From Halogeometricum pallidum JCM 14848 (GTDB taxonomy: Archaea > Halobacteriota > Halobacteria > Halobacteriales > Haloferacaceae), in the NCBI RefSeq assembly GCF_000337095.1, contig NZ_AOIV01000036.1:18246-55489 (forward strand): a DNA stretch of 37,244 nt. Direction: 5' to 3'. Numbering within the stretch: position 1 is the first letter of the stretch; every line of letters starts with the position of its first letter. Below, one piece after another: positions 1 through 37,244 of the stretch. Made by a program: the position numbers and the translations under genes. The notes under the pieces were generated by a model. The model was not told the origin of the DNA and searched no databases. It worked only from the letters and a program-made list of their open reading frames with translations.

Positions 1-38
1 ATTCTTCTTACTCTTTATAATCCCGCTCTGTCGGGTGA

Positions 39-995
39 TTATTCGGCGATTTCGTACGCAGTGAGCAATTCCTGATAGCGGTTCCGTATCGTTACCATGC
101 TCACATCTGTCGTCGCCGCCACGGTTTCTTGGGTCACCCGCTGGTTCGCGAGTCGGGACGCAGCATACACGGCAGCAGCAGCCAGGCCGACTGGGCTCTT
201 CCCGCTGTGTACGTTCTGGGCGTTCCCAGCGTCGAGGAGTTCGTGGCCGATCTGTTCGACTTCGTGCGTGACGTCGAGATCGGAGACGAATCGAGTGACG
301 TAGGTGTGTGGATCAGCCAGTTCTACTCCGAGACCGAGTTCCTGTGCGATATAGCTGTATGCTCGCTGGATACGGAGCTTTTCGACCCGCGAGACAGTTG
401 TAACCTCTGAGAGACTCCGCGGCGTACCCATTTGTCGTGCACCAGCGTAGAGACTGGCACTGGCAACGCCCTCGATCGAGCGCCCTCGGAGAAGGTCCGC
501 ATCAAGTGCCTGCCGATACACTACACTCGCAGTTTCTCTCACCGCTTCTGGAAGGCCGAGGGCACTCGCCATCCGGTCTACCTCGCCGAGTGCATGTTTG
601 AGATTCCGTTCTTGAGCGTCTTTTGAACGGAACCGCTCATCCCAGGTCCGCAACCGCTGCATCTGCTGGCGCTTCTTCGATGACAACGCGTTCCCGTGTG
701 CGTCGGAGTTCTGCCAGTCGATTACCGTGCTCAGTCCATCGTCGTGCAAGCGTTTCGTCGTTGGTCCCCCCACTCTAGAGCGGTCCTCTTTTTCTGCCGC
801 ATTGAAGCACCGCCACTCGGGCCCTCGATCGATCTCATCCTCCGTAACGACTAATCCGCACTCGATACACGTTGTCTCACCGTGAGTTTCGTCCTGTTGG
901 AGCGGTGCTGTACACTCAGGACAAGTGAACTCACTCGTCTCCCGCTCGGTGGACTCCTGTGTGCGCCGGACGGTCGTACCCGAGCGTCCATCCAT
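39..995 (-). CDS. tfb: Transcription initiation factor TFB (TFIIB), copy 1
   Basis: Archaeal TFIIB homologue that recruits RNA polymerase to the TBP-TATA complex. The N-terminal zinc ribbon has Cys pairs at about residues 25/28 and 43/46, followed by a B-reader containing DRGPEWRCF. Two cyclin-like repeats fill the rest, each ending in a helix-turn-helix-like segment (SLSEVTTVSRVEKLRIQRAY; TTDVSMVTIRNRYQELL). An ATG at 1049 also opens the frame, but it lies on an A/T-rich TATA-like stretch (1049-1056), so the ATG at 995 is preferred; it gives 318 residues, close to the other two copies. The gene is divergent from an HTH-10 regulator. The cyclin repeats are very like those of the copy at 14034-14999, which suggests a fairly recent duplication. 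Family assignment is secure; promoter specificity is unknown. Confidence 0.95.
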   Translation of the reverse strand: MDGRSGTTVRRTQESTERETSEFTCPECTAPLQQDETHGETTCIECGLVVTEDEIDRGPEWRCFNAAEKEDRSRVGGPTTKRLHDDGLSTVIDWQNSDAHGNALSSKKRQQMQRLRTWDERFRSKDAQERNLKHALGEVDRMASALGLPEAVRETASVVYRQALDADLLRGRSIEGVASASLYAGARQMGTPRSLSEVTTVSRVEKLRIQRAYSYIAQELGLGVELADPHTYVTRFVSDLDVTHEVEQIGHELLDAGNAQNVHSGKSPVGLAAAAVYAASRLANQRVTQETVAATTDVSMVTIRNRYQELLTAYEIAE

Positions 996-1048
996 ACTCT
1001 CCCCTACGCGGAGACCGTTGGTAGTACTCCGTTTGGCGGACGACAACA

Positions 1049-1056
1049 TTTTTTAT
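1049..1056 (-). promoter_or_regulatory. TATA-like box of tfb copy 1
   Basis: On the minus strand this reads ATAAAAAA. With the usual archaeal spacing, transcription would start near 1025, leaving a leader of about 30 nt before the ATG at 995. This decides the start chosen for the gene. The assignment is by inspection only. Confidence 0.45.
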
Positions 1057-1197
1057 GCCGAACATCTTAGTAAGCGGTATGCGTGGCCCTCGTTTTCTCC
1101 TTGGACTCCGCGGGGAACTCTCCCATCTGAGAGTATGCGTATTTATCGGGTCTCGACCCTCAGTCACTCGCGCTTCCCGGGATACGAGACAGTAATT

Positions 1198-1923
1198 ATG
1201 CGCGAATTCACGTTTGGCATCGAGTACGAAGCCAATACAGACCCAGTGATGGACGTCTTCATTAATCATCCAGAGGTGCTCGCTCATTCGCTGGATGGGT
1301 GTGTCACCGAAGACCACTTCTGGCGGGTCGAACGGATCACCGGCCCAACGGCGGCACTCAACCGGATCGAAGAACTCCGCTTCGATGATTCAATCTGTGG
1401 CGAGTCAATCACGGAAACTGACTGTCGGGCGACGAGACACCACGATGTCCTTAAGCGAACGAACAACGAGCGAGTACTGTACACGTATCTTGAGGGAATT
1501 AGTGGCTGTGAATCAGTCCACACCCTCGCCGGTCGGTATTTGCCGTCGGGATTGATCTTCGAGACCCACCGTCAGGAGGATCGCCATGATTGGCGCATTC
1601 TGATGCGCTCGGATGAGAAGGTCGGGATGCTGTACGACTCACTGGGGGCCGCCCTGCGTTCGGACCTTACGTTCCGGATGGGGCACCTTCGCGATGCAGA
1701 GGGATGGCAGCAGGATACACTCGCAGCCGTGTCGCTGCCTGCCTCACAGCGAGCAGCACTCCATGCTGCCCTCGACGCTGGATACTACGAAACCCCTCGC
1801 CAGATCAAACTTGACGACCTCGCAGACCAGCTGGATATGCCTCGTTCGACACTCTCGTATCGGCTTCGACAAGCTGAAGCAAAACTTGCCCGTGGATACA
1901 TCGGCGAATCTGTTGATGACTGA
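1198..1923 (+). CDS. HTH-10 (bacterio-opsin activator type) regulator
   Basis: DNA-binding regulator of the haloarchaeal Bat/HTH-10 family, 241 residues. The last ~60 residues form the HTH-10 domain: ASQRAALHAALDAGYYETPR, then LDDLADQLDMPRSTLSYRLR and a terminal helix. The N-terminal ~170 residues form the sensor-like part typical of short Bat proteins; no cofactor motif is recognisable. The frame is open from 925, but the first 91 codons overlap the divergent tfb and do not look like the family, so the ATG at 1198 is taken. A TATA-like sequence (gtatttatc) lies near 1138-1146. It stands immediately upstream of a sulfurtransferase in the same direction (73-nt gap), so control of sulfur genes is plausible but inferred. 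Confidence 0.85.
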   Translation: MREFTFGIEYEANTDPVMDVFINHPEVLAHSLDGCVTEDHFWRVERITGPTAALNRIEELRFDDSICGESITETDCRATRHHDVLKRTNNERVLYTYLEGISGCESVHTLAGRYLPSGLIFETHRQEDRHDWRILMRSDEKVGMLYDSLGAALRSDLTFRMGHLRDAEGWQQDTLAAVSLPASQRAALHAALDAGYYETPRQIKLDDLADQLDMPRSTLSYRLRQAEAKLARGYIGESVDD

Positions 1924-1996
1924 GGACGTTACGAAGTGTTGTTGGCGGACTCCAACAGGAACTTAAAGAACATCGAGACGAAACTCCAGGCAACCA

Positions 1997-2884
1997 ATGG
2001 CGGAGTACGCACACGACGTTCTTGTCTCTCCTGAGTGGGTCGTGGACCGATTCGACGAGATACAGGCAGACGATCCAGCTCTACAATTGTTTGAGGTCAG
2101 CGTCGATACGGATGTGTATGACGACGGTCATATTCCCGGTGCACACTCGCTTGATTGGAACGTCGAGTTACAGGATCCCGAAACGTTCGACGTTCTGACT
2201 CGCGAAGACTTCGAAACGCTACTTGGGTCATATGGAGTTACCTCGGAAACGACAGTCGTCCTCTACGGCGATATGATGAACTGGTTCGCTGCCTATGCGT
2301 TCTGGTTATTGAAATACTACGGGCACCCCGATGTCCGACTCGTCAACGGTGGTAGAGATTACTGGACCAGACAGTCGTTTCCATTAAGCACGGAGCAGCC
2401 CCCCGTCACGGAACGGAAGTACGAGGTGACAGCGGTGAACGACGAGATCCGTGTCGATAGGGAAATCGTTAACGACGCGCTCGACCGCGACGTATCGCTC
2501 GTTGACGTCCGGTCTCCAGAAGAGTACCGTGGCGAGGTGCTGGCACCGCCGGGGTGGAACGAGGGCGTGCAACGGGGCGGCCACATTCCTGGTGCAATTA
2601 ACATCCCTTGGAGTCAGGCCGTTGCTGAAGACGGACGATTCAAGCCCCCAGAAGAACTCCGACACGTCTACGAACCCATCCTCGACTCGGAAACGGAAAT
2701 CTTCGTGTACTGTCGGATCGGTGAACGCTCTGCTCTGGCATGGGTCGTTCTCCACGAACTCCTTGGCCAGGAGGACGTCCGGCACTACTACGGTTCGTGG
2801 GTCGAATGGGGGAACACCGTTGGGGCTCCGATCGAACGTGGGCGGTATGCAACCCAAAAACTCGAGACGAATTCCATGCAGTGA
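1997..2884 (+). CDS. Two-domain sulfurtransferase (rhodanese, TSSA-type)
   Basis: Thiosulfate/mercaptopyruvate sulfurtransferase of 295 residues, cytoplasmic. Two tandem rhodanese domains are visible. The N-terminal one keeps the fold (DGHIPGAHSLDW near residues 43-54) but has LYGDMMNW where the catalytic loop would be, so it lacks the Cys and is structural, as usual for the family. The C-terminal one has the active loop VYCRIGERS with the predicted persulfide Cys at about residue 239. The Arg in CRIGER favours thiosulfate over mercaptopyruvate by analogy with the CRKG loop of rhodaneses; that is inference. An IS6-type element sits 31 nt after the stop codon. Confidence 0.93.
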   Translation: MAEYAHDVLVSPEWVVDRFDEIQADDPALQLFEVSVDTDVYDDGHIPGAHSLDWNVELQDPETFDVLTREDFETLLGSYGVTSETTVVLYGDMMNWFAAYAFWLLKYYGHPDVRLVNGGRDYWTRQSFPLSTEQPPVTERKYEVTAVNDEIRVDREIVNDALDRDVSLVDVRSPEEYRGEVLAPPGWNEGVQRGGHIPGAINIPWSQAVAEDGRFKPPEELRHVYEPILDSETEIFVYCRIGERSALAWVVLHELLGQEDVRHYYGSWVEWGNTVGAPIERGRYATQKLETNSMQ

Positions 2885-2907
2885 CCTGTCGGTTTCTCTA
2901 CTCTACC

Positions 2908-2915
2908 GTTCTTCG
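2908..2915. repeat. Left target-site duplication of the IS
   Basis: GTTCTTCG, identical to 3648-3655. Eight bases is the expected duplication for IS6 elements. Confidence 0.93.
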
Positions 2916-3647
2916 GGCACTGTCTAGATAAGGAACGAGCAGGTCGAAGAGCTAGTGTTTCATGCTACTCTCAAACCTGCTCAAAGAGACTTTAGACACT
3001 GCTACGCTTGAATGTTGGCAGCGGGAGCGGACGGCGACGCCCGTCAGGGCGTTCGCCGTCCGACTCCACGCTGCGGGACTTTCGCTCAGAGAGACAGAAG
3101 AGATTCTCCATCTCCTCGGCGTAGAACGCTCGTTTCGAGCGATTTTCCAGTGGGTACATCGGCTGGCTGACAGCGTCTCAGACCCGCCGAAGGCGCAGCC
3201 GAGGCGGGTCGCGGTTGACGAGACAGCTGTCAAAATCAACGGCGAGTGGTCTTGGTTGTACGCTGCAATAGACCTCGATACAAAGGCGATTCTTGATGTC
3301 GCGTTGTTCAAACATCACGGGACTGATCCGGCGGCTGCGTTTCTCCATGGACTCTGCGAGAAACACGACTGTTCTGAGACTGTGTTTCTGGCCGATGCTT
3401 TCGGCTATCGGACTGCCTTCTCTCGATTAGGACTGAACGGTCGAATCGACTATTCGGAGCGAAACCTGATTGAGAAGTGGTTTCACACGTTCAAAATGAG
3501 AGTCGACCGTTTCCATAATTCATGGGTGGGCAGTCGGCTGAGCGTCCGCCAGTGTCTTGCAGTGTTCGTTCACTACTATAATTTTCAGCGACCACATCAA
3601 TCGCTCGCCGGTCGAACGCCAGCTCAGGAGGTTAACTAGACAGTGCC
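2916..3647 (+). mobile_element. Complete IS6-family insertion sequence (732 bp)
   Basis: The element is bounded by perfect 12-bp inverted repeats, GGCACTGTCTAG at 2916-2927 and CTAGACAGTGCC at 3636-3647. It is flanked by an exact 8-bp duplication, GTTCTTCG. It carries one transposase gene whose stop codon lies inside the right end. The length, the 8-bp duplication and a single DDE transposase of about 225 residues are the hallmarks of IS6, the family that holds several haloarchaeal ISH elements. Intact ends and an intact gene suggest a recent insertion. It landed between the sulfurtransferase and coxA. Confidence 0.95.
2962..3639 (+). CDS. IS6-family transposase
   Basis: DDE transposase of 225 residues. 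An N-terminal helix-turn-helix (LRETEEILHLLGVERSFRAI) precedes the catalytic core. The triad is visible as Asp in VDETAVKING, Asp in FLADAFGYR and Glu in ERNLIEKWFHTFK, followed by the C-terminal FQRPHQSLAGRTP typical of the family. No frameshift is present, so the protein should be active. The stop codon TAG at 3637-3639 is part of the right inverted repeat. Confidence 0.95.
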   Translation: MLLSNLLKETLDTATLECWQRERTATPVRAFAVRLHAAGLSLRETEEILHLLGVERSFRAIFQWVHRLADSVSDPPKAQPRRVAVDETAVKINGEWSWLYAAIDLDTKAILDVALFKHHGTDPAAAFLHGLCEKHDCSETVFLADAFGYRTAFSRLGLNGRIDYSERNLIEKWFHTFKMRVDRFHNSWVGSRLSVRQCLAVFVHYYNFQRPHQSLAGRTPAQEVN

Positions 3648-3655
3648 GTTCTTCG
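3648..3655. repeat. Right target-site duplication of the IS
   Basis: GTTCTTCG, identical to 2908-2915. Only 52 bp remain between this point and the coxA start codon. Confidence 0.93.
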
Positions 3656-3669
3656 ATTGTCGTGCGCCA

Positions 3670-3703
3670 ATTCATAATTTAGATGGCTACGGACCGAACG
3701 GTC
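3670..3703 (+). promoter_or_regulatory. Core promoter and palindrome upstream of coxA
   Basis: An A/T-rich TATA-like stretch (ttcataattta, starting at 3671) is followed by a perfect 12-bp palindrome GACCGAACGGTC at 3692-3703, four bases before the ATG. The IS insertion point is only about 15 bp upstream of the TATA-like stretch, so the core promoter survives while any distal activator site has been displaced by 740 bp. Function is inferred from position. Confidence 0.4.
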
Positions 3704-3707
3704 TCGT

Positions 3708-5423
3708 ATGGCCACGTCACAGATTGTGCTAACCGCTGTTATGGCCGTGTTCCTTGTCCTCGTTGCTGCTTGGCTCTCACGAGTAGAAGAGTGGCGCTCA
3801 TACTCGCCACTCGGAACCGGCGGGGTGAGTGGGGAAGCCGGTGAGACGCATCGAGAGAAACCGTCCGGTATCGTCCGCTGGCTGACTACTGTGGACCACA
3901 AAGATATCGGAATTCTCTATGGCGTGTATTCTGTGGCGATCTTCGGCTGGGCCGGGTTTGCAGTCCTAGTGATGCGTTTTGAGCTACTCACACCGGGACA
4001 AGATCTCATCTCGCCCTCATTTTACAATGCCTTGATGACCAGCCACGGGCTCTCGATGTTGATTCTATTCGGGACGCCCATTTTGGCTGCTTTCTCGAAC
4101 TACTTCATCCCGCTGCTGATTGGTGCTGACGACATGGCATTCCCACGGATCAATGCCATCGCCTTCTGGCTCTTACCGCCGTCGGCATTGCTCGTCTATG
4201 CTGGCTTCTTCATCCCCGCGATACCAGCTGCACAAACCTCGTGGACGATGTACGCTCCGCTATCGCTTCAGCTACCAAGTCCTGCTGTGGACCTGATGCT
4301 TCTGGGCCTCCATCTCTCCGGAATCAGCGTCACGATGGGAGCTATAAATTTCATCGCGACGATCTTCACTGAGCGCGGTGAGAACGTATCCTGGTCGAAT
4401 CTCGACATTTTCTCTTGGACCGTCCTTACGCAGTCTGGACTCATCCTGTTCGCCTTCCCGCTGCTCGGAAGCGCACTCATCATGCTGCTCCTCGACCGAA
4501 ACTTCGGAACGACATTCTTCACCGTCGACGGCGGCGGCCCCATCCTCTGGCAGCATCTCTTCTGGTTCTGGGGACATCCAGAGGTGTATATTCTTATTCT
4601 CCCTGCGATGGGGTTCGTGAGCCTGATTATACCTCCGTTTTCGGGGCGGAAGCTCTTCGGATTCAAATTCGTCGTGTACTCGACACTCGCCATCGGCGTT
4701 CTCTCATTCGGCGTGTGGGCTCACCATATGTTCGCGACGGGTATCGACCCTCGACTACGGGCTTCGTTCATGACGGTATCACTCGCAATCGCCGTCCCAA
4801 CGGCGGTGAAAACGTTCAATTGGATTACGACCATGTGGAACGGGAATATTCGGCTTACCACACCGATGCTATTCTGTATCGGGTTCGTTTCGAATCTGAT
4901 TATCGGTGGGGTGACGGGGGTATTTCTCGCATCGATTCCAGTTGATTTAATCCTCCACGACACCTACTACGTCGTCGGCCACTTCCACTACTTCCTTATG
5001 GGAGGTACCGTCTTTGCTGTCTTCGCCGCGATCTACTACTGGTTCCCACTTATAACTGGACGTATGTATCAGCGGACGCTCGCGAAGTGGCACTTCTGGT
5101 TAAGCAATATCGGCGTGAATATCACGTTCTTCGCGATGATACTGCTCGGCTACGGAGGGATGCCCCGGCGATATGCAACGTACCTTCCGCAGTTCACATC
5201 GCTCCATCAGATCACTACGCTGGGGGCGGTGATCATTTCGGTCGCCCAGATTATCTGGTTTTACAATATGGTCACATCCTGGCTCGAAGGAAAACGAGTC
5301 CCGGACGCCGACCCGTGGGATCTCAAAGAAAGTGGGCTCTACACAGCAGAGTGGGCATGGTTCGAACGGAAGCGTGAAACAGCGTTGGCAGACGGCGGCG
5401 AAAATTCAGACGAGGACAGCTGA
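3708..5423 (+). CDS. coxA: Haem-copper terminal oxidase subunit I, orphan
   Basis: Catalytic subunit of a cytochrome-c/quinol-type oxidase (571 residues, about 13 membrane helices) that reduces O2 and pumps protons. Diagnostic segments are all present: MTSHG (low-spin haem His), GADDMAFPRINA (D-channel entry Asp), FWGHPEVYI (CuB His, D-channel Glu and the cross-linked Tyr), VWAHHMF (two CuB His), AVPTAVKTFNW (K-channel Lys) and VVGHFHYFLMGG (haem His pair). The pattern is that of the A-type family. There is an extra N-terminal membrane helix before LTTVDHKDIGILYG. No subunit II (CuA protein), subunit III or haem-A synthesis gene lies nearby, so it must assemble with subunits encoded elsewhere or work as a variant. 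A methyltransferase follows in the same direction. Confidence 0.97.
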   Translation: MATSQIVLTAVMAVFLVLVAAWLSRVEEWRSYSPLGTGGVSGEAGETHREKPSGIVRWLTTVDHKDIGILYGVYSVAIFGWAGFAVLVMRFELLTPGQDLISPSFYNALMTSHGLSMLILFGTPILAAFSNYFIPLLIGADDMAFPRINAIAFWLLPPSALLVYAGFFIPAIPAAQTSWTMYAPLSLQLPSPAVDLMLLGLHLSGISVTMGAINFIATIFTERGENVSWSNLDIFSWTVLTQSGLILFAFPLLGSALIMLLLDRNFGTTFFTVDGGGPILWQHLFWFWGHPEVYILILPAMGFVSLIIPPFSGRKLFGFKFVVYSTLAIGVLSFGVWAHHMFATGIDPRLRASFMTVSLAIAVPTAVKTFNWITTMWNGNIRLTTPMLFCIGFVSNLIIGGVTGVFLASIPVDLILHDTYYVVGHFHYFLMGGTVFAVFAAIYYWFPLITGRMYQRTLAKWHFWLSNIGVNITFFAMILLGYGGMPRRYATYLPQFTSLHQITTLGAVIISVAQIIWFYNMVTSWLEGKRVPDADPWDLKESGLYTAEWAWFERKRETALADGGENSDEDS

Positions 5424-5497
5424 TACTGACCTGAAGCAGGATTTGTTGCCCCATCTGTATCGAACAGACTTTTGCAACTCGTGCACAACTAGTCAGT

Positions 5498-6058
5498 GTG
5501 GGACACCATACGTTCGACGCTGACAAGGCGGACAATCTGGAGGATGCCGGGAGTCGCTATCGATACCTCTCCCGTGATGAGCTCCTAGGGGCACTCGCTC
5601 CCTCGTCATCAGATCGAGTCGCCGACCTCGGGAGTGGAACAGGATTCTACACCGACGACGTCGCTCCTTACGTCGATTATGTCTACGGTGTCGACGTACA
5701 GGAGGCCATGCACGACTACTATCGTGAGAAGGGCGTTCCGGACAACGTCGAACTCATCACGAGCGGTGTCGAAAACCTCCCGTTCGAGGATGGACAGCTT
5801 GATGCGGCATTCTCGACGATGACGTACCACGAGTTCACGAGCGGTGACGCGATACAGGAACTGAGCCGGGTACTCGTATCAGGCAGTCGCATTGTCATCG
5901 CCGACTGGTCTGCCGATGGGGAAGGAGAAAGCGGTCCACCTCTCAAGGAGCGATTCACCGCAGAAGAAGCGGCAACAGCGCTTCGTAAGGGTGGATTCGA
6001 TATACAGTACGAATCAACTCGCCCAGAGACGTTCGTCATCGTCGGTTTTCGAACGTAG
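5498..6058 (+). CDS. Class I SAM-dependent methyltransferase
   Basis: Methyltransferase of 186 residues starting at a GTG. The SAM-binding motif I is VADLGSGTGFYT (about residues 42-53), the acidic end of strand 2 is VYGVDVQ, and ENLPFEDGQLDAAFS is the motif II region. The short length leaves no separate substrate domain. It lies 74 nt after coxA and 120 nt before a DUF2892 gene, all rightward. The substrate cannot be read from sequence; a role with metalloids or thiols is only suggested by the sulfur-rich neighbourhood. Confidence 0.85.
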   Translation: MGHHTFDADKADNLEDAGSRYRYLSRDELLGALAPSSSDRVADLGSGTGFYTDDVAPYVDYVYGVDVQEAMHDYYREKGVPDNVELITSGVENLPFEDGQLDAAFSTMTYHEFTSGDAIQELSRVLVSGSRIVIADWSADGEGESGPPLKERFTAEEAATALRKGGFDIQYESTRPETFVIVGFRT

Positions 6059-6122
6059 TACTCTCGGATATCCAGCTGAGTCCAAATATCAATTTGAGTT
6101 GGAGATTCAGTTCTGACGGGCG

Positions 6123-6178
6123 AGTATTGTACACTATTGCCAAACTGTTAATAGACCGCCTGCCTAATAGATATTAGT
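6123..6178 (+). promoter_or_regulatory. Promoter region of the DUF2892 gene with AGTATTG motif
   Basis: AGTATTG at 6123-6129 begins a near-palindromic stretch, TATTGTACACTA at 6125-6136. The A/T-rich segment near 6147-6152 (gttaat) may be the TATA element. The same heptamer is found upstream of other sulfur-linked genes here (11049, 11168, 12849, 20132). Confidence 0.35.
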
Positions 6179-6415
6179 ATGGAAAAGAATGTCGGCGGCC
6201 TCGACCGGACAGCACGGCTCATTGGCGGTCCTATCCTCGTTGCGATCGGTGTCGCACTCCTCGCTGGGTATCTCGATATCGGACTTGCAGGGACTGTCGG
6301 ACTGGCCGTGACAGCACTCATCCTCGTCGCTGGCGCGATCTTCGTTATTACTGGAACGACGCGGAAATGCCCGGCAAACCAAGTTGCCGGGATCAATACG
6401 TACGACAAACGATAA
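6179..6415 (+). CDS. DUF2892 family small membrane protein
   Basis: Membrane protein of 78 residues. It begins with the family's signature (MEKNVGGLDRTARLIGGPI) and has two membrane helices, at about residues 17-34 and 37-58, ending with a short polar tail containing a single Cys (RKCPANQ). DUF2892 is the family that makes up the membrane part of the E. coli rhodanese YgaP, and it is often found next to rhodanese and YeeE genes. Its position beside the sulfur block fits that. The gene is convergent with the METTL7-like methyltransferase, with 16 nt between stops. Confidence 0.88.
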   Translation: MEKNVGGLDRTARLIGGPILVAIGVALLAGYLDIGLAGTVGLAVTALILVAGAIFVITGTTRKCPANQVAGINTYDKR

Positions 6416-6431
6416 CCCGGCCGAACTCGAT

Positions 6432-7064
6432 TCATTCGCGTTTTCGGAGGCGACCGCGGACGAACGGCCAGACCGGCGTCATCCCGACATCGAGGCGCTT
6501 GATCTCCAGAATATCGAATCCTGGGTTGGCCGTGAACTGAGAGACCGTCTGTCGGTTCAGATGACATCCGCCCGCGATTCGCCGCCACAGCGGTGCCAGT
6601 ACGTTCTGGACAGTAGCTCGCCATCCGTCAGCGTGGACGTGTTCGAGAAACCGGAATTCACCGCCCGGCTTCAGGACCCGATGAACTTCCGCGAGAGCCG
6701 CTTCCACGTCGGTGATCGTACAGAACACCATCGAGGCGACCACGGTGTCGAACTGGTCGTCTCCGTACGGTAACGACTCGGCACTCGCGTCGCCGATATC
6801 GATCTCTAAGTCAAGCTCGCTCGCCTTCGATTCGGCCTGTTTTCGCATATAGGGGTCAGGTTCGATCGCGTGCAAGGAGGCAGCCTCGGACTTTGAAAAG
6901 TACGGGAACATCGCACCGGTCCCAGCACCCAGGTCAAGTACACGCCCCGTAAGGTTACGAACAAGATACTCTCGATGGGGACGGAGAACCGTTCGTTCGG
7001 CGACTGCTGTTACCGGATCGTAGAGAGCTGCGAAAAGGGGGGGGGTGGGAGAATCTTCGGCCAT
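6432..7064 (-). CDS. METTL7-like SAM-dependent methyltransferase (possible thiol/sulfide S-methyltransferase)
   Basis: Class I methyltransferase of 210 residues. Motif I is VLDLGAGTGAMFPYF (about 42-56), the acidic residue after strand 2 is in HAIEPDPYM, and the motif II region is FDTVVASMVFCTITD. The C-terminal half (EVHRVLKPGGEFRFLEHV, then W-x-x-x-x-Q-x-V-L-x-P-x-W, GGCHLNR and a closing PFVRG) matches, from memory, the layout of vertebrate METTL7A/7B, which methylate H2S and small thiols. It lies just after the HTH regulator and sulfur transport genes in the same direction, which makes a thiol role attractive but unproven. Codons 7-10 contain a run of nine C (nine G on the plus strand, 7037-7045), a possible slippage site. 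A UbiE-like quinone methyltransferase is the alternative. Confidence 0.85.
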   Translation of the reverse strand: MAEDSPTPPLFAALYDPVTAVAERTVLRPHREYLVRNLTGRVLDLGAGTGAMFPYFSKSEAASLHAIEPDPYMRKQAESKASELDLEIDIGDASAESLPYGDDQFDTVVASMVFCTITDVEAALAEVHRVLKPGGEFRFLEHVHADGWRATVQNVLAPLWRRIAGGCHLNRQTVSQFTANPGFDILEIKRLDVGMTPVWPFVRGRLRKRE

Positions 7065-7134
7065 ACCTGCTATACCTGATGCTTGATCCGTTTCAAGAGG
7101 GGAATACGGAACGTCAGCAAGACTTCGTGTAGCG

Positions 7135-7539
7135 TCACTGTTCGGCCGCTACCGGATCGGCCATCTGCTGGTCGTACTTCTCGCGGAACTCGCCGATTAG
7201 TTGCCCCATTTTCGCGTACCAGTCGTTGAGCATCCGCTGCATGTCGTCAGCGATTTTGTCGGGGTCAGTCGGTCGGTAGACGTGATAGTAGCCGCCCTGA
7301 TCGTAGTTGATCTGTTCTTTCTGGACGAACCCGGCCTGCATCAGTCGTTGGACGGCCCGATACGCCGTCGACCGCTCACGGTCGATATGCTCGGCAATTT
7401 CGTCGACAGTGAGGGGCTCAGAACTCGCTACAAGCAATCCGAACACGTCCTTGTCGAGTTCCTTCGTCCCGTGGAAACACTCTAGCAGGCCCTCACAGGT
7501 CATGTCCTGGCGGAGCATTTCACTCATCGAATCGGTCAT
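7135..7539 (-). CDS. TrmB-like winged-helix regulator with N-terminal Cys pair
   Basis: Transcriptional regulator of 134 residues. The winged helix runs from about residue 30 to 95: DVFGLLVASSEPLTVDEIAE, then IDRERSTAYRAVQRLMQAGF as turn and recognition helix, then a wing with QGGYYHVYRP. A C-terminal helix (MQRMLNDWYAKMGQLIGEFR) probably mediates dimerisation. Two Cys near the N-terminus (about residues 15 and 21, C-x5-C) could sense persulfide or redox state. The gene lies 64 nt beyond tauE and 70 nt before the methyltransferase, all leftward. Regulation of the sulfur block is inferred from position. Confidence 0.85.
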   Translation of the reverse strand: MTDSMSEMLRQDMTCEGLLECFHGTKELDKDVFGLLVASSEPLTVDEIAEHIDRERSTAYRAVQRLMQAGFVQKEQINYDQGGYYHVYRPTDPDKIADDMQRMLNDWYAKMGQLIGEFREKYDQQMADPVAAEQ

Positions 7540-7580
7540 ACGATACTCGAGTGTACGTCCCTAGTTCGTAAAAACGTTTG

Positions 7581-7601
7581 TATAGTCGGTACAAGACTGT
7601 A
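7581..7601. promoter_or_regulatory. Candidate operator upstream of the HTH regulator
   Basis: An inverted repeat of the form TATAGTC-N7-GACTGTA (one mismatch in seven) occupies the short gap between tauE and the regulator gene, about 40-60 nt upstream of the regulator's ATG. The position fits autoregulation. It was seen by eye; no binding data are implied. Confidence 0.35.
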
Positions 7602-7603
7602 CG

Positions 7604-8596
7604 CTACGATGTGGTCAGCCGGCACCACGTTCCGGTAGCATCCCCTCGGAGCCGACAGATCGCGGCGAGGACGACAGCACTGCTCACGAGTAGCGCTGCA
7701 CCGAAGATGAGCACGATACTCACGGTGTTTAGCGCCTCAATTCCGTACGCGGTGCCGAGTTGCTTCGCACCGACAGCGAGGCTCCCCGCGAGCAACATCG
7801 CGGCGAAGTAGCCCTTGATGTCATCTTCGTCGACGAGATCCGTCGCGCCGGCACCGATGCGAGCACCGAGGGCGCTCCCGATCAGCATCGCACCGACGAC
7901 GGGAAGTGCGACGGCGTCGGCCTGTGCATACGAGAACGCACCGTACGCTCCTGAGATGGTGATCTGCAGGATATCCGTTCCGACGGCGACTGCAGCTGGA
8001 ACACCGAGGCCATACATCATGGCGGGCATCAACAAGAAGCCGCCTCCGACACCGAGGAATCCGGAGAGGACACCGACAGCCAACCCTACGGCGAAGATGA
8101 TGACACCTGACACCTGGATGTCACCGCGTAAGGTGACCATCGGTGGAAGCTCGATTCCCTGTACCGTTTCGGACAGATCGACGCTCGATTCGTCATCCGT
8201 CGAACGAGCGTCCCGGAGGGTGAACAGACCGACGATGGCCAGTAGACCGACGTACGCGATGCTGATGATCAGATCCGCCTGGCCCGTCGCTTTGAGGAAG
8301 AGAACCACGTACTTCCCAGCCTCGATGCCGATCGTCATGGCGACAGTCATGATGGCCGCGAGTTTGTAATCGACGTGCCCGTGGTCGCGATGTTTGATCG
8401 CACCGATGACGCTCGTCCCGAAGACGAACGCAAGGCCACTTCCGACAGCGACCTCGGCCGGGTAGCCAATGACCAACAGCGCCGGCGTAACAAGGAACGA
8501 TCCACCCATACCGAAGAAGCCGAAGAGCGTCCCGATCATCAGGCCGAAGCCGACGAACGCGAGAATCAACAGGAGGCTCATCCCGAACACGTCCAT
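7604..8596 (-). CDS. TauE/SafE family sulfite exporter
   Basis: Polytopic membrane transporter of 330 residues. Two internally related halves each carry the family motif: FGMGGSFLVTPALLVIGYPAEVAVGSGL near residue 30 and FLGVGGGFLLMPAMMYGLGVPAAVAVGTDI near residue 185. About eight membrane helices are expected, with a charged loop between the halves (DARSTDDESSVDLSETVQ). Members export sulfite, sulfoacetate or related anions. Here it sits after the YeeE/DUF6691 and persulfide dioxygenase genes, so removal of sulfite made by the dioxygenase is the natural guess. Its ATG comes two bases after the stop codon of the 49-residue gene, implying translational coupling. Confidence 0.93.
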   Translation of the reverse strand: MDVFGMSLLLILAFVGFGLMIGTLFGFFGMGGSFLVTPALLVIGYPAEVAVGSGLAFVFGTSVIGAIKHRDHGHVDYKLAAIMTVAMTIGIEAGKYVVLFLKATGQADLIISIAYVGLLAIVGLFTLRDARSTDDESSVDLSETVQGIELPPMVTLRGDIQVSGVIIFAVGLAVGVLSGFLGVGGGFLLMPAMMYGLGVPAAVAVGTDILQITISGAYGAFSYAQADAVALPVVGAMLIGSALGARIGAGATDLVDEDDIKGYFAAMLLAGSLAVGAKQLGTAYGIEALNTVSIVLIFGAALLVSSAVVLAAICRLRGDATGTWCRLTTS

Positions 8597-8598
8597 TA

Positions 8599-8748
8599 TT
8601 ACTCACCACCGAGTGTATCGAGTACCGTCGGGCCGACCGCTTGCGTGAGCGCGCCGTAGCCCACGTACAGCACAATCGACTCGGCGAGGACGAGACCGAT
8701 TTGTGCCGCTGCCTGTGAGGTACTGCTCAGCGTTTCGATACCGAACAT
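8599..8748 (-). CDS. 49-residue membrane-anchored protein (DUF7512-like)
   Basis: Small gene starting ATG at 8748 and ending TAA at 8599. The product begins MFGIETLSSTSQAAAQIGLV and continues with one membrane helix (about residues 17-33) and a short polar end. I recall this as the haloarchaeal DUF7512 family, often next to TauE/SafE genes, but could not check. Only two bases separate its stop from the tauE ATG, so the two are almost certainly co-translated. It may be a small accessory subunit of the exporter. Codon usage is regular haloarchaeal. Confidence 0.8.
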   Translation of the reverse strand: MFGIETLSSTSQAAAQIGLVLAESIVLYVGYGALTQAVGPTVLDTLGGE

Positions 8749-8841
8749 TTCACTTGCCACCTAGAGTTTTGTGTGATCGAGTCATTTTGACGCTATACCA
8801 TTGCTGTAGGTGTGATGGGTGATTCAGTTTGAACATGATAT

Positions 8842-9312
8842 TCAATCAGCCGTCGATTCAACCCCATCAGCGGCATCTCCGGCACGGAGCGTCCGCCAGT
8901 AGCCCTGTGCATACGCACCGAGGAACATGCCGACGATGGCCCAGAGGATGGGGTAGTTCCCGATACCGATACTTGCGTATGCGGCCCCAGGACAGATGCC
9001 GGAGAGGCCCCAGCCAACGCCGAAGATACCACCACCGACGAGGACGTTGCGATCGAAGTCCTTGAGACGGCGCGTGTACTCGCTTCCGGTCAGCGGCGCG
9101 CGGTTGAGCGAGCGTGTCGCAATTGCGAACGTAACCCCGGTCACGACTGCGGCCCCGCCCATCACGAAGAGTAGACCGAAATCCTCGAACTGGAGGAAAT
9201 CGAGCACGACTTCGGGGCGGGCCATCCCGCTGATTGCCAACCCGAGCCCGAAAACAAGCCCACCGACGTAAATGACGGGGAGGAACCACGGACTGCGCTC
9301 GGTCTCAGCCAT
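8842..9312 (-). CDS. YeeE/YedE second half (DUF6691-type) transporter protein
   Basis: Membrane protein of 156 residues with about four helices. The opening (FLPVIYVGGLVFGLGLAISGMARPEVVLDFLQF) and FVMGGAAVV are typical of the DUF6691 half of split YeeE transporters. WGLSGICPGAAYASIG carries the conserved Cys of the thiosulfate channel. The start is the ATG at 9312, which overlaps the previous gene's stop by one base (TAATG), so an upstream extension of the frame is rejected. With the preceding gene it would form one complete thiosulfate-type transporter. Confidence 0.92.
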   Translation of the reverse strand: MAETERSPWFLPVIYVGGLVFGLGLAISGMARPEVVLDFLQFEDFGLLFVMGGAAVVTGVTFAIATRSLNRAPLTGSEYTRRLKDFDRNVLVGGGIFGVGWGLSGICPGAAYASIGIGNYPILWAIVGMFLGAYAQGYWRTLRAGDAADGVESTAD

Positions 9313-9809
9313 TACGGCGACACCCCCAGGGCTTGGACTAGCTGTGCCGTCCCGATGGCGACGACAAGGAAGGTGGCGACGTTCACGAGTGACGTATTCG
9401 ATAGCGATCCGACGCCGCAAACACCGTGCCCGGAGGTACACCCCTTTCCGAGGCGGGTGCCGACGCCGACGAGGAATCCACCGCCGAGCAGTCGCCACCA
9501 CTGGACATCGGTCGTCCAGATACCGGGGTGCAAGACGAGCCCCCAGATCGCCGCACCGCTGATGATACCGGCGGTGAACACCAGCCGCCACCCGCGCGAC
9601 TGGACGTATTTGAAGCGATTGAACCGCGGCACGTCCGAGACGTACGAGAGCGTCGACTCGAGAAACGTACTCGCACCCGCGATGATGCCCGTGGCAAGGT
9701 AGATGATCGCGGCTCCGAGTCCAACGAGCAGTCCACCGAGGAGATACGGCGTGATTCCTCGAGGGAAGAGTTCACCGACCGCGAGCAGTGGTATGATTGA
9801 CTCCATCAT
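9312..9809 (-). CDS. YeeE/YedE family transporter, first half
   Basis: Membrane protein of 165 residues, about four helices. The diagnostic loop RLGKGCTSGHGVCGVGSLS (about residues 119-137) supplies conserved Cys residues that pass sulfur anions in the thiosulfate transporter YeeE. Bacterial YeeE is a single chain of roughly 350 residues; here it is split, with the second half encoded next by an overlapping gene. Two ATG codons (9809 and 9806) are possible; the first overlaps the stop of the dioxygenase gene as TGATG. TauE, TusA and dioxygenase neighbours support a role in thiosulfate or sulfane-sulfur movement. Confidence 0.93.
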   Translation of the reverse strand: MMESIIPLLAVGELFPRGITPYLLGGLLVGLGAAIIYLATGIIAGASTFLESTLSYVSDVPRFNRFKYVQSRGWRLVFTAGIISGAAIWGLVLHPGIWTTDVQWWRLLGGGFLVGVGTRLGKGCTSGHGVCGVGSLSNTSLVNVATFLVVAIGTAQLVQALGVSP

Positions 9810-10993
9810 CAGTTGGTGAGCGCCTCGTCGCTGGCCGCACAGTTGTTCGGACCGAGTTCGAGTTCGAACGCTCGATCGTCGTCCGGTGCCGCCTGACCGA
9901 GGTTCGTCGCAATGATTGCCTCGTAGTTGGCCGGCCGGGGTGGCATGTCGGCGACGATGAACTCAACGAACGCTTCTTCGCTCATCGAAAGAGCGTCCAT
10001 GCGTTCGCGGAGGTCGCCGAGTGTAGCTGTGTAGGTACCATCGTCGGTCGGTGTCGCTGCATCGCTGAAGTGTGCAGGTGCGATGACCGTCTCGTCAGGG
10101 AGGGGGAGGACCTTCTCGTGGAGACTTTCGTACAGCGTCCGAGCGGCGTTCCTCGCAGCCTCCGGGTCCTCCAGGTCCGGACGGGCAACACTTTCGGTGA
10201 AGAGGCCATCGCCGGTGAACAGCACGTCTCCGACCCGGTAGGCAGTCATGCCGGTCGTGTGCCCGGGCGTGTGGATCGCTTCGAGTTCGACATTTCCAAC
10301 GGTGAGTCTCTGGCCGTCACCGATAGTTTCGTACTCGAGATCGTAGCCGACACCGCGGTCAGCTGCGGGCGTGGGGAGAACCGCGGACGCCCCGGTCTCC
10401 GTAGCGAGTTCGCGAATCCCAGAGATGTGATCCGCGTGGATGTGCGTATCTAGAGCGTATTTGAGGTCAGCCCCGAACAGTCGGAGGTCCTGAAGATACT
10501 GGTCAGTGAACGCGCGAAGTGGATCGATAAGAGCCGCTTCACCGTCCGAAGCAACGAGATACGCGAGGCACCCACTGGATGGACGCTGGTACTGGGCGAC
10601 TGTGGCGTCGATATCAACGTCGAGTTCCGTGTACTCGTAGATGCGCGCCCAGCCCTTCATACCGTGTTCGAGATGGTTGACGTCGTAGCCCTCGGCTTCG
10701 AGCGACTCGGCGATCATCTCGCTTGACCCGCCTTTCGCACAGAGGACGGTAACCGTCTGATCCCTTGGGAGATCGGCGAGCAAGTCCTCCGGGATCCCGT
10801 CGAGGAGCTGGAAATACGGATAGTTCACGATGTCGACGGTCTCCCCATCGATATGCCACTCCGCATAGTCTCCTTCCGAGCGGGCGTCGAGGAGGAACAC
10901 GTCTTCACCGTCGTCGATTCGTGCTTTCAATTCTGTGGGCGTAATCGATTCGACCGCTCCATCAGTCTCTGGAGTCGCTTCGGTCATCGTCAC
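9809..10993 (-). CDS. Rhodanese - persulfide dioxygenase (MBL-fold) fusion, copy 1
   Basis: Fusion of 394 residues. Residues ~18-122 are a rhodanese domain with predicted persulfide Cys about residue 85 (VTVLCAKGGSS). Residues ~130-340 are a metallo-beta-lactamase fold of the ETHE1 type, with metal ligands in THIHADHISG (about 183-192), AIHTPGHTTG and LFTGDGLF. The C-terminus ends in ELGPNNCAAS, shared with the second copy. ETHE1-type enzymes use Fe(II) and O2 to turn a low-molecular-weight persulfide into sulfite, and an attached rhodanese can combine sulfite with sulfane sulfur to give thiosulfate. Haloarchaea generally use gamma-glutamylcysteine instead of glutathione, so the substrate is probably that persulfide (inference). 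It is the first gene of a tightly overlapping operon with yeeE. Confidence 0.93.
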   Translation of the reverse strand: MTMTEATPETDGAVESITPTELKARIDDGEDVFLLDARSEGDYAEWHIDGETVDIVNYPYFQLLDGIPEDLLADLPRDQTVTVLCAKGGSSEMIAESLEAEGYDVNHLEHGMKGWARIYEYTELDVDIDATVAQYQRPSSGCLAYLVASDGEAALIDPLRAFTDQYLQDLRLFGADLKYALDTHIHADHISGIRELATETGASAVLPTPAADRGVGYDLEYETIGDGQRLTVGNVELEAIHTPGHTTGMTAYRVGDVLFTGDGLFTESVARPDLEDPEAARNAARTLYESLHEKVLPLPDETVIAPAHFSDAATPTDDGTYTATLGDLRERMDALSMSEEAFVEFIVADMPPRPANYEAIIATNLGQAAPDDDRAFELELGPNNCAASDEALTN

Positions 10994-11192
10994 CTACTGC
11001 TACCAGCCACACGCCAATAAAGATTCGCATAGAAAACCAAATATCGAACAATACTATAGCCCCAATTTTTACGCTCATAGCTATACCACGCCGCTTTTCT
11101 ACATAATAACCCCTATGGTAATGTGAGGTATTGGAATTGCCATCGATACACTTTTACTGCCGTGTCCAGTATTGGGTGTCGAAGTCAATACT
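10994..11192. promoter_or_regulatory. Divergent promoter region between the dioxygenase operon and tusA
   Basis: A 199-bp, A/T-rich intergenic region serves both directions. CAATACT occurs at 11049-11055 and 11186-11192, AGTATTG at 11168-11174. The last two form a perfect 7-bp inverted repeat with an 11-nt spacer that abuts the tusA ATG. GTATTGGAATTGCCAT at 11128-11143 closely resembles 12850-12865 (14 of 16 bases). A TATA-like acttttac lies near 11150. The arrangement suggests an upstream activator site and a downstream operator for tusA. Confidence 0.5.
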
Positions 11193-11435
11193 ATGATGGA
11201 AGACGAAATCGCAGAGAGCCTCGATGTCAAAGGACAGAATTGCCCCATGCCCGTCGTCAAGACCAAACAGGCTGTCGACCAGCTCGCTACCGATGACGTT
11301 CTCGAAGTCCTCGCAACCGACCCGGGGAGTATGAGCGACCTCGCTGGATGGGCCGAGACGACCGATGGGGTCGAGCTCCTCGACCAAGAAGAAGGCGATG
11401 ACGTGTACAAACACTACGTTCGCAAGACCGAGTAA
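11193..11435 (+). CDS. tusA: TusA family sulfur carrier
   Basis: Cytoplasmic sulfur-relay protein of 80 residues. The signature LDVKGQNCPMPVVKTKQAV contains the CPxP motif whose Cys carries a persulfide. The fold is the usual two-helix, four-strand sandwich. The start is the ATG pair at 11193; a TTG at 11172 would overlap the inverted repeat and is rejected. It lies 3 nt before dsrE2, and TusA-DsrE2 pairs are common sulfur-relay partners. Such proteins pass sulfane sulfur from rhodaneses to tRNA thiolation, molybdopterin or sulfur-oxidising systems; which one applies here is unknown. Confidence 0.95.
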   Translation: MMEDEIAESLDVKGQNCPMPVVKTKQAVDQLATDDVLEVLATDPGSMSDLAGWAETTDGVELLDQEEGDDVYKHYVRKTE

Positions 11436-11438
11436 CGA

Positions 11439-12041
11439 ATGAGCACCGAAACAAACGACGGAACCCAGACGTCGACTGAAACGGGAGAGACGACAGACAC
11501 ACTCAGTCGAGAGGAGCTCCAAGCACGCATCGAACAGCTCGAAACTCGACTCGCTACTGTCGAGAATACGACGGGTGATGACCAACAGAAAATGTCGATC
11601 ATCGCGACGAAAGGGACGCTCGACATGGCGTACCCGCCGCTCATCCTCGCGAGCACGGCGGCTGCCTTCGGCTACGAAGTAACTGTATTCCACACGTTCT
11701 GGGGTCTGGATATTCTCCACGAGGAGCGGTCGAAAAAGCTCAAGCTCAGTTCGGTGGGCAACCCCAACATGCCCGTTCCGAACGTCGTTGGTGCACTCCC
11801 CGGTATGGACCGCGTGACGACAAAGATGATGGAAAAGCAAATTAAGGACAACGATACCGCGACCATCGAGGAACTCATCGAGACATCACTGGAGATGGGC
11901 GTCGAGTTCCAAGCGTGTCAGATGACCATCGACCTGATGGACTATGACGAGGCCGACTTCTACGACGGCGTGACGACCGGTGTCGGCGCTGCGACCGCAA
12001 TCCAGGACATGGCGGAATCGGACATTCAACTCCTCATCTAA
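11439..12041 (+). CDS. DsrE2-type (DsrE/F/H family) sulfur relay protein
   Basis: Protein of 200 residues. Residues ~22-40 form a short coiled coil (REELQARIEQLETRLATVEN); residues ~50-200 are the DsrE2 domain, starting KMSIIATKGTLDMAYPPLIL with an alternating strand-helix pattern. The conserved Cys lies in GVEFQACQMTIDLM. The family binds sulfane sulfur and partners TusA. It is cotranscribed with tusA (3-nt gap). Charged residues in the opening ~40 residues (MSTETNDGTQTSTETGETTD) look like a halophilic linker, not a signal peptide. Confidence 0.93.
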   Translation: MSTETNDGTQTSTETGETTDTLSREELQARIEQLETRLATVENTTGDDQQKMSIIATKGTLDMAYPPLILASTAAAFGYEVTVFHTFWGLDILHEERSKKLKLSSVGNPNMPVPNVVGALPGMDRVTTKMMEKQIKDNDTATIEELIETSLEMGVEFQACQMTIDLMDYDEADFYDGVTTGVGAATAIQDMAESDIQLLI

Positions 12042-12135
12042 GCTACAACGGACCTATTGGTCCTGATCGAGTAGGTCACTATTGCGGCTGATTTCGAATC
12101 AATACCGATCCAGTGGGGCAACTCAATTTAGTAGT

Positions 12136-12837
12136 TCACTGATCCCTTCGAAAATCACTCGTCCGCAGTTCTTCTTCCGCGTACCATGTTCGGGGGCGAC
12201 AGGCAATAACTCCGAGTATGAGTGCATACAGAGAGACGATGACCGTCACGAATTCGCCAGGAATCTGACCGATTGCAGCACTCGATGGCCACGGTTGCTC
12301 GACGAACGCTGTGACACGAATGACCCACGCAGCAAGTAGGACTGCGAACAGCGGGAGATAGATCCGCCGCAGCCGGTGTGCAATCGCTTCCTCCATCGTG
12401 ATTTTGAGTGTCGGCTGGTCGTAGTCGTCGGCCAACTTGTACCGCCAATCAGGGTCAGCAAGTTCGCGAGACGGATCTAGTCCCAGTGCAAACACGTTTC
12501 GCTGGAGCGTTCGGACGCGGGAGCGCCAGATGTCGTACCCCCGATAACGGCGCGCTTCGACGACGAGAAAGACCGTCAGTGCAGCCCAGCCGACGAGAAT
12601 CACGTAATGGGGATTCGTTCGGCTCGAAAAGGCCCACGTGAGGATCGCCGCCATCATGATGACGGCCCAGTTCGTCGTTCGGTCGAGGCGTTCACGCCAG
12701 AATTTCATCCGATGAATTTCCCCCCGATACAGGTGTGCCATCGAAGAACTCGGCCCCATCTCTTCATCTAACAGTCCTTTACCAATCTCTCGGAAGGAGC
12801 GAGCCTCTTCGTCAGCATTGTCTGAGCTGTCGGTCAT
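12136..12837 (-). CDS. DUF2270 family membrane protein
   Basis: Protein of 233 residues starting at the ATG at 12837 (a TTG one codon earlier is less likely). The family signature is HLYRGEIHRMKFWRERLDRT followed by TNWAV. Two membrane helices follow (about residues 55-92), then a soluble segment (RGYDIWRSRVRTLQRNVFAL) and two further helices near the C-terminus. The function of the family is not known. It is convergent with the dsrE2 gene. An AGTATTGGGATTGC motif lies just upstream of its start at 12849-12862. Confidence 0.88.
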   Translation of the reverse strand: MTDSSDNADEEARSFREIGKGLLDEEMGPSSSMAHLYRGEIHRMKFWRERLDRTTNWAVIMMAAILTWAFSSRTNPHYVILVGWAALTVFLVVEARRYRGYDIWRSRVRTLQRNVFALGLDPSRELADPDWRYKLADDYDQPTLKITMEEAIAHRLRRIYLPLFAVLLAAWVIRVTAFVEQPWPSSAAIGQIPGEFVTVIVSLYALILGVIACRPRTWYAEEELRTSDFRRDQ

Positions 12838-12848
12838 CAATACGTGGG

Positions 12849-12865
12849 AGTATTGGGATTGCTAT
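12849..12865. promoter_or_regulatory. AGTATTGGGATTGCTAT motif upstream of the DUF2270 gene
   Basis: This 17-bp stretch lies 12 bp before the DUF2270 start codon. GTATTGG-ATTGC-AT is shared with 11128-11143 in the tusA promoter region. The core ATTGGAATTGCCAT of the other copy is an imperfect palindrome around AATT, as expected of an operator. Function is inferred. Confidence 0.4.
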
Positions 12866-12909
12866 ACAAACCGACTTCGACTTCGAACCTTCGGAGGCGA
12901 ACGCAGAGA

Positions 12910-13191
12910 TCACCCACGTTCGAGATAGAGTGAATACATGATTATCGCAAACCCGATTGCAACGAGGACGCTGTTGATCAAAACGCCGGCTTCAAGCGAA
13001 ACAGAGAGCAGTTGATTAGCAATTCCAGCGAGAAGTGCTCCGAGGGTGACAGTCCCAAACCCGATGCCAAGAGCCCGCATCGATGGGGCTCCAGTCCGAC
13101 GATACGCTTTGAATGCAATGTAGGTGATTCCACTCCCCAAGAGCAGAATCACCGTCTTTACGACGACGATCGCCGTCCCCATCCAAGTCAT
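12910..13191 (-). CDS. Three-helix membrane protein (DUF7521-like)
   Basis: Membrane protein of 93 residues with three hydrophobic helices (about residues 5-27, 39-62 and 67-90) and a short charged loop (KAYRRTGAPSMRALG). It resembles the small haloarchaeal membrane proteins encoded directly after ArsR-like regulators. Its ATG overlaps the regulator's stop codon by four bases (ATGA), so the two form a unit. The likely role is a membrane partner or target of that regulator; nothing more can be read. Confidence 0.8.
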   Translation of the reverse strand: MTWMGTAIVVVKTVILLLGSGITYIAFKAYRRTGAPSMRALGIGFGTVTLGALLAGIANQLLSVSLEAGVLINSVLVAIGFAIIMYSLYLERG

Positions 13192-13565
13192 AGTTCGTCA
13201 CCCATTGTCGACCAGATATCAGCGAGCCGTTCGTCGGCCTTCCGGGGCGGTCGTTCGACCGTCACCGAAAAATCGTCTTCCTCAGTCATCGAGATCGTTA
13301 CGTCGTCGAAATCTCGCTTATATCGAGTCGTGCGGCCACCTCCGGGATTGATCGTGTCTTGCTCGCGAACGAGCGAGGCGTTACTGAGAAGCTCCAGTTT
13401 CCGGTACAACGTCGATGTGGGGATGTCACAGGTGTCCGTAAGTTCGTTTGCGGTCATGGGTTCAGTTGTAACTCTGAGAATGGCTCGGCAGTCGGGGTCG
13501 TCCAGCGCGTCCAGGACGTTCTGCAAGGATGGGGAGTCCTCGGACGACGCTGAATCGCGCACCAT
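13188..13565 (-). CDS. ArsR-like winged-helix transcriptional regulator
   Basis: DNA-binding protein of 125 residues. The winged helix spans about residues 15-85: VLDALDDPDCRAILRVTTEP, then MTANELTDTCDIPTSTLYRK as turn and recognition helix, then a wing with GGGRTTRYKRDF. The C-terminal end (VTVERPPRKADERLADIWST) is typical of small haloarchaeal ArsR-like proteins. Two Cys (in PDCRA and DTCDIP) are present but not in a metal-binding arrangement I recognise. It is cotranscribed with the downstream three-helix membrane gene. Confidence 0.88.
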   Translation of the reverse strand: MVRDSASSEDSPSLQNVLDALDDPDCRAILRVTTEPMTANELTDTCDIPTSTLYRKLELLSNASLVREQDTINPGGGRTTRYKRDFDDVTISMTEEDDFSVTVERPPRKADERLADIWSTMGDEL

Positions 13566-13732
13566 TATCTGAGTTAAGAGATGCTCCGGAATATGACATT
13601 CGATTGGTGTGCAGGTGAACTCTCACGAAAGACGGTCGAAGTGGCCACACAGGTAACGAAACCGTCTGAGACATGTTTCGAGGAGACACTACTAGGTATA
13701 GGAATCGACATGAGAGATGGACATCCTTATAC

Positions 13733-13981
13733 TCACAAATCGCATTCAGTCTCCACCAGCCGTCTTCCGGCGTCTGTCACTTTGTAGCACCCTCGACCGA
13801 GAGGATAGATTAATCCTTGCTGGTATAGCCGCGAACAAGTTTGATCGACTGTTATCGCATGCGTGTCTGTTGCCATAGCGAGATCCGTGACGTGGACTGG
13901 AGCGTGCTCAAGGAGTGTCTCTAGAATTTCTGCATCCGTCTTGTGCTCGAACGTACTCATATCTCGGTTCGGTTCGTACAT
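13733..13981 (-). CDS. Small winged-helix protein
   Basis: Protein of 82 residues, or 75 if translation begins at the second Met (13960). TDAEILETLLEHAPVHVTDL followed by TVDQTCSRLYQQGLIYPLGR and CYKVTDAGRRLVE form a compact winged helix of the MarR/PhiH-like kind common in haloarchaea. No sensor domain is present. It stands alone between two regulator blocks, 52 nt after the end of tfb copy 2 in map order. Target unknown. Confidence 0.75.
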   Translation of the reverse strand: MYEPNRDMSTFEHKTDAEILETLLEHAPVHVTDLAMATDTHAITVDQTCSRLYQQGLIYPLGRGCYKVTDAGRRLVETECDL

Positions 13982-14033
13982 CGGTAGATAGTACGCTGTA
14001 TCATGAGTTGGTTGCTTCAGGCCCCGTCCAGAC

Positions 14034-14999
14034 TTACAGTTGCTCCGCGTAGACTTCGAGGAGTTCTTGGTAGCGATTCCGAATCGTGACCATACTCACA
14101 TCCGCGGCGTTACTCACTGTTGCCTGGGTGAGCTGTTCGTTAGTCAAGTGAGTCGCTGCATAGAGGGCGGCTGCGGCTAATCCCGCAGGGCTCTTTCCGC
14201 TGTGAGTGCCGGTATTCTTTGCTACGTCAAGTAGCTCTCGTGCCGTTCGTTCAGCTTCATCACTGATTTCTAGGGTTGACGCGAATTGGGGAATGTACGT
14301 CGACGGATCCTCGGGCTCAATTTGTAGGCCAAGCTCGCGAGAGAGATAACGGTACGCTCGTTGGATGCGGATTTTCTCGACGCGACTGATGTCTGCAAAC
14401 GTGGTCAGCGGCCGTGGGAAATGCTGTTGCCGTGCAGCGGCATACAGTGAGGCGGTCGCCATCCCTTCGATAGACCGACCGGGGAGTAAATCCGATTCGA
14501 CGGCGCGGCGGTACAGGACTCCGGCCGTTTCGCGAACCGGCTCGGGGAGCCCCAGCGCGGAACCCATCCGCTGGATCTCACCAAGTGCTTGCTTGAGGTT
14601 TCGCTCCTGGGCATCTTTCGTCCGGAACCGTTCGTCCCATGTTCTGAGCCGCTCTAAGCGAGCACGTTTCTCCGTTGGAACGGCCCGTCCAGAGGCATCG
14701 GTATTCTGCCAGCCGATCGTCGTGCTGAGACCCTTATCATGCATCAACTGCGTCGTTGGAGCGCCGACGCGACTCTTTTCGTCCTGCTCCTCAGTATCGA
14801 AAGAACGCCACTCGGGACCGTGATCGAGTGCTCTGTCTTCGCAAATCAGCCCACAGTCTTCGCAGCGTGTCTCACCGTGCTCGTCATCGCGAACGATTCG
14901 TCCCTGACATTCCGGACAGGTAGTAAGCGACTGCGATTCGGCAGTCTGCTCACCGGTACTACTGCGATCGATTTCGGTGTTGAGTACTGTGTTCGTCAT
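14034..14999 (-). CDS. tfb: Transcription initiation factor TFB (TFIIB), copy 2
   Basis: TFIIB homologue of 321 residues. The zinc ribbon runs CPECQGRIVRDDEHGETRCE then DCG; the B-reader is DHGPEWRSF; two cyclin repeats follow (KQALGEIQRMGSALGLPEPV; HSGKSPAGLAAAALYAATHL) and it ends VSMVTIRNRYQELLEVYAEQL. The frame extends upstream to 15092, but the extra residues do not fit the family, so the ATG at 14999 is used. It is divergent from cydAB with a 25-bp palindrome between them, which raises the possibility of joint control. It is much closer to copy 1 than to copy 3. Confidence 0.95.
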   Translation of the reverse strand: MTNTVLNTEIDRSSTGEQTAESQSLTTCPECQGRIVRDDEHGETRCEDCGLICEDRALDHGPEWRSFDTEEQDEKSRVGAPTTQLMHDKGLSTTIGWQNTDASGRAVPTEKRARLERLRTWDERFRTKDAQERNLKQALGEIQRMGSALGLPEPVRETAGVLYRRAVESDLLPGRSIEGMATASLYAAARQQHFPRPLTTFADISRVEKIRIQRAYRYLSRELGLQIEPEDPSTYIPQFASTLEISDEAERTARELLDVAKNTGTHSGKSPAGLAAAALYAATHLTNEQLTQATVSNAADVSMVTIRNRYQELLEVYAEQL

Positions 15000-15081
15000 G
15001 TGGGTCTGTGAGATGCTGATCTTGGCCGTCGACTGAGTCTCTCTAGCAAAGCTATCGAAGTGATCAGGGATGAATAGATGG

Positions 15082-15106
15082 CGGATTCCCATTCGATGGG
15101 AATCCG
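15082..15106. promoter_or_regulatory. 25-bp perfect palindrome between tfb copy 2 and cydA
   Basis: Arms CGGATTCCCAT (15082-15092) and ATGGGAATCCG (15096-15106) are exact complements around a TCG spacer. The gap between tfb (start 14999) and cydA (start 15272) is 272 bp with no gene. An exact 11-bp inverted repeat with a 3-nt spacer is a good candidate binding site for a dimeric regulator. It could also form a hairpin, but a terminator is unlikely since it lies between divergent starts. Confidence 0.55.
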
Positions 15107-15271
15107 ACGCCCGTTAATTTGCGTCCATCGCGAAATACCATTGATGCCAACCCAACGCGTTCCCCTTTATCCCCTCTCCGAAGAACAATCAACGAACAGG
15201 GTTGAGCCGTCGATCCAAGGTAGATACGTCTCTCAGATACGCAATATGCCGTCTCCAGCGGGATACACGAG

Positions 15272-16708
15272 GTGGTGATTTTAGTGGTTGATCCCGTCAT
15301 CGCAAGTCGACTCCAGTTTGCGATTACCACTATCGTCCACATCATCTTCCCCGTGATGAGCATGGGACTTGCACCCTTCCTCATCTACTTCACGTGGAAA
15401 GAAGTTCGATCAGAACAACCAATCTACGAGCAACTTCGTCGGTTCTGGACCCGTATCTTCGCAGTGAGTTTCGTCGTCGGAACCGTCACCGGTCTCGTCT
15501 TGGAGTTCGAGTTCGGGACGAACTTTGCCGCCTTCTCAACGACCGCTGGCGAACTATTCGGCGGCCCACTCGCTCTTGAAGGGATGATGGCGTTCATGCT
15601 CGAGGCGACATTCCTCGGCATCTTCGTCTTTGGCCGCGAACGAGTGTCCGACCGACTCTACTTCCTCTCGAGTATCGCTGTCGGCCTTGGGACGTGGCTG
15701 TCGGCTGTCTGGATCCTCATCGCGAACTCTTGGATGCAAACACCCCGTGGATTCGAGGTCGTCGTCGAGAACGGCCACCGTGTCGTGAAACTCACCGATC
15801 CATTAGCAGCGTATCTCAACCCACGATTCCCGTATATGTTCGTCCACATGCAGAATTCAGCCGTCGAGTCAGTCGCGCTCTTCATGGCTGGCGTCGCCGC
15901 CTACTACGTGTTCCGCCACCACGTCTGGGGCTATCCGATCGAACACATCGGGTTCTGGGAAAAAACGCTCAAGATTGCGCTCGTCGCGTTACTCATCACA
16001 GCCCCACTCCAGGTACTCCACGGTGACGCATACGCCCGTCACGTCTACGAAACCCAGCCACAGAAGTTCGCCGCGATGGAGGCAGTCTGGGAGACTGAAT
16101 CGTATGTCCCAGAGTACATCGTTGCGTTCCCGACAGACGTCAACGACCTATTGGATCCCCGGACCAAGGACCTCTTCGGCATCGGGATACCAGGTGGCGC
16201 ATCGTGGCTTGCAAGCGGTGGTGATCCACAGGCAACGATACGCGGGCTCAAGTCCTTCGACACACAGGCACCACCAGTCGCAATCGTCTTCTGGGCGTTC
16301 CGCATTATGGTCGCGCTCGGCTTCTGGTTCATCTTGTTAGCATTCTGGGGTGCGTATCGCTGGTGGCGCGGGGAACTCTTCGAGGACGACCTCCTCCATA
16401 AGGCGTTGATGGGGTCGTCACTGCTTGGCTTCGTCGCCGTCGAGGTCGGCTGGATTGTTACCGAAGTCGGCCGCCAACCATGGGTCATTCAGGGCGTTAT
16501 GAAGACCGAAGCCGGCGTCTCACCTGGATTAACGGGTGCAGAAGCAACGTTCACACTGCTCGGATTCGTCACCGGCTACGCACTGCTACTGGGGCTGTAC
16601 ACCTACGTCGTCAGTCGCCTCATTCGGGCAGGGCCACCAGCAGATGAGGACCTGCAGAGCAGCGCGGATTCGACAGCGACGGAATCAGAGGTGACCACGA
16701 GTGACTGA
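15272..16708 (+). CDS. cydA: Cytochrome bd oxidase subunit I
   Basis: Quinol oxidase subunit of up to 478 residues carrying the three haems. Seen in order: ASRLQFAITTIVHIIFPVMS with the conserved N-terminal haem His, FVHMQNSAVESVALFMAG with the second haem His, the Q-loop GDAYARHVYETQPQKFAAME, and TEVGRQPWVIQGVMKTEAGV with the family's GRQPW motif. About nine membrane helices fit. The start is a GTG; 15272, 15275 or 15284 are all possible, the last giving VDPVIASRLQF, closest to the bacterial MDP-SRLQF opening. cydB overlaps its end. Cytochrome bd has high O2 affinity and resists sulfide, which suits this sulfur-rich setting. Confidence 0.97.
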   Translation: MVILVVDPVIASRLQFAITTIVHIIFPVMSMGLAPFLIYFTWKEVRSEQPIYEQLRRFWTRIFAVSFVVGTVTGLVLEFEFGTNFAAFSTTAGELFGGPLALEGMMAFMLEATFLGIFVFGRERVSDRLYFLSSIAVGLGTWLSAVWILIANSWMQTPRGFEVVVENGHRVVKLTDPLAAYLNPRFPYMFVHMQNSAVESVALFMAGVAAYYVFRHHVWGYPIEHIGFWEKTLKIALVALLITAPLQVLHGDAYARHVYETQPQKFAAMEAVWETESYVPEYIVAFPTDVNDLLDPRTKDLFGIGIPGGASWLASGGDPQATIRGLKSFDTQAPPVAIVFWAFRIMVALGFWFILLAFWGAYRWWRGELFEDDLLHKALMGSSLLGFVAVEVGWIVTEVGRQPWVIQGVMKTEAGVSPGLTGAEATFTLLGFVTGYALLLGLYTYVVSRLIRAGPPADEDLQSSADSTATESEVTTSD

Positions 16709-17705
16709 GATTGGATCGCTCGCAAGCGAGCCGCTGTTTGGACTTCCACTCCCAGAACTCTGGTTCGCGCTCTTGTTTTTCATTTTCGCGATGTTCCTCT
16801 TTCTCGATGGCTTCGACTTCGGTGTCGGCATTCTCTTCGCTACCCGTGACGACGAGCACGAACAAGAGCAACTACTCGCAGCTATCGGTCCCTTCTGGGA
16901 CGGTAATGAGGTCTGGCTCGTCGTCTTTGGGGGGACCCTGTTCGCCGCCTTCCCCGCAGTATATGCAAACCTCTTTAGCCGGTACTATCTGCTGATGTTC
17001 GCGATCCTCGCCGCACTCGGATTTCGGGGGCTTGCACCGGAGATGTACGAAGAACGTGAAGACACCCAGTGGCGACGGTTCTGGGGATACGCGTTCATCA
17101 TCGGCAGTACGACGACGCCGTTCCTGCTCGGAATCTTCGTGATGAACTGGCTCCTTGGTGCATCCGCACTCATCAGTCTACAGGGCGTGCTTGCTGGCCT
17201 TGCAGTTGTAGCACTAACCGTCGTCGATGGCGCGGCGTTCCTCGGATTGAAAACGCGGGGGGCGCTCCGAGATGACGCACGAACGTATGGCGTACGGGCA
17301 GCCATTGGCTATCTCGTACTAACTGGCCTCACGCTAGGACTCGTGTATAGTACTACCCCAAGCCTACGCCCCTCGTTCCAATCACCTGCCATCGTCGGTC
17401 TCGTCCTCCTGACCGGAGGTCTCGTCGCGGGGTACATCCTCGCGTTCCGTACGCAGCGATATCATCTGACCTTCGTAATCGCGGCCGGGCTCGTCTTTGC
17501 ACTCGTCACACTGCTTGCAGGACTCATGTTCCCGGTCGTCGATCGAGCGGCTGAGCTAACGATTCGCGACGCCATCATCTCGACGCTGCCGCTCAACCTC
17601 ATGACGATCATGGCGAGTGTGCTACTCCCCCTAGTATTCGGGTATTTTGTCGTGCTCTATTCCGCGTTCAGCGGTCCAATCGAAAGCGAGGAAACGTACA
17701 GATGA
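16701..17705 (+). CDS. cydB: Cytochrome bd oxidase subunit II
   Basis: Membrane subunit of 334 residues starting GTG at 16701 and overlapping the cydA end by eight bases. LPELWFALLFFIFAMFLFLD followed by GFDFGVG is the family opening; IGPFWDGNEVWLVVFGGTLF AAFP is the central signature. About nine helices are expected. It binds no haem but stabilises subunit I. No cydCD assembly genes are present, as is usual in archaea. A small membrane gene follows 73 nt after the stop. Confidence 0.97.
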   Translation: MTEIGSLASEPLFGLPLPELWFALLFFIFAMFLFLDGFDFGVGILFATRDDEHEQEQLLAAIGPFWDGNEVWLVVFGGTLFAAFPAVYANLFSRYYLLMFAILAALGFRGLAPEMYEEREDTQWRRFWGYAFIIGSTTTPFLLGIFVMNWLLGASALISLQGVLAGLAVVALTVVDGAAFLGLKTRGALRDDARTYGVRAAIGYLVLTGLTLGLVYSTTPSLRPSFQSPAIVGLVLLTGGLVAGYILAFRTQRYHLTFVIAAGLVFALVTLLAGLMFPVVDRAAELTIRDAIISTLPLNLMTIMASVLLPLVFGYFVVLYSAFSGPIESEETYR

Positions 17706-17778
17706 TCTACAAAAGAACCCCACAGGCAAGTCAAATCATCCTTGGGGCTCAAAAACCGTCGAACTTGATGAACCACGA

Positions 17779-18024
17779 ATGAATTCCCAATCTCACTCCA
17801 AAACGAAACCACAGCTTGCATCACGGATTGTCGTAACGTGGGTCGAACTCACATTTGTCGGACTCGTTGGAGGCATCATAGGGACGTCAATCGGAGGGCC
17901 ACCTGGCCTCATCGTCTACTTCATCACAACGCTCGCGTCAGTAGGTCTCGTGTTCTATAACGTGAATCAGCTCATTCAACAGTGGATAGCATGGAGTAGT
18001 TCAGACGGAGAGGACACATCGTGA
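17779..18024 (+). CDS. Small two-helix membrane protein after cydB
   Basis: Protein of 81 residues with the ATG at 17779; a longer open frame overlapping cydB is rejected. Two membrane helices are visible: VVTWVELTFVGLVGGIIGTS near residues 16-37 and GLIVYFITTLASVGLVFY near 42-60. The C-terminus is short and acidic. Bacterial bd oxidases have tiny accessory subunits (CydX/CydH); this protein is larger and has two helices, so homology is not claimed. Its place directly after cydAB suggests an accessory role. Confidence 0.65.
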   Translation: MNSQSHSKTKPQLASRIVVTWVELTFVGLVGGIIGTSIGGPPGLIVYFITTLASVGLVFYNVNQLIQQWIAWSSSDGEDTS

Positions 18025-18255
18025 CGATCTGTAATGTCTATCATTCGATCAGACATCAAACGATAAGCATCCCACCGCGTACTCGTTTTCAGCTTGCGGG
18101 GCCCGATTAATGCTCTCCTGGTTGGTGCCAAACCATATGATGGCGACGGTTCGTGGTACGAAGCGTATGTTGGGCTAAGCTGTGTAGAAGAGTAGGTATA
18201 TTTCGCCATCCGTATCCGGTCGTGTGAGTGGCAGCAGGTGGGCTACATCGCCGGG

Positions 18256-18648
18256 TTAGTCGTCATTGAATTTCGCGTTCCCTGGTGGGCGGTCATGTTT
18301 CGCTCGAAACGCAAGCAACTCGTCGTACTGATCGGTGACGACGGTGACATCCGACCGGGGTCTCGCCGTGCAGAGTAGTGCGAAGCCAGCCTCACGGTCT
18401 TCGTCGTGGTAGCGGCGGGCGTGCGGATGGGTGACTTCCCCGTCGACGACTCGACCTGCGCAGGTCGTACACCACCCCTGCTGACAGTCGGCCGGTAGCC
18501 AGACACCCTCACGGCGGGCGGCCGCGAGGATCGTCTCGTCCGCGGACACCTCGATCTCGAATGTCCGCCCCGCGTCGTCGCGGTCGACGTCTTTGGGTAT
18601 CGTAATCGTCACCGTCCATATGTCGGGTCCATCGTCGGTAGCCATCAT
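18256..18648 (-). CDS. 2Fe-2S ferredoxin (plant type)
   Basis: Electron carrier of 130 residues. The cluster ligands are DCQQGWCTTCAGR (C-x5-C-type spacing at CQQGWC, then x2-C) and the fourth Cys in ALLCTARPRSDV, about residues 55-94. This is the plant/haloarchaeal arrangement. The acidic surface fits the salt-adapted type, but the long insertion of the major haloarchaeal ferredoxin is missing, so it is a minor form. It lies 36 nt after the ferritin gene in the same direction, so a shared transcript and a role in iron mobilisation are plausible. Confidence 0.9.
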   Translation of the reverse strand: MMATDDGPDIWTVTITIPKDVDRDDAGRTFEIEVSADETILAAARREGVWLPADCQQGWCTTCAGRVVDGEVTHPHARRYHDEDREAGFALLCTARPRSDVTVVTDQYDELLAFRAKHDRPPGNAKFNDD

Positions 18649-18684
18649 AACAGGGATACAGAGACGGTCGATTGACGCGACCGC

Positions 18685-19344
18685 CTACGCCGAATCGTTG
18701 AACCGGTTGTTCGTCGAGTACGGCGCGTCCCCAGGCTCACCACGTGCGAAGTGGCCGGCCGGATTGATCTCGTCGTCGCGCTCCTTGCTCAGCAGTTCGA
18801 TGAACCACGCCTCGTGGTCTATCTCTTCGTTGAGAATGCGTTGTGCCATATCGTACGTACGAGGATCGGCCTCCCGCGTCATATCACAGATCTCGCTCCA
18901 CGTCCGGATCGCACAGCGCTCGGCCTCGAGAAGTACTTCGAGAATGTCTTCGACCTCGAGTTCGGACGTGTCGAATCCACCCTCGTCGTCCATCGGGGTC
19001 GGTACCTCGGCGTCTGGACAAGAGGCACGGTCGGCGAAGTCGCGGATATCATTCGGGAGTGATCCCTCGAGTTCGTAGACCCGTGGAACGACTAACTCGA
19101 AGTGCGCACGATCCTCCAGACGCGCATCCTCGGTGATCTCCTTGTAGTCCTCTTCGCCCGCCAAATGCATTCGAAGGTTTGTGTAGTAGTAATAAGTGGT
19201 GAACTCCGCGCCGATAGCGTCGATCAGCTTCTCACGTAGTTCTTCGGGATCGACACCACGCTCACGGATTACCTCCATACCGACCCGCTTGCTTGTGTCG
19301 CCTGGTTCGACTCCACCGGCGGCGTGCGTTTTATCGTCTGACAT
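18685..19344 (-). CDS. Dps-like ferritin (DPSL/thioferritin type)
   Basis: Ferritin-like four-helix-bundle protein of 219 residues. Metal ligands are suggested by E47 ([14 protein letters not shown]), E77-x3-H81 ([10 protein letters not shown]), E142 (LEAERC) and E174-x2-H177 ([10 protein letters not shown]). A Cys pair, C144 and C153 ([14 protein letters not shown]), sits next to the ferroxidase site, as in the DPSL (thioferritin) subgroup known from Sulfolobus and Bacteroides. Such proteins oxidise Fe(II) with peroxide and protect DNA and thiols. The C-terminal ~30 residues are disordered-looking. Upstream A/T-rich sequence holds its promoter. Confidence 0.88.
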
Positions 19345-19591
19345 TACAGTCTTTTATAGAGATGACAATATCATCAATCTTCGTTTGTCCCACGACAACT
19401 CAAATTCCAAAATCAATAAGGAAATTTTCACAGGCGTGCCGAAATCCCCCCAAGGAGGGGGTTCCATAGTCTTGCTAACCAACTAGGAATTACAATACAA
19501 AAGGGCAACATTAGCTGAACCTACAAATGTAATAGATGCCATTACAATTATGTATGCCCTCGTCAAAAATATGCTACCGATAACAAATGGC
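19345..19591. other. A/T-rich intergenic region upstream of the ferritin gene
   Basis: No gene is supported here. The region is markedly richer in A/T than its surroundings. It contains a small hairpin (CCCCC at 19446-19450 and GGGGG at 19457-19461) and several TATA-like stretches that could serve the leftward ferritin gene. Confidence 0.5.
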
Positions 19592-19720
19592 CTAAATCGG
19601 GACGATAGGGTTACGTTCGTCAGTTATTCGAGTGGCATCAGTCCCGATTCGTTTCCACAAGTCTGGAATATCAGCGGTTTCGAGATCAACTTGTGAGCTG
19701 TGAGGGCCGGAGTCTGCCAT
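19592..19720 (-). CDS. Possible 42-residue protein
   Basis: Short open frame, ATG at 19720 and TAG at 19592. The product begins MADSGPHSSQVDLETADIPD and continues with WKRIGTDATRITDERN-like residues; acidic with no membrane segment. It follows the DUF302 gene by 18 nt in the same direction. Regular haloarchaeal amino-acid choice speaks for it; the lack of a recognised family speaks against. It could also be the remnant of a longer gene. Confidence 0.35.
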   Translation of the reverse strand: MADSGPHSSQVDLETADIPDLWKRIGTDATRITDERNPIVPI

Positions 19721-19738
19721 TGGTCACTGGACGGCCAG

Positions 19739-20125
19739 TCAGAGTGAATCGAGTACGCGCTCGAATCGCTCAGAGACATCCTCGGAAATCGAGTCAAGCT
19801 CGGAGTTGTCGGTAATCCCGACGAGCTGTTGTGGATCCACAGCACTCACAACTGTCGTTCCGTCGTCGTCCTCGTACACGATGACGTTACACGGGAGGAG
19901 GGCACCGAGTTCAAGTTCGTCGTCCAGAGCCTCATAGGCGAGTTGAGGATTGCAAGCCCCGAGGATTCGGTATTGGCGGAATTCCGCGTCGAGTTTCTCA
20001 GCGAACGTCGCTTGGACGTCGATATCACAGAGCACCCCAAATCCTTCATCCTGAAGTGCGGCTACCGTTTGGTCAACGACATCGTCAAACGCGTCATCGG
20101 TGCGTGTCTGTATGGTGTATCCCAT
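19739..20125 (-). CDS. DUF302 domain protein
   Basis: Protein of 128 residues starting at the ATG at 20125; a TTG three codons earlier is less likely. DUF302 features are GYTIQTRTDDAFDDVVDQTV, the long helix AALQDEGFGVLCDIDVQ, LGACNPQLAYEALDDELELG and ALLPCNVIVYEDDDGTTVV. Three Cys occur, one in LGACNP which is conserved in the family. The biochemical role is not established, although homologues are frequent beside sulfur-metabolism and redox genes. CAATACT at 20132-20138, the reverse of AGTATTG, lies 7 bp upstream of the start. Confidence 0.9.
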   Translation of the reverse strand: MGYTIQTRTDDAFDDVVDQTVAALQDEGFGVLCDIDVQATFAEKLDAEFRQYRILGACNPQLAYEALDDELELGALLPCNVIVYEDDDGTTVVSAVDPQQLVGITDNSELDSISEDVSERFERVLDSL

Positions 20126-20191
20126 ACTATACAATACTCCGTCAATCCTGATGACTATTGCGGGTGAAGAGCGACGGTAGCAAATCGGCGA

Positions 20192-21484
20192 CTAATCTTC
20201 GGTTACTACCTGTTTTCGTGGCTCCGTTGCAGGAGCTGGTGGCTCATGAGTGCCGAAGTCCGGATGAGTCTCCTCCATCCAGATGTACACCACTGCACCC
20301 GAGATGAACATCAACAGTGCAGTCATGTAGAAGGCGGCCTCCGCGTTTACGAACTCCATCGAGAGGCCGATGAAGATCGCACCGACTCCGTAGCCGGAGT
20401 CTCGCCACATCCGGTAGACGCCCATCCCAGTCGCACGCCAGGTCGGGTGGGCGGCGTCGCCGGGAACGGTCATCAGATTCGGGTAGAGCAACGCCATCCC
20501 GAGGCCAGATACGCCCGAGAGAATGACCCACGGGAGATAGCCGTCGACGAATACCATTCCGAGGATACCCGCGCCGGCAAGGAACATCCCCGCGACGACG
20601 GGCGGACGCCGACCGATACGGTCCGCGAGGCCACCCGTTGCAATTTGTAGGAAGTACATCACGCTATGGACGCCGACGATGAATCCGACCGCTGCGATAC
20701 CGAGGCCCTGACTTGTGAGATATAGCGGGACGGCGAGCCAGAACAACGTATCGACGAACTTCTCGATGTGACCTGCCTGTGCCGCGGCGAACAGCGTCTT
20801 ATCGCCGTATGTCGCCCGCTTCAGTACCTCAACGAACGGAAGGTTCGCGTCGTGGTGGTCGTCATCCTCGACTTCCACCTCCGCGAGTTGGACCGTCTCC
20901 TTGATGAGGAAGACCGAGATGAGGAACGCGAGGACGACGACGACGGCGAGGAAGTAGAACGGTTCGGGCCGGAGGCTCGTCCGGGCGGCAATGATGCCTG
21001 TGACCCAGGCACCGACGGCGACGCCGGTGTATCCAAACGCCTCGTCGATACCGACGGCGAGTCCTCGCTGGTCGGGACCTGCAATGTCGATCTTAGCGTT
21101 GATCGCCATACTCCAAGTCAACGCCTGGTTGATGCCCAACAGGATGTTCCCGACGGTGATCCACCCCCAGCTCGGCGCGAAGATGAGGATGACAGGGAGT
21201 GGGAGTGCGGTCACCCATCCGAGGATGAGCACGGGCTTGCGGCCGTATTCACCACCCCATTTGCCGGCGTAGAGGTTGAGCAGCGCTTTCACGAAGCCGA
21301 ACGAGACGACGAACGAGCCGATAACGAACAGCGATTCGACACCTAATACGTCGCGCCCCAGCACAGGGACGACGGCGCGCTCGGACCCGATGGTCAACCC
21401 GGTCGCGAACACCAAGAGGACGTGCAGCGAGAACTGTCCGAGGTGTTCGCGGATCCCTTGTTTGAGTTCAGTGTCCGTACTCAT
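20192..21484 (-). CDS. MFS transporter
   Basis: Major facilitator protein of 430 residues with about 12 membrane helices in two halves. The loop after helix 2 is LYAGKWGGEYGRKPVLILGW (the G-x3-D/E-R/x-x-G-R-K motif), repeated in the second half as GGLADRIGRRPPVVAGM. The middle loop is charged (VEVEDDDHHDANLPF). The substrate is not clear from sequence. It lies 3 nt after a rhodanese-persulfide dioxygenase gene, so it may move a sulfur compound such as an organosulfur acid, sulfite or thiosulfate (inference). Confidence 0.93.
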   Translation of the reverse strand: MSTDTELKQGIREHLGQFSLHVLLVFATGLTIGSERAVVPVLGRDVLGVESLFVIGSFVVSFGFVKALLNLYAGKWGGEYGRKPVLILGWVTALPLPVILIFAPSWGWITVGNILLGINQALTWSMAINAKIDIAGPDQRGLAVGIDEAFGYTGVAVGAWVTGIIAARTSLRPEPFYFLAVVVVLAFLISVFLIKETVQLAEVEVEDDDHHDANLPFVEVLKRATYGDKTLFAAAQAGHIEKFVDTLFWLAVPLYLTSQGLGIAAVGFIVGVHSVMYFLQIATGGLADRIGRRPPVVAGMFLAGAGILGMVFVDGYLPWVILSGVSGLGMALLYPNLMTVPGDAAHPTWRATGMGVYRMWRDSGYGVGAIFIGLSMEFVNAEAAFYMTALLMFISGAVVYIWMEETHPDFGTHEPPAPATEPRKQVVTED

Positions 21485-21487
21485 GAA

Positions 21488-22600
21488 TCACTCAGCTGCA
21501 CAGTTGTTCGGACCCAGTTCGAGCTCGGCCAGTTCGTCAGCAGGAACTGACTCCTGTCCCACGTTCGTTCGCTTGACGCGCTCGAAGTTCGGCGGATGAT
21601 CCGGTATATCCGACGCGAGTTCCTGGACGAACGCCTCGCGATCACGTCCGAGATCTTCGTTCCGTTCCTTGACCTCCGCAAGGGTCGCGGTCACCGGCGG
21701 TTCGGGCGAACCAGGGTCGTGCGCCGGCAGGACCAGAGCGTTGTCTGGCCGGTCTAGTAGTCGCTGGAGGCTCTCGTAGAGCGTCGCGGCGTTCTGTTCG
21801 GCATCTGAGTCCTCGATTCCTGCTTCGACACCGAGCTCGACACGTCCGACGCTCTCGTGGAAGAGCGTATCGCCCGTGATCAACGCTGCGCCATCGATAT
21901 CGAACGAGACGCTTCCTTCGCTGTGTCCCGGCGTGTGGATAACTTCGATGTCGAGGCTCCCGACCGGTATAGACTGCCCGTCTTCGACAGGCGTCGCGTC
22001 GATGGCCAGTGCATCCTTCGGGTGGAGATAATAGGGGACACTGTGACGGTTAGCGAACTCTGCAGCGCCGGAGACGTGATCGGCGTGAGCGTGCGTGTCG
22101 AAGACGCCGACGAGTTCGGCGTCGTGCTCGTCGAGAATCGCCTCGTACTCCTCGAGGTAGTGTGATGGGTCGAAAACGACCGCTTCACCGTCGGCGATGA
22201 GCACGTGTGAGAGACAGCCTTTCCCCGGCCGTGCGACCTGGACGAGCGTGCCGTCAAGGTCAACGCCGACCGGCGCGTGACGGTGAACCCGGCTCCACCC
22301 GTTCATCCCGTCGGCGAGAGCCTTGGCGTCGTAGTCCATCTCTTGAAGGACGTCCGCTGCCGTCTCAGCAGCGATGCCCGCATCACAGACAGTTACGACC
22401 TCCTTCTGCTCGGAGAGATCCGAAAGACCGTCCTTGGCCTCGTCAGGGCCGTTGGTCAGTTCGTCGTAGACGTCGACGTTGATACACCCCGGTACGTGCC
22501 AGTCATCGAACGCTTCTTGGTGGCGAATGTCGACCACGAGCAGGTCATCATCGTCAGTCTGTAATCGTTCGCCCAGTTTCTCGGGGGTAATCTTCGACAT
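21488..22600 (-). CDS. Rhodanese - persulfide dioxygenase (MBL-fold) fusion, copy 2
   Basis: Fusion of 370 residues with the same layout as the copy at 9809-10993. The rhodanese domain has its predicted Cys at about residue 72 (VVTVCDAGIAAE). The metallo-beta-lactamase part has DTHAHADHVSG (about 169-179), HTPGHSEGS and LITGDTLFHESVG. The C-terminus ELGPNNCAAE is shared with copy 1. It should oxidise persulfides to sulfite. The two copies differ well beyond recent duplication. It leads an operon with the MFS gene and is divergent from the second HTH-10 regulator. Confidence 0.93.
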   Translation of the reverse strand: MSKITPEKLGERLQTDDDDLLVVDIRHQEAFDDWHVPGCINVDVYDELTNGPDEAKDGLSDLSEQKEVVTVCDAGIAAETAADVLQEMDYDAKALADGMNGWSRVHRHAPVGVDLDGTLVQVARPGKGCLSHVLIADGEAVVFDPSHYLEEYEAILDEHDAELVGVFDTHAHADHVSGAAEFANRHSVPYYLHPKDALAIDATPVEDGQSIPVGSLDIEVIHTPGHSEGSVSFDIDGAALITGDTLFHESVGRVELGVEAGIEDSDAEQNAATLYESLQRLLDRPDNALVLPAHDPGSPEPPVTATLAEVKERNEDLGRDREAFVQELASDIPDHPPNFERVKRTNVGQESVPADELAELELGPNNCAAE

Positions 22601-22689
22601 CAGTGGTTACTGATACGGGGAGTATTAGTGTATAGCTACTGCCGGACATGACCGGCACTGTTAATCAAATTCAGCTCGAATACATCTCT
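22601..22689. promoter_or_regulatory. Divergent promoter region, dioxygenase copy 2 and HTH-10 regulator
   Basis: GGGGAGTATTAG at 22617-22628 resembles the AGTATTG motif seen upstream of other sulfur genes. A palindrome GCCGG-N6-CCGGC at 22641-22656 spans an ATG at 22648. A TATA-like tattagtgtata lies at 22623-22634, about 27 bp before a likely transcription start near 22655; this favours the downstream ATG at 22690 for the regulator. Confidence 0.4.
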
Positions 22690-23427
22690 ATGAGTCTTTA
22701 CGAGGCCTCGTTCCGGGTCAAACACGAGTGTCCGTATCGCGAAATCTCGGAACGCCACCCGGATCTCACGATTCGCGAGTGGTACCTGAGCGACTGCCAG
22801 GTGATCGAAATCACAGCACCTGGTTCGCCAACTGAAGAGTTACTTGACGAGATTGACCACATCGGGACAATTCTCCACAAGTCGATTGATGAATCTGGGC
22901 TTCACGTCGTTACGCAATCCTGCCTCTGTTCACTGGAAGATTCCATCATCGAGCGGTTCGAAGCACATAACTGTCTGTACCAGCCGCCGACGATCCATCG
23001 TCAGGGATGGGAACACTACACGGTGATCGCATTCGACGAGAGCGACGTCAGAGCACTCCTACACGATCTGGAGGCAGATCGTGATATCGAAGTCCTCTCG
23101 AAAACCGCGATTACGGAACAACAAATTCCACACAGTATGTTGGCTCCAGTCGACCAGTTGTTCGAGAACGTTACTGAGCGACAACTGGCGGCGCTTCGGT
23201 TGGCGCTGGAGAGCGGATACTACGAGCAACCCCGCAAGACATCACTCAGAGAACTGGCTGACCAGACCGCTGTCGCTCGTTCGACGTACGAAGAACACCT
23301 CCGGAAGGCAGAGAACAAAATTCTCACGAACGCCGGGCAGTTCCTACGACTAGTTACGGCGACGTCGACAGCAGATCCATTAGAGGTCGAAAAGACCCGC
23401 CAAGCCGATCAGACGGCCGCTAACTGA
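22690..23427 (+). CDS. HTH-10 (Bat/DmsR-like) regulator with Cys-bearing N-terminus
   Basis: Regulator of 245 residues (259 if started at 22648). The N-terminal ~160 residues contain Cys in HECPYREISERHPD, YLSDCQVIEI, TQSCLCSLED and AHNCLYQPP, an arrangement that could sense redox state or reactive sulfur. The C-terminal HTH-10 domain is VTERQLAALRLALESGYYEQ, then LRELADQTAVARSTYEEHLR. The HECPY opening recalls the haloarchaeal DMSO-reductase regulator DmsR, from memory. It is divergent from the second dioxygenase gene and convergent with a small DsrE gene. Control of those genes is inferred. Confidence 0.88.
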   Translation: MSLYEASFRVKHECPYREISERHPDLTIREWYLSDCQVIEITAPGSPTEELLDEIDHIGTILHKSIDESGLHVVTQSCLCSLEDSIIERFEAHNCLYQPPTIHRQGWEHYTVIAFDESDVRALLHDLEADRDIEVLSKTAITEQQIPHSMLAPVDQLFENVTERQLAALRLALESGYYEQPRKTSLRELADQTAVARSTYEEHLRKAENKILTNAGQFLRLVTATSTADPLEVEKTRQADQTAAN

Positions 23428-23452
23428 AGCCTCTACGCTCGACGGGTTCTGA

Positions 23453-23776
23453 TTAGCCGATCGTCAGTACCTTATCGGCATCTTCGACGACTCCGAGGCA
23501 GTCTTGCATCGTCGCTCGTGGTCTGAGGTCGTCCGCCTCGATATCGCGGGAGTCGAGACACGTTCCGCAAGCGAGGAGTTCTCCTTTATTCCGAGTGTAT
23601 TTGACCATCACATCGTGGGGATTGAATTTCTCGTGTTCGAGGTCCGGTGCCTCGACACCGTCGCCGAGGAGAAACACCTCGACCGTGTGGCCCGAATCAA
23701 GCGCTGTGTTGGCGAGACGGAACGCGTTCCAGACGCGTTCAGGATCGTTGGTCTCCAGAATGATACCGAGGTTCAT
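23453..23776 (-). CDS. Small DsrE/DsrF family protein
   Basis: Single-domain DsrE-like protein of 107 residues. MNLGIILETNDPERVWNAFR and TALDSGHTVEVFLLGDGVEA are the usual first strand-helix-strand. The Cys pair in ELLACGTCLDSR (about residues 70 and 73) matches the reactive-site loop of sulfur-binding DsrE/DsrF proteins. It ends DADKVLTIG. It is monocistronic and divergent from a single-domain rhodanese, a likely sulfur-donor partner. Confidence 0.9.
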   Translation of the reverse strand: MNLGIILETNDPERVWNAFRLANTALDSGHTVEVFLLGDGVEAPDLEHEKFNPHDVMVKYTRNKGELLACGTCLDSRDIEADDLRPRATMQDCLGVVEDADKVLTIG

Positions 23777-23950
23777 AGAGTTATTTTGTTCACATGTTGC
23801 TTGAACCTGGTGGTGATTCTCTTCGCCATTCGCCCGGCGGTTTTGTCAGAAGATACGATGATTTTCTGGGGGTGTGTGGAACTCAGCGCGCGAGTCGGTT
23901 ACCCACAAAGACCACTGTATTCATGAACTTCGCCCTGGAATGTGCCCGTG

Positions 23951-24274
23951 ATGACCACGATTGACCCTGAAACGCTTCAGGAACAGTTGGAGAACGACGA
24001 AGGCGTGTGTGTGGTTGATATTCGCTCAGAGACCGACTACGAGGAATACCATATTGAGGGAAGTGTGAACCGACCGATTCGGGAGAAACTTCTATCAGGC
24101 AATGTGGAGGCAGCGTTAGCCGAGTTGGAAGATCTCTCCGATGAGGAGGAACTGGTTATGGTATGCGATGCGGGTGTTGCCTCAACGGAGACTGCCCGTC
24201 AACTCCAAGATCAAGGCCGAAACGCGAGTGCCCTTGATGGGGGACTGAATGCTTGGAAACGTAACGAAGAGTAG
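23951..24274 (+). CDS. Single-domain rhodanese
   Basis: Rhodanese of 107 residues from the ATG at 23951; a GTG at 23942 would add three residues. The domain is complete: VCVVDIRSETDYEEYHIEGS, then MVCDAGVAS with predicted persulfide Cys about residue 72, then LDGGLNAWKR. The loop VCDAG is like that of dioxygenase copy 2, suggesting a shared origin. It stands alone and is cytoplasmic. A role in passing sulfane sulfur to the neighbouring DsrE protein is inference. Confidence 0.92.
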   Translation: MTTIDPETLQEQLENDEGVCVVDIRSETDYEEYHIEGSVNRPIREKLLSGNVEAALAELEDLSDEEELVMVCDAGVASTETARQLQDQGRNASALDGGLNAWKRNEE

Positions 24275-24435
24275 TCGGCAGAGTTGCACTCTTACAAGTG
24301 CTTCTTCGTCGTAATAAACTGGGAAGCGACAATGACTACCTGACACATCCGAATTCTACGTTTAGTATACTCAATCTGTCATCTTTAGGGGAAGAACCAC
24401 CGATAGCTGCTCGCTTCGTGAGCTGTGAGTCGGCG

Positions 24436-24840
24436 TTACTCCGGCAGCGTTCGCTTCCCCGTTCGATAGCACTCCCAGCAGGGAACCCCGTCGCCGAGGT
24501 CTGCACAGTCGCACTCGTCTGTCTCTCCAGCGTCGCCGTCGCTCACGACGGTTCCGCCGTCAGCGACCGCCTGTGTTGCAGCGGCATCGAGGAGTGGGGT
24601 CCGAATCGCAACTGCGACACGGTGCTTACAGGCTGAGGAATACTTCGCGTCAGCTGGACACTCACAAGCTACCGGAATCCCACCGTCGACGGTGACGTGG
24701 TACTCGTGCTTCGCTGGTTCAGCGTGACTGCAGTTTCTGACGCGAATACCGCCATCGCAGCATTCGAACTCGAATGCCTCATACTGGGCTCGTTTGACGA
24801 CTCTCCAAGTACTGTCGAGGTGTGCAAATGCGTTCGTCAT
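24436..24840 (-). CDS. SWIM zinc-finger protein
   Basis: Protein of 134 residues starting at the ATG at 24840. The SWIM motif (C-x-C-xn-C-x-H) is ACECPADAKYSSACKHRVAV. A second Cys cluster lies at the end (DECDCADLGDGVPCWECYRT) and may bind another zinc. SWIM fingers bind DNA or protein. The frame also opens with a GTG at 24873, giving RGTREVP..., and tfb copy 3 shows a matching extension; that shared part is read as promoter/leader, not protein. Confidence 0.85.
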   Translation of the reverse strand: MTNAFAHLDSTWRVVKRAQYEAFEFECCDGGIRVRNCSHAEPAKHEYHVTVDGGIPVACECPADAKYSSACKHRVAVAIRTPLLDAAATQAVADGGTVVSDGDAGETDECDCADLGDGVPCWECYRTGKRTLPE

Positions 24841-24864
24841 GGGTCGACGAGGCACCTCTCGAGT

Positions 24865-24894
24865 GCCCCGCACCCTTCAGGGGGCAAATAAAAT
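24865..24894 (-). promoter_or_regulatory. G/C-rich leader motif upstream of the SWIM gene, shared with tfb copy 3
   Basis: On the plus strand it reads GCCCCGCACCCTTCAGGGGG followed by caaataaaat. The counterpart at 27052-27080 reads GCCCCTCACCCCTCAGGGG followed by cagaaaaaca. The first 19 bases differ at only two positions. On the minus strand each is an A/T-rich box followed by CCCCTGA-GGG-like palindrome. The match in sequence and in distance from the start codons indicates a shared promoter or leader element. Confidence 0.55.
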
Positions 24895-25063
24895 CTCTCC
24901 GAGGCTACAAATCGGAACCACTCTGCTGTTTAGTTCCGTTCACGAGTTTTCTTTCCAGAAAGAATTTATATGGAACTCACTTCGCTACTCCTGTCGGCAC
25001 AATGACTCGCTGACAGTTCGGCCCTCCTCCCCCACCATTCTCTCGAAATTTCTCTGCGCGACC

Positions 25064-25924
25064 CTACGTCTCTATTCCCGGATTTGACCCAAAGCAGGGT
25101 GTTCCACAGAGATTGCACTCCCAGATTGGCTGTCCACTCCACGCGTCGTCAGGATTATCCTCGAACGCCGAAAGCCGATGTGTGGTCTCTCGACACTGCA
25201 GCGACCGCTTCGTTGGTATCTGGTGTTCTTGAGACTCCGAACGCGTCTCTACGGGTGAGCGTTGGAGTGCAATCGCTGGAACGAGCCAGCCATCGTCGCC
25301 TGTGCTCTCGAGGAGTGCCGAGAGGTGCGCTTCATCCTGAATGGGGCTCCCGCTTTCGTCGTAGAGGTACGTCGCGTGTTCAGTCGCTGAGCGAGTGGTG
25401 TTTCCCCAAGCCGTTCGTTCACGAGCGACCGCAAGCGCCTCCTTACCGCATTCCGAGGTGGTTCCCATCGCGTCGGGGAGTACAGGCCATTCGTCGGTCA
25501 CCTGTGCGGCAGGCGCCTCGTCGAAGTCGTAGATGAGCTGGCACTCGTCGACGACGGGATCAAACGAATTCGTCACAAGCAGTCTCGCTGCGGCGGCTCC
25601 TTTTGCGACGGCGCCGTAGTACGTCGACGACTCGACGAACAGGTGCACGACGTGCAAGAGCGACAACCCAGTGTCCGAGTGACGCTGCTCGTCCGATGGA
25701 TCGAGATGGTGGGTGAGACAGAATCGGCACTTTGGCTGCCCCGGCGGAATCGACGTCCCACAAGAGGCACAATTGGTCTCTCGCTGGTAATTCTCGGCCG
25801 GGTAGCCTACGAGAGACTCTTCTCGATTTTGAGCGTCGAATCGAGCACCGAGTTCGCAATCCGCCGCCCGGGTTGCTTCACCCACCGGACGGAGTGCTTC
25901 GTGGTCGACGTAGTGGTCAGTCAT
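25064..25924 (-). CDS. Haloarchaeal zinc-ribbon protein of unknown function
   Basis: Protein of 286 residues. A zinc ribbon (CASCGTSIPPGQPKCRFC, about residues 52-69) is followed by a conserved region with LLHVVHLFVESSTYYGAVAK, DECQLIYDFDEAPAAQVTDE and ERTAWG. A second pair-rich region near the C-terminus (WECNLCGTPCFG) may close another zinc site. I recognise it as a widespread plasmid-type haloarchaeal family but know no function. It ends 186 nt before the frame of the SWIM gene region and lies 128 nt after tfb copy 3, all leftward. Confidence 0.75.
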   Translation of the reverse strand: MTDHYVDHEALRPVGEATRAADCELGARFDAQNREESLVGYPAENYQRETNCASCGTSIPPGQPKCRFCLTHHLDPSDEQRHSDTGLSLLHVVHLFVESSTYYGAVAKGAAAARLLVTNSFDPVVDECQLIYDFDEAPAAQVTDEWPVLPDAMGTTSECGKEALAVARERTAWGNTTRSATEHATYLYDESGSPIQDEAHLSALLESTGDDGWLVPAIALQRSPVETRSESQEHQIPTKRSLQCRETTHRLSAFEDNPDDAWSGQPIWECNLCGTPCFGSNPGIET

Positions 25925-26052
25925 CGGCTTGTCTCGATTTTATCCGTCCTCGTATTTCAATATCGAGACTGCCTCGACGAACCGCACTCGGGTTGCGTTC
26001 GGCCACAGAAGCACTCGTCTTGTCTGTCGACGCTGTCCTCACTCGGAGAACC

Positions 26053-27009
26053 CTACGCTGATGCGACTTGGACCTCCCCGTCGACCAGCTTGGTAAGTTC
26101 TGTACGTCGCGCTCGAAGTGTCGCCGGCGTCGTTCCGGCGGCCGCTGCAACCTGTGCCTGTGTCAGCGACTCTCCGTGTTCACGACTGGCGAGATAGAGA
26201 CAGGCTGCAGCAACCCCAGACGGCTGAGAGCCGTTCGTAATGGACGTCTCATGCGCACGCTCGGCAAGCGTCCGCGCTCGACGACGAACCCGTGAATTGA
26301 CATTGAGTTCCGAGGCGAGTTTCGGAATGAGCGATTGTGGGGCGACGGGCTGTGTCGGGAGTCCCAACTCTCTGTTGAGCGTTTTGTACGCGTTCGTGAT
26401 ACTCGAGTGGTCGACTCGAGCAATGTCGACGAGGTCATCACGGGCGAGTGGTCGTCCGTGACACCGACAGACCCCGTAGACGCTGGCGGCGGCCATCGCT
26501 TCGATCGACCGGCCAAGCAAGAGGTCCTCGCGTTGGGCACTGCGAAAGAGCTGACACGCCTGGTCACGAATCGAACTAGCAAGTCCGAGAGCGCTTGCGA
26601 CTCTTCGAACTTCACCTAACCCGTGTGCGAGGTTGCGCTCGGCTTTCGACTGGAACCGCCCCCGCGTCTGCTCACGTCGCAGTCGGGCAAGCTGACATCG
26701 TTTCGACCCTGAGAGCGTGCGTCCCTTCCCATCGGTTCTGCGCCCGATCGTGGTCGATAAGCCCCGGTCGTGACGGGCCGCTGTGAGTGGAGCACCTGTC
26801 CGTTCGCGATTGCTGTTGTCGTCTTCGAACGAGCGCCACTCGGGGCCGTGGTCGATCTGCTGGTCTGCGATGACCAGCCCACAGTCTTCACAAACTGTTT
26901 CCACTGCGTTGGTCGCCACGTGGCCGTTGCATTCGGGACAGGTGTTCGAACTGGATTCACACTGGACGTCTTCGTCGAAGCTCGTTTCGTAGATGTCTCT
27001 GGTTGCCAT
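26053..27009 (-). CDS. tfb: Transcription initiation factor TFB (TFIIB), copy 3 (divergent)
   Basis: TFIIB homologue of 318 residues from the ATG at 27009. The zinc ribbon (CPECNGHVATNAVETVCEDC) and B-reader (DHGPEWRSF) are intact. The cyclin repeats are present but diverged from the other copies: AERNLAHGLGEVRRVASALG, RSIEAMAAASVYGVCRCHGR, and PSGVAAACLYLASREHGESL. The C-terminal recognition part (VAAAAGTTPATLRARRTELT) differs from the VSMVTIRNRYQELL of copies 1 and 2, so it probably reads different promoter sequences at the BRE. It shares a leader motif with the SWIM gene. Confidence 0.93.
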   Translation of the reverse strand: MATRDIYETSFDEDVQCESSSNTCPECNGHVATNAVETVCEDCGLVIADQQIDHGPEWRSFEDDNSNRERTGAPLTAARHDRGLSTTIGRRTDGKGRTLSGSKRCQLARLRREQTRGRFQSKAERNLAHGLGEVRRVASALGLASSIRDQACQLFRSAQREDLLLGRSIEAMAAASVYGVCRCHGRPLARDDLVDIARVDHSSITNAYKTLNRELGLPTQPVAPQSLIPKLASELNVNSRVRRRARTLAERAHETSITNGSQPSGVAAACLYLASREHGESLTQAQVAAAAGTTPATLRARRTELTKLVDGEVQVASA

Positions 27010-27051
27010 GGTACTCACGAGGGACACTAGACGAATCGCGAATCTCTCTGC

Positions 27052-27080
27052 GCCCCTCACCCCTCAGGGGCAGAAAAACA
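27052..27080 (-). promoter_or_regulatory. G/C-rich leader motif upstream of tfb copy 3, shared with the SWIM gene
   Basis: Counterpart of 24865-24894 (see there). It lies about 43 bp upstream of the tfb ATG. The A-run at 27074-27078 reads as a T-rich box on the coding strand. Confidence 0.55.
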
Positions 27081-27091
27081 ACACTGCGGTC

Positions 27092-27153
27092 TCGTCGCCT
27101 CTCCAAGTGGTGACAGAAGGTGCGTGCTGAACTTAGAGGGAAAATTCAGCACA
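27092..27153 (+). repeat. Cassette-flanking repeat, copy A
   Basis: Positions 27112-27153 match 28418-28459 at 34 of 42 bases, including TGCGTGCTGAA and TCAGCACA. GTGCTGAA (27124-27131) and TTCAGCAC (27145-27152) form an 8-bp inverted repeat. The left part (27092-27111) aligns only loosely. It lies between tfb copy 3 and the first lipoprotein gene. Confidence 0.75.
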
Positions 27154-27193
27154 GTGAGCATGCATGTTTGACTGTAAATTTCAGTTCAGCAAG

Positions 27194-27202
27194 ATATTTT
27201 AT
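27194..27202 (+). promoter_or_regulatory. TATA box of the first cassette lipoprotein gene
   Basis: atattttat lies about 27 bp upstream of the ATG at 27225, the spacing expected for a leaderless haloarchaeal transcript. It lies just inside the repeat copy A, so each cassette may carry its own promoter. Confidence 0.5.
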
Positions 27203-27224
27203 GCATCAAAACTTTTGATTGAAT

Positions 27225-27677
27225 ATGCGTCGTCGAGCCCTCCTCTCTGGGACACTTGGTTTGGTAACGTTATCTGGACTTGCTGGTTGTTCTTCGTCCT
27301 CAGATGAAGGACAGGCAACGGTTGACCGAATCGTTCTCCGATCAGACACAGGACAACCTGAGCAGATGGATTTGACCCTTGTTTATGCACCACGCGATGG
27401 TTCTACTGAACGGCCCGTTTGGGGCAGCTACGACCTTCCTGAATCTGGTGACACAGTCATTGTAGATGATTTTGAGACTGGCTCTGGGTTCTATAGTTTA
27501 ACAGCTCACTCCCAGACCCACGATAATCTCGAAGTCGTCTCGGCAAATACTCTGAATGACGCTGTCGGAAACGATACTCTTCAGTTTGAAGTAGTCGTCA
27601 AACGGGCAGGGGATGTGTTTGCCAACTTGAGCAATACTCGTGACACTATCTCAATCCCCGGCTATTCTCGTGACTGA
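27225..27677 (+). CDS. Tat-type lipoprotein, first cassette gene
   Basis: Exported protein of 150 residues. The signal MRRRALLSGTLGLVTLSGLAGC has a twin arginine and a lipobox ending in Cys at about residue 22, typical of haloarchaeal Tat lipoproteins. The mature part starts SSSSDEGQATVDRIVLR and is rich in beta-strand-like residues (MDLTLVYAPRDGSTERPVWG); no family is recognised. The start is the ATG at 27225; a TTG two codons earlier is rejected. It is the only cassette gene that runs rightward. Confidence 0.85.
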   Translation: MRRRALLSGTLGLVTLSGLAGCSSSSDEGQATVDRIVLRSDTGQPEQMDLTLVYAPRDGSTERPVWGSYDLPESGDTVIVDDFETGSGFYSLTAHSQTHDNLEVVSANTLNDAVGNDTLQFEVVVKRAGDVFANLSNTRDTISIPGYSRD

Positions 27678-27705
27678 TTGGTTCAGAGATTACGATGCTG
27701 ACTAT

Positions 27706-27779
27706 GCGCGCTGAGTTCAGCACGACCGTACAAAGCTCACCAATCGCTGTCAGATTTCACGTGCAACACTCAGAGGGTG
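27706..27779 (+). repeat. Cassette-flanking repeat, copy B
   Basis: Positions 27706-27754 match 28375-28423 at 40 of 49 bases, with GCGCGCTG, TTCAGCACGACC, CTCACC and CGCTGTCAGA in common. The right end (CAGAGGGTG, 27771-27779) matches CGAGGGTG of copy C. It fills the gap between two convergent lipoprotein genes. Confidence 0.8.
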
Positions 27780-27785
27780 TGTCGG

Positions 27786-28310
27786 TCACTCTCCATAGTT
27801 GAGTTTCACGACACTCTCTTGCGGGGCATCAGCGCCATTGAGCGTCCATCTCTCAAGTATGGTGTAGATGTGATTTTGATAGTAGAACTCACCATCCATC
27901 CCATTGAGGGAGAAGACGAACGTGTCCTCTTCGATGGACGACGCAGGCTTGCTCCCGGATGGTCCTCCGAGATCAAATCGAGACAGGAAGACTGCAACAA
28001 ACTCTTCTTCATAGTTTATCGACTGCCACTCTGAGTGGGCGTGCTCAGGGAGGGTCTCGATCCGTAGCAACTCGTCAGCCTGTTCCTCGGTTGTAATGAG
28101 AGTTGCATAGTAAGGTGGCCCAGTTTGCGTCGTTATGCTTGATGCCACGACTGCCTCTGTTGGTTGGTTCGTAGTGTACCTGGCATCGAACTGTGGAACA
28201 AACGGAGACGATGTGAAACTCTGAGTCGAGTTACACCCGGACAAAAGGGAAATGCCACAAGTTGTCCCAAACAGCTGGAGAGCACGGCGTCTGGAGGGGC
28301 CATCCGTCAT
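27786..28310 (-). CDS. Tat-type lipoprotein, second cassette gene
   Basis: Exported protein of 174 residues from the ATG at 28310. The signal is SRRRALQLFGTTCGISLLSG followed by the lipobox Cys. The mature domain contains TTEEQADELLRIETLPEHAH and YEEEFVAVFLSRF, resembling haloarchaeal secreted proteins of unknown function. No catalytic motif is seen. It runs leftward, between repeat copies B and C. Confidence 0.82.
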   Translation of the reverse strand: MTDGPSRRRALQLFGTTCGISLLSGCNSTQSFTSSPFVPQFDARYTTNQPTEAVVASSITTQTGPPYYATLITTEEQADELLRIETLPEHAHSEWQSINYEEEFVAVFLSRFDLGGPSGSKPASSIEEDTFVFSLNGMDGEFYYQNHIYTILERWTLNGADAPQESVVKLNYGE

Positions 28311-28374
28311 CTGTACAATATATTTCATCAATAGTAGTATGAACCCAACGGTTTTGTCTGTCTCTGAGCGACTT

Positions 28375-28459
28375 GCGCGCTGTATTCAGCACGACCACAG
28401 AAACCTCACCGGACGCTGTCAGAAGCTGCGTGCTGAATCTCGAGGGTGAAATCAGCACA
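28375..28459 (+). repeat. Cassette-flanking repeat, copy C (most complete)
   Basis: An 85-bp unit. ATTCAGCACG (28384-28393) and CGTGCTGAAT (28429-28438) are a perfect 10-bp inverted repeat 35 nt apart; a third copy of the core, ATCAGCAC (28451-28458), follows. It is the reference for copies A, B and D. It lies between the second and third cassette genes. Confidence 0.85.
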
Positions 28460-28480
28460 TCAACAGATAGGTGCGGACGT

Positions 28481-28882
28481 TCAATTGACAAGTTCGCTTA
28501 TTAACCCACCTACAGCCGCGATTGTCAAGACGCCGATGATGATGGGAGTACTCGGGTCAAACCCAGCTACAACAGCGAGGTACGCACCAACAACAGCCAC
28601 AGCACTAGCGGGTATCAAGGCGCTGATAGCGAGTCGTCGGCCCCGTTCTGTTTGTGCACTCGCAATGTTACGAGCAAGAAGTATGCCACCGACGGTGGCG
28701 ATCACAAGCGAACCTGCTGCGATGAAGAGCGGCAGGAACAGATTCCCAAAGCCGAAAAGAGGCCTGATTCCGGTAGCGGGCGGTGGGTAGGAAATGACGA
28801 CAGTTACGAGTGCGAATACAATCAGTATTCCTCCGAGACGATTCAATTGAGGGACTGTTTGATTCTGTGGAACACGATTCAT
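28481..28882 (-). CDS. Four-helix membrane protein, third cassette gene
   Basis: Protein of 133 residues with about four membrane helices (residues ~17-35, 47-70, 84-105 and 111-130): GGILIVFALVTVVISY, FLPLFIAAGSLVIATVGGIL, LAISALIPASAVAVVGAYLA and TPIIIGVLTIAAVGGLISEL. No family is recognised. It lies leftward between repeat copies C and D. Confidence 0.8.
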   Translation of the reverse strand: MNRVPQNQTVPQLNRLGGILIVFALVTVVISYPPPATGIRPLFGFGNLFLPLFIAAGSLVIATVGGILLARNIASAQTERGRRLAISALIPASAVAVVGAYLAVVAGFDPSTPIIIGVLTIAAVGGLISELVN

Positions 28883-29000
28883 ACAACTGGCAACCTATTC
28901 AGTGAAAATATGCTTTGTGGAAGTATCAACGAGAGAATACGTGTATTCTCGTCTCGGGTGGTTTCCAAGCAGGTAATCCGATCTGTTCTGGTCTGAAGGA

Positions 29001-29067
29001 CTCGCACGTTCTATTCAGCACGACAACTGAAACGTCATCGATGGCGGCTAGAAGTCACAGACTGAGC
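29001..29067 (+). repeat. Cassette-flanking repeat, copy D
   Basis: ATTCAGCACGAC at 29013-29024 is identical to copy C, and 29013-29054 matches 28384-28425 at 32 of 42 bases. The right arm is weaker (GACTGA in place of GTGCTGA). It lies between the four-helix gene and the lipoprotein/propeller pair. Confidence 0.7.
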
Positions 29068-29124
29068 AACTGCCTACCGTGGGGCTCGCCCCAACACTGG
29101 CCGTCAAATCGACCGCTTGACCGA

Positions 29125-29670
29125 CTACTGGTTCGTAGAGTTCGCCACATACTGTTCGGGACAGGTCCAGTGCGCTTCCTTCGCTTCCGTCGAATCTGGA
29201 GGATGATCCGTAGTACATAGCTGACGTTGCTCACGGCGGTTGACCACCCGTACGTCCTCGCTGGAGCCACGCCGTTCGACGACGGTCACCTTTTGTGGCA
29301 ACTCACCCGCGAATTGGACAGTCGCACGGTACCATGTTGCGGCCATGTCTGCGGTACAGGCGAACGGGAGGAAGGGAAGCGAATTCTCGGATTGCGATTC
29401 CATGACGACACGGAGCGAGTTCGCTTTCGCATCGTACGCCGTCGACGCAATCCCGACCTTGTTACAACTACTCGATCCGTAGGCCATGTGGCCAGTGATG
29501 TAAACAGCACTCTCAGCTTCGTCGAATGCGACGATAGTCGGCCGTTGCTCGCGGTTCCGGCGCGGTTCAATGTGCTCGGCGCTTGACCCCGTCACACCTG
29601 ATCCACCGAGACAGCCCGCCGTGGCAGTAAGACCTCCCGCAAGCACACCAATGAACGAACGGCGATTCAT
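29125..29670 (-). CDS. Tat-type lipoprotein
   Basis: Exported protein of 181 residues. The signal MNRRSFIGVLAGGLTATAGC has the twin arginine and lipobox Cys at residue 20. The mature part has AEHIEPRRNREQRPTIVAFD and YITGHMAYGSSSCNKVGIAS; three further Cys (in SSCNK, FACTAD and CTTDHPP/WTCPEQ) may form disulfides outside the cell. Its ATG overlaps the stop of the upstream beta-propeller gene (ATGA), so the two are made together. Confidence 0.85.
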   Translation of the reverse strand: MNRRSFIGVLAGGLTATAGCLGGSGVTGSSAEHIEPRRNREQRPTIVAFDEAESAVYITGHMAYGSSSCNKVGIASTAYDAKANSLRVVMESQSENSLPFLPFACTADMAATWYRATVQFAGELPQKVTVVERRGSSEDVRVVNRREQRQLCTTDHPPDSTEAKEAHWTCPEQYVANSTNQ

Positions 29671-30866
29671 GCTTCCTCCAAGACATAGAGCCCATCGGAG
29701 AACGTCGAGATATACAGCCGGCCGTCGACAACTGCTCCACCGGTCCCTCTGATGCGTCCCGTGGTGTCGAACTCCCAGTACCGTGTCCCACCCTCAACGT
29801 CGAGTGCGTAGATGAGTGAATCTTCACTCCCGACATAGACTGCGTCGTCGGTGACAACGGGTTCGCCGGTCACATTGTTCCACGTCCAGAATTCCCAGCG
29901 TTTCTCACCGGAGTCGGCGTCAAGTGCGTACACGCGCTCATCGGCCGCACCGGTGTAGACCGTCCCGTTGGCGACTGCAGGGGCAGACCCATCGTAACTG
30001 AAATTCCCCCATTCGTGGTCTTTGATCGGCTGGCCCTCGAACCGCCAGCGACGGGATCCATCCTCACTCGAAATCGCGTGGACTCCACGGGCGTCACTGG
30101 CGTAGACAGTTCCCTTCGCAACGGCCGGTGTCCCGGCGAGCCGGTGTGAGCTCGTGTACTGCCACTGTTTCTCCCCAGTCGTCGCATCGAGGGCGACGAC
30201 TGCACCGGTTTCATCCGCTGTCGTGGCGACTGCGTACACTCGGTTCTCTGAGACAGCGACTGCACCGTCGGCCCACGCTCCGATTGACTGTTCCCACATC
30301 GTCTCACCTGTCTTGCTATCGAGAGCGACGAGGGCACCACTGCCTCTGATGACGAGATAGGCGACACCATCGACAATAGTCGAAGCATCGATTTCGTCCT
30401 CAAACTGCCGCTCCCACTGGATCTCTCCGTTCTCGCGGTCGAACGCGAACAGGTGGTCCCCGAACGGAGCAAGAACAAGATCGTCTACGACAGCGGCAGC
30501 CGCATCTGGGAAGCCGACCGCTGACCCGTCCCCGAGTTTGGTACGCCACTGCTCGGTGCCAGTTGCTGCGTCCAATGCAACGAACGCGGATACCTCGTCG
30601 TGGAATCCGAGATAGACCGTCCCATCTGCGATAACTGGAGCTTTGACAGAGCTGAGATGCTTTTCGTACGTCCACGAGACGGTCACCGATTTCGTTGGCC
30701 CGCTGTCGGTCGTATAGGCCGTGTTCTGTGGATCGCCTCGACCGAGCGGCCACGACCCTTCTACTGGTGGTGACGTTGACGTGCTCAGCTGGGTGAGACT
30801 CCCCAGTCCGAGCCCCGCGCCAGCGCTAGCGAGTACTGCGCGGCGATTCAATTGGAGGGCGCTCAT
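29667..30866 (-). CDS. PQQ-like beta-propeller protein, Tat-exported
   Basis: Protein of 399 residues from the ATG at 30866. The signal SALQLNRRAVLASAGAGLGL has a twin arginine but no lipobox Cys, so it is probably secreted or anchored otherwise. Repeats of the pattern VYLGFHDEVSAFVALDAATG-EQWR recur about seven times (VYAVATTADETGAVVALDAT; VYTGAADERVYALDADSGEK; VYVGSEDSLIYALDVEGGTR), as in PQQ-binding-like (BamB-like) propellers. These act as scaffolds or dehydrogenases; no quinoprotein catalytic residue is identified. It is cotranscribed with the following lipoprotein gene. Confidence 0.9.
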   Translation of the reverse strand: MSALQLNRRAVLASAGAGLGLGSLTQLSTSTSPPVEGSWPLGRGDPQNTAYTTDSGPTKSVTVSWTYEKHLSSVKAPVIADGTVYLGFHDEVSAFVALDAATGTEQWRTKLGDGSAVGFPDAAAAVVDDLVLAPFGDHLFAFDRENGEIQWERQFEDEIDASTIVDGVAYLVIRGSGALVALDSKTGETMWEQSIGAWADGAVAVSENRVYAVATTADETGAVVALDATTGEKQWQYTSSHRLAGTPAVAKGTVYASDARGVHAISSEDGSRRWRFEGQPIKDHEWGNFSYDGSAPAVANGTVYTGAADERVYALDADSGEKRWEFWTWNNVTGEPVVTDDAVYVGSEDSLIYALDVEGGTRYWEFDTTGRIRGTGGAVVDGRLYISTFSDGLYVLEEA

Positions 30867-31078
30867 GATAGCGACATAACAGAGTGTCTGCTTAGTCGTT
30901 GGCTTCCTTACGGCTGTCATCGCGAAATCAAACGGTGAGTCTCAACTCAGAACAATCCAAGACCGCCCATACGGAGTGAATCCACCACCAAGCTGTAGCG
31001 AAAGCCCGGCGGCTGGTAAGCCGCCCGGAACGTGGAGGTTGGGTGGGGTGGCGGGAAGCGGGCGAACGGGCACATAGC

Positions 31079-31084
31079 AAAAAA
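31079..31084 (-). terminator. Poly-T terminator of the OB-fold gene
   Basis: Six A on the plus strand read as TTTTTT on the minus strand 19 nt after the stop codon at 31103. A 7-bp hairpin (GGCGGCT at 31008-31014, AGCCGCC at 31019-31025) lies further downstream. Archaeal termination at T-runs fits. Confidence 0.4.
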
Positions 31085-31102
31085 GAAGGCCACGACAACC
31101 GG

Positions 31103-31999
31103 TTATTCCCACCACCGACCGCGCTCAGGGAAGGTGAGACTCGACCACCCGGTGACGGCCAGTGAAACGCGCCCTTCGTACCAGTTCCGAGCCGCGCCAT
31201 CGATGCGCACCTGCTCGCCCTCGTCCATTAGGGGTGCATTCGACGCTTTCCAGACTGTCACTCGGGTTTTCCCACTGTCGTCCGCGATGAGGCCCACTTG
31301 AGCGATACTTGGATGTGAGGGCACCCACAGCGTCTCGACACGCCCTTCGATGCGTACCTCTTTGCGATTCACGTCCTCGAGCTTCCCAATCGGAACCACC
31401 TGCCCCGGCGCCGTCTGCAACTCCTCGAACACACTGACGACCGCGCTCATCATGTCCTTGCCACCGATCACGGCCTCACCGAGTCGCCGCCCAATCGCCG
31501 CTCGCGACCAGCCATCGAGTTTCTCGCTCAACCGCATCGCCTGGGTGTTCACCGCTGCCAACTGCTCCTGGGACAGTTCTTCACGTGGATCGGCTCTATC
31601 CGGGTCGGCCCACACATCCACGCTCGCCGCTCGCTTCTGGAACGTCGTCCGTCGCTCCACACTCTGTCTCACCGCCACGTCTCGCGACCGCTTCTCTCGT
31701 CCCGCTTGCGTTCCGAACGTCGCTCGTGCACTGATGCGCTCTAGCTCTTCCTCACGACCTCGAATGCGCTCTTCCTGTTCGAGGGTTGCTCCGTAGATCC
31801 GTTCGTCATCGGTATCGACGATTCCATCCGGGTGGTTCGCGTCCACCTTCGCTTGCACTTCCATCTGCACTGTCGCTCTGAATTCCGGCGTCTCATCGAC
31901 GACCTCGAAGCCGTCCTCGTCGACCGCTGCTTCATCCGCGTTTTCGAACGCCTGTTCATCCACCGAAACTACATTACTGGTTGCGTTGTTACTTGACAT
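31103..31999 (-). CDS. OB-fold single-stranded DNA-binding protein (RPA-like)
   Basis: Protein of 298 residues. The C-terminal ~100 residues are an OB fold: EVRIEGRVETLWVPSHPSIA, QVGLIADDSGKTRVTVWKAS, and EQVRIDGAARNWYEGRVSLA followed by TGWSSLTFPE. The middle (about 90-190) is helical and charged, the N-terminus acidic (MSSNNATSNVVSVDEQAFEN). This layout matches haloarchaeal plasmid-borne SSB/RPA-like proteins. A role in replication of this replicon is likely, given orc1 nearby. The 5' side is a gene-poor, hairpin-rich region. Confidence 0.88.
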   Translation of the reverse strand: MSSNNATSNVVSVDEQAFENADEAAVDEDGFEVVDETPEFRATVQMEVQAKVDANHPDGIVDTDDERIYGATLEQEERIRGREEELERISARATFGTQAGREKRSRDVAVRQSVERRTTFQKRAASVDVWADPDRADPREELSQEQLAAVNTQAMRLSEKLDGWSRAAIGRRLGEAVIGGKDMMSAVVSVFEELQTAPGQVVPIGKLEDVNRKEVRIEGRVETLWVPSHPSIAQVGLIADDSGKTRVTVWKASNAPLMDEGEQVRIDGAARNWYEGRVSLAVTGWSSLTFPERGRWWE

Positions 32000-32670
32000 T
32001 GGAACTCACACGTTCCTGAAGGCGCTCACGCGCCCAACACCGCGATGCTCCTACATCGCGGACTTCTCACAACGTCACCCGACAGACCCGTCTACGCGCT
32101 CTCGCTCGCGCCTTCGTGAGCGCCCCCTGGGGCGCGAGCGAGAGCGCTCACGGAAGGCTCCACAGACAAGCACGCGCGCCGGACAGGCCGGTCCGAGTGG
32201 CCAGCGGAGTTAGTCTCGTCGACGACGAGCACCGACTGGCGCGCAGGCGTCGACTGACTAACCCGCTGGCGCTTCGGGAGAAGCGAACGACGCGCGGGAC
32301 GACTACTGGGAGTCCCGCGGCGTGCCGAGGCGAACAGCGTGAGCCGAGTGTAGGCGGCCGGCCGACCGGACGGCGAGCGGGCGTACCGAGTCGTCACACC
32401 TTAGCAGACAGTGAAGCAGCGATGCTAACCACCCCACACCGGGTGGGAGTGAAAGGGGCCGGACGCTCGACGTGCCCCGGCGACGCAACCACCGCAGGAA
32501 CGAGGCGCGCAGCGAGGGTCCCGTGAGCAGTGCGAGCGGGACTCAGCGAGACCACAGTATCGCCAGACGCAGCCGGCGAGCGTTCGGGGGCTTTCGAGGA
32601 GACCGCAACCGACGCTAGCAGTTGTTTGTCCCTCCAGAAGATGTTTGACACAGTGTTGTCCACTGTTCAT
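32000..32670. other. Gene-poor G/C-rich region with hairpins
   Basis: About 670 bp with no supportable gene; open frames here have low-complexity, Arg-rich translations. It contains CGCGATG-CTCCTA-CATCGCG (32041-32060) and a 17-bp perfect inverted repeat (32096-32112 with 32131-32147). The region holds the promoter of the leftward OB-fold gene and perhaps a replication or regulatory structure. Confidence 0.5.
32096..32147. repeat. 17-bp perfect inverted repeat (hairpin)
   Basis: The left arm GCGCTCTCGCTCGCGCC (32096-32112) is the exact complement of the right arm (32131-32147), separated by 18 nt. Alternating CGCTCGCG sequence could also adopt unusual DNA forms. It lies about 100-150 bp upstream of the OB-fold gene. 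Confidence 0.65.
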
Positions 32671-33290
32671 ATGGTCTCGCTGACGCGTCGGTACCTCCTC
32701 CGACAGACTGTGGCTGGCGGAAGTGTGCTGTCTCTCGCCGGGTGTACCGCCCCGAACGTTCCCGGGCTCTCACGTAGGGGGTCGGTTCCGAAGCCGTTCA
32801 CGAACGACGAGTACACTGCGAGCTACACGGCGGCCGGTCACTGGCTCTTGGAAGGACACGATGGCGGCCGAACCGGCTACGCGGCCTCCACAGTCCCACA
32901 CGGCGATGTCGACGTCGCCTGGCTTCGGCGTCCAGGGAAGGACCTACATGGCGCAACGGCACCGATCGTCGGCCCGGTGCGTGTCTACCTCGCCTATGTC
33001 GAGTCGCGGGATGACGCCGAGAACTCGGACGTCTACCTTGCAGGGTTCGACGCTGAATCTGGCGAACAGCAACTTGACGTGCACCTCGAAACAGGCCGCG
33101 CTGTCGGAGTCGCACTCGCAGATGAGACGCTCCTGGCCGTTACACGTGGTCCGGACTACGAGCAGGCGACCCTGACAGCCCTCGCCCGCTCCGATGGATC
33201 GATCCAGTGGACGGAGACGATTCCGGACGTAACTGGTTCGCCAGCAGTTGTGGACGAAACGTGTTACCTGGCGACGCGAGACGAGGACAA
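32671..33290 (+). pseudogene. Truncated PQQ-like beta-propeller lipoprotein
   Basis: The frame from the ATG at 32671 gives a Tat lipoprotein signal (LTRRYLLRQTVAGGSVLSLA then GC) and the first propeller blades: GHWLLEGHDGGRTGYAASTV, DVYLAGFDAESGEQQLDVHL, and ALARSDGSIQWTETIPDVTG. At about residue 205 the sequence changes to low-complexity WQWRWRWEYAVSWSWSAG and stops at 33348, roughly half the expected length. From there the DNA encodes, in another frame, a DUF3883 C-terminus. It is read as the 5' part of a gene broken by recombination. Confidence 0.7.
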
Positions 33291-33991
33291 CTGGCAGTGG
33301 CGGTGGCGGTGGGAGTACGCAGTATCGTGGTCGTGGTCAGCAGGGTGAGGCTGCAACGCTCGTCGCGATTCTGGATGATGCTGCTCGTTGGCTTGACGAC
33401 CAGCCCATCGGAATGATTCGGCCGGTCCGCTCGACGTTCCGCGCGTTGCACGACGATCAGCAGAACGGCGATCACAACTGGCATCTCGACCGAGTCTGGG
33501 ACCAGGAGCTACTACCGCTCTTGTCGGGCGGTGGGTTAACGCGGGAATCTATCGTCGACTGGCGTGATCACCTTGGAGATGGACGGCTTCGGGATCACCC
33601 ACTGGTCAGACTCTGTAACGTCACGCTTGAACAGGGCCCCGGGTTCGACGTAATCGACCCATTCGGTCCATTATCAGGTCCACGGCGAGAGTTCGATATC
33701 AGCCAGTTCGTTCCCGTCGAGGTGAAGGCGGTCGGCGGCCGTACCCCACCGTTCCACTTCCGACTAACGACCAACGAATACCGTCGCTGCAAGGCATTCC
33801 TCCGAGGAGATCGGTCATATGTGATCCGGCTCGTCCATGTTCCTGAGCCAGGGACACCCAACTGGGCGTCAGAGACGCGGTTCGTCTCTGAGATAGTACT
33901 CGAAGATGTGTCGGACGCTGAATCCCTGGTTCGTGGAGATCCCTTCGAGGAAGTCGTTAAAGGCGGCTACATGAATATGAGCGTAGACTAG
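33290..33991 (+). pseudogene. 3' fragment of a DUF3883-domain gene
   Basis: In frame 2 the translation runs GSGGGGGSTQYRGRGQQGEA then TLVAILDDAARWLDDQPIGM and ends GGYMNMSVD. The C-terminal ~110 residues are a DUF3883 domain: QFVPVEVKAVGGRTPPFHFR followed by LTTNEYRRCKAFLRGDRSYV and IRLVHVPEPGTPNW. In intact proteins this domain ends large ATPases or helicases of defence or DNA-processing type. No start or N-terminal part exists here; the glycine-rich linker is the junction with the truncated propeller gene. The junction lies at about 33285-33300. Confidence 0.7.
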
Positions 33992-34104
33992 TGAATCGAC
34001 TCCGCCAGTAGGCTGGCGGAGCGGCACCACTCGTGCCCCATATTTCGAGGACAGTATAGAACAAATGTCGCCTGAGAATACCGTAGATTAGAGTGAGACA
34101 GACG

Positions 34105-34221
34105 CCCCTATCGATTTGTTGTGTGAGAAACCACCAAACACCTGGGCACACCTCTATCGACTTGTTCTCGATGTCGGGTGAGCTAGGTCGTCACCGCACC
34201 CTCGCCCCTATCGATTTGTTC
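34105..34221 (+). repeat. Origin repeat cluster 1 (three copies, after orc1)
   Basis: CCCCTATCGATTTGTTG at 34105-34121, the variant CCTCTATCGACTTGTTC at 34151-34167 and the exact CCCCTATCGATTTGTTC at 34205-34221, all in plus orientation. They lie 11-127 bp beyond the orc1 stop codon. The CCCC run is a G-string on the other strand, as in archaeal origin-recognition boxes. Confidence 0.85.
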
Positions 34222-34231
34222 CGAGAAGAAG

Positions 34232-35557
34232 CTACTTATTGATCTGAGCCTTCACGACGGTCCGTAGTTCGTCCACGTTGACGTCCTTCAGTCGCGAATC
34301 TTCTCGAAGTGTCTCGATGATGGTGTTCGGGTTCTCTCCAAACGTAAACTCGAGGTAGCTTCCCGAATGCGGTCCCTGACTTTTCCGCTCGGTCTCAACC
34401 AAGGAATACGTCGTGAGTTCCTTCATCTTGTTCACATACGTCTCCTGGTGATACTGATCTGCATCGAGTGTCCCCGTCAGATACTGATACACGCGATAGC
34501 CGAGCGGACTTTTCGCTGCACCAGTCCCGGTTTCCCGAGCAACCGCAGCAGTCGCAAAGAGACAGAGCTTCTTCTGGGTGCTAATCCCACGAGTCACTTC
34601 GAGTACGCGGTTCTTCTCGACTTTGTCTTGGGCTTCTCGGATGTGCTCTTCGCGAACCTGGTCCGCATTTGCTTTCTCAGCGATCGACCCTGCTGTTCGC
34701 ATGAGGTCGATCGCCTTCCGTGCGTCCCCGTTCGTTTGTGCAGCGAACGCGGCAGCTAGCGGAATCACGTCGTTACTGAGTGCGTTTTCGTGGAAAGCAT
34801 CTTCCCGAGCCCAAAGAATCTCTCGGAGCTGGTTGGCATCATAGTCGCTGAAGTGGACGTCCTCCGGCGTGAACGAACTAAGTGCTCGACTGCCAACGTT
34901 CTCCATCATCTTTGTGTCGTTAGTGATGGCGGTTACAGAGACTTGGGCGGTGATCTCGTCCGTACTCCCTGCGCGAGAAAGCTGGTACAGAAGACGGGAG
35001 AAGGCCGGCTCGTCCATATCTCGGCGACCGACGAGCATATCAAGTTCATCGAGGATGAAGACGACAGTATCGTAGTGTTCGTTAATAAGGCGGTAGAGTT
35101 CTCGCCATTTCTTCTTGTTCGGGATACCGTGTTCTGGGACCTCAACGGTCGCTCCGACGTCGTTCGCGACTTTTCGGGCTAGCTCGTAAACGGCTGAGCC
35201 GAGAGTCCCGACGTTCTGGCAGTTCATCTGGATTACGCCGAATCTGATGTCACGACTTTCACAGAGTTCGAGGATGTTCGAACAGACGGCGTTAATGATG
35301 AGCGATTTTCCAGTCCCTGACGGCCCGTAGAGGAAGAGGTTTGGAGGGCGCTCATTACTAATCGCGACTCGAAGATGCTGGGTGATGTCGGTGAGCTGGG
35401 AGTCGCGACCGACGATACGTTCCTCGTCGACGATCTCGTTCGGTTCGAGAAGAGAACGGTTCTTGATGAGACTCGCGGCTTCTTCCTGCTCGAGGATGAG
35501 ATCTTTAATAGAACCCGTGGACTCGGGTGTTTCCTCGGGACCAGGATCCGTGGGCAT
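34232..35557 (-). CDS. orc1: Orc1/Cdc6 replication initiator
   Basis: AAA+ initiator of 441 residues from the ATG at 35557 (a GTG at 35569 is possible). Walker A is FLYGPSGTGKS (about 75-85), Walker B VVFILDELDML with Asp170/Glu171, sensor I AITNDTKMMENVG, and the lid region GDARKAIDLMRTAGSIA. The C-terminal winged helix (RVYQYLTGTLDADQYHQETY; YSLVETERKSQGPHSGSYLE) binds origin repeats. It lies between two sets of repeats, the usual arrangement of an Orc1 with its own origin, and would start replication of this replicon. Confidence 0.97.
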   Translation of the reverse strand: MPTDPGPEETPESTGSIKDLILEQEEAASLIKNRSLLEPNEIVDEERIVGRDSQLTDITQHLRVAISNERPPNLFLYGPSGTGKSLIINAVCSNILELCESRDIRFGVIQMNCQNVGTLGSAVYELARKVANDVGATVEVPEHGIPNKKKWRELYRLINEHYDTVVFILDELDMLVGRRDMDEPAFSRLLYQLSRAGSTDEITAQVSVTAITNDTKMMENVGSRALSSFTPEDVHFSDYDANQLREILWAREDAFHENALSNDVIPLAAAFAAQTNGDARKAIDLMRTAGSIAEKANADQVREEHIREAQDKVEKNRVLEVTRGISTQKKLCLFATAAVARETGTGAAKSPLGYRVYQYLTGTLDADQYHQETYVNKMKELTTYSLVETERKSQGPHSGSYLEFTFGENPNTIIETLREDSRLKDVNVDELRTVVKAQINK

Positions 35558-35733
35558 ACCCCACCCCACTCTATCAGGATACTAAAAGATTCCCCTGTCG
35601 ATTTCTTTTCTACCGTTATGAGGCTCATCGGTACAGAATCAACGAGTTATAGCGTTCTGCTCGCAGACCTCCGACGATTTGTTAGAGAGGCTTTCTTTGG
35701 ACGACATCACGAGAAATGAACAACACCCTCTCA

Positions 35734-36055
35734 CCCCTATCGATTTGTTCTACCCACAAAGGAGGGGTAGGGGTCACTCGATGTTGATCACGCTGTCGCC
35801 ACCCCAAAGCCGAATTATCGTTGGATGAGCTGTTGTCTTCTCTATCTATTCTTCTTTCTTCTAGTTCTAGTACTAGACTAGCTAGAGTAGACACACCCCT
35901 ATCGATTTGTTCTGATCAATTGGAGTCGTTCGATTTGGCTTCGTTTCTTGACTTAAACAGGTTCCTGTAACGTGGGTGTGGTCAGCCTCTACATCTCCAA
36001 TACAAGTCCTTAGACTTGCTTCTGAACTCGGTCAGTCTCCCCTATCGATTTGTTC
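35734..36055 (+). repeat. Origin repeat cluster 2 (three exact copies, plus orientation)
   Basis: CCCCTATCGATTTGTTC at 35734-35750, 35896-35912 and 36039-36055. The first also shares the preceding ten bases, CACCCTCTCA, with the inverted copy at 36191-36217. Confidence 0.88.
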
Positions 36056-36190
36056 TACATCGTCCTCGTCTCCCGAAAAAGTCGAAAACAGTCTTAAAAA
36101 AGCAGAAAATATGGGTTATAGCTCCCAATCACGGTATCTCTCATTACTTCCACTGGCGTCAAACTGCCCCGGTGGTGCTCTTTCCCGGGA

Positions 36191-36404
36191 GAACAAATCG
36201 ATAGGGGTGAGAGGGTGGTTCCAAAGTCAGTACCGTAATATGCAGAATCCGTTCCCCAGCAAGGCTTTCCGCGTTCATAATTCCATCCTGCAATTCGGGA
36301 ATGTCTCTCCTCAATGATCGAACTGCCCATAGCTACGCCCCTGAACAAATCGATAGAGGTGACTCTGTGTACGCGCGTGGTCTCGGTGAACAAGTCGATA
36401 GAGG
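36191..36404 (-). repeat. Origin repeat cluster 3 (three copies, minus orientation)
   Basis: GAACAAATCGATAGGGG at 36191-36207 is the exact complement of the consensus; GAACAAATCGATAGAGG at 36343-36359 and GAACAAGTCGATAGAGG at 36388-36404 are variants. The outer copies on both flanks carry the same TATC-preceding C-to-T (CCTC) change, as if they formed a second class of sites. Confidence 0.85.
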
Positions 36405-36572
36405 TGAGCCTCCGCATCCTGGCGATTAGGATGCAATTCATCGGATTCTACGTCACTGCAGAGTCGATGCGTACTGTCCGCGAGTCACCAACTGCAAGAC
36501 AATCTGAGTCTCTCTTGCCAGTTAACCAACGCGGAGATGTCTTCCGATAGGCCTGTTGGTTAAGGGCGTCGG

Positions 36573-36887
36573 TCACATCTCCCGATCGATTTCGAGTTTC
36601 CGCATGGCTCGTTCGAATACGTCCGGGTGACGATGGGCGAGATTCTCGAGATGATTACGAATGGACTGGGCTGGATTGACGTCGACATCATCCGTGTCCT
36701 GGAGTTCACGCCAGAACTGATGCATCTCTTCGCTTACCGAGACGCCTATTGTGTGGTCCTTCACGCCAGTGTTGAGTGCGTCGTAGTAAGGTTCTGTATC
36801 GAAGTCCGACGAACCTTGCTGGTCCACTCGGTCTTTTTCCTCCGCTGCGTCATCCATCGCTTCGCCGAATGGATTGTCGTTGCTCAT
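36573..36887 (-). CDS. Small acidic protein next to the origin
   Basis: Protein of 104 residues. The N-terminal half is acidic and probably disordered (FGEAMDDAAEEKDRVDQQGS). The C-terminal half is helical (SVSEEMHQFWRELQDTDDVD; PAQSIRNHLENLAHRHPDVF) and could be a ribbon-helix-helix-like DNA- or partner-binding domain. It lies 24 nt after the preceding leftward gene, so both are one transcript. Position suggests a plasmid maintenance role; no family is recognised. Confidence 0.7.
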   Translation of the reverse strand: MSNDNPFGEAMDDAAEEKDRVDQQGSSDFDTEPYYDALNTGVKDHTIGVSVSEEMHQFWRELQDTDDVDVNPAQSIRNHLENLAHRHPDVFERAMRKLEIDREM

Positions 36888-36911
36888 ACGCTCTTATTCT
36901 TAAGCTTAATA

Positions 36912-37244
36912 TTAAAGATATTCGTCTAACGTCTCGTCCGTGATTTGGACGTCTTGTTCGGCTGCGAATTGCTGCGCACCAGCCCGGAATGCATGATAGC
37001 ACTTCTGTCGAGTATTACGCGGAGTCCCATCGCTGACTTCGACGACAGTCTCGATGGCACTCGCCGTGTAGGGGTCGGACGGATATCCAGAATCGTACTC
37101 TTCCTCACGGGCCCAGGCAAGCCATCTGGCGATGAGTTCTTCTGTTTCTGCGAACCCGAACCGTTCCAGCGTCCGATCCTTCGCGACGAGTCGCGAACTG
37201 AGTGTCTCGCGCAGTTCGTCGATTCGATCACCAGCACGCTCTGT
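36912..37244 (-). CDS. Partial gene at window edge, C-terminal 110 residues
   Basis: The frame runs off the window at 37244 and stops TAA at 36912. Visible residues include DRIDELRETLSSRLVAKDRT, LERFGFAETEELIARWLAWA and ETVVEVSDGTPRNTRQKCYH, then FRAGAQQFAAEQDVQITDET. The DGTPRNT followed by helices recalls the C-terminal part of AAA+ ATPases of plasmid or defence systems, but this is only an impression. No catalytic motif lies in the visible part. Confidence 0.65.
   Translation of the reverse strand, partial: TERAGDRIDELRETLSSRLVAKDRTLERFGFAETEELIARWLAWAREEEYDSGYPSDPYTASAIETVVEVSDGTPRNTRQKCYHAFRAGAQQFAAEQDVQITDETLDEYL

Follow-up and report, generated by a model that had tools for sequence, protein, structure and literature searches.

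The 37-kb window (the whole stretch of DNA that was analysed, 37,244 nucleotides from Halogeometricum pallidum JCM 14848) contains, at 27.09-29.07 kb, what is probably a haloarchaeal cassette array that was delivered as a non-autonomous transposon and is reshuffled at its internal repeats. Cassettes at fixed sites differ between relatives, with breakpoints inside the repeats. Arrays and single cassettes have been inserted as units bounded by terminal inverted repeats (TIRs), with an 8-bp target duplication.

The array in the 37-kb window

An earlier note, made from the letters alone, described same-direction repeats alternating with single genes in this section, and the profile and blastn searches confirm this. 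The order along the array is a half repeat, a gene, a full repeat, a gene, a full repeat, a gene and a partial repeat, and copies A-D share a single direction, all on the + strand. The four copies claimed in the note were located, but of the repeat unit of ~95 bp only B and C are full; copy A is the right half only and copy D the left part only. Copy A (27098-27153, +; profile 40-92; nhmmer, and blastn with E 5.9e-5) forms the left edge of the array, and its R core at 27124-27152 (+) reads GTGCTGAACTT-AGAGGGA-AAATTCAGCAC. Copy B (27694-27789, +) has its L core at 27695-27723 and its R core, with a degenerate 3' arm, at 27761-27789. Copy C (28363-28464, +; blastn and nhmmer) contains the L core CTGAGCGACTT-GCGCGCT-GTATTCAGCAC at 28364-28392 (+) and the R core GTGCTGAATCT-CGAGGGT-GAAATCAGCAC at 28430-28458 (+). 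Copy D (28992-29056, +; profile 1-63), with its L core at 28993-29021, forms the right edge. With copy C as the blastn query against its own genome, copies B, D and A were recovered at E-values of 1.2e-7, 1.7e-5 and 5.9e-5, and two further copies were found on another contig (5e-12 and 3.5e-11). The exact word TTCAGCAC occurs six times in the window, every time inside the array, where 1.2 occurrences are expected; this number was reached in 0 of 100 shuffles of the window.

The three genes correspond to open reading frames for a 150-aa predicted exported lipoprotein (cassette 1, 27225-27677, +; lipobox LAGC by eye), a second predicted exported lipoprotein of ~174 aa (cassette 2, 27786-28310, -; lipobox LLSGC by eye) and a 133-aa predicted membrane protein (cassette 3, 28481-28882, -). 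A Pfam search gave no match for the products of cassettes 1 and 2. A decayed left TIR, GGTCTCGTCGCCTCTCCAAG, is located at 27088-27107 (+), as judged from the left-edge consensus and from alignment to locus L012 of Halogranum amylolyticum, in which GGTCTCGTCGAACTCCTCAG is the better-kept counterpart. The fragment GACTGAGCAACTGCC at 29060-29074 (+) is a possible decayed right TIR, an uncertain assignment made by inspection only against the consensus right end CTGAGGRTTTCAACAGAGCC.

Other features were observed around the array. TFIIB-like N-terminal sequence is present in three window genes (39-995, 14034-15092 and 26053-27009), and Pfam supports this identity only for 26053-27009, the gene adjoining the array. 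The tfb-SWIM-array-OB-like neighbourhood is also present in Haloferax marisrubri (L063). At 34192-36362, a core of ~17 bp, CCCCTATCGATTTGTTC, is repeated in both orientations, and the gene amid these repeats (34232-35557) has, by eye, an Orc1/Cdc6 initiator-like N-terminus; together they are possibly a plasmid replication origin.

Distribution and anatomy of the repeat

In a family-wide search the repeat was detected in 109 of the 170 genomes of the family of H. pallidum, and focused searches put the count at ~40 copies per genome for four of them. It also matches 70 of 72,556 plasmid records; all those listed are haloarchaeal, with plasmids of Haladaptatus, Haloarcula, Natrinema, Halobaculum, Haloprofundus and others. 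The source species of the repeat loci include Halogranum rubrum, Halogranum amylolyticum, Haloferax prahovense, Haloferax profundi and Haloferax marisrubri. The repeat has no match in Rfam.

An iterated repeat profile, run over 95 loci (957 kb), detected 360 repeats; 224 units lie between two adjacent copies that point the same way. One gene is predicted in 170 of these units, two to four in 32 and none in 22; the gene counts are approximate, the predictor being a purpose-built codon-bias scorer. Neighbouring repeats point in the same direction in 206 cases versus 4 in opposite directions, and the genes of single-gene cassettes are mixed in direction (74 + and 96 -). At L044 (1436-8027) and L053 (8029-17184) the repeat direction flips from - to + between neighbouring arrays, with several genes in between. 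The edges seen in the window are general across genomes: left edges of arrays are right half repeats and right edges are left halves. Arrays reach about 20 cassettes, and their content is very diverse, with only 22 homologous unit pairs among the 224 units. A set of 104 cassette proteins falls into 67 Pfam families of at most three members each, including PIN, methyltransferase, CBS, hydrolase and nuclease families.

Terminal inverted repeats and insertion

The left-edge consensus of the arrays starts with GGCTCTGTTGAAAYCCTCAG and the right edges terminate in its complement. GGCTCTGTTGAAAYCCTCAG is an IS5-type terminal inverted repeat at the outer ends of the arrays. Perfect 8-bp duplications were found at 11 TIR-bounded elements in several genomes, which include single-gene cassettes, one 125-bp gene-less MITE and three transposase-encoding copies. 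In H. pallidum itself, a TIR-bounded single cassette (L069, 8743-10848) has GTCTACAC duplicated on both sides. An array of three cassettes (L058) shows an 8/8 target duplication, CACTCGCC, as does an array of two cassettes (L190, ATTTTTCC), for which five sister species have the uninterrupted, empty target site (94-95% identity). Among TIR-bounded repeat groups, 5 of 16 have a duplication match of 7-8/8, where 0.36 are expected. The gene-less MITE, at L111 1501-1625, shares these terminal repeats and is flanked by a perfect 8-bp duplication, and L111-like spacings of the terminal repeat are present in other genomes as well.

An IS with identical ends encodes an IS5-family transposase of 273-275 aa (NF033579, 1.3e-66), and its copies L094, L125 and L126 are also flanked by 8-bp duplications. 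One IS end carries a related subterminal motif, CGTGCTAAATAG. An extra passenger ORF is found in two copies (L094 1501-2804 and L125 139-1740; 90 and 185 aa), and in these the transposase gene looks like just another cassette. The transposase was detected in 108 of 167 genomes, and the IS is also present in genomes without detected repeats. The IS6 family was rejected as the source of the array ends; the resident IS6 copy has different ends (GGCACTGTCTAGTTAA). The earlier view that the array does not fit an IS must be revised with regard to the ends, since IS5-type TIRs and 8-bp duplications occur in many arrays and cassettes; these are non-autonomous transposons. In the window array the ends are decayed and a target duplication is not visible, and a search of the H. 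pallidum genome found no close copy of the transposase. This array may therefore be immobile now.

The most likely mechanism is the following. A cassette is a single gene (seldom several) of either orientation between conserved subterminal sequences, and IS5-type TIRs form the outer ends, both of cassettes that stand alone and of complete arrays. Such a unit inserts with an 8-bp target duplication, and we infer that it is moved in trans, most likely by the IS5-family transposase. Inside arrays, neighbouring cassettes would meet, right end to left end, in a fixed joint of ~95 bp from which the 20-bp outer repeats are missing; this composition is deduced from comparison of the inner and outer sequences. 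Recombination between joints would add, delete or swap cassettes while the flanks remain unmoved, with breakpoints as observed. The exchange would be carried out either by host homologous recombination or by a putative site-specific recombinase at two dyad cores.

Exchange of cassettes between relatives

The window and Halogranum amylolyticum (L012/L169) are ~91% identical to the left of the array and ~96% identical from copy C rightward. Between these shared flanks two cassettes are found in the window and one different cassette in Halogranum amylolyticum. On the left, the identity extends through AGAGGG in copy A; on the right, it restarts with TTCAGCACG in copy C. Both breakpoints sit inside repeats, beside both core spacers. 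The DNA of cassette 3 is 97.6% identical in Halogranum amylolyticum L169/L170. In Haloferax profundi and Haloferax prahovense the flanks are 88-90% identical up to the half repeat, with zero common cassettes, at two sites. The array genes of Haladaptatus YSMS36 and DYSN1 are the same by annotation, so that this pair says nothing about breakpoints.

The comparisons in Halogranum amylolyticum and Haloferax support the earlier proposal of a cassette array in which genes come and go; where the mostly single-gene cassettes are gained, lost or replaced, the breakpoints lie in the repeats. The two observations that were to speak against it, frequent repeats without a gene between them and a gene order fixed in all relatives, were not made: only 22 of the 224 units lack a predicted gene, and the order varies. 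Comparisons of relatives of this kind were called for in the note.

For cassettes shared by different arrays, the upstream boundary of homology lies at positions 77-88 (combined-likelihood best 83), which is at or just past the R spacer. On the downstream side the boundary is diffuse, with a combined optimum of 6 and individual values of 0-40. One array edge is an inner/outer hybrid that switches near position 40, outside the cores.

The two cores of the joint

The L core is GTGACCGACTC-GCGCCCT-GTATTCAGCAC and the R core is GTGCTGAATAC-AGAGGGT-GTATTCAGCAC; the dyad patterns are GTG-N8-GCGCCCT-G..TTCAGCAC and GTG-N8-AGAGGGT-G..TTCAGCAC, respectively. In both, 11-bp partly inverted arms flank a 7-bp spacer. 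Within the spacers, AGAG and GCGC rank with the most strongly conserved positions (1.5-1.7 bits), and the two cores have different spacers. A layout of the tyrosine-recombinase type, with inverted arms and a conserved spacer, is present, and breakpoints lie near the R spacer and are diffuse at the L core. Weak covariation was seen between arms 74-75 and 85-86 (p 0.002, without correction for relatedness). The proximal arms (profile 69-72 and 3-6) occur as a few discrete sequences, CTGA, CAAC, CAAG, ACAC, ACCG and CGAG, unlike random drift; no link of these to the cassette partner or to the L core of the same repeat was found. The centre of the joint, CTGTCAG, is conserved and differs from the outer ends.

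Possible explanations of the exchange

In their overall look, with same-direction repeats alternating with single diverse genes, the arrays resemble integrons, and the clustering of same-direction sites with one gene between them is of the integron type (206 versus 4; 170/224). However, the attC motif RYYYAAC...GTTRRRY, in order, occurs in 0 of 70 full copies, and gene direction is mixed. A foldback is absent: the mean DNA fold z is 0.06 over 40 full copies, only some one in four copies keeps the palindrome intact, and strong covariation between the palindrome arms 19-28 and 66-76 was not found. The suggestion that the repeat can fold like a recombination site is not borne out. No integrase family is among the Pfam families listed for the cassettes, tyrosine recombinases near the arrays show no consistent association, and the co-occurring recombinase gene which the earlier note proposed to look for was found neither inside the cassettes nor consistently beside the arrays. 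A plasmid tyrosine integrase 594 bp from a half repeat (L001) was rejected as a candidate, its close homologs being confined to few genera and its type missing from the repeat-rich genomes G028, G031, G164 and G169. No circular cassettes were observed. The array is almost certainly neither an integron proper nor a CALIN whose attC sites have degenerated, in agreement with the note. An ordinary MITE, terminator or regulatory repeat lying between genes by chance is scarcely more credible: the 125-bp gene-less MITE shows that such an element with the same terminal repeats exists, but the fixed direction, the half repeats at array edges, the single diverse genes between copies and the content swapped between fixed flanks argue against it.

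Within the transposon-delivered array, it is close to an even matter, leaning slightly to the negative, whether host homologous recombination alone changes the content, the cores then being subterminal sites for transposase binding that descend from the IS. Since some exchange breakpoints, as in the hybrid edge switching near position 40, fall outside the proposed cores, ordinary homologous recombination could be enough; the motif CGTGCTAAATAG at the IS end and the failure to find a recombinase in or consistently near the arrays are in accordance with this. However, the repeats are just ~75-85% identical over 92 bp, and the inner joint is uniform in different genera, with a conserved centre unlike the ends, which suggests a selected site. 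Site-specific exchange at two heterospecific cores, by a putative and probably tyrosine recombinase, can be put forward only tentatively. The R-core spacer AGAGGGT would be the cassette start and the L-core spacer GCGCCCT the cassette end, a natural analogue of recombinase-mediated cassette exchange. The inverted arms and differing conserved spacers, the upstream boundaries at 77-88, the window breakpoints beside both spacers and the weak arm covariation (uncorrected for relatedness) are consistent with this, while the missing recombinase, the diffuse downstream breakpoints (0-40) and the discrete proximal-arm sequences, which break the dyad, are against it. Repeated homologous exchange would likewise drive breakpoints toward the cassette; the boundary pattern fits the two-site tyrosine-recombinase model and also such exchange. 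The wider proposal of a haloarchaeal system that is dedicated to cassette recombination and has no relation to integrons, with a hypothetical recombinase that swaps single-gene cassettes between two heterospecific cores in transposon-delivered arrays, is held with the same reserve.

Significance and comparison with known systems

Haloarchaea are known for heavy gene exchange. No published description of the haloarchaeal cassette arrays or repeat sequences was found in the open-access literature searched, nor was a general cassette platform for haloarchaea found described in the searchable open literature. The platform is present in most family genomes examined, and its cargo includes toxin-antitoxin-like PIN proteins, nucleases, lipoproteins, enzymes and many unknown genes. 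Repeat-bounded cassettes provide a simple rule for spotting recently mobile genes. The arrays also suggest a route by which transposon ends evolve into an integron-like platform, which is testable in Haloferax.

Like integrons and CALINs, including archaeal integrons (PMC9668308), the haloarchaeal arrays alternate same-direction repeats with single, diverse, mostly unknown genes, and their content varies between relatives at fixed flanks. Unlike them, they have no attC core, conserved foldback or linked IntI, their gene direction is mixed, and they often lie between IS5-type inverted repeats flanked by target duplications. Haloarchaea are not mentioned in the searchable text of the archaeal integron paper (PMC9668308). 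The ISH2-type MITEs of Haloquadratum (PMC3119063) are likewise short non-autonomous elements moved in trans, and one type carries an ORF; here, in contrast, the cassettes are diverse, form arrays of up to about 20 and are swapped. With the IS5 family the arrays share the outer ends and the 8-bp duplication of the IS with the IS5-family transposase, but they encode no transposase of their own. Mobile insertion cassettes (MICs) are similar in having transposase-free passenger genes between IS-type inverted repeats, a target duplication and presumed movement in trans. IS-type TIRs without a transposase and the 8-bp duplication of the parent IS are found here as well, the latter not being visible at the window array. 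To our knowledge, MICs have not been described in arrays where a uniform composite repeat, itself exchanged, joins different cassettes. The arrays with exchangeable joints go beyond the MIC kind.
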